Below, in pieces: positions 1 to 64,000 of a DNA stretch of 64,000 bases. The notes under the pieces are model-generated. The model was given only the letters and a program-made list of their open reading frames with translations. It was not told where the DNA came from and ran no database searches. The stretch lies in assembly GCF_001192835.1 (NCBI RefSeq), contig NZ_DF968182.1, positions 2,389,113 to 2,453,112 on the forward strand, written 5' to 3'. The stretch comes from Lentimicrobium saccharophilum (GTDB lineage: Bacteria; Bacteroidota; Bacteroidia; Bacteroidales; Lentimicrobiaceae). Position numbers and translations under genes: made by a program. How positions within the stretch are numbered: position 1 is the stretch's first letter; each line of letters starts with the position of its first letter.

Positions 1-15
1 AATATTGCCGTAAAC

Positions 16-53
16 CAGGAAAGGCCGTTTCTATTCCGAAACGGCCTTTCCTG
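16..53 (-). terminator. Hairpin terminator downstream of the secreted subtilisin
   Basis: A perfect 15-bp inverted repeat (arms 16-30 and 39-53) with an 8-nt loop lies 18 bp past the stop codon of the minus-strand protease. The run of T after the stem on the minus strand is short, so termination is likely but not certain; the stem could also work on the plus strand. Confidence 0.6.
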
Positions 54-71
54 CTATTAACTGACCTCAGC

Positions 72-3000
72 TTATTGCCTGATCAAACGCCGTGTAAATG
101 ATTTGTATCCGGTAATTACCTCAACAATATACAATCCTGCCGGTATATCAGAAATGTTGACTTCTGAACTGAAACCTTTCTGCAGAATGAGTTTGCCAAG
201 CAGGTTATAAATCCTGATTTCCTTTCCTTCGGCACCCGATAATCCTATATGCAGCATGTTGTCTGATGCAGGATTCGGATAAATCATCAGGGTGGGTTCT
301 TCAGCAAAATCCACTCCCGATGAAAATCCCTGGTTGGCTGTAAGTACAATGTTAACTGTATAATCTTCAACCTCGCCATAAGAGAAGACTTCACAGGAGG
401 TCGGGCTGGCATTGTACTTCATGGAAACACGCATGCGGGTCGGTCCGGTAAGTGCAGCAGAGGGCACAGTAAAGTTCCTGCTGATGGAAGTGGAGGTCGT
501 TCGGGTAACATTAACCACCTGTTCGCCGGAATCAAGAAAATCGCCATCGTGATTATAATCAATCCAAACCCTGTAGGCTTCACGGTATCGTGATCCCGAC
601 CAGGCCGGGACAATCACAATATTGTTGGATGTACCTCTTACCAGATTGGTTGAAAGCGCGGTATAATCGGCATATCCGCCATTATTGCCTGAATTGTTGT
701 TGACAGATCCGAGCTGCACCCGCTGAATCCATTCATCGGCGGTACTGTTGCCCCTTGAAGCACAATAGGTAATCGTATTCTCCAGTGTAGTGATATTTAC
801 AAGATTACTTGAAGGGGAAACATTTCCGGCGGCATCTTTTGCCCTTACTGAGAATGTGTAGGAAGTATTCGGCGTTAACCCGACAACCGCAGCTGAAGTT
901 GAAGTAACTGTCTGAACAACTGCACTGCCCTGATAGACATCATATCCGGTTACCCCGACATTATCGGTGGAAGCTGTCCATGAAAGATTCACCGCAGTCT
1001 GGGTAATTCCTGATGCAGTCAAATCCGTTGGTGCAGTAGGAGCCTGGGTATCAGGAGGAGCCAGGGTGGTCACATTCAAAACATTCGAGGAAGGTGAAAC
1101 ATTTCCGGCGGCATCTCTGGCTTTTACCGAGAAAGTATAGCTGGTTGAAGCCGAGAGTCCTGTGACCGAAGCCGAAGTTACAGCAACCGACTGAATCAGT
1201 GTACTGCCCTGGTAAACATCGTAGGCAACTACGCCCACATTATCGGTGGATGCTGTCCAGCTGAGGTTGACCGAGTTTTGGGTAATACCCGACGCCGTCA
1301 GTCCGGTCGGGGCGGTCGGGGCTTGTGTATCAGGACCCTGAGCCGCGATAATTACAGTATAGTCCTCAACTTCGCCGTAAGTGAATGTTTCACAGGCAGT
1401 GGGAACTGCATTGTACTTCATCGAAACACGCATCCGGGTTGCGCCCTCTGTGGCAGTAGCAGGAACGGCAACCGAACCGCTTACAGGGGTTGTCTTGGTG
1501 GCAGCATTGGTAAATACCTGTTCACCGGCATCGGTAAAATCGCCGTCTTTGTTGTAATCAATCCACACCGAATAACCTTCGGAATAAACAGTACCGGTCC
1601 AGGTCGGAGTTATTGTGATGGTATAGGCTGTCCCCTTGTCCAGACTGGTTGAGATAGCCGTGAAATCGGAGTAATACTGGGCTCCGGAAGCATTATTGAT
1701 GGTATTGAGCTGCACCCTGCCGATATACTCATCGTTGGTATTTGTACTGGCCGAACTGCAGTAATTCAGCTGCACCTCAGTGGTTGTGAACAATACCGAA
1801 GCTGAATAAGCCGAAGTAATATTGTCAGGGCATTTGCTCCGAACCTGTGCTTCATACTGTGTCAGCGGACTCAGCCCTGAAAGACTGGCAGAAGTGCCTG
1901 TAACGGCAACAGTTGTCCAGGTAGTAGTCCCTGTTACCCGGTATCTTAAATCGTAAGTAGCTGCAGTTACAGCATTCCAGGTAAGGGTTGCCGTGGATGA
2001 ACCGGTTCCGGTGACCGAAAGCCCGGTCGGAACCTCCGGATTGCAAACCACCGGCGTTGCCGATACACCTGTAATGATAAGGCTGTAGTTCTGGCTTCCG
2101 CCTGAGAGGGTTCCTTTATGGGTAACTGTAACAGTATAGGAACCGCTGGCACCGGCAACATCCACCCTTTCAAACGGGTCTTTTACGTTATCTCCGCGGT
2201 CGTTGGTATTTACACCGGTAAGCCTCCACGGCAACTGTGATGCACCACCTTGAGTGATTCTCAGATCGAGGTCATTCACCAGGCGCGCAATGGTTGAGTT
2301 AGTAGCTGTGGTGGCTGTTCCTGCAGGATCGGTCCACGAAATGGAGGCCATCAGCGGGTTTATCCCATCGGCATCTACCTGAATGGTATAGGTTTGCCCC
2401 TGCATAAGGGTCAATTCGCTGATGACAGACTGATTTCCGTTTTGTGAAATAACTTCAGCAGCCCTTTTGGCATTCATCAATCCCCATCCGAAAATGGCAT
2501 CGGGGCCGGCCATCCCTGCATCATCGGCAGTGTGCAGGGCAAGCCCCTTAAGGGTTGCAGCCCGCATAAAGCTACCATTCACATTGTTTGCATGCTGCTG
2601 CAACAGCAACAGTGAACCTGCAATATTGGGCGAGGCCATTGAAGTACCTGTTATACTTGCATAGGCAGTGTTTGAACTTTCATAAGTTGAATAGACCGAA
2701 GTCCCGTTGCCGGTAATATCGGGTTTAATGCGGTAATCGTCGGTCGGGCCCTGACTGCTTGAACTGTTGATCGAGACACTTATAAGGTTGCCTGCATCAT
2801 CAATGTTTGCATCCTGGGCATTGGCCACTACCATATTATTTTTAGAGGTGGAATGACCGGTAAGTTTATCGTACTGCGGATATGACGGGTTTAAGGGAGC
2901 TCCGTTATAATTTGTGGTACCATCGTTGCCTGCCGCAACCACCATAAGATAATAAGGAGCATTGTACATCAAAGCATCCCAGTCGCGCGAGTCTGTAATG

Positions 3001-3695
3001 TAAGCCCCGAAATAGTAGTCGGAAACCAGATCTGACCGGTAGCCATAGGAATGGTTCGAGATCAGCATCCCGTTTGCCGCCGCAGCAGTGGCTTCCGAAA
3101 GGTCATTGTTCCATTCATACCCGATGGCATAAGCCCTGGGTGCCATGCCCTTTGCAGATGCTACAACGCCCGAAGCGATGATGGTTCCGGTTACATGGGC
3201 CGAGTGATAATTAAGGGTGGTTGTACCGTCGCCAATGCTGAAACGGTCGTTGCCCCCCGGCCCGTCGTATTCCTGATGCGTACTACGCGCCAGACCTCCG
3301 TCCCAGATATGGGCGGTCATGCTTTGCCCGTCAAGGTTAAACCCTGTTGAACCGCCGATATTCAGATGGTTGGCACGTGTTGACCTTGATGCAGCAACAT
3401 TCATGGTACGGTAGTATACAAGAGTGCCATCCGGGTCAACCCGCTGCAATTCGGCATACCCTCCGTCAGGCAGATTTAATACTACTTCAATCCCATTAAG
3501 TTGCGCATACAATAGGGCTGCCTGTTTTTCAAGTTCAGCCCGGCCTCTGAATTTCACCTCCAGATTAGCCAGCTCACGTTGATCATATCGTGAGACAATG
3601 GTCTCTTTTTGCTGCCTTGTTTGCCCGGTAACCGTCAGGCCTGAAATGATCAATACATTCAGCAACGGCAAAATCAAGCGTAGTTTTCGGATCAT
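72..3695 (-). CDS. Secreted S8 subtilisin-like serine protease with FN3 and GEVEDY domains and T9SS tail
   Basis: A predicted extracellular endopeptidase of 1207 residues. The N-terminus has a basic, hydrophobic signal peptide. The S8 catalytic triad is visible: Asp132 in HIWDGG, His167 in HSAHVTGT and Ser352 in GTSMASP, with the oxyanion Asn in AAGNDGT. A beta-rich P-domain-like segment follows. Then come one fibronectin type III domain (about 555-640), a GEVEDY domain, two near-identical FN3 domains beginning DTQAPTAPT, and a second GEVEDY domain. The last 80 residues, beginning near YPNPASD, are a T9SS type A sorting domain, so export through the Por system and surface attachment or release are expected. 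It is transcribed alone, divergent from the aspartic protease. The protease fold is sure; the substrate is unknown. Confidence 0.93.
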   Translation of the reverse strand: MIRKLRLILPLLNVLIISGLTVTGQTRQQKETIVSRYDQRELANLEVKFRGRAELEKQAALLYAQLNGIEVVLNLPDGGYAELQRVDPDGTLVYYRTMNVAASRSTRANHLNIGGSTGFNLDGQSMTAHIWDGGLARSTHQEYDGPGGNDRFSIGDGTTTLNYHSAHVTGTIIASGVVASAKGMAPRAYAIGYEWNNDLSEATAAAANGMLISNHSYGYRSDLVSDYYFGAYITDSRDWDALMYNAPYYLMVVAAGNDGTTNYNGAPLNPSYPQYDKLTGHSTSKNNMVVANAQDANIDDAGNLISVSINSSSSQGPTDDYRIKPDITGNGTSVYSTYESSNTAYASITGTSMASPNIAGSLLLLQQHANNVNGSFMRAATLKGLALHTADDAGMAGPDAIFGWGLMNAKRAAEVISQNGNQSVISELTLMQGQTYTIQVDADGINPLMASISWTDPAGTATTATNSTIARLVNDLDLRITQGGASQLPWRLTGVNTNDRGDNVKDPFERVDVAGASGSYTVTVTHKGTLSGGSQNYSLIITGVSATPVVCNPEVPTGLSVTGTGSSTATLTWNAVTAATYDLRYRVTGTTTWTTVAVTGTSASLSGLSPLTQYEAQVRSKCPDNITSAYSASVLFTTTEVQLNYCSSASTNTNDEYIGRVQLNTINNASGAQYYSDFTAISTSLDKGTAYTITITPTWTGTVYSEGYSVWIDYNKDGDFTDAGEQVFTNAATKTTPVSGSVAVPATATEGATRMRVSMKYNAVPTACETFTYGEVEDYTVIIAAQGPDTQAPTAPTGLTASGITQNSVNLSWTASTDNVGVVAYDVYQGSTLIQSVAVTSASVTGLSASTSYTFSVKARDAAGNVSPSSNVLNVTTLAPPDTQAPTAPTDLTASGITQTAVNLSWTASTDNVGVTGYDVYQGSAVVQTVTSTSAAVVGLTPNTSYTFSVRAKDAAGNVSPSSNLVNITTLENTITYCASRGNSTADEWIQRVQLGSVNNNSGNNGGYADYTALSTNLVRGTSNNIVIVPAWSGSRYREAYRVWIDYNHDGDFLDSGEQVVNVTRTTSTSISRNFTVPSAALTGPTRMRVSMKYNASPTSCEVFSYGEVEDYTVNIVLTANQGFSSGVDFAEEPTLMIYPNPASDNMLHIGLSGAEGKEIRIYNLLGKLILQKGFSSEVNISDIPAGLYIVEVITGYKSFTRRLIRQ

Positions 3696-3974
3696 ACTTT
3701 CAGAATTTGGTGAAACAATCGTGTAAATAAGAATTATATAAAAGTAATACGAAAATCAAAAAAAAGAAACACCAAAAACCTTAAAAATCCTGCCAATTGA
3801 AAAAATAAATTTTTATGATTCCTGACTTTCCGGTTGTGCCAAATCAGGCTTACTCACTGAACTGAAAAAACCATCTATAAACTGCACAGCAGCATGAAGA
3901 ATTCATTTTTTCGGTCAACATCTTGGCATAAAAAGAATTAATTTAGCATAAGGTGAACGGGCAAAGGTATTCAC

Positions 3975-4979
3975 ATGAAAAAAGAGATTCCTGTATTGTA
4001 TTTTAACAGCCTAAAGGCCGGCGTATTCACATTGCTTCTGACAGCAGCAGCATTGACAGCAGCAGCAGGAGATAAAGCACATGAACAGGTTCATGTAAAT
4101 TTATTGCTGAAAGGAAGCAGTGTTCCGGAGAGTTTCAGTTCAATTGTTATTCCATTAAAGCAGGCCGGCAGACTTTTTCTGATAGAAGCCAGGATTGACG
4201 ATCAGGAAGGAAATCTGATCTTCGACACAGGCGCCACCGGACTGGTGCTCAACCGCACGTATTTCAGAAAATATGCTGCCTATGAAAAGCCCGGCGCAGG
4301 AGGTATTACGGGCAATTTCAGCAAAGTTTACGGGACCATCGTTAAAGAGATTGACGCCTCAGGCTTTTTTTATGAAAAAGTTCCGGCAGATATGGCCGAT
4401 CTTGGTCATATTGAAGACAAACGCGGAGTGAAAATCCTGGGACTTTTCGGAATGAAAATGATCGATGATATGGAGGTGATTTTCGATGCCGCGGCAAACC
4501 AGCTGACACTGGTGCAAACCGACCTGGAGGGCAACCGGACAGAGAATAACAATGATCTGCCGCAGTTTAACTTCAGGCAGAAAATAGAAACCCATCACAA
4601 AATAATGCTGGTCAGGGGCAGAATCGGCGATAAGACCCTGAATTTCTGCCTCGACACCGGAGCTGAAATCAATGCCCTGCACCGGAATGTATCGAAGAAA
4701 GTAATGGAAACCGTACAGATCAGCCGCCGGGCACCGGTCGGAGGCGCTGCTTCGCGGTCATCAGAAGTATTGTATGGCATCATGAATGAACTTGAAGTTG
4801 GCAGTCACCAGTTTGGCATTATGGGAACCGTAATCATGGACCTGACAGCAATGACTGAAGCTTACGGATGCACGATTGATGGCATGCTTGGCTATGACTT
4901 CTGGATAAAAGGCATTTATAGTATTAACTTCCGGAAAGAAGAGATTGGTTTTAATGTGAGAAAGGGGGACCGGCAATGA
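3975..4979 (+). CDS. Exported pepsin/retropepsin-like aspartic protease
   Basis: A 334-residue clan AA aspartic protease with both lobes in one chain. The two catalytic motifs are FDTGATG (Asp84) and LDTGAE (Asp227), each followed by hydrophobic-hydrophobic-Gly segments as in retropepsin-like domains. A signal peptide lies within residues 1-32, rich in Ala and Leu, so the protein is probably periplasmic or surface-exposed. The stop codon overlaps the start of the next gene (ATGA), so the two are co-translated and probably work together. Members of this family in Bacteroidota are usually annotated only as aspartyl protease or retropepsin-like; their substrates are unknown. The double DTG motif makes the assignment firm. 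Confidence 0.88.
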   Translation: MKKEIPVLYFNSLKAGVFTLLLTAAALTAAAGDKAHEQVHVNLLLKGSSVPESFSSIVIPLKQAGRLFLIEARIDDQEGNLIFDTGATGLVLNRTYFRKYAAYEKPGAGGITGNFSKVYGTIVKEIDASGFFYEKVPADMADLGHIEDKRGVKILGLFGMKMIDDMEVIFDAAANQLTLVQTDLEGNRTENNNDLPQFNFRQKIETHHKIMLVRGRIGDKTLNFCLDTGAEINALHRNVSKKVMETVQISRRAPVGGAASRSSEVLYGIMNELEVGSHQFGIMGTVIMDLTAMTEAYGCTIDGMLGYDFWIKGIYSINFRKEEIGFNVRKGDRQ

Positions 4980-6466
4980 AAAAAATCATGCTGATCGCAT
5001 TGGTCATGCTACTGCTTGTACCGCACATGGTTTTGTCGCAGTCTAAACCAGGGAATGTCTGTTATATCAGCGACAATCGCATCCATTTTCAGCTTGACAA
5101 CCGATGGTCGGCACAGCGCAAAGACGAAATCTCCCGGCTCTTCAGTCTCGACAGCGCCCTGATGGAGAAGGCCCTGCAAACTTCAGAAAATGAAATTCTT
5201 TCGGGAAGCACCATATGGTTTGTCAGCCGCATAAACCAGCATATCGTAGAGATCTCCAAGCAACTGGAAGCCCCTTCGCTGGATATCGGCGCCCATGATG
5301 TGCTGCTGCTGGATGAAGAACTGCTTGACGGCGAACCTCCCCGGGGTGCGGAAATCAGGAAGCCCCGCCGCCCGTCATTGGTCAGCATCTTCCGCATGCA
5401 TCCATGGCATTATGGCATTAACGATTTCAAAGATCCGTCTGTATTCAGCTTCAGTAATGATACGGCAACATTCCTTTTAAAAGAATACCCCAATGCACGC
5501 CGGGTAGTTCTTTCCGGGACCTTTAACAACTGGAGCACCCGGAAGCAGTTCATGCGTAAAACCAGCGAAGGATGGATCTGCCGCGTACATCTGAAACCGG
5601 GAAAATATCTCTACAAGTATATTGTAGACGGGCAATGGATGCCCGACCCCGCCAATAACCTGGAAGAATATGACGGACAGGGCGGCTCCAACAGTGCCGT
5701 TTACTGTTTCAACCACGCATTCAGGCTCACCGGATATCCGAAGGCAAAAAGAGTATATGTGTCAGGCAGCTTCAACAACTGGAACAGAAATCAGCTGAAG
5801 ATGCGCAAGACAGACGGCGGTTGGGAACTGCCCATGTTTCTGAGCCCGGGAACCCACGCGTATAAGTTTATTGTTGACAGAAAATGGATAACCGATCCGG
5901 ACAACCCGGTGATGCGCGACAATGGCAACGGCTCTTTCAATTCATACCTGGGCATAGGCGACACCATGACGTTCAGGCTCAGCGGATTTCAGACCGCCGG
6001 AAAGGTTTACCTGGCCGGGAGTTTCAACGGGTGGAACCCCAATGAGCTGCTGATGGATAAAACGGATAACGGATGGAAACTGGCTTACCACCTGGCACCA
6101 GGTATACACGAGTATAAATTCATTGTCGACGGGCAATGGATGCCCGATCCCGCCAACCCGGAAAGTGTCGGGAAAGGCGTTTCTGAAAATTCCGTACTAA
6201 CCTTCAAGCCCAATTACACCTTTACCCTGGCGATGTTTACGGATGCGAAAAAAGTCATTGTTACGGGAAGCTTCAACGGGTGGCGCGAAGACGCATGCGC
6301 GATGACCCTGAAAGACGGGGTGTGGACCTGCCCCGTATTTCTCAGCCCGGGGAAGCACACCTACAAGTTCATTGTAGACGGGCAGTGGATGGTTGATCCG
6401 GCCAACGAAGTCTGGGAGGCCAATGCACAGGGTACCGGCAATTCGGTGCTCTGGGTGGAGCCATAG
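4976..6466 (+). CDS. Exported protein with four CBM48-like glycogen-binding repeats
   Basis: A 496-residue protein with an N-terminal signal peptide (about 1-22), an unrecognised domain of about 130 residues, and four tandem repeats at about 160-238, 245-322, 330-408 and 415-496. Each repeat carries the pattern V.LSGTFNNW, a Lys/Met-rich strand, a G.H.YKFIVDGQW motif and a DP.N turn. That is the AMPK-beta glycogen-binding (CBM48) fold used to bind alpha-glucans. No catalytic domain is visible, so it is probably a binding or scaffolding protein. It overlaps the upstream aspartic protease gene by four bases. Whether it binds starch or glycogen, or uses the fold for protein contacts, cannot be told from the sequence. 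Confidence 0.85.
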   Translation: MKKIMLIALVMLLLVPHMVLSQSKPGNVCYISDNRIHFQLDNRWSAQRKDEISRLFSLDSALMEKALQTSENEILSGSTIWFVSRINQHIVEISKQLEAPSLDIGAHDVLLLDEELLDGEPPRGAEIRKPRRPSLVSIFRMHPWHYGINDFKDPSVFSFSNDTATFLLKEYPNARRVVLSGTFNNWSTRKQFMRKTSEGWICRVHLKPGKYLYKYIVDGQWMPDPANNLEEYDGQGGSNSAVYCFNHAFRLTGYPKAKRVYVSGSFNNWNRNQLKMRKTDGGWELPMFLSPGTHAYKFIVDRKWITDPDNPVMRDNGNGSFNSYLGIGDTMTFRLSGFQTAGKVYLAGSFNGWNPNELLMDKTDNGWKLAYHLAPGIHEYKFIVDGQWMPDPANPESVGKGVSENSVLTFKPNYTFTLAMFTDAKKVIVTGSFNGWREDACAMTLKDGVWTCPVFLSPGKHTYKFIVDGQWMVDPANEVWEANAQGTGNSVLWVEP

Positions 6467-6518
6467 ATGACCGCATTTCTATCTGAAATTCTGTATTCCG
6501 GCCAATCAGGAAGCATTG

Positions 6519-7229
6519 TCATGCCGTTTCGGGATGCGCCTGCTGCAATGCAAACCAGCGAAGCAGGAAAATATCTATGATCAGCACAAGCAGATTCCAG
6601 ATTACCAGTGCAGATAATCCGGCGGAGGTAAACAGCCAGGTCATATCGAAGGAGGTGATCAGCGCGGAGGCCACGCTGCAGCATCCGTTGATCAGAAACA
6701 ATGCTTTCAGCAAGGTTCCCATACTGCTTTTATCAAAAGTAAAGGCCATCAGTATAAATGAAAGCCCTATGCCGCCCCATCCGTACATTTCGAGCGCCCA
6801 GGCGAAAGAACCGGGATTGGCCATGGTGAAGGCCGGTAAAATGGTTGCTGTTTCAGGGGGATAGTGGGTAGCCAGATAGGGAATGTAAGTGGTTTGAATG
6901 ATGTAGTTGATAAATACCACAGCCGTAAATACGGTATTTATAATCATTCCTGAAAGTGCATAGATCTTCTTTTCATTACTGGAAAGAAAATACAGCGAAA
7001 CAAAGGTGAGCAACGAACCGATTACAAGAAGAAATCCAAGAAAGAAGGTTGCGGTCTGCAAAGGATGGAATGATTCCGCAAACAATGCAGCGTCGCGCCA
7101 GGCGGGCTGCGGGTGCAGCCACAGGACCAGCAACGGAAATACCAGGCCTGAAAAAATGACCCCGGAGATATTCATATACACGGCAAAACGGCCAAACCGG
7201 ATGGTCTGCATGTGCAATTCCATATTCAT
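6519..7229 (-). CDS. Multi-pass membrane protein of unknown function
   Basis: A 236-residue hydrophobic protein with about six predicted transmembrane helices, for example around residues 17-36, 55-80, 90-115, 140-165, 172-190 and 200-225. No catalytic motif is recognised. The start at 7229 lies only 6 bp after the stop of the DUF3795 gene upstream, so it is probably the last gene of a short operon with DUF3795 and OsmC. A role as a general stress-related or DUF4386-like membrane protein is possible but not supported by a clear motif. Confidence 0.75.
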   Translation of the reverse strand: MNMELHMQTIRFGRFAVYMNISGVIFSGLVFPLLVLWLHPQPAWRDAALFAESFHPLQTATFFLGFLLVIGSLLTFVSLYFLSSNEKKIYALSGMIINTVFTAVVFINYIIQTTYIPYLATHYPPETATILPAFTMANPGSFAWALEMYGWGGIGLSFILMAFTFDKSSMGTLLKALFLINGCCSVASALITSFDMTWLFTSAGLSALVIWNLLVLIIDIFLLRWFALQQAHPETA

Positions 7230-7235
7230 AGCTGA

Positions 7236-7751
7236 TCAGGATTTTGACAATTTTGACAAATATTCTTTGATCATGGCGGAATGTTTCCCGGCGAAATGGT
7301 TTCCCGGTATGTTTCCGCATGAAGGACACTTTATGTCATAGGAAGTATTGGCTTTACCGCATGCCGGACAGGCAAAATGAATTTCCATTTCCCTCATCCA
7401 CACTTCAGGACCAGCTTCGGCAATCCGGGCCTGCGATTCCCATAATCCGGCCCTGTGCGGCATCATGGCCTGAAAATCTTTTAAAGCTTTGCACGGATAT
7501 TCGTTGCAGGATCCACAAAAATCCACCCCTTTTCCGGCGGCGCAGCTTACCATTTTACATGCCCGGCACCAGGCGGTTTTGGTGTTTGACCGGCATCCGA
7601 GGCAGCGTGTTTCTTCGACCGGCTGATTAAGCCTGACGGCATATTGCGCCAGCTTTTCCGTGTCGTTTGATTGTGTTGCCAGAAAAATTCCGCAGGCTCC
7701 GCAATAGAGGCCGCATACAGCAGCCTTTTCCGGTATTGCATGATTTTCCAT
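7236..7751 (-). CDS. DUF3795 family cysteine-rich protein
   Basis: A 171-residue cysteine-rich protein. The N-terminal block CGLYCGACGIF, the central C..C......C..C motif (RCLGCRS...WCRACKM) and a CGSC.EYPC motif match the DUF3795 family, which is thought to bind a metal through its cysteines. The C-terminal half ends in a zinc-ribbon-like pair (CPACG ... CPSCG) around residues 125-150. The function of the family is unknown. It lies 17 bp downstream of the OsmC gene on the same strand and 6 bp upstream of a membrane protein gene, so these three are probably co-transcribed. Confidence 0.82.
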   Translation of the reverse strand: MENHAIPEKAAVCGLYCGACGIFLATQSNDTEKLAQYAVRLNQPVEETRCLGCRSNTKTAWCRACKMVSCAAGKGVDFCGSCNEYPCKALKDFQAMMPHRAGLWESQARIAEAGPEVWMREMEIHFACPACGKANTSYDIKCPSCGNIPGNHFAGKHSAMIKEYLSKLSKS

Positions 7752-7768
7752 ATCTCCGCAATGATAAG

Positions 7769-8224
7769 TTATTCTTCAATGAAAATTACCGATTCAACAT
7801 CAACGTTTCCTTTGATCATAGCCCAGACAGGACAAATCGACTGCTCAGAAAGTGCAATTGCTTTTTCCGCATCGGCTGTTTTTACATCGGGAGATTTGAT
7901 GTGGTATTCCACCCTTATTAAAGAAAAAGATGTAGGATGTTCCGTGTGGCGGACACCGCTTACTTTCATATCGAATCCGGTGATGGTTTTCTGCATTCTC
8001 CGCAGCAGGGTAAGCAAAGCGCCGGCAGCACAGGCGCCGAAGCTGATCAGGAAGAGCTGCAGGGGCATGTAGCCGAGTCCATCGCCGTAAGGCGGGATGT
8101 AATCCGTATCAATGGGTTCGAAATTACCGGCTTTTCCGGAAATGTGCAGTTTGCTGTTGACCAGGCTTAGCGCCGCTTCGAGCGGGGCTGCGGTTGTTGA
8201 ATTGGCAGGTGCGTTTGCATTCAT
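7769..8224 (-). CDS. OsmC/Ohr family protein
   Basis: A 151-residue protein of the OsmC fold. Members are thiol-dependent peroxidases that reduce organic hydroperoxides, or related stress proteins. The helix beginning FGACAAGALLTLL carries the first conserved cysteine, and ICPVWAMI carries the second near residue 130, the expected two-cysteine pair. The length is normal for the family. It is the first gene of a likely three-gene minus-strand unit with DUF3795 and a membrane protein. A perfect -7 promoter element lies about 55 bp upstream. Whether it belongs to the OsmC, Ohr or YhfA subgroup was not resolved. Confidence 0.87.
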   Translation of the reverse strand: MNANAPANSTTAAPLEAALSLVNSKLHISGKAGNFEPIDTDYIPPYGDGLGYMPLQLFLISFGACAAGALLTLLRRMQKTITGFDMKVSGVRHTEHPTSFSLIRVEYHIKSPDVKTADAEKAIALSEQSICPVWAMIKGNVDVESVIFIEE

Positions 8225-8279
8225 GACTTTTTAAGCTTGAAGAATCTCTAATTATTTGAACTGATGAAAAAAGATGTGG

Positions 8280-8287
8280 CAAATGTA
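8280..8287 (-). promoter_or_regulatory. Candidate -7 element upstream of the OsmC gene
   Basis: On the minus strand this reads TACATTTG, a perfect match to the Bacteroidota -7 consensus TAnnTTTG. It ends 56 bp before the OsmC start codon. No TTG -33 element is seen at the right spacing, so confidence is limited. Confidence 0.35.
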
Positions 8288-8402
8288 AAGTCATGAAAAA
8301 AAGAAGTAAAATAATTGCCTGTGAAGCGCAGATAATCACCAGCGAAAAGCAATTCCGGCAGCATGAACCGTTCATTGTTTACCTTAGAAGTTACCGACTC
8401 CG

Positions 8403-9260
8403 CTAGTCAATCATCCGGACCATCTCAAACTGCTTGCCTTTCAGGGGCAATCCGCTGGAAATCAGGAATTCCGTAATGGCAGTGCAGGCAACATCCGTAT
8501 TGACTGCTTTAACGGACGGGAGGCTGTTTTTTTTGAGCAATTCCGCCAGGAGCATGCTGCCTACCCCACTCCGTCTGAAGTCCGGGTGCACGGCAAGCTG
8601 GGTCAGGTCGCCGGTGGATGGTTCCAGAATGCCGTAGCCTGCAAAATCCGATCCCACAAATGCGCCCAGGATAAAATAATCCTGTTCCTGCCGCCTTATG
8701 CTTTCAAAACTGTTCTGCCACGAGGGGTGAAAATCCCACATCGGCATTACTTCTTCAGGCAGAGGCAGAGGAATCGGTTTACAGCGTATCTCCGGACCGG
8801 GATTTTTAACGCGGGGGTTAACTGATGCGGAAGGCGCCACAAAATAATTGAATTCACGTGTAACCCTGAATCCCTGCTTGCGGTAAACCTTCACTGCCGG
8901 TTCGTTGTGCTGCAGCACCTCAAGCAGGTATTGCCTTATGCCGGCACCGGCCAGAAACGGCAGCGAAGCTTCAAACACCTGAGAGGCAAGGCCCCTGCCC
9001 CGGTATTCCTTCAGGGTACCTGTACCGGTGTCATAAGCAGTGGGCTTGCCCTGAAAAGTTCCGGTTCCGTTGAAGGTAAAACTTACCAGCCTGCCTTCGT
9101 CGAATGCGCCAAACGAAAGGGAAGCATCAAAACCCCGCCGCTGAAGCATCCGGATGTGCTCTTCCCGGTTAACAGAAATTTCATAATCCGCAAAAGCGGC
9201 GTCAAACGCTTCAAACAGCGTGTCAAAACTTAAGTTCCCTAGGTTCTGTATGGTAATCAT
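8403..9260 (-). CDS. GNAT family N-acetyltransferase (two GNAT-like domains)
   Basis: A 285-residue protein with a full GNAT domain in the N-terminal half, including an acetyl-CoA-binding signature near EYRGRGLASQVFEAS. A second GNAT-like segment lies in the C-terminal part (HPDFRRSGVGSMLLAELL). Two-domain GNAT proteins of this length are common and of unknown acceptor. It is 11 bp upstream-spaced from the next GNAT gene (9272-9787) on the same strand and likely shares its transcript. The acceptor substrate cannot be assigned. Confidence 0.85.
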   Translation of the reverse strand: MITIQNLGNLSFDTLFEAFDAAFADYEISVNREEHIRMLQRRGFDASLSFGAFDEGRLVSFTFNGTGTFQGKPTAYDTGTGTLKEYRGRGLASQVFEASLPFLAGAGIRQYLLEVLQHNEPAVKVYRKQGFRVTREFNYFVAPSASVNPRVKNPGPEIRCKPIPLPLPEEVMPMWDFHPSWQNSFESIRRQEQDYFILGAFVGSDFAGYGILEPSTGDLTQLAVHPDFRRSGVGSMLLAELLKKNSLPSVKAVNTDVACTAITEFLISSGLPLKGKQFEMVRMID

Positions 9261-9271
9261 GAACGCAGATT

Positions 9272-9787
9272 TTATAAATTATGAGTCGCTCTCCTTATTC
9301 CATATACAATTTCATCAAGCAGCTCACCGTTTTTGATCAACACTTTTTCGAACCGGGCCTCGCAAGTGAAACCAGCCTTTTCGAGTACCCGTTGCGAGGC
9401 CAGGTTGGTGCCGAAAGGGCGCGCATAGATGCGGGTAATATCAAAGGTGCTGAAACCATAATCCACCATCCGGCGGATGGCAGCGGTCATAATTCCCCTG
9501 CCCCAGTATGACTCTGACAGCCAGTAGCCCATCTCGGCATTCAGCCGGTGAATATCCTCCTGCGGGAAAATCCCTATGCACCCAACCGCTTCTCCCTCAA
9601 CATCAATGGCAAAAACATTGGGCGGGTCCTTTGCCATTGCCATTTTCAGGAAACCTCGGCCGCTCTCACGTGTGTATGGATGGGGAAACTGATCGGTGAG
9701 CCGGTCGGCAATCTTCCGGTTATCGGCATGTTTCATCAGACTTTCAAGGTCTGACAACTGCCATTTTCTCAATGTAAATAATTGCAT
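9272..9787 (-). CDS. RimJ/RimL-type GNAT acetyltransferase
   Basis: A 171-residue GNAT protein of the Acetyltransf_3 (RimJ/RimL-like) type. Visible signatures are the N-terminal LRKWQLSDLESL start, E.GYWLSESYWGRGIMTAA for acetyl-CoA binding, and a C-terminal N..S.RVLEKAGF motif. This subgroup includes ribosomal-protein and antibiotic acetyltransferases as well as many uncharacterised enzymes, so the acceptor is unknown. It is co-oriented with, and close to, a second GNAT gene. Confidence 0.87.
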   Translation of the reverse strand: MQLFTLRKWQLSDLESLMKHADNRKIADRLTDQFPHPYTRESGRGFLKMAMAKDPPNVFAIDVEGEAVGCIGIFPQEDIHRLNAEMGYWLSESYWGRGIMTAAIRRMVDYGFSTFDITRIYARPFGTNLASQRVLEKAGFTCEARFEKVLIKNGELLDEIVYGIRRATHNL

Positions 9788-9868
9788 TTAAATAAATTAA
9801 TAAATCAACAACCACGGCATTCAGGTAGCCGCTTTTAAATCGCAGATACTGTTAAATTGCGGATGCCT

Positions 9869-10180
9869 TCAGCAAGATACAGATCCGAAGCCCGGATCAA
9901 CGATGATCCTTCCGAAGCCTGTGTAAGGATGCAGCTCCCTGATGGCAAAGCGGATCAATCCGTTACTAACCAGCGGAAGGCTGGCCAGCACGGCTCCGGC
10001 TTTTTCCCTGCTTTCGCATTCCAGCACCAGCACGGCGTAATGGTTTTCATCAAAATAAAGCTCTCGGATACTTCCTTCAAGGTACAGTTCATGGGCCCTG
10101 AAAGCCTCACTGCGCAGCAACTCAGGAGTAAACGCCTGTCCGTCTGCACCGGTATCCTGTTCAATGGCAAGGTATTTCAT
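9869..10180 (-). CDS. Small YciI/muconolactone isomerase-like protein
   Basis: A 103-residue protein beginning MKYLAIEQD with an alternating beta-alpha-beta pattern typical of the dimeric alpha-beta barrel group (YciI or muconolactone-isomerase-like proteins). Residues such as FDENHYAVLVLECESR fit the central strands. No catalytic residue can be named. The stop of the upstream PhzF gene is 2 bp before its start, so the two are translationally coupled and probably functionally linked. Confidence 0.7.
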   Translation of the reverse strand: MKYLAIEQDTGADGQAFTPELLRSEAFRAHELYLEGSIRELYFDENHYAVLVLECESREKAGAVLASLPLVSNGLIRFAIRELHPYTGFGRIIVDPGFGSVSC

Positions 10181-10182
10181 GG

Positions 10183-10974
10183 TTATGCGATGTTAATTTC
10201 TCCGGTAAGATAAAGTTTTGCCTCCCCTCCGATCAGGCAGCGCGCTCCCAGATCGGTGCAGCAGAGCGAACCTCCCCTTTTTGAGAGTTGCCGGGCAGTC
10301 AGTTCATTTTTCCCGAGTCTGGCCGACCACAGGGGAGTAAGCGAGGTGTGGGCGGAACCCGTTACCGGATCTTCGTTGATGCCCACTCGGGGCCCGAAAA
10401 AACGGGAAACAAAATCCGCAGAATCACCCGGGGCGGTAACGATCAGCCCCCGGCAATCAAGCTGGTTTACCCTTGTAAAATCAGGAGACAGCTGCTTCAC
10501 CGCACTTTCATCCTCCAGCACGGCAATCAGATCGGATCTTCCTTTCCAGGTTTCCAACGGGCGCAACCCTATGGCCGCCTGAATTTCATCTTCAAGTGAC
10601 ACCCGCTTCAGTATATCGGACGGAAAATCCATCAGCAGCAAATCACCGCGCCGGGACACTTTCAGCATCCCGCTTCTTGCAGAATGAAAGATAATTTCCT
10701 GCCCGGGATAACCCAGGTACTCAAACAATACATAAGCCGAAGCCAACGTGGCATGTCCGCATAAATCAACTTCCACTGCCGGGGTAAACCAACGTATCTC
10801 ATACTCTTTCCCTGCCGGGACAATGAAAGCGGTTTCTGCCAGATTGTTTTCCGCCGCAATATCCTGCATCAGTGCTGCAGGGAGCCATTGATCCAGCGGA
10901 CATACCGCCGCTGGATTGCCCTCAAACAGCCGGCCGGTAAAGGCGTCTACCTGAAAGATGCTGATTTTTTCCAT
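10183..10974 (-). CDS. PhzF family isomerase/epimerase
   Basis: A 263-residue protein of the PhzF fold (diaminopimelate epimerase-like). The N-terminal FTG..FEGNPAAVC signature is clear. The putative catalytic Glu lies in NLAETAFIV, and CGHATLASA plus the C-terminal DPVTGSAHT form the second half of the active site. The length matches the family (about 260-290). Real PhzF acts in phenazine synthesis, but most homologues, including this one with no other phz genes nearby, have unknown substrates. It is followed at 2 bp by the small YciI-like gene. Confidence 0.9.
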   Translation of the reverse strand: MEKISIFQVDAFTGRLFEGNPAAVCPLDQWLPAALMQDIAAENNLAETAFIVPAGKEYEIRWFTPAVEVDLCGHATLASAYVLFEYLGYPGQEIIFHSARSGMLKVSRRGDLLLMDFPSDILKRVSLEDEIQAAIGLRPLETWKGRSDLIAVLEDESAVKQLSPDFTRVNQLDCRGLIVTAPGDSADFVSRFFGPRVGINEDPVTGSAHTSLTPLWSARLGKNELTARQLSKRGGSLCCTDLGARCLIGGEAKLYLTGEINIA

Positions 10975-11007
10975 ATGCTTGATTCTGTTTAAGTCTTGAC
11001 AAATATC

Positions 11008-11574
11008 TTACAATTCCCCGGAAACTGCAGGGTCGGGACCTGAAGTTTTTATAGGCCCGGAAGCCACAGATTTTAACTCCAGACGCCAGTTAAGCAGGGC
11101 TCCGGATGCTGCCTGAAGAAGAAAACCGTTGTTTGTCAGCACCTTTTGCGAAGCAAGATTGTCTTTTTCAGCAGATGCACATATAGCCCTGATCTCCGGT
11201 CTGCCGGCCGCCCAACCGATCAGTCCGGCAATGGCTTCTGCCATGTAGCCGTTTCCCCTGAATTCCTCGTGAATACCGTATCCGATTTCAATGGTTCCTG
11301 CTGCATCGGGCCGACCCATCAGGCAAAAATCGCCCACCATCACCCGCCGGGACTTTAAAATTATGGTCCAGAGGGTGAAATAAAGATAATCGGATCCTGC
11401 ACCGGCAACATTGGTAAGGATGGATGTTTCGAGCGCTTCCTTCAGCTCGGTATTAAGTTCAGCAGGCAGCGCCTGCACGTTCAGTTCCTGCTCCAGCGAA
11501 CGGTCAGCCAGGCTGTATTTTAACAGCTGGGCGTATGGAAGCGGCCGGATATACAAACGTTCTGTTTCGATCAT
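11008..11574 (-). CDS. GNAT family N-acetyltransferase
   Basis: A 188-residue RimJ/RimL-like GNAT protein. The IGYGIHEEFRGNGYMAEA segment matches the acetyl-CoA-binding motif A, and the later NLASQKVLTNNGF matches the C-terminal motif. It is the upstream-most gene of the minus-strand run, starting at 11574; the 33-bp gap to PhzF suggests one transcript. The acceptor is unknown. Three GNAT genes within 3.2 kb may reflect lineage-specific expansion. Confidence 0.85.
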   Translation of the reverse strand: MIETERLYIRPLPYAQLLKYSLADRSLEQELNVQALPAELNTELKEALETSILTNVAGAGSDYLYFTLWTIILKSRRVMVGDFCLMGRPDAAGTIEIGYGIHEEFRGNGYMAEAIAGLIGWAAGRPEIRAICASAEKDNLASQKVLTNNGFLLQAASGALLNWRLELKSVASGPIKTSGPDPAVSGEL

Positions 11575-12461
11575 AAACTTTCAGGTCTGATTATGCTGGA
11601 ATTGCGCTGAAACAGCCTGTCGCAGCAGCATCAGCAGGCAAATACGGATAATTCCGGAACTACTGTTCCGGTACTGAAAATTACAAAAATGCGGCATATC
11701 CCGTTACAGCACAAAAGAATCAGGTTAGATGGCATGAAACAGCCTGTGGAAAGAAATATTCTCGCGATGAATTGCTGTCTGACCCGTCAAAGATTCTTTA
11801 AACCCCGTATAATTTAACAGCCACCTGAAAAAAAGCAAGCGAATAATTATTCAGGGATGTCAATCCCTGACACACAGGACAACCTGAATATCCGGATGTA
11901 AATCAAGATTCATTTTTCACCTGCTCTTCAGGCTTTTCTTACACCCGTTTCAAATGCCTTTTCAATTGTCTGAATCAATAGTGTCCGAAAAACCATCAGA
12001 AGATTCCTCACTTTTATAAGGAATGACGAAGCTTTCAAGGTGTAAATGGAGTGGAAGATGAGAAGGGTGGCGAAGTTTTCTCTCTCATCCTTCTTAAATT
12101 GCTAATTGATTATCACTCCGATACCGCATTTTACGGGAGTGGAATCTCTGACTCCATTTTTCAAAATTTAGCATTACCCTAATGCAGAAATATTAATAAT
12201 ACCCATCAACCTCTGGAATCTTTGTGCAAGCAGGTAATTGATGCCCGGATAAAAGGATTAGTACCTTAACTTCCTTCAAAGTCTGCAGGGAATATTAATT
12301 GAACCTCAGAAAGGGATATAAGACATGTTGTTCCTCTTTGATTTCCATCCAAAGGCCAGACCTGACTTTATAAAATCTTTATACAGTCTAAACTCAATTT
12401 TGCAAAAGATTTACAACTGCTGGCCTTATTTTGCCGATCAATCATTGCATTTGTCGGACAG
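11575..12461. other. Intergenic region of about 890 bp without a recognised gene
   Basis: This stretch separates divergent genes (GNAT minus, TrkH plus) and so must hold both promoters. I see no convincing ORF. A small inverted repeat, TCAGGGA/TCCCTGA, lies at 11851-11870. No exact TAnnTTTG with a correctly spaced TTG was found before trkH; the nearest are one-base mismatches. Confidence 0.5.
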
Positions 12462-13910
12462 ATGGGCAACTTTAATTTTCGCGTCGTTTTCAGGATCATC
12501 AGCAACAACCTCTTTATATTATCCGCAGCTCTTTTGATAAGCGGTGCTGTGGCTATCTTAGCCGGAGAGCAGGTAAAACCGTTTCTGGAAACAGCCGTGC
12601 TTGCTTTTGCCGTTGGTCTGATGCTATATTATGCTGCACGCAGCAAAGCGGATCACCACCCGCTCAGCCGGAAAGAAGCCTATCTGACCGTTACGCTTAC
12701 CTGGCTGATCATGAGCCTTACAGGCAGCCTCCCCTACCTGATTTCAGGAGCCATTCCTTCGGTAACTGATGCCATTTTTGAATCAGTCTCTGGTTTTACG
12801 ACTACCGGATCCAGTATTCTTACCGATATCGAAGTTCTTCCAAAATCCATACTTTTCTGGAGAAGCCTTACCCACTGGATCGGAGGTATCGGCATCATTG
12901 TACTGGTAATTATCATAATGCCTGCACTGAAAATCGGGGGTTATCACCTGTTCTCGATGGAATCCTCCCTTCAGGAGAAAATCAGTCCAAGAATAAAAAC
13001 TGTAGGTATTTATCTCTTATATATTTACATTTCGCTGACGGTTGCTGAAATCATCCTGCTTTTAGCCGGAGGGATGAACATTTTCGAAAGCACCTGCCAT
13101 GCATTCGGCACGGTAGCTACGGGTGGCTTCTCTCCGCGGAACGACAGTATTGCAGGATATTCACCTTATATTCAATATGTTATAACAATATTTATGCTAC
13201 TTGCCGGAGTTAATTTCATCATTCCCTATTATCTGGTGAAAAAGGATTTTCTAAAAATCAGACAGAATGAAGAGTTCCGGTTTTATCTGGTAGTAGTATT
13301 CATTATTGGAATTTTCATTTCACTATCACTGATGAAAGATATGGGAAAGTCTGCAGAAACCGCTTTCAGGGAAGGGTTCTTTCAGGTGGTTTCCATCATC
13401 ACCTGTACCGGGTTTGCCACTGCCGATTACCTTCAGTGGCCGGTTTATGCCTGGCTGATTATCTTTTTCTGCATGTTCCTGGGAGGAAGTACGGGTTCAA
13501 CGGCAGGAGGCATCAAGATGGTAAGGCACCTGATCGTTATGAAAAACGTAAGAATCATATTCAGAAGGTTAAGTTCCCCCCATGCCATGATTCCCATCCG
13601 TCTGAACAAAAAAATGCTGAATGAAGAGGCAAACAACTCCGTGCTGACATTTGTCACGCTCTATCTGATGGTTTTTATCACAGGCAGCGTTATTTTAGTG
13701 CTACTGGGTCTCGATGGGGCTACCTCTGCCAGTTCGGTGGCTACCTGTATGGCCGGTATTGGGCCCGGTATTGGCAGTGTGGGGCCTGTAAGTAATTTTG
13801 CCCATCTGCCGCAGGCCGCAAAAATCATCCTGTCAGTGCTGATGATCACCGGAAGGCTGGAAATATATACCGTATTGATTCTTTTTTCACCGTCTTACTG
13901 GAAAAAATAA
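12462..13910 (+). CDS. trkH: TrkH/KtrB family potassium uptake transporter
   Basis: A 482-residue polytopic membrane protein of the TrkH/KtrB superfamily, the K+-translocating subunit of low-affinity potassium uptake. The four pore-loop (MPM) repeats are visible: FTTTGSS near residue 113, VATGGFS near 217, CTGFATAD near 313 and GIGPGIG near 431. Each supplies the filter Gly. The length is normal. Its usual cytosolic partner TrkA is not in this window. Instead it is followed 37 bp later by a KdpD-like sensor kinase and its response regulator, suggesting that the two-component system controls this transporter. Confidence 0.92.
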   Translation: MGNFNFRVVFRIISNNLFILSAALLISGAVAILAGEQVKPFLETAVLAFAVGLMLYYAARSKADHHPLSRKEAYLTVTLTWLIMSLTGSLPYLISGAIPSVTDAIFESVSGFTTTGSSILTDIEVLPKSILFWRSLTHWIGGIGIIVLVIIIMPALKIGGYHLFSMESSLQEKISPRIKTVGIYLLYIYISLTVAEIILLLAGGMNIFESTCHAFGTVATGGFSPRNDSIAGYSPYIQYVITIFMLLAGVNFIIPYYLVKKDFLKIRQNEEFRFYLVVVFIIGIFISLSLMKDMGKSAETAFREGFFQVVSIITCTGFATADYLQWPVYAWLIIFFCMFLGGSTGSTAGGIKMVRHLIVMKNVRIIFRRLSSPHAMIPIRLNKKMLNEEANNSVLTFVTLYLMVFITGSVILVLLGLDGATSASSVATCMAGIGPGIGSVGPVSNFAHLPQAAKIILSVLMITGRLEIYTVLILFSPSYWKK

Positions 13911-13947
13911 ACCAATTTACAGATGCCTTTTATCCTTAAATTTGAGT

Positions 13948-15489
13948 ATGAAAACCGGAAAGCCTGAACAAGGCGGAATCAGCGGTTCGCGAAAGCCTGA
14001 AACAGGGCAGTACCTTATATCAGCAGCCATAACAGGTATTGCGGCTTTAAGTTGCGCTCCCCTTGCAGGAGGCAGTCACTATCATGTGGTTTCATTTATC
14101 CTGCTTTTCGTGGTTTCCATTATGTCAACTTTTCTGGGGATAGGGCCTGTACTGCTGGCCTCCACATTGAGTGCACTGATATGGAATTTCTTTTTTATCC
14201 CTCCCCAGCTTACATTTCACATTGACAAACCAGAAGACCTTTTGATATTCGGGCTTTTCTTCATCATTGCACTGGTTAATGGCATTCTGACCACACGTAT
14301 CCGCAGGCAGGAGGTGCTGGCCCGCGAAAGGGAAAAACGCACCGAAAGTCTTTTCAGGTTGACTCATGAACTATCTAAAGCCAGCGGAATAGATGAGATC
14401 GTGGTGATTGCCGCAGAAAAAATTGAAGAGCAGTTTTCCGCACCCGCGTTTCTGATTCTTCAGGACGGAAACAACCACCTGATGGTCACAGGGCGGGGCA
14501 GGAAAAATATCCCGTTATCGCTCAACGAAGCGGAGGCAGCCGGATGGGTATTCAGTCATGTTAAAAAAGCAGGCAATTTTACTGCCCACCCGCTCACAGT
14601 AAATTACACCCTATATCCTTTGCAGGGAAATAAAATAAACCCTGGAGTGGTAGCTATCCGGCAAACGGAGGCATTCAACGAAGAACAACAATCCTATTGG
14701 GATACCTTTATCGCGCAAATTACCAACGCCCTTGAAAGGGAATTCCTGGGTGAACTGGCCAGGCAGGCAAGGTTTCTGGCCGAATCAGACCGGCTTTACA
14801 AAACCCTGTTCAATTCTATTTCGCATGAACTCAGAATTCCTGTTGCTACGATAATGGGAGCCTCGGACACCATCCTGAATACCGAGGAATCAGGCAATAT
14901 ACAGAAGGAATTGATTGGTGAGATCTTTACCGCATCGCTCCGGCTCAACCGGTTGATCGAAAACCTGCTGAACATCACCCGCCTCGAAAGCGGGCACATC
15001 TCGGTAAGGCTGGACTGGTACGACATCAATGACCTGATCAACATGGTACTGGAGGAGCTGGAGGATGAATTGAAACCTTTCTCGGTTCAGGTCAGCATTC
15101 CGGATGATATGCCGCCAGTAAAGATTGACTTCGGATTGATGGAGCAGGTGTTATATAATCTGCTTTACAATGCGGCCCAACATGCTCCCGCTGCATCTGA
15201 AATCCTGCTTACAGCCGGAACTACTGAATCAGGATTTACACTTCAGCTCACCGATAAGGGCCCGGGGTTCCCGGAAACGGCGCTGAAACAGGTTTTTGAT
15301 AAATTCTACCGCGTCGACAATAAAAAAGCGGGCGGCCTGGGCCTGGGGCTTTCCATAGTGAAAGGATTTACCGAAGCGCACAAGGGCAGCATCCACGTTG
15401 AAAATGCCCCGGGAGGAGGCGCATTGTTTACCCTGCATATCCCTTCCGAAAAACCCGACTTTGATATCCCGAACCAGACCATAAAATGA
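13948..15489 (+). CDS. KdpD-like sensor histidine kinase (DUF4118, GAF, HisKA, HATPase)
   Basis: A 513-residue membrane histidine kinase. It has a DUF4118 membrane region with about four helices in residues 20-120, a GAF-like segment (about 140-265), a HisKA domain with phosphoacceptor His293 in SHELRIPV, and a HATPase domain with NLLYNAAQHA, DKGPGFPE and GLGLGLSIVKGF. This matches the C-terminal half of KdpD, but the N-terminal KdpD sensor and Usp domains (about 400 residues) are absent. The TTG codon at 13942 is an alternative start. Its stop overlaps the regulator start. It most likely senses K+ or osmotic state and drives the downstream regulator. Confidence 0.9.
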   Translation: MKTGKPEQGGISGSRKPETGQYLISAAITGIAALSCAPLAGGSHYHVVSFILLFVVSIMSTFLGIGPVLLASTLSALIWNFFFIPPQLTFHIDKPEDLLIFGLFFIIALVNGILTTRIRRQEVLAREREKRTESLFRLTHELSKASGIDEIVVIAAEKIEEQFSAPAFLILQDGNNHLMVTGRGRKNIPLSLNEAEAAGWVFSHVKKAGNFTAHPLTVNYTLYPLQGNKINPGVVAIRQTEAFNEEQQSYWDTFIAQITNALEREFLGELARQARFLAESDRLYKTLFNSISHELRIPVATIMGASDTILNTEESGNIQKELIGEIFTASLRLNRLIENLLNITRLESGHISVRLDWYDINDLINMVLEELEDELKPFSVQVSIPDDMPPVKIDFGLMEQVLYNLLYNAAQHAPAASEILLTAGTTESGFTLQLTDKGPGFPETALKQVFDKFYRVDNKKAGGLGLGLSIVKGFTEAHKGSIHVENAPGGGALFTLHIPSEKPDFDIPNQTIK

Positions 15490-16169
15490 ACAACAGCGAA
15501 ACCATACTGATTATTGACGATGAATTGCAGATCAGACGACTGCTCGAAATCACCCTGTCTGCCAGCGGGTACCACATCATTGTTTCAGCAACAGGTAAGG
15601 AAGGTTTGGTAGATGCGGCAACCCATCATCCATCACTGATCCTGCTTGATCTGGGTTTGCCCGACATTGATGGTCAACTGCTGCTGAAAAAACTCCGGGA
15701 ATGGTATGCCAAACCGGTGATTGTATTATCAGTGCGCAATTCGGAAACGGATATCATCCAGGCGCTCGACAATGGCGCTAACGACTACCTGACCAAGCCC
15801 TTCAGAACCGGAGAACTGCTGGCACGGATCAGGGCAGCAGCTAGGGCTGCCCAAAGCCTACCCGACTCCGCAGTGGTTGAAACCGATTCGCTTAGCATTG
15901 ACATGGCCAGTCATATCGTACGCAAAAACGGGGAAATCCTGAAACTTACCGCCACGGAATTCTCCCTGCTCTCCCTTCTGGCCAAAAACAGCGGACGCGT
16001 ACTTACCCATCAGTATATTCTTAAAGAAGTCTGGGGTCACGGGTATACCGGTCAAACCCAATATCTGCGCGTGTTTGTGGCACAACTTAGAAAAAAGATT
16101 GAAGACAACCCCGCCAGGCCGGCCTTGCTGATCACAGAATCGGGCATCGGATACCGCTTCGGGGAGTGA
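15486..16169 (+). CDS. KdpE-like winged-helix response regulator
   Basis: A 227-residue OmpR/KdpE-type regulator. The receiver domain has the acidic pocket IIDDE near the start, the phosphoacceptor Asp55 in LLDLGLPD, and the Lys in YLTKPF. The C-terminal DNA-binding domain shows the trans-activation winged-helix pattern with ATEFSLLSLLA and GYRFGE at the end. It is translationally coupled to the kinase through an ATGA overlap. In the Kdp system the regulator activates kdpFABC; here the adjacent target is trkH, so the regulon may differ. Confidence 0.92.
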   Translation: MNNSETILIIDDELQIRRLLEITLSASGYHIIVSATGKEGLVDAATHHPSLILLDLGLPDIDGQLLLKKLREWYAKPVIVLSVRNSETDIIQALDNGANDYLTKPFRTGELLARIRAAARAAQSLPDSAVVETDSLSIDMASHIVRKNGEILKLTATEFSLLSLLAKNSGRVLTHQYILKEVWGHGYTGQTQYLRVFVAQLRKKIEDNPARPALLITESGIGYRFGE

Positions 16170-16514
16170 ATTCCTCCGAGTGATTAACTTTTTTTTGATT
16201 TGTTGTATTCTTATCCGGCAATATCCATCAATCCAAATTACTGATTCTCTTAAATTTAAATATTTCCATCAGGAATGCTTATTAGAGCAACGAGACATTC
16301 TTATATCCAAACTGATGACAATATTACCATACATTGTGGAGATAAGAATATTACAACACCTGTTACAGATTTTTCTTCCCAATATCCTTAAGCGGGCGAA
16401 ACATTGCACGGATTACAAAGGTTCCGGCAAACTGCCTCAGGCTGAAACATCCGGGCCAGTATGTATTTATTCGTGTCCCTAAGGCGATCGGAATCGTGGC
16501 TTTTTCTGTTAACC

Positions 16515-16616
16515 TCAGGGGTATTTCTTCCGCATATATTCCACCGTCGACTGAATCAGCCTGATCAGGACATCCTGCCTGTTGTCAGCCAGCTTTTTGA
16601 CATAAAAATACAGGTT
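16515..16616 (-). pseudogene. DUF1801 C-terminal fragment, copy 1
   Basis: Translating this segment on the minus strand gives about 33 residues matching the end of the intact DUF1801 protein at 17511-17933 (YVKKLAD.RQDVLIRLIQS.VEYMRKKYP then stop). The rest of the gene is missing. It lies 394 bp from copy 2 and is nearly identical to it, so the two fragments come from a recent tandem duplication. Both differ from the intact gene by conservative changes, so they derive from a diverged relative. Confidence 0.7.
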
Positions 16617-16641
16617 TACTTTCACAGTTCAGAATCAGAAT

Positions 16642-16894
16642 GCCACGAATGCACGAATGGAGTTTTTGCTGAGTAACAATCAAAGGACAACTCTCTTATG
16701 ATTTAACCTGGACTCACCAAAGTTCAACAGCAATGCCATTTATTACCTGACACGATCAAGTCGGATTCATGCTCAATGGTTGTTATTACCATCCATGCAA
16801 ATTCTTATCAACCTGTAACTTTCTTCCTTATACAGGATATCACTCATAATGGCTGTTCTTTAGGAAGATTACAAATTATTCGTGTATTCGTGGC
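16642..16894 (-). mobile_element. Deleted copy of the IR-bounded GxxExxY cassette
   Basis: The left arm GCCACGAATGCACGAAT (16642-16658) and the right arm ATTCGTGTATTCGTGGC (16878-16894) form a 17-bp inverted repeat with one mismatch. Inside, the segment from about 16675 matches the 3' end of the intact GxxExxY gene at 17074, and the segment around 16790-16855 matches its 5' end. About 200 bp of the middle are missing, so this is a decayed copy of the 17036-17496 element. No functional product is expected. Confidence 0.6.
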
Positions 16895-16908
16895 TTTCTC
16901 TTTTACCC

Positions 16909-17011
16909 TCAGGGGTATTTCTTCCGCATATATTCCACCGTCGACTGAATCAGCCTGATCAGGACATCCTGCCTGATGTCAGCCAGCTTTTTGACATAAA
17001 AATACAGGTTT
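16909..17011 (-). pseudogene. DUF1801 C-terminal fragment, copy 2
   Basis: A second copy of the DUF1801 tail, offset by exactly 394 bp from copy 1. On the minus strand it reads as a C-terminal fragment with the same LIRLIQSTVEYMRKKYP ending, then stop. It is directly followed by a 25-bp unrelated stretch and the left arm of the intact GxxExxY cassette. Not translated as a functional protein. Confidence 0.7.
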
Positions 17012-17035
17012 ACTTTCACATTTCAGAATCAGGAA

Positions 17036-17496
17036 GCCACGAATGCACGAATGGAGTTTTTGCTGAGTAACAATCAAAGGACAACTCTCTTATAATTTAG
17101 CCTGGACTCACCAAAGTTCACCAGCAATGCCAGTTTATTTCCTGATACTTTCAAATAATTGATGGACTGGGCAACAAATTCTTCCCTGATTGTAGATACG
17201 CTTTTTACTTCTAAAATAATCTTATCAAACACAACAAAGTCAGCATAGAAATTGTGAGGAAGAATAATGCTTTTGTATTTCACATCATATCTCTTTTCTC
17301 TTTCAAAGGGAATACCTGCTTTGACAAATTCATATTCCAATGCATCCTTATATACAATTTCCAGAAATCCTGCACCCAGATTGTTATGCACATCCATGCA
17401 AATTCTTATTAACCTGTAGCTTTCCTCTTTAAAAATTATATCACTCATACAAACTAAATTTTATCAAAAAATACATGATATTCGTGCATTCGTGGC
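17036..17496 (-). mobile_element. GxxExxY cassette flanked by perfect 17-bp inverted repeats
   Basis: GCCACGAATGCACGAAT at 17036-17052 and its exact reverse complement ATTCGTGCATTCGTGGC at 17480-17496 bracket the 375-bp GxxExxY gene, giving a 461-bp unit. A deleted copy of the same unit lies 394 bp away at its left end. The boundary repeats, a second copy and a nuclease-like gene inside suggest a small mobile or mobilised cassette, but no target-site duplication or transposase is visible, so mobility is inferred. Confidence 0.5.
17074..17448 (-). CDS. GxxExxY family protein (PD-(D/E)XK nuclease-like)
   Basis: A 124-residue protein with the family-naming motif GFLEIVY (G-x-x-E-x-x-Y) near residue 34. 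A later ADFVVFD...ILEVKS segment fits the D...ExK core of the PD-(D/E)XK nuclease fold. The function of the family is unknown; such proteins are abundant in Bacteroidota and other environmental bacteria. It lies inside perfect 17-bp inverted repeats and next to a decayed copy. Because of this context it may be cargo or a component of a small selfish cassette rather than a housekeeping gene. Confidence 0.85.
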   Translation of the reverse strand: MSDIIFKEESYRLIRICMDVHNNLGAGFLEIVYKDALEYEFVKAGIPFEREKRYDVKYKSIILPHNFYADFVVFDKIILEVKSVSTIREEFVAQSINYLKVSGNKLALLVNFGESRLNYKRVVL

Positions 17497-17510
17497 TTTT
17501 TCTCTCAACT

Positions 17511-17933
17511 TCAAGAGTATTTCTTACGCAGGTAATCCACCGATGACTGAATCAGCCTGATCAGGACATCCTGCCTGATGTCAGCCAGCTTTTTAACATA
17601 TATACAGGCTTTGCCCATCTTGTACTTACCCAGCTCTTTCAGCATTTCATCCTGACCCGGAGCGCCCGCGTAAACATACAATGAAATGGCTGCTTTACGC
17701 GGCGAAAACCCTGCCAGCGGCCAGTCGCCCTCCTGCCGGCTTCTTTCCGATTTGTAATGATAACTGCCAAACCCGATGATGGAAGGCCCCCACATAACAG
17801 GTTGATAACCGGTGATTTCCTCCATCAGCTTCAGCAATGTAAAGCTGTCAGCAATTTTTTGTTCTGTATTTGCAAATGTCCGGATAAATTCATGTACGTC
17901 CGTGTCAACCGGCCTGGTTTTGATTTCTGCCAT
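17511..17933 (-). CDS. DUF1801 domain protein
   Basis: A 140-residue protein of the DUF1801 (YdhG-like) family. Visible features are the N-terminal helix region, WGPSIIGFGSYHY, and a C-terminal Lys/Arg-rich helix (RLIQSSVDYLRKKYS). The biochemical function is not established. It is intact, whereas two nearby C-terminal fragments of related genes (16515-16616 and 16909-17011) are decayed. It is followed on the minus strand by the GxxExxY cassette, 14 bp past its stop codon. Confidence 0.87.
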   Translation of the reverse strand: MAEIKTRPVDTDVHEFIRTFANTEQKIADSFTLLKLMEEITGYQPVMWGPSIIGFGSYHYKSERSRQEGDWPLAGFSPRKAAISLYVYAGAPGQDEMLKELGKYKMGKACIYVKKLADIRQDVLIRLIQSSVDYLRKKYS

Positions 17934-17970
17934 ATGCTGATTTTTAATATTTTATACTGAATTTCTGAAT

Positions 17971-18324
17971 TTATTTCCGTAAAATTTTCTCCATAGGCCT
18001 GCCTTTGGCCAGTTCGTCCACCATCTTGTCGAGATAGCGGATCTGCTGCATCAGCTTGTCCCCGATTTCTTCCACCCGGATGCCGCAAACAACTCCGGTA
18101 ATTTTGGATGCATCAGGATTGATCCGCGGCGCACCTGAAAAGAAATGCTCAAAGTCAGTCTGATTGTCAAGCTGTTGTTGCAGGGCTTGTGCATTATATC
18201 CGGTCAGCCAGCAGATGATCTGGTCCACTTCGGCCCTGCTGCGCCCTTTCTTCTCCGCTTTCGCAATGTAAAATGGATATACCTGAGAAAAAGGCATCCT
18301 GAAGATTTTTGTATTTGCGTTCAT
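17971..18324 (-). CDS. DUF2200 family protein
   Basis: A 117-residue protein whose pattern ([20 protein letters not shown]...[12 protein letters not shown]) matches the DUF2200 family, small bacterial proteins of unknown function. The length is typical. It is in the same minus-strand block as DUF1801, 37 bp upstream of it, and may be co-transcribed. No catalytic residue is known for the family. Confidence 0.85.
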
Positions 18325-18340
18325 TCGATTGTTATTGGGC

Positions 18341-19192
18341 TCAGGGTTTCAGTTTCCAGATTTTTTCCGAAGCCGGCAGGTATTCGGGAAGCGCGGCGGA
18401 ACCATACCAGCTGAATAACTCATAATCCAGCAATCCGTTTTTAATGGCCGGGTCGGTCAGCAGGAGCGCCCTGGCCTCATCTTCCGATGGGATATTATGC
18501 AGAATAAAGATTCCGCGGTATTGAAGTTCATTTTTCCCCATAGGCCCGGCGACCACCAGTTTATTTTCCTCCACCAGGCGGCTGATATTATCCAGATGCC
18601 CTCTGAAACTATTGGTTATCAATTCCCTTTCCGCAGTAGTATTCGATCCGGTCTTCAGGATAACCAGAAAGTAAGACTTCATCCCGTAGTCATCTCCGCC
18701 CAGCCTGCCGGCCAGTGCAGCATCGTAAGCGGGATTGGCGGAAGTGGTATCCTGCACATACTGCCGGATCATTTTATAGGAAAACCCTTTACCGGCTCCG
18801 TCGGAAACTTCCACAAATATTTCATTGGCCGAAAGTTCCCGGTAAACAATCTTTTGGGGAAAATCGTGTACGGGATTGACAAAATTCCAGACTCCCTCAG
18901 CGGCGACAAGCTTAAAATCTACTCCTTCCCCCTGATTCTGGTCAGCAAGTGTGGCGGTGTAAACCACATCCTGGTTTTTCCGGCCGATTTCAAGGTATTC
19001 GGTTACCCGGATTCTCCCCTCCTCCAGCTTATAGGCGAACCCTTTCAGCGAGGATTCATTGAGTTTATCCCAATGTTCATAGGTATCGCGGTTTTCCGTT
19101 TTCCAGGTTCCCTGCAGAAAGCCGGGGAAAGCCGGTTGTCCGTAAGGGATTGAGGTTATGCATGCTGCGATAATTGAAAGCAGGATTTTCAT
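18341..19192 (-). CDS. Exported DUF6265/YciI-like fusion protein
   Basis: A 283-residue protein. The start is taken at 19192 because a signal peptide ([18 protein letters not shown]) begins there, although the frame is open for 18 more codons. The N-terminal half ([18 protein letters not shown]...[18 protein letters not shown]) resembles DUF6265 lipocalin-like domains. The C-terminal third ([10 protein letters not shown]...[25 protein letters not shown]) resembles YciI-like proteins, with the G-P-x-G pattern. The fusion places a YciI-like domain outside the cytoplasm. The function is unknown. Confidence 0.78.
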
Positions 19193-19258
19193 GGTTTTAT
19201 GTGGATTGGTTAAGGACGGTTTTATAAGGTCCAGCATGACGGGCACGGATGGAATCGG

Positions 19259-19738
19259 CTATTCATGTTTCAGGTAAGGGTTGTATGCAATTTCCCATAG
19301 ATTTCCGTCAGGATCTCCGATGTAGCTGCTGTAGCCTCCCCAAAAGACTTTCTGCGGTTCTTTCACCACGTGTACGCCCCTGCTTTTCAACACAGCGATC
19401 AGGTCATCAACTTCCTGCACACTCCTGACGTTATATGAAATCGTAAACCCTCTGAAACCCTGTCCAACAGCATCAACACCGGCATCATGCGCCAGCGCGT
19501 TTTTGGGATATAATGCCAGGTAAAGACCGCAAAGTTCAAAAACGATCAGGTCGTCGCTGCCCTGAGCGGAACGCTTCCACCCGAATTTATTTTCATAAAA
19601 GTCAATGGATGCATTTATATCATTGACTCCCAATGTAATAAATGTAATACGCTGTTCCATTTCTTTATCGTTTCTGCCTTGTCCAATGGCAATAGAACCT
19701 AAGAATAACAATCCGGCGGGCAAAATGATCTGTTTCAT
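19259..19738 (-). CDS. VOC/glyoxalase superfamily protein, exported
   Basis: A 159-residue protein. The start at 19738 is preferred because a signal-peptide-like segment (MKQIILPAGLLFLGSIAIG) follows. The rest is a single VOC domain: FITLGVNDINASIDFYENKFGWK, then GFRGFTISYNV and GDPDGNLWEIAYNP, the last containing the metal-ligand Glu typical of the fold. Substrates of such proteins range from antibiotics to glyoxal adducts and cannot be told here. It is 66 bp upstream of the DUF6265/YciI gene on the same strand. Confidence 0.85.
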   Translation of the reverse strand: MKQIILPAGLLFLGSIAIGQGRNDKEMEQRITFITLGVNDINASIDFYENKFGWKRSAQGSDDLIVFELCGLYLALYPKNALAHDAGVDAVGQGFRGFTISYNVRSVQEVDDLIAVLKSRGVHVVKEPQKVFWGGYSSYIGDPDGNLWEIAYNPYLKHE

Positions 19739-20007
19739 AGCCCGGGAATTTGACTGATAGTCTCCAGCGGACAAATAAACCTGTATTGATCAGTCCTGCT
19801 GCGTTTCACATTGAACAAACATAACGATTTCAGGAATATTGCATGGTTAAATCTGATTGCATGGTCTGCTTTCTTATGCAGGGGTCACGCATCAACAATA
19901 CTTCCAGACCCTCTTCAGCAAAGTAACAATGTATAAACTTGTTTTTCAACGAAAAAAAACTCTGGCCGGTTCAAAGCAATTTTTGAATAATTTTTTTCTT
20001 CAGCCGC

Positions 20008-20037
20008 TTGTATATTTCAAATTTAGCTTTAATTTTG
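20008..20037 (+). promoter_or_regulatory. Promoter of the tRNA-Asn gene
   Basis: TTG at 20008-20010, a 19-bp spacer and TAATTTTG at 20030-20037 match the Bacteroidota vegetative promoter exactly. The tRNA begins 25 bp after the -7 element, so a short leader is expected. This is the best-matching promoter in the window. Confidence 0.8.
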
Positions 20038-20061
20038 CAGTCCCTTTTGAGGGAAAAACAC

Positions 20062-20135
20062 TCCTCCTTAGCTCAGTTGGTTAGAGCATCTGACTGTTAA
20101 TCAGAGGGTCGCTGGTTCAAGTCCAGCAGGGGGAG
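20062..20135 (+). tRNA. tRNA-Asn (GTT anticodon)
   Basis: A complete cloverleaf: acceptor stem 20062-20068 with 20128-20134 (one G-U pair), discriminator G at 20135, D-arm with GCTCAGTTGGTTAGAGC, anticodon loop containing GTT, and T-arm GCTGG-TTCAAGT-CCAGC. The 3' CCA is not encoded. The anticodon GTT reads AAC/AAU, so it is asparagine. It has its own promoter and is followed by a strong hairpin terminator. Confidence 0.95.
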
Positions 20136-20146
20136 CAAGAAAAGAC

Positions 20147-20174
20147 AAGCCGGCAGAAATGCCGGCTTTTTTTC
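20147..20174 (+). terminator. Intrinsic terminator after tRNA-Asn
   Basis: AAGCCGGCA and TGCCGGCTT form a 9-bp stem around a GAAA loop, followed by a T run ending at 20173. It lies 11 bp after the tRNA. Confidence 0.9.
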
Positions 20175-20641
20175 TATCGCAGATATAATCAGTCGGTTAG
20201 AGCAGAACCTGTCTCAATTGGCCGCATATTCTAATTTTAACTTAAGTTCAATTGCCTGTAACCCCGCACCTGCATGATTAATCGGCCGCTCATTCCGTAA
20301 ACGGACCGATTCGGGATCCGGCAAAACAGCAAAGCAGGTGAAGAGAATATCGATCTGCAAATTTCTGTTTATATTAAATTCTCCCGGCTTAATTCGGTGT
20401 TCATAGCCTCCGGTTTTTACCTGTCTTTTCCCCGCAAATAATAACTTTCTATTCCTGGAAGAACTTGCTTTTAATCGGATTTTTCCGTAAATTAGAATGA
20501 ATTTTGGAGAACTGCCTTTGAAGGATTGTTGTTTCTCCCCTTTCTTTTCACTTCCTTCTTTTTCCTTCCGCGGCAGCGTATCCGGTTTAATAAGCGGATA
20601 ACACAGTTACAGGATTTTTCACCATTCAATCAATCAAGGCC
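20175..20641. other. Intergenic region of about 470 bp
   Basis: It contains no ORF that I can support. At 20189-20206 the sequence TCAGTCGGTTAGAGCAGA resembles a tRNA D-arm but lacks the rest of a tRNA. A pyrimidine-rich stretch lies near 20520-20570, before the next gene. Confidence 0.4.
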
Positions 20642-21958
20642 ATGAAACATTTAGCTTTAACCTGCATTCTTTTTTGCCTGGCACTCACAGGTTTGTGCCA
20701 GTTTGTGCCTCAGCCGCTGAATTATCCCGGCGTGGGATACTGGCCATATTATTACGCCATCACAGACCCGGATCATGTCTGGATCGGGACGTTCCACGAG
20801 AATGGATTACCTTGTCCTTTTTCAGTGAAGACCACCGATGGCGGTGAATCCTGGATCTTTGACACAATCCCGGTTCCCGGCATTCCTCAATGTGTTTCTG
20901 TATGCGGGTGGGATGCAAATACCGGTTTCTTCGTGTTTGCAGATTCCGATGGCAGCACTGATCCTTCCATATGGAAAACCACCGACGGCGGTACTAACTG
21001 GTCCAACATGATCACAACGCAGTTTACCGGTAGTTTTATCAATTTCTACCATGCCTTCAGCGCAGATTCAGGGCTCGCGGTGGGAGATCCCAGGGATGGT
21101 TACTTTGAAATACAACTTACACACAATGGCGGAACGACATGGTCAAGGGTCCCCTCTTCTGACATCCCTGATATCCTGCCGGATGAAATGGGATTGAACC
21201 ATAGTTATTCCGGCGTGGGGAATTCTGTCTGGTTTACGACCAGCAAGGCCAGGCTTTTCCGCTCTGCCGACAGAGGCCTGACCTGGGAAGCTACAGAACT
21301 GGTTCCGAATGCAAGCCTTGATCTTGGCGTGTGTTTTTCCACAGCACAGCATGGAGCGGTCTGGAACAGATCTGTAAATACCAATCAGCTTTTCATCACC
21401 AACGACGGCGGTGTTACCCTGGAGCCGGTATCATTCCCGGCGGGATACTATATAATGGACATGAGCTGTGTGCAGGGGATTGATGGCGGTTTTGTGATAA
21501 CCGCATACAAAAACTCAATGAGGGTATATTTCACCCCGGATATGTTCAGCAATCTGTTCATTATCAAATCCAGCATATTGTCAAACGGAGCGGTTGAATT
21601 TTACGATGAGGCCACAGGATGGCTGGGTGGCGGAGAATCAGGATACAATGAGATTTATAAATATACCGGGATACTGACATCCACCAATGAAACACTGACT
21701 GAACATGCCCGGTTGACAATCATTCCCAATCCATCGGATGCCGAAGCCCTGTTAAGATTGCCGCAGAATGGAAACCTGAAATTTACAGGGCTCCGGGTTA
21801 CAGACCTGACCGGCAAGGTGATTTACAGCCGTTCCGTCAGATCTTCCGGTGGATGGATTAAACTGGATGCATCCGCTTTAATAAACGGGGTCTATATTCT
21901 GGAAGTCCTGTCGGGAAACAAGCCATCAGGCCGTGCAAAGTGGATTGTAAACCATTGA
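20642..21958 (+). CDS. Secreted BNR/sialidase-type propeller protein with T9SS tail
   Basis: A 438-residue exported protein. After a signal peptide (1-19) it has repeated BNR/Asp-box-like motifs (S.KTTDGGESW, WKTTDGGTNW, THNGGTTWSR, RSADRGLTWE, ITNDGGV), marking a beta-propeller found in sialidases and photosynthesis-stability-factor-like proteins. No sialidase active-site Arg triad is obvious, so it may simply bind. The last 80 residues, from IIPNPSDAE, form a T9SS sorting domain. It is monocistronic. The function is unknown; surface exposure is likely. Confidence 0.85.
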   Translation: MKHLALTCILFCLALTGLCQFVPQPLNYPGVGYWPYYYAITDPDHVWIGTFHENGLPCPFSVKTTDGGESWIFDTIPVPGIPQCVSVCGWDANTGFFVFADSDGSTDPSIWKTTDGGTNWSNMITTQFTGSFINFYHAFSADSGLAVGDPRDGYFEIQLTHNGGTTWSRVPSSDIPDILPDEMGLNHSYSGVGNSVWFTTSKARLFRSADRGLTWEATELVPNASLDLGVCFSTAQHGAVWNRSVNTNQLFITNDGGVTLEPVSFPAGYYIMDMSCVQGIDGGFVITAYKNSMRVYFTPDMFSNLFIIKSSILSNGAVEFYDEATGWLGGGESGYNEIYKYTGILTSTNETLTEHARLTIIPNPSDAEALLRLPQNGNLKFTGLRVTDLTGKVIYSRSVRSSGGWIKLDASALINGVYILEVLSGNKPSGRAKWIVNH

Positions 21959-22219
21959 TCAGAACATTCAGCCGTTGAACAGATTTTTACATCCCATGCA
22001 ATTTTTGTTTTACTAGCTGCATATCTGATCAATACCTGAAAAGACAGGCTTTAAGATCCATCTGATTAATGCAAATCATGAACACTGATAAACGGGCTGG
22101 AACAGAAGATTTAATGCCTGCTCAATAATGAATTTCTGACTGAATCCTGATCTGACATCAAACCTTCCACGGCCCGCACCATCTGAATACCTGATTAGAG
22201 GATAAACAAATAACCAGCA

Positions 22220-23026
22220 CTACCTGACAACGATTTTTGCTGAGGCCGACCGGTCAGTATCTGAGAACCTGGCAAAATAAATGCCGGGAGCAACCTTTCT
22301 TCCGCTTTGATCACACAGGTCCCACTCCAGGGTGTTGTTTCCTGCTTTGAAAATATTTTCGCTGATTTCCTTCACTTTTTTTCCGTGCATATCGTAAAAC
22401 GAAAGCGTTATAGCTCCGGAATGACATGTACTGAATCTGATAACTGTTTTATCTGAAACAGGATTCGGATAAGCGGACAGACCTGTTTTTGATGTTGAAC
22501 TGGTGAGGTGAGATGTTCCAACAGGATCATTGATGACCTGCAGTACGGCAATTCCCCTTCCAAGGCAACTCATCCACAATTCATAACCATTGTCTGTAAC
22601 TTTTACTTCCAGATCGCTGATGGTACTGTTTGGCAGGCCACCCCACTGGGGTATTCCCCCTGGTGATGAGGGGTAAATGCCAATATTCTCACCATCGTAC
22701 CATAAAATTCCGGCGTCAGTTGAGGGATACTCAGAATCGTATTGCATCCACAGCAGCCCGTCGGGTGTAATGGTGAGGGGTCTTACATGCTCCCCGGGGA
22801 ATGGCCATCCTTCATCATATGACCAGGTCTGGAAGGCGCCCGTGTTGGTGTTAAGACGTATTAAAGTGCTTCCGGTGCTGGTAAACTGCGACCAGGTTCC
22901 AACCCACACAATACCATTTGCATCAGCTGCAAAACCGGTAAACCAGGCTACGCTGCCCGGAAAGTCTTCAATTCCGCGGCTGTATGTGTTAATTCCATCT
23001 GTGCGTTGAATTTCGTAATCGGTCAT
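22220..23026 (-). pseudogene. N-terminally truncated propeller protein with T9SS tail
   Basis: A 268-residue open frame with no signal peptide: the first residues (MTDYEIQRTDG...) already look internal. It has two-component-regulator-propeller-like motifs (DANGIVWVGTW, TPDGLLWMQYD) followed by a T9SS sorting domain (YPNPVSDKT to KIVVR). In the same frame upstream the sequence soon meets a stop (23087) with no plausible secretion signal. A protein with a T9SS tail needs a signal peptide, so I take this as a 5'-truncated gene. A non-annotated upstream start is possible but not seen. Confidence 0.6.
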
Positions 23027-23086
23027 GGCCCAATATGTAAGTCTTCTTAGCGTGTGATGACCTACCTGGCAGTGGAGCAGCAGACC

Positions 23087-23227
23087 TTAGGTGAGGCAAT
23101 CTTTTCCTCTTTTTTTCAGTACCTGAATTGCCTTGTAAACCGCTGCCTTTTCAATTCCTGGTTTAGTGGAACCTTCAGCTGATTTCATAGGTTTTTCTGA
23201 TTCCCTGAGGGTCGTCAGTACAATTTC
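23087..23227 (-). pseudogene. Fragment of a small winged-helix (HTH) protein
   Basis: On the minus strand this reads a 46-codon open stretch with LRESEKPMKSAE, then TKPGIEKAAVYKAIQVLKKRGK and a stop. The pattern (K-P-M-x-x-x-E, G-I-E-K-x-x-V-x-K-A-I-x-x-L-K-K-x-G-K) is that of small helix-turn-helix proteins. The ATG at 23188 would give only 33 residues. No intact N-terminus is seen, so it is probably a remnant. It borders the truncated T9SS gene, which suggests a deletion joint here. Confidence 0.4.
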
Positions 23228-23246
23228 TTATGGTTCCATTTTCTGA

Positions 23247-23807
23247 TCAGTTCACTGTTTTTGTTTTTAAAGCCGCCATTTTGTGTCCTAAAAACCCAAG
23301 TATCAGCCAGGGAACAATACCATCGGCGAAATGGGCAAATATATCAGGCGCTTTATACCAGATAAAATTGGCATAAGGGATAAAGAAGAACCCGATCATT
23401 CCTACTGCAAGCGCAAGCAACAAGCGGTTGGTCAGGGTTGGATTCTTTTGTTGCAGGAACAACCAGAAGAGAAGGAAAGAAATTACAAAGCACACCAGCA
23501 ATCCCCTGATCATCGGCATGGCCATACTCATGGAATTTGCCTTCTGGTAATTAATTACAGCCCAGGGTTTACCTTCCAGCTTGTCCATCGAAGCCTGTTG
23601 TTCAGCCCTGCTCAGCGATGGATCAGGCTGTCCCAGCAAGTACATTCCCTGAGAAAGCCCGGCCTCTTCAAGCATTTGCAGAATGCTGTCCTGGGCCGGT
23701 GTATAGGTCGATGCCGCCCTGTGAAAGTTGGGCATGGCATAAGATAAAAACTGCCAGGCAAAAATGATGATTGCCCCGATCAATGAAAAGAGAAGTTTCT
23801 GCTTCAT
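23247..23807 (-). CDS. Membrane protein of unknown function
   Basis: A 186-residue protein starting at 23807, chosen because the hydrophobic N-terminal helix (KLLFSLIGAIIIFAWQFL) follows directly and a -7 element lies 20 bp upstream. A periplasmic-looking loop of about 70 residues precedes three more predicted helices near residues 88-108, 118-135 and 150-172. No domain is recognised. The neighbours on both sides are unrelated. The C-terminus is Lys-rich and probably cytoplasmic. Confidence 0.75.
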   Translation of the reverse strand: MKQKLLFSLIGAIIIFAWQFLSYAMPNFHRAASTYTPAQDSILQMLEEAGLSQGMYLLGQPDPSLSRAEQQASMDKLEGKPWAVINYQKANSMSMAMPMIRGLLVCFVISFLLFWLFLQQKNPTLTNRLLLALAVGMIGFFFIPYANFIWYKAPDIFAHFADGIVPWLILGFLGHKMAALKTKTVN

Positions 23808-23827
23808 GTCTTGTCGTTTTGTATTAT

Positions 23828-23835
23828 CAAAGATA
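23828..23835 (-). promoter_or_regulatory. Candidate -7 element for the membrane protein gene
   Basis: On the minus strand it reads TATCTTTG, an exact TAnnTTTG match 20 bp before the preferred start codon. No TTG lies at the right spacing, so this is only a half-site. Confidence 0.4.
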
Positions 23836-23849
23836 ATAAAAATATTCAT

Positions 23850-24490
23850 ATTAAAGTATATCGATATTCTGATTAAAGGGCAAAAGATATCAGCGTGTCA
23901 GTTTCAAAAAGATATACTGCCCTTCAAAAGTCCGGATACATGCAATAGCTGATCAAATGCTATATCAAAGGATCTGATTATATTTCCCGTATCCTTACAA
24001 TTATACTTTCCCGGTCAGAAATAGGACGGGAATTTCATGCCGGAACACACTATAAAAAACCCGGATTTACCGCAGGCACTTACGAATTCATTGTCATAAT
24101 CTACCGGTAAATATAAATTCTACCCCCTTTTAAATTGAATACGTTCAGGTTCTTTATTACTTCACCCTCGCTCTGCCCGGGGCTTCGCATTATTACGCGG
24201 ATTGCTGCTTCATGGCAACCATAGCCAACAGCCGGGATCAATTATTCTGGCATAATCCGGCAGCCCCCGCAAAGTGGATTGTTATCACTGTAAAGGAAAA
24301 TTTCCCTGAGATAATATTTTTACATTCCGTTACCGGAATTCACCGGTTAAAAATCTGAAAAATGGATTAAAATAGGCTTTCACACGAGCGATATAGTCTC
24401 TTTTCCAGAGCAACCACAAACCTCTTATTGTTCACCAGTTTCCATTACGAAAGCAAGTTTGCCTGTTCAATGAAAGTAGGCCATTTCCGG
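23850..24490. other. Intergenic region of about 640 bp
   Basis: It lies between two minus-strand genes. I see no open frame with recognisable content on either strand. The composition is AT-rich near 24100-24160 and 24300-24400. Confidence 0.4.
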
Positions 24491-24536
24491 TAAAAAGTAC
24501 TATCCGCCAACAGGCAGATACCTGAATGGCGGATAG
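24491..24536 (-). terminator. Candidate terminator of the 930-residue fibre gene
   Basis: CTATCCGCCA (24500-24509) pairs with TGGCGGATAG (24527-24536), with an inner CAGG/CCTG pairing. On the minus strand the stem is followed within three bases by a run of five T. It lies about 120 bp past the stop codon of the fibre-like gene. Confidence 0.5.
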
Positions 24537-24654
24537 CGGTCAAAACGCAGGATCTCACTTAAGGATTCAAACATAACTTTCATTCTCCGGTTATGCTGAA
24601 TGAATCCCATTTATTGAATCTGGGCAACTTTTCCTGCCTGGTTTAGCCAACCGG

Positions 24655-27447
24655 CTATTTATTCTGCACCGGTTGTGAAAGGTCGCCGCTTTTTTCTGAT
24701 GCACTCCCTTTCGCCGGAGCACTTACCGGAGCTGGCGGTTGTACAGGTTCGGCCACTCCATTGCCACTGCCGGCGGTATTGATTGCCGGAATCACTTTAG
24801 CGGGAGCCTTTGACTGAGTTTCTTCTGGTTCTCCTGTTCCACCGGCCGGGCTGGCAACAGAAGATTTTTCTGTAACAGCCTCCCGGGTCAGAACCGGTTC
24901 AAGATTCCCAATGCCAACTGCATTGTATTCATTTCTATCACTCTTAACAGGTCTTATTGAGGGTTTCGGAAGAATCGTTTCTACAGCAGGTTTATTCGGA
25001 TCAGGCATCACCGAAGGATGAACTCCCACTATCAGTTGGCCGCTCTCATAATATAAGCCTTCCCCGTTTGTCTGAGTGTCGGCATCGTTGTGCAGCCCGC
25101 TTGCCAGTTTGCCTGTATATCCGGCATCAATAACTTCGCGCGGCAGGCTGGGGTTCTCATATCCTGACCGTTTCCCTATAGCAATATAATTTATCATTAC
25201 ATTGCTTTTTCCGGCATTGTTCTCTACAACTGTAAAACCGGCGCCTGAAACTTCAGCGAGATAAACTCCGTTGGAATTACCAATCGGAGTTACTGTAACA
25301 ACAACAGGTGCGTCAGCAGAAACGGCAGCGGCAAAGGACGGGTCAAAGGCAATGTTTGCCCTTCCGTTTGAAAGTGTCGCCACACCGCTGGTCTGCACGG
25401 TGACATCTGTTGAAACATTGGTATAGAGCACGGTATTGGTTCCTGTTCCGTTTTCCTGGAGATGCACATCCAGCTTGTTTTTATAAACATCACCATTCGA
25501 GAACATGGCATAGTTTTCCCCTTCGGCATATAAGCCATAAACCTTGCCGTGAATATCGGCCCCCATAAGGTCTCCCCAGGCGCCTATTCCGATTCCGGTA
25601 TCAGCCTGACCCGGAGATTTTCCTGCACCACTTGTATAACTGGTGAAATATCCGCCATAGGTGGTGCTGCCGCTGTTTTTATATCCGAGCGAGCCCCAAT
25701 AGTTACCACCCTGGTATGCTCCCAAAACACCGCCACAGCGCGTATAATCGTTGTAGTTATATCCGGCTGTTCCAAAAGAATAAACATCCCCCCAGTAAGA
25801 GTACCCTCTTAAGGCAGAGTTGCTCAAATAATACGCGTAGCCCGTTCCATCATTCTGTGTCGAACGGGATCTAAAACCATATAGTGCAGTTTGCCCGTCA
25901 CCATCAGATTCCAGTTCATAGTGATAAAAATAACTGGGGATAGTAGCACTGTAGCCTAATTGACTATATCCATTATTATCAACCCTTACATCCAGTCTGC
26001 CATTGGGAGCGGAGGTTCCGATTCCGACATTGCCACCGGCCTGCTGAAAAATTAATGGATTGTTACCCGAATAGGTACCTATCCCAAAAAATGCATTGCT
26101 CGCTGTTGCATTATAATTCCAGATTAAAAATCCCTTATTGGAAGTACTTTGTCCGACATATAACAAAGAAGTTGCATTATCATCTCCAATGGATAGATTT
26201 GTACCTGTAGTAAAGCTGCTGATTGGCGTACCAAAAAGACCGGTATAACTTGACCCGCTTTCTGCAACCTGAAAACGGGCAACGGGAGCACTGACACCAA
26301 CGCCGACATTGCCACCCGCAGCCTGGAGTACCAGTGGATTTGCGCCGGAATAGGTGCCTATATTGTAATATGCATTAGCAGGATCTGTGGCATTCTGCCA
26401 GAAAAGGAATCCCTTATTACTGGGACTTTGCCCGATGTATAATACAGATGGCCCGTCCGGATCTCCGATGCTTAAGTTTGTACTCGAACCCCAGGTACTG
26501 ATGGGCGATCCAAACAAACCCGTATAACCGGGACTATCTTCCGCAACATGAAATAAGGCAGCCGGTGAAGCTGTCCGGATGCCGACATTGCCCCCATATT
26601 CCTGAAGGGTCATATTATTGCTCCCGTTGTAGGTCCCGATGCTGTAATATCCCAGGGCCGGATCAGTATTATATTGCCATATCAGGAATCCTTCATGCAT
26701 AGGAGCCTGACCAACATAGAGCACCGCATCTTCATTGTCATTTCCAATCGCAACATTGGTGCCTGTTGTCCAGGAACTTACGGGCACACCAAATGCCGCG
26801 GTGTAGCCGGGGGTATTCTCAATCACATGCAATCTGGCAGAGGGCACTGATGTACCGATTCCGATATTGCCGCCACTTTTGACAAGAAGGTCAGGACTAT
26901 AACCCATAGCATTATCAGCATTGATATACAATGCATTATCGAAACAATTGTAATAGATCCAGGCCTTGTTTACAGAATTATATTTGAATTCCAACCCGGC
27001 ATTTCCATTAACATAAGTATTGTTAAATCTGATAAAAGGGTAATTGGTAGCATTGGAAAGATGATAGTAACCATCTACATGCAGTTTCTCAACCGGGGTT
27101 GATGTTCCGATACCGACATTTCCAAGATTATAGTAAATGCTCGTTCCATTGTTCAGCCATTGTCCCGCATTGCTGCCCACGAGTAACCAGGCCGGAGCGG
27201 CAGGGGTTCCTGAATTGTAATAATAACCCGGAATGTCGGTTGTCTGATAAATCATCAGGCCGGTGGCCGGTGATACGATGGCATTCCGCTGGGCGAGGGT
27301 CATCCTGGGCGCCAAAAGGCCCCTGGTAGTGCTTTTAACATCCAGCATTGCCGAATTATCGGGTGCTGCGCCATCGGTATTGACGGCAACCTGGGCCTGG
27401 ATACTTATCCCTATGGCCAACAGGAAAATAAGTAATAATGCTTTCAT
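24655..27447 (-). CDS. Exported fibre-like repeat protein (930 aa), paralogue A
   Basis: A 930-residue protein with signal peptide (1-18). It then has a module shared with three neighbours: [16 protein letters not shown], then PRMTLAQRNAI, then GYYYN.GTPA.P.W. Downstream are NVGIGT..P motifs typical of beta-rich fibres and tail-fibre-like proteins. There are three tandem repeats of about 93 residues (about 193-285, 286-377, 378-472), each with GNVG, a GYT..FG.P segment and G.LIWQ/NYN-type blocks. A Tyr/Gly-rich region follows, and the C-terminus is Pro/Ala-rich and probably flexible. No S74 chaperone and no T9SS tail are seen. A role as a surface filament or adhesin is inferred. Confidence 0.8.
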   Translation of the reverse strand: MKALLLIFLLAIGISIQAQVAVNTDGAAPDNSAMLDVKSTTRGLLAPRMTLAQRNAIVSPATGLMIYQTTDIPGYYYNSGTPAAPAWLLVGSNAGQWLNNGTSIYYNLGNVGIGTSTPVEKLHVDGYYHLSNATNYPFIRFNNTYVNGNAGLEFKYNSVNKAWIYYNCFDNALYINADNAMGYSPDLLVKSGGNIGIGTSVPSARLHVIENTPGYTAAFGVPVSSWTTGTNVAIGNDNEDAVLYVGQAPMHEGFLIWQYNTDPALGYYSIGTYNGSNNMTLQEYGGNVGIRTASPAALFHVAEDSPGYTGLFGSPISTWGSSTNLSIGDPDGPSVLYIGQSPSNKGFLFWQNATDPANAYYNIGTYSGANPLVLQAAGGNVGVGVSAPVARFQVAESGSSYTGLFGTPISSFTTGTNLSIGDDNATSLLYVGQSTSNKGFLIWNYNATASNAFFGIGTYSGNNPLIFQQAGGNVGIGTSAPNGRLDVRVDNNGYSQLGYSATIPSYFYHYELESDGDGQTALYGFRSRSTQNDGTGYAYYLSNSALRGYSYWGDVYSFGTAGYNYNDYTRCGGVLGAYQGGNYWGSLGYKNSGSTTYGGYFTSYTSGAGKSPGQADTGIGIGAWGDLMGADIHGKVYGLYAEGENYAMFSNGDVYKNKLDVHLQENGTGTNTVLYTNVSTDVTVQTSGVATLSNGRANIAFDPSFAAAVSADAPVVVTVTPIGNSNGVYLAEVSGAGFTVVENNAGKSNVMINYIAIGKRSGYENPSLPREVIDAGYTGKLASGLHNDADTQTNGEGLYYESGQLIVGVHPSVMPDPNKPAVETILPKPSIRPVKSDRNEYNAVGIGNLEPVLTREAVTEKSSVASPAGGTGEPEETQSKAPAKVIPAINTAGSGNGVAEPVQPPAPVSAPAKGSASEKSGDLSQPVQNK

Positions 27448-28183
27448 ACTTTTCGGTTTTATGGTAAAACATGCAATAAGGAATAATGCGTTATTAGTCC
27501 GGACAACAGAAAACCATTAAAATGAAAGGCGGGAAGAAAGCGCAAGAAGAAGGCGGGAAGTAAACTTGCCTGTTCGAAAACAAGGTACCCAGGGCACTAT
27601 GATTATAAAGTGGTTAAGGTACGAATAGTTGCCGAAAAATGCAAGTTTTTTTTAAAGAAAGAATATCACAAGGATCGCCCCTGACTGAAAAACCAAATAC
27701 ATTTTTAAAGCCTGGTTATCAATGTATTGCAAGCTTCGGCTTAGTAATAGTAAACCGTATATTGCCGCATCATATTCACGACAGGCCTGGCCATTCTTAT
27801 GTAATAAAACTGAAAGCAGGTTTTACGATCCGGCACACCACCAGGCACCGCCGTATACTTCCCGGTAAGGCTCAGAAGTTAGCATACAGTTTGCTGCGAA
27901 CGGAGGGAGAAACCTGACTATGAATGCCATCCGTTGTCTACTGCCCTATTTACCGTCACAACCATGAACAATGCTCATTGTCAATGGCATATTCATACCT
28001 GAGAACATTCCCTCAGTATCCGAACACACAGGATCATTTATCTTGGATGATCCGTCTCTTCCCGTTCTTTTTTTCAGGAACTATCCTTGTCCCGGTTTAT
28101 TGATTTTTATATGTTTAACCCATACATGATCCATATTACTTAATGCTGGTTTTTATGCTGTTACCGCTCAAAAGTCGCATCTG
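27448..28183. other. Intergenic region of about 740 bp
   Basis: It lies between two minus-strand fibre-like genes. No ORF, RNA or clear promoter was recognised. It has no similarity by eye to the leader regions of the paralogues at 31527-31700 and 37152-37330. Confidence 0.4.
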
Positions 28184-29830
28184 CTACTTTTCAACGCTGA
28201 GCAGTAACAGTTTCTCTATGTTTACCATCCTCAGAAGCAAATTTTCATTTTCCTTTCTCAATTTTTCGTTTTCTGCTTTTAATTCTTTGATGGATTCAAT
28301 TAACAGTGGAGTCATTTTCCCATACTCTATGGACAAGTATCCGTCTTCACCCTGCGATACTACTTCGGGAAGTACATCTATCATTTCCTGTGCCGAGAAA
28401 CCGATTTGCCTGCTTTGATCAGTGCCGGTATTCCAGAAGTAATAATAACCATTGATTTTCAGAATTTTTTCAAGGGGATCATCAATTGCTGAAAGGCCTT
28501 TCTTAAGCCGGACATCGGATAAAAGGTTCCATGCGTTTGCGCGGGCCTGTGTGCCGTCGCCGGCTTCGCCAACCTGCAGTTTGTAAGCAGGGGATGTGGT
28601 TCCTATCCCGAGGTTTCCGCTATTGATGAAGTTGTTACCATTCCCGTAAAGAAAAACTGTATTTGTATTGTCAGCGTTCCAAAGGTAAAAGGCTCCCGAG
28701 CCATTGCTTGTCTGTCTTAACTGCACCCGGTCATTACCATCGCTGTTCCTGCAAACGATCATCGGACGGCTGCCATTATCAGGGGCCTGGACAACTAACT
28801 GCCATTCAGGGGAGGCAGTACCGATTCCTACATTGGAATTGGTATAAAAGCGCCCACCTGTGAAAAATCCGGAATAACCGGAAGCAGAAGTTACTTTTCC
28901 CTCAACGCCACGCGATTCGCCTGTGGTTGCCAAAACCTCTCCAAATATGGCACGGCCTGTTGTTACCGAAGATGTTGTGCCATATACTCCCGAATTGGAC
29001 CCGGTTGTTGATGTAGCCCATCCAAATACGCCCTGTCCCTGGGCCGCTGCCGATTTTCCATAAACGCCGCTGACATACCCTGTGGCCGATGTAGCTTCGC
29101 CAAAAACACCGATTCCGGGGGAGGTATCACTGATGCCTTTTATCCCGTAACGACCTTCACCATAAACGCCATATCCATCTGGTGAATTGGACCGGCCAAA
29201 TACTCCGTAGTTTGTTCCCGAAATTGCCTCCGCTTCACCATAAACACCCATCCCGTCCGAAGAGTGTGATAAACCGTAAACTCCATGATTTATTCCGGTA
29301 ACTGATGAAGCATAACCCATAACACCATATCCTTCAGGAGACCAGGCAACACCATGCACACCGCTTGTGGTACCTGTAGGTGAGGCAGCCCTTCCATAAA
29401 CTCCTCTGCCGTTTGACGAATTGGAAATCCCCGTTACTCCGAATACGAATCCTGTTGCGTTTGATGCCTGACCAATGATTGCATGCTCCAACAGATTGGT
29501 TACAGAGAATCCGTAACCAACTGAATTTATATCACCCGAATAAGGGAGTGTCAATCCGCCAACCTTCTCCCAGGCCGGAGAACCGCTCGTTCCGCCGTTA
29601 TAATAATAGCCCGGCATATTATCAGTCTGATAAATTATCAACCCGGTTGCCGGTGCTGTAATCGCATCCCTTTGTGCTAGCGTCATCCGGGGAACAAGCA
29701 CTCCTTTTGATTCGCTTTTCACATCCAGCATCGCTGAGTTGTCAGGTGCGCTGCCATCGGTGTTGATGGCGACCTGGGCCAGGGAAATATCAGCAACCAG
29801 GAGCATTAGAAACAATACAAACGTTCTCAT
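28184..29830 (-). CDS. Fibre-like protein with C-terminal S74 chaperone-type domain, paralogue B
   Basis: A 548-residue protein with signal peptide and the shared N-terminal module ([18 protein letters not shown]). The central part has about ten short GVYG.A.S..G repeats, a beta-roll pattern, followed by [11 protein letters not shown] and NLGIGTTSP. The C-terminus has the signature of the peptidase S74 / intramolecular chaperone domain: SDVRLKKGLSAI, GFSAQEMIDVLPEVV, and a final coiled coil (IKELKAENEKLRKENENLLL). In phage tail spikes this domain trimerises the fibre and then cleaves itself off. It starts 76 bp after the stop of paralogue C, so both are probably on one transcript. Confidence 0.87.
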   Translation of the reverse strand: MRTFVLFLMLLVADISLAQVAINTDGSAPDNSAMLDVKSESKGVLVPRMTLAQRDAITAPATGLIIYQTDNMPGYYYNGGTSGSPAWEKVGGLTLPYSGDINSVGYGFSVTNLLEHAIIGQASNATGFVFGVTGISNSSNGRGVYGRAASPTGTTSGVHGVAWSPEGYGVMGYASSVTGINHGVYGLSHSSDGMGVYGEAEAISGTNYGVFGRSNSPDGYGVYGEGRYGIKGISDTSPGIGVFGEATSATGYVSGVYGKSAAAQGQGVFGWATSTTGSNSGVYGTTSSVTTGRAIFGEVLATTGESRGVEGKVTSASGYSGFFTGGRFYTNSNVGIGTASPEWQLVVQAPDNGSRPMIVCRNSDGNDRVQLRQTSNGSGAFYLWNADNTNTVFLYGNGNNFINSGNLGIGTTSPAYKLQVGEAGDGTQARANAWNLLSDVRLKKGLSAIDDPLEKILKINGYYYFWNTGTDQSRQIGFSAQEMIDVLPEVVSQGEDGYLSIEYGKMTPLLIESIKELKAENEKLRKENENLLLRMVNIEKLLLLSVEK

Positions 29831-29906
29831 GACTAAGTATTTTGAAAGTTAGGTTCTTAATCAACTCATTTTAAAAGTTTAAGAATCACCCCCCCCGATT
29901 CATCCG

Positions 29907-31526
29907 TTAAGGACATACCACCGGTGAAGCGGAAAGTGAGCCTTCGTTGTCAACAATCACCCGCCAGCACTGCCCGTCGGGAGATCTGAGAATAATCCCT
30001 TTGGTTGCATCTGTTACATACACATCATGATCTACCACTTCAACCCGCCCGTGAAACCTAAGCAGAGGGTTGTCAAACTCACCATATACAAGCGGAGAAA
30101 GGGTATCTGAATTTGAAATGTAAAGTTTATCCGATCCGGTTTCGTTAAAACCTGCCAGACTGCCGATAAAAACATTGCCGCTTCCTTCCGAATTGTTGTA
30201 TCCGGCACCACGTCCGATGAATGTGTTATAATGGCCGGTGCTGTTCAGGTAGCCTGCCGAAAGTCCGATATAAGTGTTCCTCCATCCGGTAGAATTGTTT
30301 GCTCCCGCGTAGGATCCCACAAAGGTGTTGCGCGAACCTTCCGTGTTCCGTCCACCGGCATACGGCCCCAGAAATACATTCATGCTACCCGACACATTGT
30401 CCTTTCCGCTCATGGCTCCGGTGAATACATTCTGCGCTCCCGTGGTGTTATCCTCTCCTGCCAGATCACCGACAAATACATTGTAAGCCCCGGTTGTCAG
30501 CGCACCTGAACGGGACCCGAGTATCACATTGCTGTCGGCCGAGTTGATTTCTATCCGCCTGGCATTGAACATCAGTATCTCTTCATCGAAGATTCCGTAT
30601 ATAAGCGGATTATCAGTCCCGGAACCTGATATATACAATCTGTTGGAACCTGTTTCATTTATGCCGGCCATGTAACCGATGAAAACATTATGGTTTCCGG
30701 TTTCATTGTTTCGGCCGGCATGGTTGCCCACATAAACATTGTTAACGCCTGTGCTGTTGCTGAAGCCCGACTCAGTACCTACGAATGTATTGTTTTCAGC
30801 ATCTGTATTGTGATAACCCGTCCTGTAACCGATAAACACATTATGCCTTCCCGTAAGGTTTTCGAAACCCGTTTCATAACCGAGAAATGTGTTGTTCCAG
30901 CCGGTGTAGTTGTTTCTTCCGCTCCAGGCTCCGACAAATGTGTTATAATGATGATGGTTATTGTAACCTGCGAAGCTCCCGAGTGCAACATTGTCCACCC
31001 CGATATTGGCTTTGGCACCTGCATTGAACCCGATGAAAAGATTGCTGCTGCCCGTTGTGTTAAAGGTTCCGCAACTGTCACCGATAAAAATGTTGCAATA
31101 ACCACTGCTCACCACCAGCCTGTTGCTGTCGATCCAGACATGGTTCGCGTTTCGGGAGTAGAACCGGATGATGTCCTGGTCCGGGCCCTCATCCGTTGTA
31201 ATAAAGGTATCCCCGTCGGCATCGGTGATGGAGCCATGGTCTGTTGCATTAAAGCCCACCATTTCCCAGGAAGGAATTTCAGGGGTACCTGCATTAAAAT
31301 ACAAGCCTGGAATACAATCTGTTTGAAACACCAGCAAGCCATGCGCCGGACTTTCGATCTCCCTGACAGCATAATAGGGCATCCCCGGGATTAATACCCC
31401 TCTGGAGCCTGATCTTACATCCAGCATTGCCGAATTATCGGGTGCGCTGCCATCGGTATTGATGGCGACCTGGGCCTGCAAACCTGCAGCCAGTAAAAGC
31501 AACAGCAATGCAATTCTTGTTTTCAT
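29907..31526 (-). CDS. Fibre-like protein with GNNNTFIG repeats, paralogue C
   Basis: The translated protein is about 539 residues from the ATG at 31526 (a TTG lies 6 bp upstream in frame). It has a signal peptide (ALLLLLLAAGLQAQ) and the shared module [20 protein letters not shown]. Two blocks of about eight repeats follow, each resembling G..N.FIG..AG..N, the left-handed beta-roll seen in YadA-type adhesin heads. The blocks are separated by KLYISGSG-like turns and repeated YGIFD motifs. The C-terminus (SPDGQCWRVIVDNEGSLSA) is a common ending in Bacteroidota fibre proteins. No T9SS tail. It is probably surface-exposed; the export route is not certain. Confidence 0.85.
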   Translation of the reverse strand: MKTRIALLLLLLAAGLQAQVAINTDGSAPDNSAMLDVRSGSRGVLIPGMPYYAVREIESPAHGLLVFQTDCIPGLYFNAGTPEIPSWEMVGFNATDHGSITDADGDTFITTDEGPDQDIIRFYSRNANHVWIDSNRLVVSSGYCNIFIGDSCGTFNTTGSSNLFIGFNAGAKANIGVDNVALGSFAGYNNHHHYNTFVGAWSGRNNYTGWNNTFLGYETGFENLTGRHNVFIGYRTGYHNTDAENNTFVGTESGFSNSTGVNNVYVGNHAGRNNETGNHNVFIGYMAGINETGSNRLYISGSGTDNPLIYGIFDEEILMFNARRIEINSADSNVILGSRSGALTTGAYNVFVGDLAGEDNTTGAQNVFTGAMSGKDNVSGSMNVFLGPYAGGRNTEGSRNTFVGSYAGANNSTGWRNTYIGLSAGYLNSTGHYNTFIGRGAGYNNSEGSGNVFIGSLAGFNETGSDKLYISNSDTLSPLVYGEFDNPLLRFHGRVEVVDHDVYVTDATKGIILRSPDGQCWRVIVDNEGSLSASPVVCP

Positions 31527-31668
31527 AATCAAACGCTTAACATTAAAAGCAGAAATTTCTCAGAAGATCAGAAACTGGAAATGAAGCATGATGACCGGCA
31601 GCGTGATGAGCCAGATTGCGGAAATTGCAGAACAGGTGAGGAGCGTGGAATACCGGATTCCAATGCTA

Positions 31669-31699
31669 TAAATATAAGAAATAAGACTCAAATAATCAA
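31669..31699 (-). promoter_or_regulatory. Promoter of paralogues C and B
   Basis: On the minus strand this reads TTG (31697-31699), a 20-bp spacer, then TATATTTA (31669-31676), one base short of TAnnTTTG. Its spacing to the start codon and its surrounding leader sequence match the promoter of paralogue D at 37295-37325, indicating a duplicated control region. Confidence 0.6.
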
Positions 31700-32353
31700 G
31701 GGTTTTGAACGAAATCCGGCATTATAAAGACGGGCTGATGTGTTATTCTTTGTCTGAGGCGCCGGCAACAACATTTTCTCAGAAGAATTATACCGGCAGG
31801 CTTTATAATTTCAATCTGCCGCGCAACTTTCTGCCTGGTAAAACCCTCTCTATTGAAGAGATAACGTATCGGGAATATCAGCGTTAAAACTAATAGCCGA
31901 TCATTATTGTCCTGGGAAAATATTATAATTTGACCGGAATGCTTTATTGGTGTTGGTTTCAGAACATTGTTGCAGCATGTAACTTACTTCTAAATATTTC
32001 GCCACTAAGCGATGTACTGAGCCTGCCGAAGTGGCACTATGGCACCAGGTTGCACAAAACCTGTTTTTCTCATTTAGTGACACTTAGTGTCTTTGGGTCT
32101 TTGTGGCAAATTCTTTCTTCATTTTATCCGGACTATGGTGTATCCGAATATGTTTCTTTCAGGTCACAAGGCCGGCCTGCTGAAACATAAATCAGCAGAG
32201 AAAATCAGGCCTTCGTGGAATGCCAGGATATAAAATATAAAGTTTGGTTGATATCAAATCAGAAAAGCAGCGCGGGCCTGAAGGGTTTATGCGCTTGCTA
32301 TCACAGCCGTTCTGCAGAATAATCATCGCGCTGAATAAATATTGATCAGGGAT
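31700..32353. other. Intergenic region with a degraded dispersed repeat
   Basis: No gene was recognised. At 31997-32110 the sequence has the form TTCGCCACTAAG...TTTAGTGACACTTAGTGTCTTTG...TTTGTGGCAAA. This resembles a common Bacteroidota intergenic repeat that ends in an imperfect inverted repeat (GCCAC...GTGGC). It may be a remnant of a non-autonomous element. Confidence 0.4.
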
Positions 32354-32380
32354 AAAAAAAGGCCTGCCGGAGCAGACCTT
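32354..32380 (-). terminator. Intrinsic terminator of the beta-helix T9SS gene
   Basis: A 9-bp stem (AAGGTCTGC with GCAGGCCTT, one G-U pair) around a TCCG loop, followed on the minus strand by a run of T. It lies 21 bp past the stop codon. Confidence 0.85.
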
Positions 32381-32400
32381 TTCAAAAAAAATACAAAAGA

Positions 32401-34824
32401 TTATTCCTTGACAATCACCACTACTGAAGCATTGCCGCCTGAAACAATCCGCAGGAGGTATGTTCCGGACTTCAGGTTACCGAGATCCATGGCATTGCCG
32501 CTCAGTTGCTGTTGCATCAGCTGCCTGCCATCGAGGGCATAAAGGGTGGCTTCGGCCAGGGTGGCACCTTCAATGTAAAGGCGGTCGGTAACCGGATTTG
32601 GATAAACACGCAAACCGGCCACAGGACTAATCTCCAGACCAGTGGTCATAAAGATTACCTCTTCCACATCAGCGCCTGAAATGGTTACACTGCCTTCGTA
32701 GAAATCGAATCCCGGCGCAGCAGCTGTGTAAGGATACACTCCATCGGGGAGCTCAATCTGCGCAACGCCTTCTTCGCTGGTAATCAGCAAAGTGCCGTTG
32801 ATATTGATTTCAACACCCTCAAGCACGCCTGCCTGAGCACTTACCGTAAAAGTAAGCATCCAGGTTTCGGGGGCAACAGGTTCAAGCACCACGACAACTT
32901 CTTCTGCGGCCCCATTGATGGTAACGCTGCCACTGCCTGAAACATACCCTTCGAGGGATACGGTATAGGTATAATCGCCGTCAGGCAGATTGACAGATGC
33001 CGTGCCGTCGGCGCCCGTGGTGAGCGACTGTTGCCCGGGAATTTCAATCAGGGCAGCCTCAAGGGGTGTGGCGTCAGGATCGGTAACCAGGAATGAAAGG
33101 GTATAGGTGGGTACCGAGGTGCTGTTAAGCTGAATGGCAAGTTCTGAGTTGCTGTCCTGAACCACAGCTTCACCATTCACAGGATAGTAACCTTCTTTTG
33201 AAACCGTATAAGGATACATTCCGTTCATCACCTCTATGGAAGCCGTACCATTGGCGGCTGTCAGCAGCACGTTTCCGTCCACATCAATGAAAGCCCCTTC
33301 AACAGGTGCAAATGACTCGTCATAAATATAAAAACTGAGCAGATATCTCGGGAGGTTCATAACAATAACGACCTCCGTAGCAGAAGTACCCACCTCAAAA
33401 GTACCGTTATTGTTAGCATAACCCTCCAGAATGGCCGTATAGGTATAGTTGCCGGGCGTCATCATGGCAAAGGCGCCGCCCTGCGCATCCGTTACCAGGC
33501 TTTCAGCGAGACCGTCAATGGCTATTTCAACGCCTGCAAGCGGTTCACCGGATTCACTCTCAACGGTAAAATATGTCTGAAACTGATAAGCCGGCATAAA
33601 GTGAACCCTGCCCAGCGCGGGATCGTCCACGACGTGGTTAACAACCCCTTCGATACTGGCTGAATCCTGGGTCGCTACACCCCATTGATTGAACATGGCA
33701 TACTGCTCAACCGGGCCGTTGTTGAAAAGGTCGTACAGCACGCCACCATTTCCATTATTTGAGAACTGGTTTCCGCCGGGATTGAAATTTGCAGGATCTG
33801 CATTCCCCATATTGACGCGGGGATACCCGATAATGGTTATGCCCCAAAGGTTTCCGGAGATTACATTTCCGGTAACAATCACATCCTGATCTGCAGATGA
33901 GTTGCTTGCCGTAAGGTTGATTCCGCTTCCTCCCAGGTTGGGATTGTTCTGGATGTTGTTATCGGTAATGATGTTATGCCGGATTGCTCCGCTGATCGGG
34001 CTTCCGGTCAGGGTGATGCCATAGCGGTTCAGGTCCACGGTATTGGAGTCGATCACGACACTTCCGGGGACTCCCAGCAGTGAAGAATACGCGATACCCC
34101 CGGCATTGGTTGAACCGTTACCGATTACAGTGTTTCCAATGATAAACGTAGTATCTCCCTCACCGGCAGGGCCCATGTTGATCTGCGGGCGGTTGCTGTT
34201 TTCGGTGGTATTTCCGAACATATAATTGTTCCGGATAATTGCTTTGGTTCCAACGTTTGAACCTGAAGCCACTGCTCCGCGCTGATTCAGTATAAAACTG
34301 CAGTTAATGACCTCCCCGTAGCCTGAAAGATCAACTGCTGCGCTGGAAGCATAGGAGCCTGATGTTGAACCGCTTTTGTAGAAATTCTTGTAGAATTTGC
34401 TTCCTTCAACGGTGAAAATACCTGTTTGGGACCGTATTCCCCCACCGAAGAGAAACTCTGCATTGCGGATATGGGTGATGTGTCCGGCAACAAGTTTAAA
34501 ACCGCGCCACTTATTGGTTGAAGTGCTGTCGATGGCAGTAAAGGTAGCTTTTACAGGTGCATCGATGGTCAGGGCACCTTCCGATTCTATCCCGGCAAGG
34601 TCATGGAAAACAACCGTGACATCCTCAAAAATATTGAGGGCGTCGGCTGCAGCAATGGTCACTGTGTTGGTGATTTCATAGTGATCGTCGTTCCAGGTAA
34701 CCACCCCGGCCGAATTGTTAACAAGGGAATCGAGGTTCCACACAACCCCGGTTCCCGGGGTGCTGAACTGCGCCTGCACCAGCAGTGTAGCGAGTGCGAA
34801 AATGAGTGTAAACAGCTTTTTCAT
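32401..34824 (-). CDS. Secreted beta-helix protein with four carboxypeptidase-regulatory-like repeats and T9SS tail
   Basis: An 807-residue exported protein. It has a signal peptide (1-18), then a parallel beta-helix region (about 40-410) of short repeats with N/G-rich turns (IRNNYMFGN, IIGNTVIGN, GVVNHVVDD). From about 416 to 735 there are four repeats of about 78 residues, each with a G-E-P-L-x-G-V start, DGTA and a Y-P-Y-T-x-x-x-x-G-Y end, as in CarboxypepD_reg/PEGA domains. The last 70 residues, from YPNPVTDRL, are a T9SS sorting domain. It is probably a surface protein that binds or presents glycans or proteins. No enzymatic motif is seen. Confidence 0.87.
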   Translation of the reverse strand: MKKLFTLIFALATLLVQAQFSTPGTGVVWNLDSLVNNSAGVVTWNDDHYEITNTVTIAAADALNIFEDVTVVFHDLAGIESEGALTIDAPVKATFTAIDSTSTNKWRGFKLVAGHITHIRNAEFLFGGGIRSQTGIFTVEGSKFYKNFYKSGSTSGSYASSAAVDLSGYGEVINCSFILNQRGAVASGSNVGTKAIIRNNYMFGNTTENSNRPQINMGPAGEGDTTFIIGNTVIGNGSTNAGGIAYSSLLGVPGSVVIDSNTVDLNRYGITLTGSPISGAIRHNIITDNNIQNNPNLGGSGINLTASNSSADQDVIVTGNVISGNLWGITIIGYPRVNMGNADPANFNPGGNQFSNNGNGGVLYDLFNNGPVEQYAMFNQWGVATQDSASIEGVVNHVVDDPALGRVHFMPAYQFQTYFTVESESGEPLAGVEIAIDGLAESLVTDAQGGAFAMMTPGNYTYTAILEGYANNNGTFEVGTSATEVVIVMNLPRYLLSFYIYDESFAPVEGAFIDVDGNVLLTAANGTASIEVMNGMYPYTVSKEGYYPVNGEAVVQDSNSELAIQLNSTSVPTYTLSFLVTDPDATPLEAALIEIPGQQSLTTGADGTASVNLPDGDYTYTVSLEGYVSGSGSVTINGAAEEVVVVLEPVAPETWMLTFTVSAQAGVLEGVEININGTLLITSEEGVAQIELPDGVYPYTAAAPGFDFYEGSVTISGADVEEVIFMTTGLEISPVAGLRVYPNPVTDRLYIEGATLAEATLYALDGRQLMQQQLSGNAMDLGNLKSGTYLLRIVSGGNASVVVIVKE

Positions 34825-34884
34825 AGTAAAAAGAGTTAAATGAGTAATTAGAGTTTGATCGCTGGATTTTGTTCGCCTCCCGGC

Positions 34885-34914
34885 AAAAAAAAACCGCCCC
34901 GCTATTGGGGGAGG
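34885..34914 (-). terminator. Hairpin with T tract upstream of the beta-helix T9SS gene
   Basis: CCTCCCC pairs with GGGGCGG (one internal mismatch) and is followed on the minus strand by nine T. It ends 61 bp before the start codon of the 807-residue gene, so it either ends transcription from upstream (paralogue D or the small ORF) or acts as a leader attenuator. Confidence 0.65.
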
Positions 34915-34957
34915 TAAAATTATTTTACAGAGAAGGAGTGTCGTCAGGCAAAACTAC

Positions 34958-35125
34958 TCATTTTTTCGGGAATGGCAGCATAAAAAATGCAAACAATATA
35001 TAATGACAATCTGAAATCAGCCAGAAATAGTATACTGGCATATTTAATAAAGCCTCCTTGCCATCTAATGCATGCGCATTTCTCTGAATCCAATTAAACA
35101 ACAGGCCAATAACAAAGAGAAGCAT
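34958..35125 (-). CDS. Small hydrophobic ORF (55 aa)
   Basis: An ATG at 35125, directly preceded by an in-frame stop and an AAAGG sequence, opens a 55-codon frame. It has two hydrophobic stretches (MLLFVIGLLFN and YYFWLISDCHYILFAFFML) separated by a polar linker. It could be a two-helix membrane peptide or the remnant of a larger membrane protein. No family is recognised. It lies between paralogue D and the beta-helix gene, on the same strand. Confidence 0.35.
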   Translation of the reverse strand: MLLFVIGLLFNWIQRNAHALDGKEALLNMPVYYFWLISDCHYILFAFFMLPFPKK

Positions 35126-35249
35126 CCTTTAATACTTTTCACAACAGCATATAGTGCAATTATTATTGGGAAATAATATGTTTTGCACACAAGAACTTAT
35201 CCATGACAACTCACTAATTAAGGCAGAATGAAAAACTTCCACTGATCAA

Positions 35250-37151
35250 CTAATGATTGAGCTGCGTATAGGTATACTCGATTCTTACCCCATAGAAATA
35301 CATATTGCTATTTAAATGCATTTGAAAAAAATACATATAATTCTGATTGTCGATTACAGGAGTATCTATTGTATTGTCGGAAAGATAATTCCTCTGTGTG
35401 CTTTGCCAGTAAGTATCATTTTCCGACATAATGTTTCCGCCTCCTGAAGCAAGGCTGATTCTGTAAAGAATTATTGTTGCACTGCCGGTAGAATTATCCA
35501 TCCAGTAGGAGGTTACATTTGTGATCGTGACATCTTGAGGAAGGTACAAGGGTGCGTAAAAAGAAACCCAGTCGTTCAAAATATCTGTGGCTGAAATCAG
35601 GTCTCCCCTGTTCAAATACTCTTTGCCATTGTCATAACAAACAAAAGCAGCAGGAGGAATTATTCTATAGGCTGTTCTTGCTGAAGTATTAATATCGCCC
35701 GATACATTCAGGTCCCCGTTCACGGTTAAATTGTTATTGATGGTAGTAGGCCTTGTGGAAACCACATTGCCTGCCGGTTGCAACTGAAGGTTGGCAGCCG
35801 GTTGAAGGTTAATATCTCCCAGATCGGTATCAATAATTCCCCTGGTACCATCGTGTTTCAATGATATGTAAGTGCCCCAGCTGGCGGATGCTTTACCATG
35901 CACAGCCAGTTTTGCATCAAATGCCCTTGTGCTGCTGAAGGTTGAATAAAATCCGAAGTATTCATCCGACACATCGTCTCCGGAAATAAAGTGAATGTAA
36001 TTATTGAGGAACCTGATTCCGGGCCGGTCGGGGTTGGTTGACACACCGTTGATCACAAGTTGCGGACCGGTCAGAGAAGCCACTTCAAGCCTTCCTGAAG
36101 GATTTGTTGTTCCAATTCCGACATTTCCGCTATTGGTGATGGCCATCACGGCATTACTTAAGGTGGGATTGTTCGCATTGGTCTCGGAATTCTGTAAAAA
36201 CAAAAAGGATCCCCGGTTCCAGGAACCATTATAAATATAGGCCAAAGCGCCTTTCCCCGCTAAATTGGTTCCTGAACCCCCTGCAGAAAAAAGGATTCCG
36301 GCTGCAGCTTCATTGACAGTTTCATTTTTGTTTTCAATCTTCAGCGGATAAGCAAGACCGGCGAGTGACTGACAAACGTATAAAGGACGGTTTGGATTTG
36401 TTTCATTGATCCCAAGGTTACCGCCAACATAGGTCTTTCCGGTAAAATGGCCGGCAAAACCGGCTCCGGTTGCATTGCCCTGAATGGCATAACCGGTGGA
36501 AGTATTGCCCTTAACTCCTGCCCCTGCCGCACTGCTGCCATAAACCCCTTCCGTTGCTGCTCCGATCCAGCCGCTGTTTCCGGAAGCAGAATGTATGCCA
36601 TAAAGCGCATAGCCATTGGTTGTGTTACCGCGTAATCCATAACCATTTTCACTATAGCCATATCCTCCCTCATTTGAGGCCCCAAGCCAGCCATAACTTC
36701 CGGAAATTGAATGCTCCCCGTAAACAGCCTGACTGGCAGCAGCCAGCCGGGCATCATAAGCCGGGCTGACCGCCTGAACTCCGGCAACCGGCGAAGCAGT
36801 GCCAATACCAACATTCCCGCTATTGTAGTAAATATTACTTCCGTTGGTTATCCACTGGCTAAAGGTGCCGGCATTGCTGCCAAAAAGCACCCACGAAGGT
36901 GTTGCAGGAGTTCCTGCATTATAATAATACCCGGGTGAATTATCCGTCTGGAAGACCATCAGACCGGTAGCCGGACTGGCAATGGCATTGCGCTGTGACT
37001 GCGTCATGCGGGGAACCAGAACCCCTCTGGAAGTTGACTTAATATCCAGCATGGCTGAATTATCGGGGGTCGAACCATCGGTGTTGACTGCAACCTGGGC
37101 TTGCAAACCAATAGTCAGCAACACCAGAAAAAGGAAAATTCCTGTTTTCAT
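35250..37151 (-). CDS. Fibre-like repeat protein, paralogue D
   Basis: The mature product is about 633 residues from the ATG at 37151, chosen because the signal peptide ([19 protein letters not shown]) starts there; the frame is open 19 codons further. It has the shared N-terminal module ([18 protein letters not shown]), a GYGLRG/GYALYG repeat region, NVGIGTTNP motifs and a central jelly-roll-like region. The C-terminal 110 residues (from about [13 protein letters not shown]) form a beta-sandwich-like domain of unknown function. No S74 or T9SS tail. It has its own promoter at 37295-37325. It is one of four paralogues in 12.5 kb. Confidence 0.82.
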
Positions 37152-37294
37152 AACCAGTTGGATTATTTGCGTTAATAGAAAACTAAAATGAGTTATTGTG
37201 GAAAACAAAGAAAGGTTAATGACCGGTGGATAAATGAGTCAGATTGCGGAGACTTTGAAGCAGGTAATAAGAAGTGGATACCGGGTCAATTTAT

Positions 37295-37325
37295 CAAAGA
37301 TAAGGAATCTGACACTTAAAATCAA
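37295..37325 (-). promoter_or_regulatory. Promoter of paralogue D
   Basis: On the minus strand: TTG (37323-37325), 20-bp spacer, TATCTTTG (37295-37302), an exact Bacteroidota promoter. The 5' leader is about 140 nt. The following leader is similar to that of paralogue C, including GATTGCGG and GACCGG blocks. Confidence 0.75.
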
Positions 37326-37458
37326 GCACTTAATAATGGATTTGTATCTCAATGAATAAAATAAATATGCTCCTCATACTTGCAATCTCCCGGTAATATC
37401 CCCAAATTCGCAAACCATTAAAATATTAGATTGTTAATAGATTCACATTACTCAGCCT

Positions 37459-37887
37459 ATGCTTACCAACATAAGTCTTGAAGCCATGAATGCAATGTCG
37501 GCCGGAACGCTGATGGAGCAGCTTGGCATTATTTATACTGAAGTGGGCCCGGATTACATCTGTGGTACCATGCCGGTCGATCACCGCACGGTACAGCCGG
37601 CAGGTCTTTTGCATGGCGGCGCTTCGGCAGCGCTTGCCGAAACGCTGGGCAGCATGGGTTCGGTGGCGATCATGGGCCGTAAGCACGCCATCGTGGGCAT
37701 TGAAATCAATGCCAACCATATCCGCAAGGTGAAAGACGGGCATGTGCATGGCAAAGCCACCCTGGTGATGCGTTCCCGGCGGCTGCACATCTGGGAGGTA
37801 AAAATTCACAACGATGCCGGTGCGCTGGTCTGCCTCTCCAGACTCACCATTATGGTGATTGAACAGGAAGAAAATAAAGGGGAATGA
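37459..37887 (+). CDS. menI: Hotdog-fold thioesterase, probable DHNA-CoA hydrolase
   Basis: A 142-residue hotdog thioesterase of the PaaI/EntH-like type. The catalytic region HGGASAALAETLGSMGS near residues 52-68 has the expected His-Gly-Gly and downstream Glu. The first gene of the menaquinone operon and overlapping menF by four bases, it is the natural candidate for 1,4-dihydroxy-2-naphthoyl-CoA hydrolysis, which releases DHNA. The gene symbol is an inference from context; another acyl-CoA substrate cannot be excluded by sequence alone. Alternative starts at 37486 and 37495 are possible. Confidence 0.82.
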   Translation: MLTNISLEAMNAMSAGTLMEQLGIIYTEVGPDYICGTMPVDHRTVQPAGLLHGGASAALAETLGSMGSVAIMGRKHAIVGIEINANHIRKVKDGHVHGKATLVMRSRRLHIWEVKIHNDAGALVCLSRLTIMVIEQEENKGE

Positions 37888-38981
37888 ACGGAGGATCGAT
37901 AACGCTGAAAGCGCTGCAGCAGCATCTGCTGGGTACTCAAACTGCTTTTGTTTCCTACAGGCTTCCGGGTGAAACAACCCCGGAAAGCATCATCAGTACC
38001 AAAGGTTTTTATGAAATCCCGCACATCCGTGAAGTGTTCAACGGTAAATCCGGGTTTATCATCTCCCCTTTTCTGAAATCACTTCCGCCGTTGTTTCTGG
38101 ATGCTGAATTTACCCTTAGCGGAACACAATTCACTGACCCCGGGATCGGACGTCAGGAAGCATCTCCGGTTCCTGAATGCAGGATCACAGCGCCGGGCAA
38201 GGAGGAATATATTGAAAAACTCAGACAGGTGATCTCAGGAATTAATTCAGGAAGAGCGGATAAAGCAGTAATATCGCGGCCCATTGAGATTCCGTTCCGG
38301 GAAGCCGGGCTCTCCATCCCGCTGTTTGAGCAGTTGTGCATCGATTATCCTTCAGCCTTTGTTTACCTGGCCTGGATCCCCGGCTACGGATTGTGGACCG
38401 GTGCTTCTCCTGAGTTACTGCTCAGGATCGAAAACGAAACGGTCACCACCATGGCGCTGGCCGGAACCCGTGATGCCGGTTCACGGGCCTGGACAAGCAA
38501 AGAAATGGACGAGCATGAATGGGTTTGCAGACATATTGAAGAAAAATTAGCAGCTTCCGGGTGCAATGATGTCTCCCGTTCTGAAACCGGAACCATCACT
38601 GCCGGGATGGCCGTTCACCTGAAAACCGGATTCAAAGCAATTATTGAAGATGACAACAAGGGCAAACTGCTCGAAGCCCTTCACCCCACCCCTGCTGTCT
38701 GCGGCTGGCCTGAAATCGCAGCGCTTGACATGATAAGGAACACCGAAAAATATGACCGGAGTTTTTATACCGGGTTTCTCGGCCCTGTTAAGTCAGAGAA
38801 ACAGGCTGCCTTTTATGTTAACCTCCGTTGTATGCAGATATTTCAGGATAAGGCGTTTGTTTATGCAGGCGGGGGCATTACAGCAGCCTCTGACCCGCTG
38901 GCGGAATGGGAGGAAACCGTGCTTAAAAGCCAGACCATGTTGACTGCTATCGGAAAAATACAGAATTTAGCATACTTTTAA
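37884..38981 (+). CDS. menF: Isochorismate synthase
   Basis: A 365-residue chorismate-binding enzyme that converts chorismate to isochorismate, the first committed step of menaquinone synthesis. The C-terminal two thirds show the family motifs: KAVISRPIEIP, LAGTRDAG, HPTPAVCGWP and DRSFYTGFLGP, and at the end YAGGGITAASDPLAEWEET. The N-terminal part is shorter than in E. coli MenF, as is common in Bacteroidota. It overlaps the thioesterase gene and is 13 bp before menD. Confidence 0.93.
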   Translation: MNGGSITLKALQQHLLGTQTAFVSYRLPGETTPESIISTKGFYEIPHIREVFNGKSGFIISPFLKSLPPLFLDAEFTLSGTQFTDPGIGRQEASPVPECRITAPGKEEYIEKLRQVISGINSGRADKAVISRPIEIPFREAGLSIPLFEQLCIDYPSAFVYLAWIPGYGLWTGASPELLLRIENETVTTMALAGTRDAGSRAWTSKEMDEHEWVCRHIEEKLAASGCNDVSRSETGTITAGMAVHLKTGFKAIIEDDNKGKLLEALHPTPAVCGWPEIAALDMIRNTEKYDRSFYTGFLGPVKSEKQAAFYVNLRCMQIFQDKAFVYAGGGITAASDPLAEWEETVLKSQTMLTAIGKIQNLAYF

Positions 38982-38994
38982 CCTATCTCCGGAA

Positions 38995-40686
38995 ATGAGT
39001 CAGGAACATCTGAGTTTATTGGCCGCCATCATCGCTGAAAAAGGAATTACCCATGCAGTGGTATCGCCTGGCTCGCGCAATGCCCCGGCTATCATCGCCT
39101 TCAGCAGAAGCGGCAGGCTGAAGCTTACCAGCATACCCGACGAGCGGAGTGCCGGTTTCTACGCCCTGGGGATGGCCCAGCAGCTCGGTCGTGCGGTTGC
39201 CCTGCTCTGTACCTCGGGATCGGCTGCCCTGAATTATGCCCCTGCTGTGGCCGAGGCCTATTATCAAAAAGTGCCCCTGCTTGTGATTACCGCCGACAGG
39301 CCGGCGGAATGGATAGATCAGGGCGACGGACAGACCATCAGGCAACAAGAGGTTTATTCCAATTTCATACGCAAGAGCTTTCATCTTCCCGTCAATAATT
39401 CAACACCCGCAAACCATTGGCATTTCAGCCGGATGGTAAACGAAGCGGTTGACCGTACCCTTTTCCCCGCCCGCGGTCCTGTACATCTTAATCTGCCCCT
39501 TGCCGAGCCCCTCTACGATCTGCAGCTAAATCCGGAGCCCGGGGATATAAGAATCAATAAATTGATTGAGGTGGAACACCGCATTCCGGAATCCGCGCTG
39601 CAAGAGTTGGTCGCACAATGGAACAAAGCCGGGTCGAAGCTGATCCTTGCCGGACAGTTGCCGCCCGGTCACGATCTGAAGCACTGGCTCTGTCAACTCG
39701 CCGACGATCCATCGGTGGCCGTATTCACCGAAACAACCTCCAACCTGCACGTCCCCGGCAGCATTCGTTGCATCGACCGCACCATAGAAGGCATCACCGA
39801 TGAGCAACTACCCGGCTACACCCCTGACATTCTGCTTACCTTCGGAGCAGCGGTAGTCTCAAAAAAGGTGAAAGCCCTGCTCAGGAAGATGAAACCTGCA
39901 CAGCACTGGCACATCAATCCGGACCCTGACGACTTCCACCTGGACACCTACCAGTCGCTTACGCTCACCATTCCGTCGGAGGCCGCGGTCTTTATCAGGC
40001 AGCTGGCAGCAGTTGTTACACCCGCACAAAGCGATTACCGTGCATGCTGGCAATTGCTTTCGGAGCGTCACCTCATAAAACACGGCGATTATTTAGCAAA
40101 CGCATTCTTCTCAGACCTTACGGTATTTGAAACCCTCTTCCGGCAGATTCCTGATGATACTCATCTTCATCTCGGCAACAGTACCCCCATTCGCTATGCC
40201 CAGCTTTTTGATGAAGCTTCGCGGTATGCAACCTGGTCGAACCGTGGTACTTCAGGCATCGACGGGTGCGTTTCAACAGCCGCGGGCGCTGCAGCCATTG
40301 GCAAACATCCTGTAACCGTGATCACCGGTGACATAGGGTTCTTCTACGACAGCAATGCCTTGTGGAATAACCATCTTCCTTCTTCCCTGAGGATCATCCT
40401 GATTAATAACGGAGGCGGAAATATCTTCAGGGTCATTCCCGGCCCCGACCGTTACGAGGAGTTGGAACCCTATATCGAAACCAGCCACCGCTTTAATGCT
40501 GAAGGCATCGCAAAGAACTTTGGTGTAAACTACTATTCGGCCGGTGACCAGCCCACCCTGCTAAAGGTACTCCCCGGCTTTTACGGGAAACAAAACAACA
40601 ACCAGCCTGCCCTGCTGGAGATTTTTACGCCGGCAGTGAGCAGTGCGGAGGCATTAAAGAACTATTTTAAATTCATTGTATCATGA
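38995..40686 (+). CDS. menD: SEPHCHC synthase
   Basis: A 563-residue thiamine-diphosphate enzyme that adds a succinic semialdehyde unit to isochorismate (2-succinyl-5-enolpyruvyl-6-hydroxy-3-cyclohexene-1-carboxylate synthase). Visible marks are the start ([12 protein letters not shown]), the Gly-rich stretch in [20 protein letters not shown], and the ThDP/Mg2+ motif beginning [15 protein letters not shown] and ending INNGGGNIF near residues 440-470. The length is standard. Its stop overlaps the start of menB (ATGA). Confidence 0.96.
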
Positions 40687-41504
40687 CCAAAAGAAACTGG
40701 ACAACTATAAAAGAGTACGAAGAGATCAGATTTGATTTTTTTGAAGGCATCGCCCGCATCACCATCAACAGGCCGCGTTACCGCAACGCTTTTACGCCGG
40801 ACACCATCAAAGAGATGATCGATGCCATGCATTATTGCCGTGAAGCCGACAACGTAGGTGTGGTCGTGATCACCGGGGAAGGCGACAAGGCCTTTTGCAG
40901 CGGAGGCGACCAAAACATCAAGGGACACGGGGGTTACATCGGCAAGGATGGCATTCCACGCCTGAATGTGCTGGATTTGCAGAAGCTGATCCGCTCCCTG
41001 CCTAAACCCGTAGTGGCCATGGTGAACGGTTACGCGATAGGCGGAGGGCATGTGCTGCATGTGGTGTGCGACCTGAGCATTGCCTCCGATAACGCCATTT
41101 TCGGGCAAACAGGCCCCAAGGTTGGCAGTTTCGACGGCGGTTTCGGATCATCTTACCTGGCCCGCATCGTGGGGCAGAAAAAGGCCCGCGAAATATGGTT
41201 CCTCTGCCGGCAGTATTCGGCACAGGAAGCGCTTGAGATGGGCCTGGTGAACAAGGTGGTACCCTTTGATCAGCTGGAAGATGAAGTGGTTGACTGGTGC
41301 AAGACCATGATGAAACGCAGCCCGCTGGCGCTGCGCATGCTCAAGCTTGCCATGAATGCCGAACTGGATGGTCAGGCGGGGTTACAGGAGCTGGCCGGAA
41401 ATGCCACCCTGCTTTATTACCTCACCGAAGAGGCGCAGGAAGGAAAACGGGCCTTTCTTGAAAAAAGAGAGCCCGATTTTCAGAAATTTCCTAAATTCCC
41501 CTGA
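40683..41504 (+). CDS. menB: 1,4-Dihydroxy-2-naphthoyl-CoA synthase
   Basis: A 273-residue crotonase-family enzyme that closes the naphthoquinone ring from o-succinylbenzoyl-CoA. Signature segments are [33 protein letters not shown] with the oxyanion-hole glycines, [12 protein letters not shown], and the C-terminal KFPKFP. It overlaps menD by four bases and is followed after 31 bp by menA. The full length is as expected for MenB. Confidence 0.97.
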
Positions 41505-41535
41505 TATCAGGGTAATCAAAGGTTAAAGAGAAATT

Positions 41536-42444
41536 ATGAAAAAAGAAAAATACAAGGCTTGGATACACGCCACCCGTCCACGCACGCTGCCCCTGGCATT
41601 TTCCAGTTCGCTGATGGGGAGTTTCGTGGCATGGCATGACGGCTATTTCAGCTGGTTGGTCTTCATGCTGGCACTGCTTACTACCCTTTTTCTGCAGATT
41701 CTAAGTAACCTTGCCAATGATTACGGCGACTCGGTGAACGGCGCCGATAATCCCGAAAGGGTCGGTCCGGCGAGGACAGTGCAAAGCGGGGCGATTTCGC
41801 TCAGGGAAATGAAAACGGCCGTAATTATTACGGCAGCCCTTGCACTGATATCGGGGATTCTGCTTATCGGCTCAGGGATCGGCTTTACCCTTTCAGGCGG
41901 ATGGCTGGCTTTTCTCGGTCTGGGGATTACCGCGGTGGCTGCAGCAATTATGTACACCGCCGGTTCAAAGCCATATGGTTACATCGGTCTTGGCGACCTG
42001 TTTGTATTTATCTTTTTCGGCCTTACCGGCGTCATCGGAACCTATTATCTGCACACCCACCACATCAACGCGGCTCTGTGGCTTCCGGCTGCTGCGCTGG
42101 GACTGCTCAGCACCGCCGTACTCAACCTTAACAATATGCGCGATGTAAAAGGGGACGCCCTTTCGGGGAAGCGCACCCTGGTGGTTATCATGGGCAGCGG
42201 TTGGGCAAAATATTACCACGCCTTGCTTGTTCTTGGCGCCCTTTCAGCCCTTGCCCTGTGGACCATTCTGAACTACCACCACCCGCTTCAGTTCATTTTT
42301 CTGCTTATGGCCCTCTTCTTTGCCAGACATCTTGCCGTTGTTTTCCGCAACAAAATCCCCGCTGAGCTGGATCCGCAACTAAAGCGGCTGGCCATGGCAA
42401 CCTTTGCCACAGTGATTATTTTCGGGTTCAGTATACTGTTTTAG
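41536..42444 (+). CDS. menA: 1,4-Dihydroxy-2-naphthoate polyprenyltransferase
   Basis: A 302-residue integral membrane UbiA-family prenyltransferase that attaches the polyprenyl chain to DHNA. The first Asp-rich motif is NDYGDSVNGADNPERVGP near residue 65, the second is NNMRDVKGDALSGKRT near 200. About eight hydrophobic helices are spread over the chain. It is 31 bp after menB and 2 bp before menC. MenA in the middle of an otherwise soluble-enzyme operon is common in this phylum. Confidence 0.95.
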   Translation: MKKEKYKAWIHATRPRTLPLAFSSSLMGSFVAWHDGYFSWLVFMLALLTTLFLQILSNLANDYGDSVNGADNPERVGPARTVQSGAISLREMKTAVIITAALALISGILLIGSGIGFTLSGGWLAFLGLGITAVAAAIMYTAGSKPYGYIGLGDLFVFIFFGLTGVIGTYYLHTHHINAALWLPAAALGLLSTAVLNLNNMRDVKGDALSGKRTLVVIMGSGWAKYYHALLVLGALSALALWTILNYHHPLQFIFLLMALFFARHLAVVFRNKIPAELDPQLKRLAMATFATVIIFGFSILF

Positions 42445-42446
42445 CC

Positions 42447-43526
42447 ATGCTCAGCGCCACTTACCACAGGCACAGGCTGATCTTCAGGCAGCCGGCAGGC
42501 ACCTCGCGGGGCGTGCTGCATCACCGCGACAGCTATTTTTTACTGCTCCGTGACACCCTGAACCCCGAAACAACCGGAATCGGGGAGTGCGGAGTAATCC
42601 CCGGCCTGAGTCCTGACGACAGGCCCGGTTTTGAAGAGAGAATCGTCAGCCTCTGCAAAGAAATCAACCAAACATCTACGGTGAATATCTCCGGACTGGA
42701 AAGCTGGCCTTCCATCCGCTTCGCATTGGAAACCGCCCTATTCGACCTTACCGGCGGGGGGAAAAGAATACTGTTTGAAAGTGCATTCAGCTCAGGCGAA
42801 CAGCCCATCAATATCAACGGGCTGATCTGGATGGGGGATGAAAACTTCATGCTTCAACAGATAGAAGAAAAACTGGCCGCAGGCTACAGGGTGATCAAAA
42901 TCAAGGTAGGCGCCATTGACTTTGAGACCGAACTGAAGCTGATCGCCGGCATCAGAAAACGCTTCGGTGAAGATCGGATAACGATAAGGCTTGACGCGAA
43001 CGGCGCTTTTTCAGCGGAAGAAGCGGCTGAAAAGCTGAAACGCTTGTCGGACTTTGCCATTCACAGCATAGAACAACCCATAAAACACGGTAACCCATCA
43101 ATCATGGCTGAAATCTGCCGTACTTCACCCATCCCGGTGGCCCTGGATGAAGAACTGATCGGCATCTGCGGAAGTGACAGCAAAAAAAAGCTGCTGGAGC
43201 AGATCAAACCACGGTACATTATCCTTAAGCCTTCCCTGCTGGGCGGTTTTTATGCCTGCCGTGAATGGATTGACCTTGCAACCGGGGAAGGCATCGGCTG
43301 GTGGATTACCTCCGCCCTGGAATCCAACATCGGACTGAACGCCATCGCCCAATGGACAGCCACCCTCGGCAACGACCTGCCGCAGGGGCTGGGTACCGGT
43401 TCGCTATACGCCAACAACATCCCGGGCCCGCTGGAAGCAGCAAACGGCGTGCTTCATTACCTGCCCGGAAAACCATGGGACCTTACTTTCACCGGTTTGT
43501 CCAATCCTCATTCTGCAGGTTCATGA
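42447..43526 (+). CDS. menC: o-Succinylbenzoate synthase
   Basis: A 359-residue enolase-superfamily dehydratase that forms o-succinylbenzoate. It has the KxK motif in VIKIKVGAID, the metal-binding acids in LDANGAFSAEEA, SIEQPIK and ALDEELIG, and the second-face Lys in ILKPSLLGG. It starts 2 bp after menA and its stop overlaps the start of menE (ATGA). The length is normal. Confidence 0.94.
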   Translation: MLSATYHRHRLIFRQPAGTSRGVLHHRDSYFLLLRDTLNPETTGIGECGVIPGLSPDDRPGFEERIVSLCKEINQTSTVNISGLESWPSIRFALETALFDLTGGGKRILFESAFSSGEQPININGLIWMGDENFMLQQIEEKLAAGYRVIKIKVGAIDFETELKLIAGIRKRFGEDRITIRLDANGAFSAEEAAEKLKRLSDFAIHSIEQPIKHGNPSIMAEICRTSPIPVALDEELIGICGSDSKKKLLEQIKPRYIILKPSLLGGFYACREWIDLATGEGIGWWITSALESNIGLNAIAQWTATLGNDLPQGLGTGSLYANNIPGPLEAANGVLHYLPGKPWDLTFTGLSNPHSAGS

Positions 43527-44623
43527 AAATTCCCGACCGCCTCTCCGTCAATGGCCGGGTGTACTCCGGAAAATCCCTTAAAACAGTGGCTGAACGACTG
43601 TGCGCTTCATCAGTCCAATGGGAAAAAGAATTGGGAGAATTTCTGCAACAGTGGACTTCCGGGGATGAAAACATCACTGCTTTTACATCCGGTTCAACAG
43701 GCCCAGCCAAAGCCATACGGCTGAATAAAAATGCCATGACGGCATCGGCCGAAGCCACTATAAATGCACTGAACCTTAAATCAGCCCATCAGGCATTGCT
43801 TTGTCTTTCATGCAGAACCATTGCCGGGATGATGATGGTGGTGCGTTCGATGGTAGCTGAAATGAACCTCATCTCGCTACCACCGTCGGGCAATCCGCTG
43901 AAAGGTGCAGGGAAAAAGTTCCGGGCTGATTTTGCGGCAATGGTACCCGCCCAGGTCTACAACTGCCTGAATGATGAAGGAAGCAGGGAAACATTCCTGT
44001 CGATAGGAACGGTCATCATCGGGGGCGGAGAAATCAGCCCGCAGCTTGAAGCACAGCTCAGGGAACTGCCCAACGCCCTTTACGCAACCTATGGTATGAC
44101 GGAAACCATCAGTCACATCGCCCTGCGCCGCCTCAACGGACCTGAACGGAGTGATTTTTACACGGCCCTTCCGGACATCGCCATCATGGCTGACACAAGG
44201 GGATGCCTGGTGATTGATGCCCCGAGGATCAGCGAGCAGACAATCACCACCAACGACCTCGTTGAAACGGAAGGTGGCAACCGCTTCAGATGGCTGGGCA
44301 GGTACGACAACATCATCAACCGCGGAGGGAAAAAGCTGATGCCCGAATCCATCGAGAAAAAGCTGTTCCCGTGTATTATACTAAGGTTTTTCATAGCCGG
44401 TCTGCCCCATGAAAAATACGGAGAGGCGCCGGTACTGCTGATAGAATCCGCTGAAATACCCGGAGAGAATCTTCAACTGTTGCAAAAGAGCATCGCTGCG
44501 GCACTGAGCCGCGATGAAACGCCCCTTCGCATTTTTACAGTCCCGGTCTTTTCAGAAACGGAAAGCGGAAAAATTAACCGGAAAGAAACCCTGAAACAAT
44601 ACAAGCATTTGCTTTGCCTATAG
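43523..44623 (+). CDS. menE: o-Succinylbenzoate-CoA ligase (AMP-binding)
   Basis: A 366-residue adenylate-forming ligase that activates o-succinylbenzoate with CoA. The P-loop motif FTSGSTGPAKAIRL is near residue 55, the central YGMTETISHIAL is near 195, and the C-terminal hinge and Lys are in NRGGKKLMPESIE and GKINRKE. It is shorter than E. coli MenE (about 450) at the N-terminus, as in other Bacteroidota. The ATG at 43523 is chosen because it overlaps the menC stop; the longer open frame upstream is menC read in another frame. Confidence 0.93.
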   Translation: MKIPDRLSVNGRVYSGKSLKTVAERLCASSVQWEKELGEFLQQWTSGDENITAFTSGSTGPAKAIRLNKNAMTASAEATINALNLKSAHQALLCLSCRTIAGMMMVVRSMVAEMNLISLPPSGNPLKGAGKKFRADFAAMVPAQVYNCLNDEGSRETFLSIGTVIIGGGEISPQLEAQLRELPNALYATYGMTETISHIALRRLNGPERSDFYTALPDIAIMADTRGCLVIDAPRISEQTITTNDLVETEGGNRFRWLGRYDNIINRGGKKLMPESIEKKLFPCIILRFFIAGLPHEKYGEAPVLLIESAEIPGENLQLLQKSIAAALSRDETPLRIFTVPVFSETESGKINRKETLKQYKHLLCL

Positions 44624-44794
44624 TGCATCAAAGCTACACAGACCTGCCTCCCCCTCCCGGAACTTGCCGGATTTCAACAACGTGAAAACCAGCTCTCAAT
44701 AATCTCCAGCCACTGATTTCCACCTCACATTCTCAAATCAACAAATCAGCAAATCAGCAAATCATCAAATCACTGTTGTCCAGTTAATTTATGA

Positions 44795-44938
44795 GATTCT
44801 TAGCTAACGCTCAGAATGACTTTGACTTACATGGATTTGAAGGGAAGGGGGCTTGGTGGCGGCTATTCCGCCACCAAGCCCCCTTTAATTATCGTTAATG
44901 TATTGTCATTCTGAACGTAACGTAGTGAAGTGAAGAAC
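44795..44938. repeat. Degenerate inverted repeat around the operon terminator
   Basis: The left part GATTCTTAGCTAACGCTCAG (44795-44814, continuing GAATGAC) and the right part beginning GTCATTCTGAACGTAACG (44905) are imperfect reverse complements, sharing GTCATTCTGA.CGT. The pair brackets the strong hairpin at 44845-44885. This form resembles REP-like repeats seen between convergent or tandem operons in this phylum. Confidence 0.5.
44845..44885. terminator. Strong hairpin between the menaquinone operon and serS
   Basis: An 18-bp perfect stem (44845-44862 with 44868-44885) around a 5-nt CTATT loop, GC-rich. Plus-strand T tract is weak (CTTTAATT), so it may act mainly as a strong structural barrier or bidirectional terminator. 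It lies 222 bp after menE. Confidence 0.7.
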
Positions 44939-45021
44939 CGATCCCGATACCATCGGGAGAGCTCACCGAAGGTAATCTCATAACTCCTTTCAAAAGTTTA
45001 TCGGACAATAATGATCATCAA

Positions 45022-45063
45022 ATTAACTCATTAACTCATTAACTCATTTTCTCATTACCTTTG
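45022..45063 (+). promoter_or_regulatory. TAACTCAT tandem repeats and candidate -7 element before serS
   Basis: The octamer ACTCATTA is repeated about three times at 45022-45050. It is followed by TACCTTTG at 45056-45063, an exact TAnnTTTG match 21 bp before the serS ATG. A spaced TTG is not seen, so confidence is moderate. Confidence 0.45.
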
Positions 45064-45084
45064 CACCCGTTTTAAATCCAAACC

Positions 45085-46356
45085 ATGCTTGAACTGAATT
45101 ATATCCGCGAAAATACCGCTGAAGCTGCAGCGAGACTGTCCATCAAAAACGTTGATGCGGATGGCATCCTGAAACAGATTCTTGAAATTGATGTTCGCCG
45201 GCGTGAAGCCCAGAAAGAACTGGACGACAACCTGGCCGAATCCAATGCCCTGGCCCGGCAGATCGGAGACCTTTTTAAATCTGGCAAAGCCGCTGAAGCA
45301 AGCGACCTGAAAGCCCGCACCGCAACATTAAAAGTACTGGCCAAAGAGCTCCAGGAAAAATTTGACGGACTGCTTCAGGAGCAAAACAACCTGCTGGTGC
45401 AACTGCCGAATGTTCCCCATCCCTCAGTGCCCCGTGGTAAAAGCGCCGAAGACAACGAAATCGTGCACCGCGAAGGCGAAATACCTGCGTTATATGAAGG
45501 TGCCATCCCTCACTGGGACCTTGCTTCGAAATACGACATCATAGACTTTGAGTTGGGCAACAAGGTAACCGGAGCCGGATTTCCCTTTTACAAAGGGCAG
45601 GGCGCCCGGTTGCAGCGTGCGCTGATTAACTTTTTCCTCGACAACGCCATTGAAGCCGGATACTATGAAATCCAGCCCCCGCTGGTTGTGAACGAGGCTT
45701 CGGGATATGGCACCGGCCAGCTGCCCGATAAAGACGGACAGATGTACTTCTGTGACCTCGACAAGCTATACCTTATTCCTACTGCCGAAGTACCCGTTAC
45801 CAACATCTACCGTGATGTGATTCTGAAGGGCAGCGACTTCCCGGTGAAAAATGTAGCCTATTCCAATTGCTTCCGCCGCGAAGCCGGTTCTTACGGAAAG
45901 GATGTGCGCGGCCTGAACCGCCTGCACCAGTTCGACAAGGTGGAGATCGTACAGATTCAGCACCCCGAAAAATCTTATGAAACGCTGGAGGAAATGCGCA
46001 GTTACGTCACCGGCCTGCTCCGCAAACTGGAACTGCCTTTCCGGATACTAAAGCTATGTGGTGGCGATATGAGCTTTACCTCTTCCCTGACGTATGATTT
46101 TGAAGTTTACTCGGCTGCACAACAACGCTGGCTTGAAGTGAGTTCCGTTTCCAATTTCGAGTCATTCCAGGCCAACCGCATGAAACTGAGGTTTAAGGAT
46201 GAAAACGGGAAAACCCGATTGTGCCATACCCTCAATGGCAGCGCGCTCGCCCTGCCCCGCATCGTGGCTGCGCTGCTCGAAAACAACCAGAGTCCGGAAG
46301 GAATCCGCATCCCGTCAGCACTGGCAAAATACACGGGATACGACACCATCCGTTAA
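45085..46356 (+). CDS. serS: Seryl-tRNA synthetase
   Basis: A 423-residue class II aminoacyl-tRNA synthetase that charges tRNA-Ser. The N-terminal 110 residues are the Lys/Glu/Leu-rich coiled-coil tRNA-binding arm. The catalytic core has FRREAGSYGKDVRGLNRLHQF (motif 2, shown in part) and the C-terminal NGSALALPRIVAALLE (motif 3). The length is typical (about 425). It is preceded by a candidate -7 element and stands alone, 96 bp before the TPR protein. Confidence 0.97.
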   Translation: MLELNYIRENTAEAAARLSIKNVDADGILKQILEIDVRRREAQKELDDNLAESNALARQIGDLFKSGKAAEASDLKARTATLKVLAKELQEKFDGLLQEQNNLLVQLPNVPHPSVPRGKSAEDNEIVHREGEIPALYEGAIPHWDLASKYDIIDFELGNKVTGAGFPFYKGQGARLQRALINFFLDNAIEAGYYEIQPPLVVNEASGYGTGQLPDKDGQMYFCDLDKLYLIPTAEVPVTNIYRDVILKGSDFPVKNVAYSNCFRREAGSYGKDVRGLNRLHQFDKVEIVQIQHPEKSYETLEEMRSYVTGLLRKLELPFRILKLCGGDMSFTSSLTYDFEVYSAAQQRWLEVSSVSNFESFQANRMKLRFKDENGKTRLCHTLNGSALALPRIVAALLENNQSPEGIRIPSALAKYTGYDTIR

Positions 46357-46452
46357 TCAATGGTTACCGTAATCGGAGGCGGGTAAAACATTTGCCCGCT
46401 TTTATCGTTCTCAATATAGCCTGAAACGGCAAGAGACAACATTTGCTACATT

Positions 46453-48279
46453 ATGAAAAAGCTCTTCATCCTTCTGTGCATCGTCAGTCTGGTCCTTTTC
46501 AGGATTCCGGTATCAGCACAGGCGGTAACCGATGAGCAACTTGGGCTGATGTACTACAACAACAAGGAGTTTGATAAGGCGGCCGCCCTTTTCGACCGGC
46601 TTTTCGGCGAAAAACCCAACCTTTTCAACTACACTTACCTGATTCAGAGCTTACTGGAACTCAACGATTTTGACCAGGCTGAGAAAATTGTAAAAAAGCA
46701 GGCAAGGCGTTTTCCCGATGATGCCCGCTATGTGGTGGATCAGGGTTATTTGCTGCTGCGCACCAATCAGGGCAATAAGGCCGCTAAGATCTTCGAGCAG
46801 GCCATCAAAGACCTGCCCGCCGAGCAGCGCAAGGTGGCAGAACTGGCCAACTCATTTATCTCGAGGCGCGAAAATGATTACGCCATCCGCACCTACCTGA
46901 AAGGGAGGCAGATGCTGGCACCACAGTACACCTTTGGCTTCGAATTGTCGAACCTGTATGAGATTTCAGGCAATTTCGACAAAATGGCCGAAGAATATCT
47001 GGGACTACTCGAAACCAATCCTGAATTCCAGAATCAGGTGCAGGCCCGGTTGCAAAACTCCCTCAATAACGATCCGGAAGGATTGAAGTCAGAGGCATTC
47101 AGAACGGCCTTGCTCAGGAAAGTGCAAAGCAATCCGGATGACGTGATGATGTCGGAAATGATGCTCTGGCTGAGCATACAACTGAAGGACTTTGAAGCTG
47201 CGCTGATTCAGGCCAGAGCCCTCGACCGCCGGCTTGATGAAAACGGCAGCCGTGTATTTGCCCTTGGCGGACTCAGTGTGAATAACGGGAACTACAAAAC
47301 CGGCGCTGAAGCTTATCAGTATGTGATTGACCGCTCCAGCGATATGGGCCTGGTGGTACAATCGAAGGTGGAACTGCTCAGGGCGGATTACGAGCAACTT
47401 ATCCGCACCTACCCGCTCAGCCTTCCGGCATTAAAGAATCTTGAGCAGCGGTACGTAAAAACACTGGATGAAGCCAACCGCAACCCCCTCTCATTCCCCC
47501 TGATGCGCAACCTGGCGCACCTGCAAGCATTCTACCTCGACAACACCGAAGGAGCCATTCAGCTGCTCGAGGAGCTGATTACCCTGACAAACAACAACAA
47601 ATTGCTGCAGGCAGAATGCAAACTCGAACTGGCGGATATCATGCTGTTTACCGGAGAGCCCTGGGAAGCAACCCTGCTCTATTCGCAGGTGGATAAAGCC
47701 TTTAAAAATGAACCGATCGGACATGAAGCCCGTTTCCGGAACGCGAAACTTTCATTTTACATAGGAGAGTTCAATTGGGCAAGGGCACAACTCGACGTGC
47801 TGAAGGCCGCCACCTCAAAACTGATCGCCAACGACGCCATGGCCATGTCGCTGATTATCAGCGACAATATTGATATGGACAGTTCCACCGTTCAGCTGGG
47901 CACTTATGCCAGGGCCGATCTGCTGCTATACCGTAATCAGCCCGATGCGGCCATTGCGGTGCTCGATTCCCTGCTGCAGGCCTGGCCGGGGCACCCCATC
48001 ACCGACGACGCGCTGATGAAAAAAGCAGAAATCAGGATGAAGCAGGGCATGTTTTCAGAGGCTGAAACCCTATACAAGCAGGTAATCAGCGAATACGGCG
48101 AAGGCATACAGGGCGACGATGCACAGTACCGCCTTGGCCTGCTGTACGAAGAGCAAATGAAAGATAACACCAAAGCCATGGCCGCCTATCAGGAAATGCT
48201 GGTAAAATACCCCGGCAGCGTTTTCAGTGTGGAGGCACGGAAGCGGTTCAGGTTGCTCAGGGGAGATATGGTGAATTGA
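46453..48279 (+). CDS. Exported TPR-repeat protein
   Basis: A 608-residue protein with signal peptide (1-23) and about a dozen TPR-like helix pairs. Examples are GLMYYNNKEFDKAAALFDRL, ELANSFISRRENDYAIRTYL, GAEAYQYVID and, near the end, EAETLYKQVISEYGEGIQGDDAQYRLGLLYEEQ. Such proteins act as scaffolds in the periplasm or envelope. The repeats near the C-terminus are the best conserved. It lies 96 bp after serS. The partner is unknown. No lipobox Cys is seen near the cleavage site. Confidence 0.85.
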   Translation: MKKLFILLCIVSLVLFRIPVSAQAVTDEQLGLMYYNNKEFDKAAALFDRLFGEKPNLFNYTYLIQSLLELNDFDQAEKIVKKQARRFPDDARYVVDQGYLLLRTNQGNKAAKIFEQAIKDLPAEQRKVAELANSFISRRENDYAIRTYLKGRQMLAPQYTFGFELSNLYEISGNFDKMAEEYLGLLETNPEFQNQVQARLQNSLNNDPEGLKSEAFRTALLRKVQSNPDDVMMSEMMLWLSIQLKDFEAALIQARALDRRLDENGSRVFALGGLSVNNGNYKTGAEAYQYVIDRSSDMGLVVQSKVELLRADYEQLIRTYPLSLPALKNLEQRYVKTLDEANRNPLSFPLMRNLAHLQAFYLDNTEGAIQLLEELITLTNNNKLLQAECKLELADIMLFTGEPWEATLLYSQVDKAFKNEPIGHEARFRNAKLSFYIGEFNWARAQLDVLKAATSKLIANDAMAMSLIISDNIDMDSSTVQLGTYARADLLLYRNQPDAAIAVLDSLLQAWPGHPITDDALMKKAEIRMKQGMFSEAETLYKQVISEYGEGIQGDDAQYRLGLLYEEQMKDNTKAMAAYQEMLVKYPGSVFSVEARKRFRLLRGDMVN

Positions 48280-48284
48280 TTTTG

Positions 48285-48373
48285 GATTGCAGATTGCAGA
48301 TTGCAGATTGCGGTCCCGATGGCTATCGGGAGTGGATTACCTTTGGTAAACTCACTCCATTCGGTTGTGGATT
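48285..48373 (+). repeat. Intergenic low-complexity repeats after the TPR gene
   Basis: The heptamer GATTGCA is repeated four times at 48285-48312, then comes a short palindrome TCCCGAT..GG.TATCGGGA (48314-48331). A 40-bp dispersed motif follows at 48334-48373, GGATTACCTTTGGTAAACTC and on. The last is similar to a segment at 63082-63120 beside the second IS copy, and in reverse to 44959-44980. Confidence 0.6.
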
Positions 48374-48480
48374 GTGGCTCCGGCAGCACATGGTTACGGG
48401 TGCCTGAGAAATCAATTACTAATTACTAATTTCTAATTTCTAATCTTCTCTAATCTAAATCCCGAAATCCGAAATCTAAA

Positions 48481-49957
48481 ATTAGGAGTGTTCAAAACAT
48501 CAAACGACATTTCAAAAAGTTCTTTGGCATCATGAAAATCAAAGGTTTTTAACAAAACAAGGTATTGTAATTAACAGTGATGTCTTTGTTTGTCTGAAAA
48601 TAGCTGGTTATCAACAAAATATGTTTGCCACTGTTGGCAAAAACTCTCTATAATCAAGACAATCAACTTGTTAAGGACTTATATTTGTTCCTGCAATGGG
48701 AACAGATTGTAAGCAGGGTATAAAAGTCCAAGACTTACTCAAGCTTATACCTGATGACTTGTTGGCTGATTTGAGTTCAGAAACCAACGTTGATTATCAG
48801 GTAAAAAAGCTTTATGGCAGGAATGTCTTTAGCCTTTTACTGTTTGGACTGATAGAAAGCGATCGTCTTGGTCTCAGGTCGCTAGAGGATTTTTATAACT
48901 CCACCCATTACAAGGTGCTGTTTAATATTCCAAATAAAAACACAACCAAATATAACTCTCTATCTGCTCGTCTTGCAACTATGAATGTTGACTTTTTTCG
49001 AAAGGCCTATGAAGCTATATACGAGCAATGTTCTCAACTCTACGATGAAAACGATCTGGCTTTGAATTACAAATTATCCAGAGTTGATTCAACAATGGTT
49101 TGTCAGACAGCTGCTAAACTGGAAAATGGGATCCATGTTGGCTGTAAGAAAGATGGTAAAAAGCAGATTAAATATACTGTTTGTCTGACCGATATGTTTC
49201 CTAGTAGTGTTGAGGTTTTTAATCAGCAATGCCATATCAGCGAAAACCTCACCATTCCTAAGGCGATATTCAGGGTGATTGACAAGAACAAAGACAATGT
49301 CTTTGTTTTTGATCGGGGAGTATCTGACCGACAAACTTTCTGTAAGTTGGACCAGGAAGAATACACTTTTGTTACAAGACTGAAATCAGATGCAAGATTT
49401 ATTGCTCTGGAAGATTTTGAGATAAGTCAAGACCAAAAAGTAAGAAATCTTACAATCCTTAAAGATCAACGTGTTTACTTATATAAGAGTGGAACATCAG
49501 TAGTTGAGCATTCTTTTAGACTTGTACAGGCAATAAATGATAAGGGATATCCTTACTTCTTTCTTACCAATATGTTCTCTATCCCAGCCAAAGACATAAT
49601 AACAATTTATAAATCAAGGTGGGATATTGAGGTCTTTTTCAGATTCATTAAGCAGGAATTGAACTTTTCCCACTTCATCAGTGTGAATGAAAACGGAATT
49701 AAGATCCTCTTGTACATGACCCTTATTCTCTCCATGCTGATTCTGATCTATAAAAAGATTAATGGATTGGGGTATAAAACAGCTAAAAGAAGGTTCATGA
49801 TCGAAATGTGGGATATCATCGCCATAATTATGATCAAACATAGTGGAGGTGATCCAAGTCTCGTCTTCAGGTGAAAAGCTATACCTTTGATTTTCAATAC
49901 GTCAATGAACTCGTGATTCTTTTGTTCTTTTTATTTGTGGTTTTGAACACTCCTAAT
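48481..49957 (+). mobile_element. IS4-family insertion sequence, copy 1
   Basis: A 1477-bp element with 18-bp terminal inverted repeats (ATTAGGAGTGTTCAAAAC at 48481-48498, its complement at 49940-49957) and a single transposase gene. Copy 2 at 61588-63064 has the same length. The 5-bp flanks are CTAAA on the left and CCGCA on the right, which do not match. A normal insertion should give a direct repeat, so one flank has probably changed by recombination or deletion. Confidence 0.93.
48696..49874 (+). CDS. IS4-family DDE transposase
   Basis: A 392-residue transposase. The first catalytic Asp is in RVDSTMVC, the second in FDRGVSDRQTF, and the Glu lies in the IS4 signature Y-x2-R-x3-E-x6-K, seen as YKSRWDIEVFFRFIK near residue 308. 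The C-terminus has hydrophobic stretches (LILSMLILIYKK) that probably pack onto the core. An identical gene is at 61671-62849. A TATATTTG lies 9 bp before the ATG. Gene intact, so the element may still transpose. Confidence 0.95.
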   Translation: MGTDCKQGIKVQDLLKLIPDDLLADLSSETNVDYQVKKLYGRNVFSLLLFGLIESDRLGLRSLEDFYNSTHYKVLFNIPNKNTTKYNSLSARLATMNVDFFRKAYEAIYEQCSQLYDENDLALNYKLSRVDSTMVCQTAAKLENGIHVGCKKDGKKQIKYTVCLTDMFPSSVEVFNQQCHISENLTIPKAIFRVIDKNKDNVFVFDRGVSDRQTFCKLDQEEYTFVTRLKSDARFIALEDFEISQDQKVRNLTILKDQRVYLYKSGTSVVEHSFRLVQAINDKGYPYFFLTNMFSIPAKDIITIYKSRWDIEVFFRFIKQELNFSHFISVNENGIKILLYMTLILSMLILIYKKINGLGYKTAKRRFMIEMWDIIAIIMIKHSGGDPSLVFR

Positions 49958-50059
49958 CCGCAATCGCAAATCCTAAATCCGAAATCTCTCGTTATCCGGC
50001 TATCGCCGTCTCCCGAGACAAGCGAAATCAGAAATCGAAAATCCGAAATCCGAAATTCC

Positions 50060-50839
50060 ATGGAACCTGTAAGGGCAAAGAAACACCTGGGGCAGCATTT
50101 TCTGAAAGATGAAAACATCGCCCGAAAAATTACGGACAGCCTCAGTCTGCCCTGTGACGCATTGCTTGAAATCGGCCCCGGAACCGGTGTGCTCACCAAA
50201 TACCTGCTTGAACTTCCCGTTAATAAATTCCTGGCCATTGATGTGGACCGGGATTCTGTTCCTTATCTGAAAAAAACATTTCCTGAAGCGGCTGACAACT
50301 TCATTGAGGGCGATTTCCTCAGGATACCGGTTGATCAGCTTTTCGAAGGCCCGTTCTCGGTCATCGGCAATTTTCCTTACAATATCTCCTCACAAATACT
50401 CTTCAGGGTATTGGATTACCGGAATCAGATTCCCGAAGTGGTGGGGATGTTTCAGAAAGAAGTGGCCGAGCGGATTGCAGCCCCTCCCGGAAGCAAAACC
50501 TACGGTATTATCAGTGTGCTGCTTCAGGCATGGTATGATATTGAATACCTGTTTACCGTAAGTGAGCATGTGTTTCACCCGCCTCCAAAGGTAAAATCGG
50601 CGGTCATCCGGTTGAGAAGAAACCAGGTAAACGCACTGGGGTGTGATGAAAAACTGTTTGTGAACGTAGTGAAAACCGCTTTTAACCAAAGGCGCAAAAC
50701 CCTGAAGAACGGATTAAAGTCCTTTAAATTCGCACCTGATGAACGTCTGGATCAATTGTTTACCAAAAGAGCGGAGCAATTGGGTATAGAGGAGTTTATC
50801 TATATTACCGGCCGGGTAATTCAACAGAAGGCAAGCTGA
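50060..50839 (+). CDS. rsmA: 16S rRNA (adenine1518/1519-N6) dimethyltransferase
   Basis: A 259-residue SAM-dependent methyltransferase (KsgA) that dimethylates two adenines near the 3' end of 16S rRNA, a late step in small-subunit assembly. Motifs are GQHFLKDENIARKI, the SAM pocket LEIGPGTGVLT, IDVDRD, and the catalytic NFPYN. The ATG at 50060 gives the normal length; the longer frame upstream is read-through from the IS element. The IS right end is only 102 bp upstream, so its native promoter may be altered. Confidence 0.96.
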   Translation: MEPVRAKKHLGQHFLKDENIARKITDSLSLPCDALLEIGPGTGVLTKYLLELPVNKFLAIDVDRDSVPYLKKTFPEAADNFIEGDFLRIPVDQLFEGPFSVIGNFPYNISSQILFRVLDYRNQIPEVVGMFQKEVAERIAAPPGSKTYGIISVLLQAWYDIEYLFTVSEHVFHPPPKVKSAVIRLRRNQVNALGCDEKLFVNVVKTAFNQRRKTLKNGLKSFKFAPDERLDQLFTKRAEQLGIEEFIYITGRVIQQKAS

Positions 50840-50890
50840 GCCATTCTATTTCCCTACATTTGCATCAGACTAATCACATCAGAGAACCTC

Positions 50891-52210
50891 TTGCCAAAAA
50901 GATCATATTTTCAGGATATTGCCGGAGTACTGGGCAGCAATGTGTTTACCCTGCTGACCAACTTCGGGCTGGTGATTTTGCTTTCGCGCCTGCTGGGTAC
51001 CGATGGCTACGGACTCTATACCGCCCTGATTGTTGTCCCGACGCTGGTGGTGAGTTTTTTCCAGATGGGCATACGTCCGACCACGGTATTTCTGATCGGC
51101 TCAGGCCGCGAAGATGAAAACAACCTTGTTTCGGCCATGCTTACCATACTTATTTTCACCTCGGTACTTGGCGTGATTTTCAGTGCTGCTGCATATGCAC
51201 TGATCGGCACCAAAGGCTATACACCTGCCCTGCTGGCCATGGCCCTGACCACCATACCCATGCGGCTGACGACCATTTATGCCGGTGGTGTTTTTCTGGG
51301 CAAAGAGGAAATCCCCAAAGCCAATATGATGAACTGGCTGACCGGACTTTTCACGCTGCTGCTGGCTGTCGCCATGGTATATTTTCTGAAACTCGGGCTC
51401 TTCGGGGCTGTAGCCTCCCTGCTTATGGGTAACACCGTCGTTGCCCTGCTGGCCATATCCATGTTGCTGCGCCGGTTTAAAACCCGGCTCTCTGTTAAAA
51501 ATCCCCTGATCCTTAAAATGCTCGGAACAGGCGTGGTTTATGCCCTCTCTTTTCTTACGATACAGTTTAATTACCGCATTGACGTGGTGCTGCTCAAGGT
51601 GCTTTCCGTGCCGCGTGAAGTGGGAATCTACTCACTCGGGGTTTCAGTAGCCGAAATGCTGTGGCAGATACCGCTGGCCATCGGGGTGGTAGTGATGAGC
51701 CGCAGCGCCAACGCCACCGATAAGAATTTGCTGAACCAAAGTACCGCAAGGCTGCTGAGGATCTCACTGATCGCCGGAATTATAATCTCGGCCGCAATTG
51801 TATTGTTTTCGCCCCTGCTGGTTCCTCTGATTTTTGGTACGGAATACCTGCCCAGTGTAAGGGTGATGCAGACCATTATGCCCGGCATCATCATGATTAT
51901 CGCATTCCGTGTGCTTAGTGGTCAGCTGGCCGGTGCCGGACGACCCGATGCCGCCTTGAAAGCCTTTGCCCCCGCCCTGCTGGTAAATGTTGTGCTCAAC
52001 TATCTTTGGATTCCCGGCTATGGCGCCAACGGAGCCGTGATGGCCACCAATGTGAGCTATACCCTGGCTTCCGTGATCTACCTTTTCGTATTCTCACGAA
52101 TCAGCGGAATGCCGGTGAAAGAGATATTCAGGTTTGGGAAAGAGGACTGGAATTTTGTAAAACGATTCATCGACAGGAAAAAGAAACCTGAAAGCAGGAT
52201 TGAGCATTGA
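50891..52210 (+). CDS. Polysaccharide flippase (Wzx/MATE-like)
   Basis: A 439-residue membrane protein with about 12-14 predicted helices spread over the chain, of the oligosaccharide flippase family that moves lipid-linked glycans across the inner membrane. The start codon is TTG (50891), 51 bp after rsmA. Helix-rich segments such as LVILLSRLLGTDGYGLYTALIVV and a Lys/Arg-rich C-terminus fit this family. It is probably part of a surface polysaccharide function together with the GT2 gene at 60654-61568, though they are not adjacent. Confidence 0.87.
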   Translation: MPKRSYFQDIAGVLGSNVFTLLTNFGLVILLSRLLGTDGYGLYTALIVVPTLVVSFFQMGIRPTTVFLIGSGREDENNLVSAMLTILIFTSVLGVIFSAAAYALIGTKGYTPALLAMALTTIPMRLTTIYAGGVFLGKEEIPKANMMNWLTGLFTLLLAVAMVYFLKLGLFGAVASLLMGNTVVALLAISMLLRRFKTRLSVKNPLILKMLGTGVVYALSFLTIQFNYRIDVVLLKVLSVPREVGIYSLGVSVAEMLWQIPLAIGVVVMSRSANATDKNLLNQSTARLLRISLIAGIIISAAIVLFSPLLVPLIFGTEYLPSVRVMQTIMPGIIMIIAFRVLSGQLAGAGRPDAALKAFAPALLVNVVLNYLWIPGYGANGAVMATNVSYTLASVIYLFVFSRISGMPVKEIFRFGKEDWNFVKRFIDRKKKPESRIEH

Positions 52211-52248
52211 AAAATCGGATTATTTTAGAAGAACAAAATAACAAGAAG

Positions 52249-52343
52249 GCCTGACAAGTCGGAAGAAGACTTGTTAGGTCAATCCAGTTTCAAGAAGCCC
52301 TTGTTAAGAAGACCTAACAAGTTGAAAGAAAACTTGTCAGGTC
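52249..52343. repeat. Nested palindromic repeats between flippase and GH92
   Basis: Two hairpins: CCTGACAAGTC pairs with GACTTGTTAGG (52250-52278), and GACCTAACAAGTT pairs with AACTTGTCAGGTC (52311-52343). The outer pair (52250-52259 with 52332-52341) and the inner pair (52269-52280 with 52311-52322) are also complementary, so the whole region can fold in alternative ways. It lies between two convergent genes and probably ends both. Confidence 0.75.
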
Positions 52344-52397
52344 ATTTCATACATTGTCTGACTAACCGGTAGCTAACCAAATAGGCCAGTCTTCTGT

Positions 52398-55337
52398 CTA
52401 TTCCACAATGATTTCATCCACAAAGATGTAAGCCTGTCCCCCGGCGCCCAGATGCCACGGGGGTATGGTTCCGAAATTTTCAGCTTTTACCTTCACATAA
52501 CGGGCTGAAGTACTGACCTTAGCGCCAAGATCAGCAGTCCTCATTTCATAGTCGGTGACAGGAATGGTATTTTTCACCCTGCTGATTTCTCTGAAGTTGC
52601 TGCCATCATCGGATACCGAAAAAACGACTTCAACCGGCATCCAGATCCAGGAGCGTACATCCTGCACAAAACCTGCAGCCACTTTGCGCACCGGCTTTTT
52701 GCTCCCCAGGTCGACAATGGCTTCGAAATCCGTACCCTGATATCCCTGCCAGCCGCCCAGCCTCCAGTTTCCGGCACCGCGCAGGCCGTCGATCAGCGCT
52801 TCGGGGCCACCGCCATGGTAATTGGGGTGGTACTCCGAAAGTAATTCTACCTTGCGGTTCAGGTCAATTTTATAAAAGTTGCCTTCAACGGGCAGACTGT
52901 ATCCGAACCCTTCCCTGTATGTGATGGCTTTGAAAGTCGTGGTGGCGCTCAGGGTTACCGGACCTGTAAATCTTGCCGAATTGCGGTCGGGAGTGCTTCC
53001 GTCAATGGTGTAAAACACCTCGCACCCCGGAACGATTGTTCCTACACTCACCTGCATGACATCCCGGAAACGGGCATCAGGAGCAATCAGGAAAGGAACA
53101 GGCAAAATCAGTTCTTCCGTGATTGAGGTCACCGGCTCATTTCCTTCCCCGGTGCCCCACGATTGGCTGGGCTTGCTTCCCATGATAAACACAAGTTCGC
53201 CGCCTTTCATCAAATCGTCATGACTGATGAATGATCTGGTGTACTTTTCCCCGTTAAGGGTCGCCGACTGAATGTAAAAATTCTCTTCAGAGACATTCTT
53301 AGCAATGATTTTCAGCACATTGCCGTTCTCAAGCGTGATCTCCATTTCAGGGAACCAAGGGGTACCTATAATGTATTCAGGCAATCCGGGAGTAACCGGA
53401 TAAAATCCCATGGCGCTCATGATCAGCCAGGCCGACATTTGTCCGCAATCTTCGTTACCGATGAGTCCGTCGGGCTGAGGCGTGTAAAAATCATCCATAA
53501 TCCGGCGAACCCGCTGCTGGGTTTTCCAGGGCTGTCCGACGAAGTTGTAGAGGTAAGCCATATGGTGACTGGGTTCATTCCCCTGGGCATACTGGCCGAT
53601 CAATCCGGAGATGTCCTTCATATCGCGACCGCCCACTTCAGTTTCGGTGGTAAACAGCTCATCAATTTTTGCAGCAAACTGCTCCTTACTTCCGTGAAGC
53701 GCCATCAAACCGCTGATATCCTGGGGAACATAGTAGCTGTAATGAAACGAATTGGCTTCGGTAAAATGCCAGTCGACCGTTGTGGGATCGAAAGGGGTAA
53801 GCCAGCTTCCGTTGAGTTTCGGACGCATAAAGCCGGTGGATGGATCGAAGATGTTCTTGTACGATTGTGCCCTGCGTAGGTATTCACGGTAAAGGTTATC
53901 GCGTCCCAGATCCTTTGCCATCGCAGCAATACACCAGTCGTTATAGGCATATTCCAGGGTTTTCGAAATGGATTCATGCTCCTTGTCGCCGGGTATGTAG
54001 CCGTATTTGCGGTAAAACTCCAGGCCGTGGTGGTCCTGTGAGGCGCTCTTTACCATGGCTTCAAAAGCTTTGTCGCCGTCGTAATTCCGGATTCCCTTCA
54101 TCCAGGCATCGGCGATCACGGGAATGGCATGGTTTCCGATCATACACCATGTTTCGTTACCGGCAAGTTCCCAAACAGGCAGTAATCCGCCCTTTTCGTA
54201 CATATTGAGCATGGTTTTGATGAAGTCGGTGGTTCGCTCCTGTTCTATGATGGTCATCAGCGGATGCCAGGTACGGTAGGTATCCCACAGGGAGAATACC
54301 GTATAGTTGGTAAACCCTTCGGCTGTATGAATGCCCCGGTCCATACCGCGGTAACGACCGTCCGTATCCATAAAGGTATTGGGCTGCATCATGGCGTGAT
54401 AGAGGGCCGAATAAAACACCTTCATCTGCTCGTCGCTGCCGCCTTTGACGCGTATTTTGCCCAACTCCTTATTCCAGGTATCGAAACTCTGTTTCCGGAT
54501 TTCATCAAAATTCCATTCCGGTATTTCTGCCGTCAGGTTTTTCAGGGCACCCTCGCTGTCGACGGCAGAGAGGCCTACCTTCACTTCAATCTGTTCGCCT
54601 TCTGTAGTGGCAAATCCTGCAAAAGCCTTAATGTTTGTTCCTTCGGCACGCAAAGCATCTGCCATCAGGGTGTCGTTCACGACAATGCCCTTGCGGGCGA
54701 TGGGTTTAGAGAACTGCATATGGAAATACCAGACCATATCTTTTGCCCAGTTGGTGGAGCGGCGCATCCCCCTGATTTCGGTATCGCTGACAAACTCAAT
54801 CCACGATTCCAGCACAATGTCGCGATGCTGAAGATCGATAATAAAGTTGGCCGCTTCGGAAGCCGGGAAAGTATAACGGTGGTAGCCAGCACGGGTGGTG
54901 GCTGTCAATTCGGCAAGAACCCCCGGCTTATCAAGCTTTACGCTGTAATAACCGGCTTCGGCTTTTTCGCTGCTTTTGCTGAAAGAAGAGCTGTACTCTG
55001 TGTTTTTAAAAACCGGTTCGCCCACGACAGGTATTACAAGTATGTCGCCGTAGTCGCTTACGCCGGTACCGTTGAGGGCTGTATGTGCAAAACCGTATAT
55101 CACGCTGTCGGTAAAATGGTAGCCCGAGCATCCGTCCCAGCCGTCGAGGCGCGTTTGCGGACTCAGTTGAACCATCCCGAACGGAACCGTTGCCCCGGGA
55201 TAGGTGTGCCCATGCCCTCCGGTTCCTATAAACGGGTCAACATAAGATGCAGGTTCACCGGTTTCCGCCTGACGATCGCAGGCGCTGAAAAAAACAGCAA
55301 ACAGCAGGGTGATTAATGTTACGGACAGCTTTTTCAT
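52398..55337 (-). CDS. GH92 alpha-1,2-mannosidase lipoprotein with CHB_HEX and F5/8 domains
   Basis: A 979-residue exo-alpha-mannosidase-type protein. The start is taken at 55337, where a lipoprotein signal peptide ending in the lipobox FFSAC begins. The GH92 core spans about 30-730 with YVDPFIGTGGHGHTYPGA, GNEPSHHMAYLYNF (a conserved Glu at 588) and NEDCGQMSAWLIMSAMGFYP. A CHB_HEX-like domain follows (VFYTIDGSTPDR, about 805-850). A C-terminal F5/8 type C-like domain (860-979) probably binds carbohydrate. It is 61 bp after GH29 on the same strand, so both act on fucosylated, mannosylated glycans. Confidence 0.93.
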   Translation of the reverse strand: MKKLSVTLITLLFAVFFSACDRQAETGEPASYVDPFIGTGGHGHTYPGATVPFGMVQLSPQTRLDGWDGCSGYHFTDSVIYGFAHTALNGTGVSDYGDILVIPVVGEPVFKNTEYSSSFSKSSEKAEAGYYSVKLDKPGVLAELTATTRAGYHRYTFPASEAANFIIDLQHRDIVLESWIEFVSDTEIRGMRRSTNWAKDMVWYFHMQFSKPIARKGIVVNDTLMADALRAEGTNIKAFAGFATTEGEQIEVKVGLSAVDSEGALKNLTAEIPEWNFDEIRKQSFDTWNKELGKIRVKGGSDEQMKVFYSALYHAMMQPNTFMDTDGRYRGMDRGIHTAEGFTNYTVFSLWDTYRTWHPLMTIIEQERTTDFIKTMLNMYEKGGLLPVWELAGNETWCMIGNHAIPVIADAWMKGIRNYDGDKAFEAMVKSASQDHHGLEFYRKYGYIPGDKEHESISKTLEYAYNDWCIAAMAKDLGRDNLYREYLRRAQSYKNIFDPSTGFMRPKLNGSWLTPFDPTTVDWHFTEANSFHYSYYVPQDISGLMALHGSKEQFAAKIDELFTTETEVGGRDMKDISGLIGQYAQGNEPSHHMAYLYNFVGQPWKTQQRVRRIMDDFYTPQPDGLIGNEDCGQMSAWLIMSAMGFYPVTPGLPEYIIGTPWFPEMEITLENGNVLKIIAKNVSEENFYIQSATLNGEKYTRSFISHDDLMKGGELVFIMGSKPSQSWGTGEGNEPVTSITEELILPVPFLIAPDARFRDVMQVSVGTIVPGCEVFYTIDGSTPDRNSARFTGPVTLSATTTFKAITYREGFGYSLPVEGNFYKIDLNRKVELLSEYHPNYHGGGPEALIDGLRGAGNWRLGGWQGYQGTDFEAIVDLGSKKPVRKVAAGFVQDVRSWIWMPVEVVFSVSDDGSNFREISRVKNTIPVTDYEMRTADLGAKVSTSARYVKVKAENFGTIPPWHLGAGGQAYIFVDEIIVE

Positions 55338-55398
55338 CGGGTAGGGGATTAAATTCAGGATCGGTTTTGTAACAAATTGTATTAAACTTTGATCAGGC

Positions 55399-57234
55399 CT
55401 AAGGTTTGGCAAGGCCTTCCATTTTGAATGTCCATGCGTAATGGCCGGGCATTTCATTGTACTGAATACCGCTCAGGTCGATGAGCAGTTCATCGCCTTC
55501 CATCTTCCAGGGCAGACTTCCATCACGGCCCAGCAGGCTCACTTCGCCCACCGGAGGCTTTGCTCCTGTATTTACTCGAAGGCTTTGTCCCGGCCATTCA
55601 AAGCAAATGGCATACAGGTTACCGCGGTTTGTCGTATAGGCAATGTGCTGTCGCATGGAGCGGTATACGGCGTTCAGGCCGTCGCCCTCCGGCAGGTCTT
55701 TCCGGCTAAACAGGTTTTTTTTCGGTACAATCTCTTTCGGCAGACCGGGACATTCCCACGACAGCGCAATATCCGCATCGTGGGTTTTTTCGGTGAAGTT
55801 TACCGTAACCGCATAGAATTTCCCCTTTTCGAGCGTAATGGTGCCGTTTACATCCGCCCCGGTTCTGCTGCGCATGGCTTCAGAGTCGGTACCTCCGGTT
55901 TCTGAATCCCATTGATCGAGCACGGGTTTACCGTCGATAAACAGGCGCATGCCGTCGTTGGCCATTGCCGAGAAGGTATAATTTGCAGTATGTCCGGGTT
56001 TGATCCAGCCGGTCCATTCGGCCGTAAAATTGTCTTCCACCACCGGGTATCCTGGGGAGTTGCGTACCCAGTTGAAATTGACCTGCGGGTCGGTGCGGGT
56101 GAGTTCCACCGGTTTTTCTTCCCCGCTGCGGATCCAGCGTTCGCTTCCGTAGATAGCCTCTCCGTTGATTTCAAGCCATTCACCGAGTGCTTCAATACGC
56201 TCCTGCTGAAGCAGCGGAATTTTTCCGTCGGCAGCCGGACCGACATTGATAATGAGTCCACCACCATAAGCAACGGTGCGGGCAAAAAGATGGATAAGGT
56301 CGCGGGGCGACATGTATGCCGAAAGTTTTTCGTTGCGGTTGAGTCCGAATGAGCGGCCCAGTCCCCTCACCTCGGCCCAGGGGCGGTCGGCATTCAAACC
56401 GCCCGAGCTGTATTCGGGAGTGCGGAATCCGATGTCGGCTCCGCTGCCCCATCGGTCATTCACGATGGCATCGGGTCCGACAAGGTTGTAATACCAGGAA
56501 ATCAGCTCACGGGCATGCCATTGTTCCGCCGTATTGTACCACTCCCCGTCGGTAAAGATCAGGTCGGGACGGTAGGCCGACACCAGCTCTTTAAACTGCG
56601 GAATCATGTGCTGCTCCACATAATCGCCGATGGAATCGTTCGGATCCTCATACCAGCGGTGCAGGGGATGATCCCATTCCGGGAGGGAATAGTACAGACC
56701 AAAGCGGATTCCCCGCTTCCGCACGGCTTCCGCCACTTCGCCCACGATATCGCGGCCCGGACCTGTATCCACACTGTTCCAGCCCGGGGCATACGCACTG
56801 GGCCAAAGGCAGTAACCATCATGATGTTTACTTACCAATACGATGTAACCGGCTCCGGATTTCTTAAAAATCTCAGCCCACTCATCGGGGTCAAACAACT
56901 CAGCTTTGAACAGTGGCACAAAATCCCTGTATGTGAAATTCTCCCCGTAGTTCTTTTTCATAAAATCGACGCGGTTGTGCGTTCCGTGTTTCAGCCCGAG
57001 CAGATACCACTCGGCATACGACTCAGCCCCGCCATACGAAGGCACCGAATAAACGCCCCAGTGTATGAATATCCCCAGCTTATCGTTGCTGAACCACCTG
57101 GGGTATTCACGGTTGCGCAGTGCTTCCCATGAAGGAACTTCAGACACCTTACCGTCTTCCTGCGCGCTCAGCGGCAATGCCCCTGTGAGCAACAGTGCCG
57201 GTAAGATCATTAGTACTTGAACCACTTTTTTCAT
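55399..57234 (-). CDS. GH29 alpha-L-fucosidase with PA14 domain
   Basis: A 611-residue exported fucosidase with signal peptide (1-24). GH29 marks are FIHWGVYSVPSYGG, LVSKHHDGYCLW and GLYYSLPEWDHP. The probable nucleophile is Asp229 in LIFTDGEW. The region from about 395 to 500 contains a PA14-like domain (ANDGMRLFIDGKPVLDQWDS) that probably binds glycan. The last 80 residues form a C-terminal beta-sandwich. It is co-oriented and closely spaced with GH92. The -7 element TACATTTG is 31 bp upstream of the start. Confidence 0.93.
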   Translation of the reverse strand: MKKVVQVLMILPALLLTGALPLSAQEDGKVSEVPSWEALRNREYPRWFSNDKLGIFIHWGVYSVPSYGGAESYAEWYLLGLKHGTHNRVDFMKKNYGENFTYRDFVPLFKAELFDPDEWAEIFKKSGAGYIVLVSKHHDGYCLWPSAYAPGWNSVDTGPGRDIVGEVAEAVRKRGIRFGLYYSLPEWDHPLHRWYEDPNDSIGDYVEQHMIPQFKELVSAYRPDLIFTDGEWYNTAEQWHARELISWYYNLVGPDAIVNDRWGSGADIGFRTPEYSSGGLNADRPWAEVRGLGRSFGLNRNEKLSAYMSPRDLIHLFARTVAYGGGLIINVGPAADGKIPLLQQERIEALGEWLEINGEAIYGSERWIRSGEEKPVELTRTDPQVNFNWVRNSPGYPVVEDNFTAEWTGWIKPGHTANYTFSAMANDGMRLFIDGKPVLDQWDSETGGTDSEAMRSRTGADVNGTITLEKGKFYAVTVNFTEKTHDADIALSWECPGLPKEIVPKKNLFSRKDLPEGDGLNAVYRSMRQHIAYTTNRGNLYAICFEWPGQSLRVNTGAKPPVGEVSLLGRDGSLPWKMEGDELLIDLSGIQYNEMPGHYAWTFKMEGLAKP

Positions 57235-57265
57235 CCGGAATAGTTTTTAGCATCCGACTCTCCTG

Positions 57266-57273
57266 CAAATGTA
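57266..57273 (-). promoter_or_regulatory. -7 element for the GH29-GH92 pair
   Basis: TACATTTG on the minus strand, an exact match to TAnnTTTG, 31 bp before the GH29 start. The expected TTG at -33 is replaced by TGG or CTG, so the promoter is weak or regulated. Confidence 0.55.
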
Positions 57274-57320
57274 CAAAAGCAGGCTTGGAATACCAGGCCT
57301 TTTTAATTTTTTTTCAGAAG

Positions 57321-57353
57321 TTGTCTGTTAATTTTAATCATAGCGTATCTTTG
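57321..57353 (+). promoter_or_regulatory. Promoter upstream of the NagB/PIG-L gene
   Basis: TTG at 57321-57323 and TATCTTTG at 57346-57353 match the Bacteroidota elements, though the 22-bp spacer is slightly longer than the usual 19-20. It reads towards the small ORF at 57374 and the NagB fusion gene. Confidence 0.55.
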
Positions 57354-57373
57354 CAAAGGCAATAAAAGCAATC

Positions 57374-57487
57374 ATGGTTAAAGATTCTGAAAGTCATGTG
57401 TTGCAGATGTCGCACAGTTGTAAATTGACGTACGTAAAGATACATTTTTCCGGTCTGGCGCTGACTTCCTGTTCACAACCAGCCTGA
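57374..57487 (+). CDS. Small ORF (37 aa) in the leader of the NagB fusion gene
   Basis: An ATG about 20 bp after the promoter -7 element opens a 37-codon frame ending at TGA 57487. The peptide begins MVKDSESHVLQMSHSC and ends LTSCSQPA. No family is recognised. Its place directly downstream of a promoter and 80 bp before the next start makes it a possible leader peptide, but chance is also possible. Confidence 0.25.
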   Translation: MVKDSESHVLQMSHSCKLTYVKIHFSGLALTSCSQPA

Positions 57488-57566
57488 GTGAGCGGTATCA
57501 AAATACCGGGGTATGGTCTTCCTGCGGCGGAGTTCATAAGTTGAACCGGTAAAAAAAGTGAGCAAT

Positions 57567-59894
57567 ATGAATCACACAGAGTTTTCTCCGGTCGAGCAGG
57601 CCTTTTCGGCCCTTTCAGGAGTTGAGAAGATGTCGGCACGCATCCCTTACATCATTACGGGAGACTTCCCCTCTCTGGGGCTGTTCACCTCGCTGCGTTT
57701 TCTGGAGTGGGTTTCCGGGAATCCGGAAGGGGTCATCAGCCTTCCTACCGGAAAAACGCCCGAGTATTTCATCAAGAATACCCACCATATCCTCGAAAAC
57801 TGGAACAGGGAAGAAATTCGCCAGTTGCTGGGCAGATACGGACTGGGATCGCTCAGAAAACCGGATCTCAGGGGACTGCAGTTTGTACAGATCGATGAGT
57901 TCTACCCCATTTCTCCGGCACAGCACAACTCATTTCACAACTATGTGACAGAATATTACATCCGCGGCTTCGGACTTGATCCCGGCAGGGCGTTGCTGAT
58001 CAATGCCGAAGAAATCCCGTTGCCCGGAGGCAGGCATTACAGCGAGGTCTTCCCCGGATCTGCCATCGATTTAAGCCTGCGTTACCGCGAATCCCGATCG
58101 GCAGATGAAGAGGTCCGCAAGGCTTCCATTTTTGCCATCGACAACTGGTGTTCTGAGTATGAAGCAAAAATCCGTGAAAAGGGAGGTATAGGATTCTTTC
58201 TTGGCGGTATAGGTCCTGATGGGCACATTGCCTTCAACACCCGGGGATCTGACCTCTGGTCAACCACAAGGTTAACACAAACCAATTTTGAAACCCAGGC
58301 CGTAGCCGCCGGCGACCTCGGGGGCATTGAAATCTCCCGTAACCGCCTGGTGATCACCATCGGATTGGGAACCATCACTTACAATCCGGATGCAGTAGCC
58401 ATAATTTTTGCCGCCGGAGAGGCCAAAGCCGAAGTGGTAAAATCAGCGCTTGAAAGCGAAATCAATACTGTTTATCCGGCCACGGTACTTCAACGACTGC
58501 CCAATGCCCGCTTCTACCTTACCGAAGGCGCTGCCAGCCGGCTAAGCGATTCCGTGGAGCGCTACTACAAAACCGGTGAGTGGACCCGGCGTAAAACCGA
58601 AAGGGCGGTGATTGATCTTTGCACGAAACTCGATAAATACGGTCACAACCTGACAATTGACGAACTCAGGGCCGACCCCTGGTGTTCGCTGATTCCGGAT
58701 CTGGGCGAACAAACAGTTCCCGGGGTGGTCAGTGCAATCATGGACAAGCTGCAGAAAGGCATGAAGCGTGACGAAAACCAGGTGATATATCACACAGGGC
58801 CGCACCACGACGATATTATGCTGGGCATTATGCCATACACCAACCGGCAGCTCCGTACAGCAACCAACGATATTCATTTTGCAGTGATGACCTCAGGCTT
58901 TACGGCCGTCACCAACCACTTCCTTATCAGTGCGCTGGAAGACACCCTGGAAATGCTCGAGAAAGGCGAAATCCAGATGATCCTCTATCCGGATTTCTTC
59001 AAAAAAGGCTATGCTTTTAAATGGGATAAAGATGTGTACCATTTCCTCGACAATGTGGCCCGGCAGAATGAATATGAAAAACGCAGGGGACTGTGTCACC
59101 GCATTGTCCGGTCGGCGGTGGTTATCTGGGAAACTGAAGATCGTTTTGAACTCCGGAAAGTGCTGAAGAACGTGGTGAATACGCTGAAGGAAAGCTATGA
59201 CGGCAGCAAAAATCCACCCGACATCCAGAAGCTTAAGGGGATGCTGCGCGAATTTGAAGAGGAGCTGGTATGGGCCTATTACGGCGTGCCCGTGAAGAAT
59301 GTGCATCACCTGCGTTTGGGCTTTTACAAGGGTGAGATTTTTACCGAGAACCCTGAGAAAAACCGGGATATGCTCCCCATCCTTCAGCAACTCAGGGAAA
59401 TCAAGCCGACCATCATCAGCCTGGCCCTTGATCCGGAAGGCAGCGGCCCCGACACCCATTACAAAGTGCTGCAGGCCATTGCAGGGGCGGTACAGGAATG
59501 GAGCAGGGAAGCCGATCTTTCACAATTGCGGATCCTCGGCTACCGCAACGTATGGTACCGTTTTCATCCCGCCGATGCCGACCTGCTGGTTCCCGTTTCG
59601 CTCAACTCTCTGGCCGTACTGGAGAAATCATTTGCCGAAAGCTACCTCAGCCAGGTGCACGCCTCATTTCCCAGTTTTGAATACGACGGGCCTTTCAGCG
59701 AGCTGACACGCAAAACATGGGTGAAACAACTGAAACAGATACAGTTGCTGCTGGGCAAAAACTTCTTCTACGAAAACAACAATGCCCTGATCAGGGCTAC
59801 CCACGGCTTGCTGTATATTAAAGAAATGAATGTGGATGAATTTACCGGCATCGCCAGATCGCTGAAAAAACTATCGGAAGGAACAGAAGCATAA
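57567..59894 (+). CDS. Glucosamine-6-phosphate deaminase-like/PIG-L deacetylase fusion
   Basis: A 775-residue bifunctional protein (778 if the GTG at 57558 is used). The N-terminal part (about 25-370) is NagB-like: ISLPTGKTPEYF, QIDEFYPI, and the active-site loop GGIGPDGHIAFN near residue 213. NagB converts glucosamine-6-phosphate to fructose-6-phosphate and ammonia. The C-terminal part (from about 390) has a PIG-L/LmbE zinc-binding start HTGPHHDDIMLG at about 409, typical of N-acetylglucosamine deacetylases. The combination suggests amino-sugar salvage from glycans, fitting the GH29/GH92 genes next door. Confidence 0.9.
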   Translation: MNHTEFSPVEQAFSALSGVEKMSARIPYIITGDFPSLGLFTSLRFLEWVSGNPEGVISLPTGKTPEYFIKNTHHILENWNREEIRQLLGRYGLGSLRKPDLRGLQFVQIDEFYPISPAQHNSFHNYVTEYYIRGFGLDPGRALLINAEEIPLPGGRHYSEVFPGSAIDLSLRYRESRSADEEVRKASIFAIDNWCSEYEAKIREKGGIGFFLGGIGPDGHIAFNTRGSDLWSTTRLTQTNFETQAVAAGDLGGIEISRNRLVITIGLGTITYNPDAVAIIFAAGEAKAEVVKSALESEINTVYPATVLQRLPNARFYLTEGAASRLSDSVERYYKTGEWTRRKTERAVIDLCTKLDKYGHNLTIDELRADPWCSLIPDLGEQTVPGVVSAIMDKLQKGMKRDENQVIYHTGPHHDDIMLGIMPYTNRQLRTATNDIHFAVMTSGFTAVTNHFLISALEDTLEMLEKGEIQMILYPDFFKKGYAFKWDKDVYHFLDNVARQNEYEKRRGLCHRIVRSAVVIWETEDRFELRKVLKNVVNTLKESYDGSKNPPDIQKLKGMLREFEEELVWAYYGVPVKNVHHLRLGFYKGEIFTENPEKNRDMLPILQQLREIKPTIISLALDPEGSGPDTHYKVLQAIAGAVQEWSREADLSQLRILGYRNVWYRFHPADADLLVPVSLNSLAVLEKSFAESYLSQVHASFPSFEYDGPFSELTRKTWVKQLKQIQLLLGKNFFYENNNALIRATHGLLYIKEMNVDEFTGIARSLKKLSEGTEA

Positions 59895-59902
59895 GGCAGG
59901 CT

Positions 59903-60580
59903 TCAGACTTCGCGTATCCAGACACCGGCAGCATCTTCATCGCGCCGGAGAGGCAAAGGACAGGCCGCCAGCAGGGACTCGTAACGCAGGGCAAGCCCCG
60001 ATTTATAATCTTCCGGCTCCAGCAGCAAGGTAGTTTTCAGGTCATCCCCGGCAAGCTGGCGCACCGCTTTCCTGATCCTGCCGGCCTTCAGCTCAAATCC
60101 CTCACGGGTCAGTTCATATTGCTGGTTTTCCGCTTCTTCCTGATCCGGGCAAAGTCTGTAGCCTAACTGTGCATTGTAACTGATAGCCCGGGCGTTGCCG
60201 CGGAGGATATGCGCGTACTGTTTGTTCCAGTTCAAAAAGTAAAACGTCGTCTCTATTCCGGCCACGGAAACCAGGTAAGGCACAAAGGTGGAATAAAACT
60301 CAGTGCGCCCCAGAAACAACCCCGACTCGGAGGTCCGCGCCTCCCAGTTCACATTTTTATCGTTGAGCAGCCCGATCTTTTCCCCTTTGTAATAAATCAA
60401 CAGGTAGTTGTTCTCCAGGTTATCGACAGACCTGAACCATTCCAACTGCTGTTCGGGAGATATAATCTCACGGTATGCCATATTCAGCCGCACAGGGTCG
60501 GAATTCCTCCAATGCCTTACCAGTTCAATATCTGTTTCTTTGAGGCGTTCAAGGGTGATACCGTATTTTAAGAGTTTCAT
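59903..60580 (-). CDS. GNAT-like acetyltransferase
   Basis: A 225-residue protein of the GNAT type, convergent with and only 8 bp from the NagB fusion. Visible pieces are a LERLKETDIELVRHWRNSD start, SESGLFLG, and a NAISYNAQLGYRL-like motif (here NARAISYNAQLGYRLC) near residue 135 that fits the acetyl-CoA region. The C-terminal 80 residues form an extra domain of unknown role. It may modify a sugar of the surface polysaccharide, since a GT2 gene is 73 bp upstream on the same strand. Confidence 0.72.
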   Translation of the reverse strand: MKLLKYGITLERLKETDIELVRHWRNSDPVRLNMAYREIISPEQQLEWFRSVDNLENNYLLIYYKGEKIGLLNDKNVNWEARTSESGLFLGRTEFYSTFVPYLVSVAGIETTFYFLNWNKQYAHILRGNARAISYNAQLGYRLCPDQEEAENQQYELTREGFELKAGRIRKAVRQLAGDDLKTTLLLEPEDYKSGLALRYESLLAACPLPLRRDEDAAGVWIREV

Positions 60581-60653
60581 CTTCCGGGTCTTCTTCTTTC
60601 ATTTTTTTGAGGCAAACTGACTAAAAGGCACTGCCGTGTACCTCACACCATCA

Positions 60654-61568
60654 TTAAAGTATCTCCCTGATGGCAAAAGGCGGTTTACGGTTCTGCACCG
60701 CATAAATGCGGCTGAGGTATTCACCGATTACGCCCAGCGAAAGCAGGATGATGCTGGTGGAGAACAATATGGCAACGATCAGGGCGGTGAATCCCAGGGG
60801 AACGTCGGAAACAACCTTGCGGTAAATAAACGCCACACCCACGATAAAACTTATGATGGACGATATCAGTCCGCCGTAAACCATCAGTTTCAGCGGAACA
60901 GCGGTATAATAGATTACGAGGTTGCTCATCATTCTGAAAAGCGAGCGGGGCGAGTAATTCGACTTCCTGTAGGGCGGCTTGTGATGTTCAACCAATGCAA
61001 AAGAGATATGGGAGGTGTACCAGTTAAACAACTCATCGATGTATACAAAGTTGATCTGGTGGTTCAGCAGGCTTTTAGCCAGCGACGACTTCATCAGCCT
61101 GAAAGAAGAGCCCTGCCCCTTGGTACTGAACAGGCGCTTGGAGCTTCCGCGGATAATGGCGCTGCCCATATTGCGCATTATGGAGTGCTGTTTCCTGTTA
61201 TAAATTCCGTACACCAGATCGGCGTCTTCTTCCTTCATGGTGGCGATCAGCCGGGGGATTTCCTCTGGCGGGTTCTGCAGATCATCATCAATGGTAATGA
61301 TGTGGTCACCTTCGGCCTGTGCAATACCGCAGAGCGTGGCGTTGTGCTGCCCGTAGTTGCGGGCCAGCCGGATGGCGGTTACCTTGCCGGGATGCTGCTG
61401 GCGTATAGCGCTGATGACTTCCCAGCTTTGATCGGTACTGCCATCGTCCACAAAAATCACCCGGAATGAAAGGCCCGGGCGCTCCAAGGTCTGATCTATC
61501 CGTGAAAACAGTTCCCCGAGGCTGTCTTTGCTGTTATAAACCGGGACTATAATTGAATAATCGGGCAT
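60654..61568 (-). CDS. Family 2 glycosyltransferase (DPM/GtrB-like)
   Basis: A 304-residue GT2 enzyme. The N-terminal GT-A domain has SIIVPVYNSKDSL, VDDGSTDQSW and the DxD-type motif in IDDDLQNPPEEIP. The C-terminus has two helices (about 228-250 and 262-285), as in undecaprenyl-phosphate glucosyl/mannosyl transferases (GtrB/DPMS-like) and ArnC-like enzymes. It probably loads a sugar onto a lipid carrier for surface-glycan decoration. Its start is only 19 bp from the end of IS copy 2, so the native promoter is probably displaced. Confidence 0.9.
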   Translation of the reverse strand: MPDYSIIVPVYNSKDSLGELFSRIDQTLERPGLSFRVIFVDDGSTDQSWEVISAIRQQHPGKVTAIRLARNYGQHNATLCGIAQAEGDHIITIDDDLQNPPEEIPRLIATMKEEDADLVYGIYNRKQHSIMRNMGSAIIRGSSKRLFSTKGQGSSFRLMKSSLAKSLLNHQINFVYIDELFNWYTSHISFALVEHHKPPYRKSNYSPRSLFRMMSNLVIYYTAVPLKLMVYGGLISSIISFIVGVAFIYRKVVSDVPLGFTALIVAILFSTSIILLSLGVIGEYLSRIYAVQNRKPPFAIREIL

Positions 61569-61587
61569 AGGGAATTTTGGATTTCGG

Positions 61588-63064
61588 ATTAGGAGTGTTC
61601 AAAACCACAAATAAAAAGAACAAAAGAATCACGAGTTCATTGACGTATTGAAAATCAAAGGTATAGCTTTTCACCTGAAGACGAGACTTGGATCACCTCC
61701 ACTATGTTTGATCATAATTATGGCGATGATATCCCACATTTCGATCATGAACCTTCTTTTAGCTGTTTTATACCCCAATCCATTAATCTTTTTATAGATC
61801 AGAATCAGCATGGAGAGAATAAGGGTCATGTACAAGAGGATCTTAATTCCGTTTTCATTCACACTGATGAAGTGGGAAAAGTTCAATTCCTGCTTAATGA
61901 ATCTGAAAAAGACCTCAATATCCCACCTTGATTTATAAATTGTTATTATGTCTTTGGCTGGGATAGAGAACATATTGGTAAGAAAGAAGTAAGGATATCC
62001 CTTATCATTTATTGCCTGTACAAGTCTAAAAGAATGCTCAACTACTGATGTTCCACTCTTATATAAGTAAACACGTTGATCTTTAAGGATTGTAAGATTT
62101 CTTACTTTTTGGTCTTGACTTATCTCAAAATCTTCCAGAGCAATAAATCTTGCATCTGATTTCAGTCTTGTAACAAAAGTGTATTCTTCCTGGTCCAACT
62201 TACAGAAAGTTTGTCGGTCAGATACTCCCCGATCAAAAACAAAGACATTGTCTTTGTTCTTGTCAATCACCCTGAATATCGCCTTAGGAATGGTGAGGTT
62301 TTCGCTGATATGGCATTGCTGATTAAAAACCTCAACACTACTAGGAAACATATCGGTCAGACAAACAGTATATTTAATCTGCTTTTTACCATCTTTCTTA
62401 CAGCCAACATGGATCCCATTTTCCAGTTTAGCAGCTGTCTGACAAACCATTGTTGAATCAACTCTGGATAATTTGTAATTCAAAGCCAGATCGTTTTCAT
62501 CGTAGAGTTGAGAACATTGCTCGTATATAGCTTCATAGGCCTTTCGAAAAAAGTCAACATTCATAGTTGCAAGACGAGCAGATAGAGAGTTATATTTGGT
62601 TGTGTTTTTATTTGGAATATTAAACAGCACCTTGTAATGGGTGGAGTTATAAAAATCCTCTAGCGACCTGAGACCAAGACGATCGCTTTCTATCAGTCCA
62701 AACAGTAAAAGGCTAAAGACATTCCTGCCATAAAGCTTTTTTACCTGATAATCAACGTTGGTTTCTGAACTCAAATCAGCCAACAAGTCATCAGGTATAA
62801 GCTTGAGTAAGTCTTGGACTTTTATACCCTGCTTACAATCTGTTCCCATTGCAGGAACAAATATAAGTCCTTAACAAGTTGATTGTCTTGATTATAGAGA
62901 GTTTTTGCCAACAGTGGCAAACATATTTTGTTGATAACCAGCTATTTTCAGACAAACAAAGACATCACTGTTAATTACAATACCTTGTTTTGTTAAAAAC
63001 CTTTGATTTTCATGATGCCAAAGAACTTTTTGAAATGTCGTTTGATGTTTTGAACACTCCTAAT
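61588..63064 (-). mobile_element. IS4-family insertion sequence, copy 2
   Basis: A 1477-bp element equal in length and ends to copy 1 but in the opposite orientation. Ends are the 18-bp repeat ATTAGGAGTGTTCAAAAC (61588-61605) and its complement (63047-63064). It is flanked by a 5-bp direct repeat TTCGG (61583-61587 and 63065-63069), as expected for a recent insertion. It separates the GT2 gene from the SDR gene. Confidence 0.95.
61671..62849 (-). CDS. IS4-family DDE transposase
   Basis: A 392-residue transposase identical in translation to the one at 48696-49874, with the same IS4 signature (Y-x2-R-x3-E-x6-K near residue 308) and D residues in RVDSTM and FDRGVSDR. It is read on the minus strand. 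Its identity to the other copy suggests recent movement or gene conversion. Confidence 0.95.
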   Translation of the reverse strand: MGTDCKQGIKVQDLLKLIPDDLLADLSSETNVDYQVKKLYGRNVFSLLLFGLIESDRLGLRSLEDFYNSTHYKVLFNIPNKNTTKYNSLSARLATMNVDFFRKAYEAIYEQCSQLYDENDLALNYKLSRVDSTMVCQTAAKLENGIHVGCKKDGKKQIKYTVCLTDMFPSSVEVFNQQCHISENLTIPKAIFRVIDKNKDNVFVFDRGVSDRQTFCKLDQEEYTFVTRLKSDARFIALEDFEISQDQKVRNLTILKDQRVYLYKSGTSVVEHSFRLVQAINDKGYPYFFLTNMFSIPAKDIITIYKSRWDIEVFFRFIKQELNFSHFISVNENGIKILLYMTLILSMLILIYKKINGLGYKTAKRRFMIEMWDIIAIIMIKHSGGDPSLVFR

Positions 63065-63170
63065 TTCGGATTTGCGATTTCGGATTACCTTCGGTGAACT
63101 CACTTCGTTCGGTTGCGGATTTTGGATTGCGGATTTACCGGGTTGAACGTCGCTTCGCTGTATTTCTGAT
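63065..63170. repeat. Repeat-rich target region of IS copy 2
   Basis: It contains ATTTCGGATTT-like repeats followed by GGATTACCTTCGGTGAACTC (63082 onwards) and CACTTCGTTCGGTTGCGGAT. The same type of sequence is found near IS copy 1 (48334-48373) and, reversed, near 44959-44980. The IS copies appear to sit in or next to this dispersed repeat family. Confidence 0.55.
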
Positions 63171-63205
63171 GCTTCAATGCTTTCAGCACAGGCAGTGATT
63201 GTGAA

Positions 63206-63940
63206 TTATCCGCCGCCCAGCACCAGGCTGGTGGCGCTCACCCACTTCGAAGCATCGGACAGATAATAAACAATTGAATTGGCCACATCTTCCGGATCGC
63301 CCAGGCCCAGAATCTGACGGGCTTCGATCATATTTACCGCTTCCTGCGAATAGTTGGCGGCGGTATCGTCGAGCATGGGGGTGCGCACAAATGCCGGAGC
63401 CACACAATTGACCCTGATGCCTTTGGGTGCCAGTTCCAGCGCCAGTACGCGGGCATAAGCCTCCAGGGCCGCTTTTGCACTGATGTACATGGCCCCGCCC
63501 ACAAAAGGATATCTTGTCGAAATGGAAGAAATATACACCAGCGAGCACTGGTTTTTAGCCAGCTTCTTTTTGCCGAGCAACCCCGCCGTAAGCAATACGG
63601 CTGCATCAAAACTCACGCGAAAGGTTTTAGCAATGGTTTCGGCGGTGATGAAGCGCGCCGGAGCCAGGTCGGAAATGCCGGTGCTGTATACCACCCCGTT
63701 CAGCACGGGCAGGGCAGCCACCAACCGGTCAATATCCGGTTGCAGGGTGAGATCGGCCGTGATTTGCTGATGCCCATCCCCTTCGAGTAACTGAAAGGTT
63801 TCATTCAGCCGGGCTGTGTCCCGGCCGGTAATCACCACCCCGGCGCCATACCCGCTGGCCGTAATGGCGGTTTGCCGCCCGAGCCCTGACGAAGCGCCGG
63901 TAACCAGAATTGTTTTACCGCTTAGATCAAATGCATTCAT
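63206..63940 (-). CDS. Short-chain dehydrogenase/reductase
   Basis: A 244-residue SDR with the NAD(P)-binding motif TGASSGLGRQ near residue 15, the catalytic Ser in YISSIS, and the YISAK (YxxxK) motif near residue 155. It lacks clues to its substrate. An ATG at 63940 is used. The gene reads towards IS copy 2 and would, without the IS, lead directly to the GT2 gene, with which it may once have shared an operon. The rest of the upstream region is outside the window. Confidence 0.9.
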   Translation of the reverse strand: MNAFDLSGKTILVTGASSGLGRQTAITASGYGAGVVITGRDTARLNETFQLLEGDGHQQITADLTLQPDIDRLVAALPVLNGVVYSTGISDLAPARFITAETIAKTFRVSFDAAVLLTAGLLGKKKLAKNQCSLVYISSISTRYPFVGGAMYISAKAALEAYARVLALELAPKGIRVNCVAPAFVRTPMLDDTAANYSQEAVNMIEARQILGLGDPEDVANSIVYYLSDASKWVSATSLVLGGG

Positions 63941-64000
63941 ATCTGGAAATTCATCGTTTAGTTTACAAATTGCTACAGCGATTCTTCCCGAAGCGAGGCT

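Follow-up and report, generated by a model that had tools for sequence, protein, structure and literature searches.

A GxxExxY nuclease gene flanked by inverted short-word arrays: a possible minimal mobile element

The GxxExxY locus and its predicted nuclease

The window analysed here is a 64,000-nucleotide stretch of Lentimicrobium saccharophilum contig NZ_DF968182.1. Next to a DUF1801 gene, it carries a short unit in which a 124-residue ORF is the sole gene, with no transposase gene inside (Table 1). The encoded protein matches TIGR04256 at 131.7 bits (cut-off 35) and PF13366 at 119.1 bits (cut-off 22), and these matches above cut-off bear out the GxxExxY, PD-(D/E)XK nuclease-like identity that an earlier note on this DNA had given to it. 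As that note also described, the gene lies between 17-bp inverted repeats: the two copies of GCCACGAATGCACGAAT form an exact pair, which extends to 19 perfect base pairs (17034-17052 and 17480-17498). Allowing up to three mismatches, four matches to GCCACGAATGCACGAAT were found where 0.25 were expected, and 0 of 100 shuffles reached four, placing the arrangement beyond chance. The second copy, said to have one mismatch in its ends and to have lost its middle, does retain both ends and lack its interior. A feature missed in that account is the triplication of the last ~125 bp of the DUF1801 gene, with 134-nt copies at 17467-17600 and at the two further tail positions of Table 1. Read through its three tails, the array runs tail-W-gene-W'-tail-W-deleted copy-W'-tail. 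No Rfam family was detected at window positions 15800-18200.

Table 1. Positions of the features at the GxxExxY locus of the window
Feature	Position	Strand	Basis
GxxExxY gene, 124 aa, predicted PD-(D/E)XK nuclease with residues E38, D70, E80 and K82	17074..17448	-	profile matches and alignment invariants
Terminal word pair 5' of the gene, GCCACGAATGCACGAAT, exact	17480..17496	-	motif search
Terminal word pair 3' of the gene, inverted copy	17036..17052	+	motif search
Deleted sister copy, both ends kept (16878-16894, -, one mismatch; 16642-16658, +, exact), middle of the gene gone	16642..16894	-	repeat and motif search
Closing stretch of the DUF1801 gene plus the first half word; single in the G004 empty site, repeated in the window	17490..17614	-	125-bp BLAST overlap on L298, alignment
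DUF1801 tail, second copy	16865..16998	-	repeat family D2
DUF1801 tail, third copy	16471..16604	-	repeat family D2
Interrupted word pair (GCCACGA...CACGAAT, small insert inside); similar one in the empty site	16469..16500	-	
DUF1801 gene beside the insertion point	17511..17933	-	PF08818, 40.8 bits

The same neighbourhood is found in a relative (G004, locus L298) with a single DUF1801 tail and without the GxxExxY gene. By BLAST, window positions 18600-17490 and 16619-15401 are adjacent on L298 and overlap there by 125 bp, a segment that corresponds to the tail. This empty site holds an interrupted word pair, GCCACGA...CACCAAT, resembling the one in the window; the latter, previously proposed as a possible degraded third end of the element, therefore probably belongs to the old site and not to a third end. 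The word at the G004 site was either pre-existing or left behind. Within the interrupted pairs of both genomes (L298:2600-2670 in the relative) lies a small TCCCGA/TCGGGA-type insert, and a similar palindrome adjoins the words of another locus, L066.

Another relative, G013, carries one intact gene and four tails, together with two copies that have lost their interior much as the deleted copy of the window has. Recombination between direct word copies is sufficient to explain the tandem growth of the window array; it does not cover the first duplication of the tail. Like the window gene, 46 of 141 GxxExxY loci have long direct repeats to either side, as do 6 of 24 four-helix loci, against 0/26 and 0/22 in the other control loci; in most of the six examples viewed, these repeats are tandem word-hairpin arrays.

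Residues Y33, E38 and E80 do not vary among 66 aligned GxxExxY sequences; conservation at G27, E30, D70 and K82 is at least 90%. The fold was predicted with a pLDDT of 96.6, and a fold search gave Cas4 SSO0001 (E 3.4e-4, TM 0.60 by query length), LHK-Exo and RecE as the best solved matches; searching solved structures by sequence returned no match to the window protein. Together, the conserved residues and the fold match indicate that the PD-(D/E)XK active site is present and intact, and the protein is predicted to be a Cas4/RecE-like nuclease. In the open-licence PMC literature, we found no function for GxxExxY, a name that appears there only as a passing annotation, and no mention of 'PDDEXK_3' or 'TIGR04256'.

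Words beside GxxExxY genes

Eighty relatives of the window gene were found by protein alone, so their selection was independent of their flanks. We scored word pairs as CRCNNA[AGT] occurring twice at 7-11 bp within 200 bp of the gene. With this grammar, which was derived from loci largely the same as those tested (the 18 of 18 hotspot inserts described below being a later test), word pairs were found at 77 of 79 close relatives (L085 was dropped). The phylum-wide set gave 27 of 29, and the set drawn from the genome of the window, its genus and its order gave only 19 of 35; both sets consist of best-match loci and not of all matches. Inverted pairs stand on both sides of the gene at 60, 20 and 8 loci of the three sets, respectively. 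Far flanks scored 8% for the close relatives, 11% for the phylum and 6% for the genome, genus and order, and shuffles scored 3-14%. In three other families (30 loci each before those with short flanks were dropped), word pairs occurred near 3 of 24 four-helix, 3 of 26 DUF1801 and 1 of 22 RhuM genes, with no two-sided inverted pair in any of them. We rejected chance as the source of the words from the shuffle and control counts, and a general feature of accessory genes from the DUF1801 and RhuM controls. The words are thus linked to GxxExxY genes well beyond the window, as the earlier note had asked of its repeats.

A motif family defined after viewing the flanks of the 80 relatives lies within 400 bp of the gene in 76 of them when one mismatch is allowed and in 71 when none is, and on both sides of the gene in 69 and 58, respectively. 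Motif density falls from 8.9/kb beside the gene to 0.03-0.12/kb at 1.5-3 kb. Misses in the word-pair test include a divergent clade of seven loci (L006, L071-L076; about 77-90 bits), which have no word repeats, and L002, L061, L063, L064, L069 and L077, which by eye seem to carry words of a different shape. Several members of the divergent clade adjoin an NDP-sugar gene (by eye), and the clade is possibly a domesticated form of GxxExxY.

Across the passing loci, successive word positions are C, A (81%) or G (19%), C, G/A/T, A (70%) or G (27%), A, and T (66%) or G (29%). Words of other subfamilies include CACAGAG, CACAAAG, CGCAAAG, CGCTAAG, CACTAAG, CACATAG and more. At 194 tips, a C precedes the outermost word in 76% and a G stands one place further out in 64%. 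The median unit is 497 bp (77 two-ended loci). A fixed short target duplication was not found in any sizeable share of these 77 loci, searched in the 60 bp outside at lengths of 2-12 and 8 offsets: at most 4% of loci exceeded shuffles, the maximum being 6-7 bp at offset 3, and a 2-bp match outside the ends arises from the GC tip itself.

The two ends of a locus share their word at 96% of 95 loci, against 34% after shuffling (maximum 44%), and the word also matches the protein. We mapped words onto a FastTree phylogeny of 148 proteins, 124 of them word-labelled (L136 and L077 left out). The last letter changes 6 times on this tree, compared with a mean of 35.5 and a least value of 29 in 200 shuffles. 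The whole word changes 49 times (shuffled least 69), the spacing class 13 times (least 30), the fourth letter 25 times (least 44) and the fifth 16 times (least 25); the second letter, A or G, hardly clusters (16 changes; shuffled mean 19.7, least 16). Co-inheritance, with the parts travelling together, could alone be sufficient for this agreement.

Empty and filled sites

Empty sites were found in relatives at three loci, namely the window's own, a second in the genus of G140 and a hotspot in the genus of G061. Neither of the adverse outcomes named in the earlier note, repeats unlinked to other GxxExxY genes or an intergenic motif with no empty sites, occurred. At the second locus, both flanks are present in all eight genomes. 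Three are empty (G105, G109 and G159), with two genes 11-12 bp apart and no words in the gap. In G140, G094, G066 and G158, the gap is filled by an insert of 435-528 bp that begins with ACCACAGAGGGCACAAAG straight after the stop codon and ends in words of the CTTTGTG...(T/C)TGTGGTT type. The 346-bp insert of G078 has no intact gene (by eye) and has kept ACCACAGAG...CTCTGTGGTT.

The hotspot is the gap between genes identified by eye as map and a methyltransferase gene, and its flanks are contiguous in 29 of the 61 genomes sampled. We examined 11 of these 29 and 29 of the 32 non-contiguous genomes (G173, G193 and G214 left out). Among the 29 inserts, 18 hold a GxxExxY ORF (ATG start, at least 80 aa, with the motif) and word pairs at both ends. 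Six lack such an ORF but show words at one end or at both (L372, L373, L378, L380, L387, L391), and five have neither words nor ORF (L371, L388, L392, L397, L398). With empty sites at all three loci, the package is an insertion, present or absent between genes. No words occur in the gaps of the 11 empty sites examined, which measure -3 to 44 bp. In the 18 inserts, the outermost word pair is 0-55 bp away from the insert edge, and the words therefore do not always mark the precise boundary of the element.

These gaps bear on the proposal that many genes merely fall into a widespread intergenic motif. Of the 34 exact motif copies in the window's genome, 31 are not beside a GxxExxY gene, most copies being intergenic and far from one, and only one of the six GxxExxY genes there has the exact window motif; both counts are caveats on the unit as first proposed. 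Against the proposal, the three other gene families seldom have words nearby (1/22 to 3/24), and the gaps of the 11 hotspot empty sites and of G105, G109 and G159 contain none. The proposal is largely contradicted by these empty sites, the interrupted word of G004 at the window's site being an ambiguous case, and we give it almost no credence.

Two GxxExxY subfamilies occupy the hotspot gap, with a mean identity of 74-75% within and 37% between them. Words ending in G form the majority in 8 of 8 inserts of one subfamily and words ending in T in 10 of 10 of the other (Fisher 2.3e-5, genomes treated as independent); exceptions are single words inside L383 and L394 and a few words ending in A. 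As the site and host genus are the same, the class of word goes with the protein and not with the site. When the flanks are placed on a tree, three states (empty and the two subfamilies) require 13 changes (shuffled mean 16, least 12), the tree having many weak branches and two flagged long-branch joins, with ten 'other' rows uncounted and L398 skipped. Counting its starred branches only, a minimum of 3 (GHSE) and 4 (GLLE) changes is required. Occupancy of the hotspot is thus scattered over the tree and has turned over repeatedly.

A conserved site by a rarA-like gene (by eye) carries the insertion in four genomes (L133, L139, L147 and L152). Here, GCCACAGATGCACAGAT shares bases with the TAG stop codon of the upstream gene in three genomes and differs by one base in L133; the upstream word is exact in 3/4 and the downstream word in 3/4, with changed spacers. 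Words that stay nearly constant while spacers differ would suit operators, with the nuclease or a partner binding the words to control its own expression in toxin-antitoxin style and mobility being ordinary gain and loss. We find this improbable, given that the words flank the gene on both sides with inverted polarity and near the insertion edges, that the unit has no partner gene and that the gene-less remnants L378 and L391 retain words.

Candidate mechanism, dispersed words and known systems

The package looks like a very small mobile element of a previously unrecognised kind. The mini-mobile unit with terminal repeats proposed earlier stands as far as insertion polymorphism and end linkage go; that the nuclease binds the words, cuts there and mobilises itself is what we infer. 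Our confidence is evenly balanced on a minimal one-gene insertion element whose nuclease acts at its own end words and, with host repair, drives its spread. The unit is mostly about 460-580 bp long, with the gene for a predicted Cas4/RecE-like PD-(D/E)XK nuclease as its only gene. At each end, a 7-bp word, C-R-C-D-R-A-K, is repeated, usually 2-4 times, at a spacing of 8-11 bp; the two arrays are inverted and mostly tipped on the outside by G/A-C-C-R-C. Nuclease subfamilies differ in their word, to which each nuclease would bind and at which it would cut or nick the DNA. Host repair or recombination may then copy the cassette to a new gap, or amplify cassettes and words in place, of which the window's tandem array may be an example. 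On this reading, the element enters short intergenic gaps, is lost again and decays to gene-less word remnants. The PD-(D/E)XK nuclease fold is not known to move DNA alone.

A wider claim, in which our confidence falls a little short of even, is that these units form a new class of mobile element found across several bacterial phyla: a single Cas4-like nuclease of 125 residues would mobilise each unit through words that its subfamily has evolved for itself, and would also feed gene-less hairpins. If so, a large proportion of the intergenic repeats of the 'CACAGAG / CACGAAT' type in such genomes would be the element's offspring, giving an origin for much intergenic repeat DNA in Bacteroidota-type genomes. 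A very common gene without an assigned role would likewise be the engine of an element smaller than most insertion sequences. The pairing of word and protein offers a direct route to studying nuclease specificity.

Distant GxxExxY relatives were found in eight plasmid records, of which six were examined (H6 and H8 left out), four of these six being from other phyla. One of the six passes the formal word-pair test (L311, Gemmatirosa); L309, L310, L312 and L313 show words by eye only, and L314 shows none of the CRC type by eye. The annotation of the Sphingomonas parapaucimobilis record places the gene between fabD and fabG, and CGCGAAG-like words stand before it and, inverted, at its end, and by eye CACGGAT or CGCGGAT words accompany it in Treponema, a Fusobacteria record and Gemmatirosa. 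As only Gemmatirosa passes the formal test, spread over phyla is a lead and not a test. The window protein had no match in a phage collection, and a pattern scan of a viral collection gave 135 hits, none of which was confirmed.

Within the phylum, GxxExxY genes occur in 59 of 118 sampled genomes. We searched all 118 for CCACDRAKN{1,3}CACDRAK, a count that pools words at genes with all others, and found a median of 6 word pairs in genomes with the gene (n=59) and 1 in those without (n=59). Word-pair and gene counts correlate with a rho of 0.69, against 0.18 for a reversed-pattern control. At least four pairs were found in 39/59 genomes with the gene and in 5/59 without a detected gene (27 in G147 and 12 in G085), and fewer than four in 20/59 carriers. 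The window motif with one free base occurs in 9 of 41 relatives (reversed control 0/41). Three regions of the window's genome (C1:656000-668000, 701000-716000 and 2723000-2733500; L037, L038 and L045) contain direct-oriented intergenic arrays of the motif without GxxExxY genes; L037 has a RhuM match among its copies, and in L045 a four-helix match is close to them.

Two sets of dispersed copies look like passengers of ordinary elements. In G011, twelve loci (L162-L172, L175) hold copies of a ~700-bp element, 80-97% identical, that carries the GxxExxY gene or part of it as a passenger; six contigs end inside it. Its GGG ends lie outside the words and are accompanied by 8-bp target duplications (by eye; exact in L163 and L172), so we rejected it as proof of word-driven movement. 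The five gene-less copies of ~320 bp in G143 (L330-L333, L336) are 83-99% identical; inverted repeats of ~23 bp at their outer ends enclose a word hairpin, and in one copy the interior is flipped; these other outer repeats led us to reject the hairpins as word-driven MITEs. Both sets, like the tandem arrays of the window, which fit unequal crossing-over between direct copies, speak for GxxExxY as a passenger in general: it would act in repair or defence, other transposases or homologous recombination would carry the unit, and the words would be regulatory or recombination sequence. We regard this as unlikely, and as deserving real weight. At two multi-filled sites, the inserts of about 435-590 bp around a 124-138-aa gene would not accommodate a transposase and have word pairs at or within 55 bp of their edges, and at one shared site the words differ with the nuclease subfamily.

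Searches of open-licence PMC papers for one-gene nuclease cassettes with word ends brought up no comparable system. Insertion sequences and MITEs have defined ends, empty sites and decayed gene-less copies. GxxExxY units share these traits, yet have neither a DDE or HUH transposase nor a regular short target duplication. PD-(D/E)XK homing endonucleases are encoded by small genes that return to the same site, which recalls the recurrent occupation of the hotspot gap; one of them, I-Bth0305I, appeared at rank 25 of the fold search (E 0.09). The GxxExxY unit differs in having word-array ends and many different sites, with no intron or intein. In the REP/RAYT (TnpA-REP) 'REPtrons' and REPINs, as PMC6006769 describes them, inverted short repeats flank a nuclease gene, gene-less repeats are dispersed, and repeat type goes with enzyme type. 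Here too, the GxxExxY gene lies between inverted repeats and motif copies are dispersed in the same genome. RAYT, however, is an HUH single-strand transposase acting with GTAG-type guides and hairpins, whereas the window gene is PDDEXK_3 only and the ends are tandem CRCDRAK words; a GTAG-type foot is absent, the tip of the arrays being mostly G/A-C-C-R-C.

A second likeness is to the rRNA intervening sequence with an S23/four-helix ORF, a 428-nt element with terminal inverted repeats that is called selfish in PMC4990558. It is a small ORF-bearing element with terminal inverted repeats, as is the GxxExxY unit. Intervening sequences, in contrast, lie in 23S rRNA genes and are excised from the RNA by RNase III; GxxExxY units lie between protein genes, and the window unit is not in rRNA and its ORF is not of the S23 family. 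The layout thus resembles both systems, yet fails the defining features of each. An RNA-level unit of this type, whose ends would pair in the transcript and loop out the gene so that insertion in an operon is tolerated, would fit the inverted ends, the position of 18/18 hotspot ORFs on one strand (by eye that of the flanking genes) and the similar layout of TIGR02436, a family known from rRNA intervening sequences. Selected RNA pairing would produce an excess of G-U-compatible end mismatches; compatible and incompatible mismatches number 47 and 45 (p 0.92, 91 loci), with no wobble bias, so RNA pairing is not favoured. We hold such a unit to be very improbable.

The TIGR02436 four-helix (S23/IVP) genes (L207-L236) themselves often lie between inverted arrays of short words, with arrays at 20/24 loci by word count and an inverted-repeat score in 67%. 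CRC-type words are rare there (3/24, against 77/79 for GxxExxY), and the words vary from gene to gene (TTTGAATC, GTTATGAG, AGCCAGT...). These genes, so far known from rRNA intervening sequences, are possibly a second family of one-gene cassettes.
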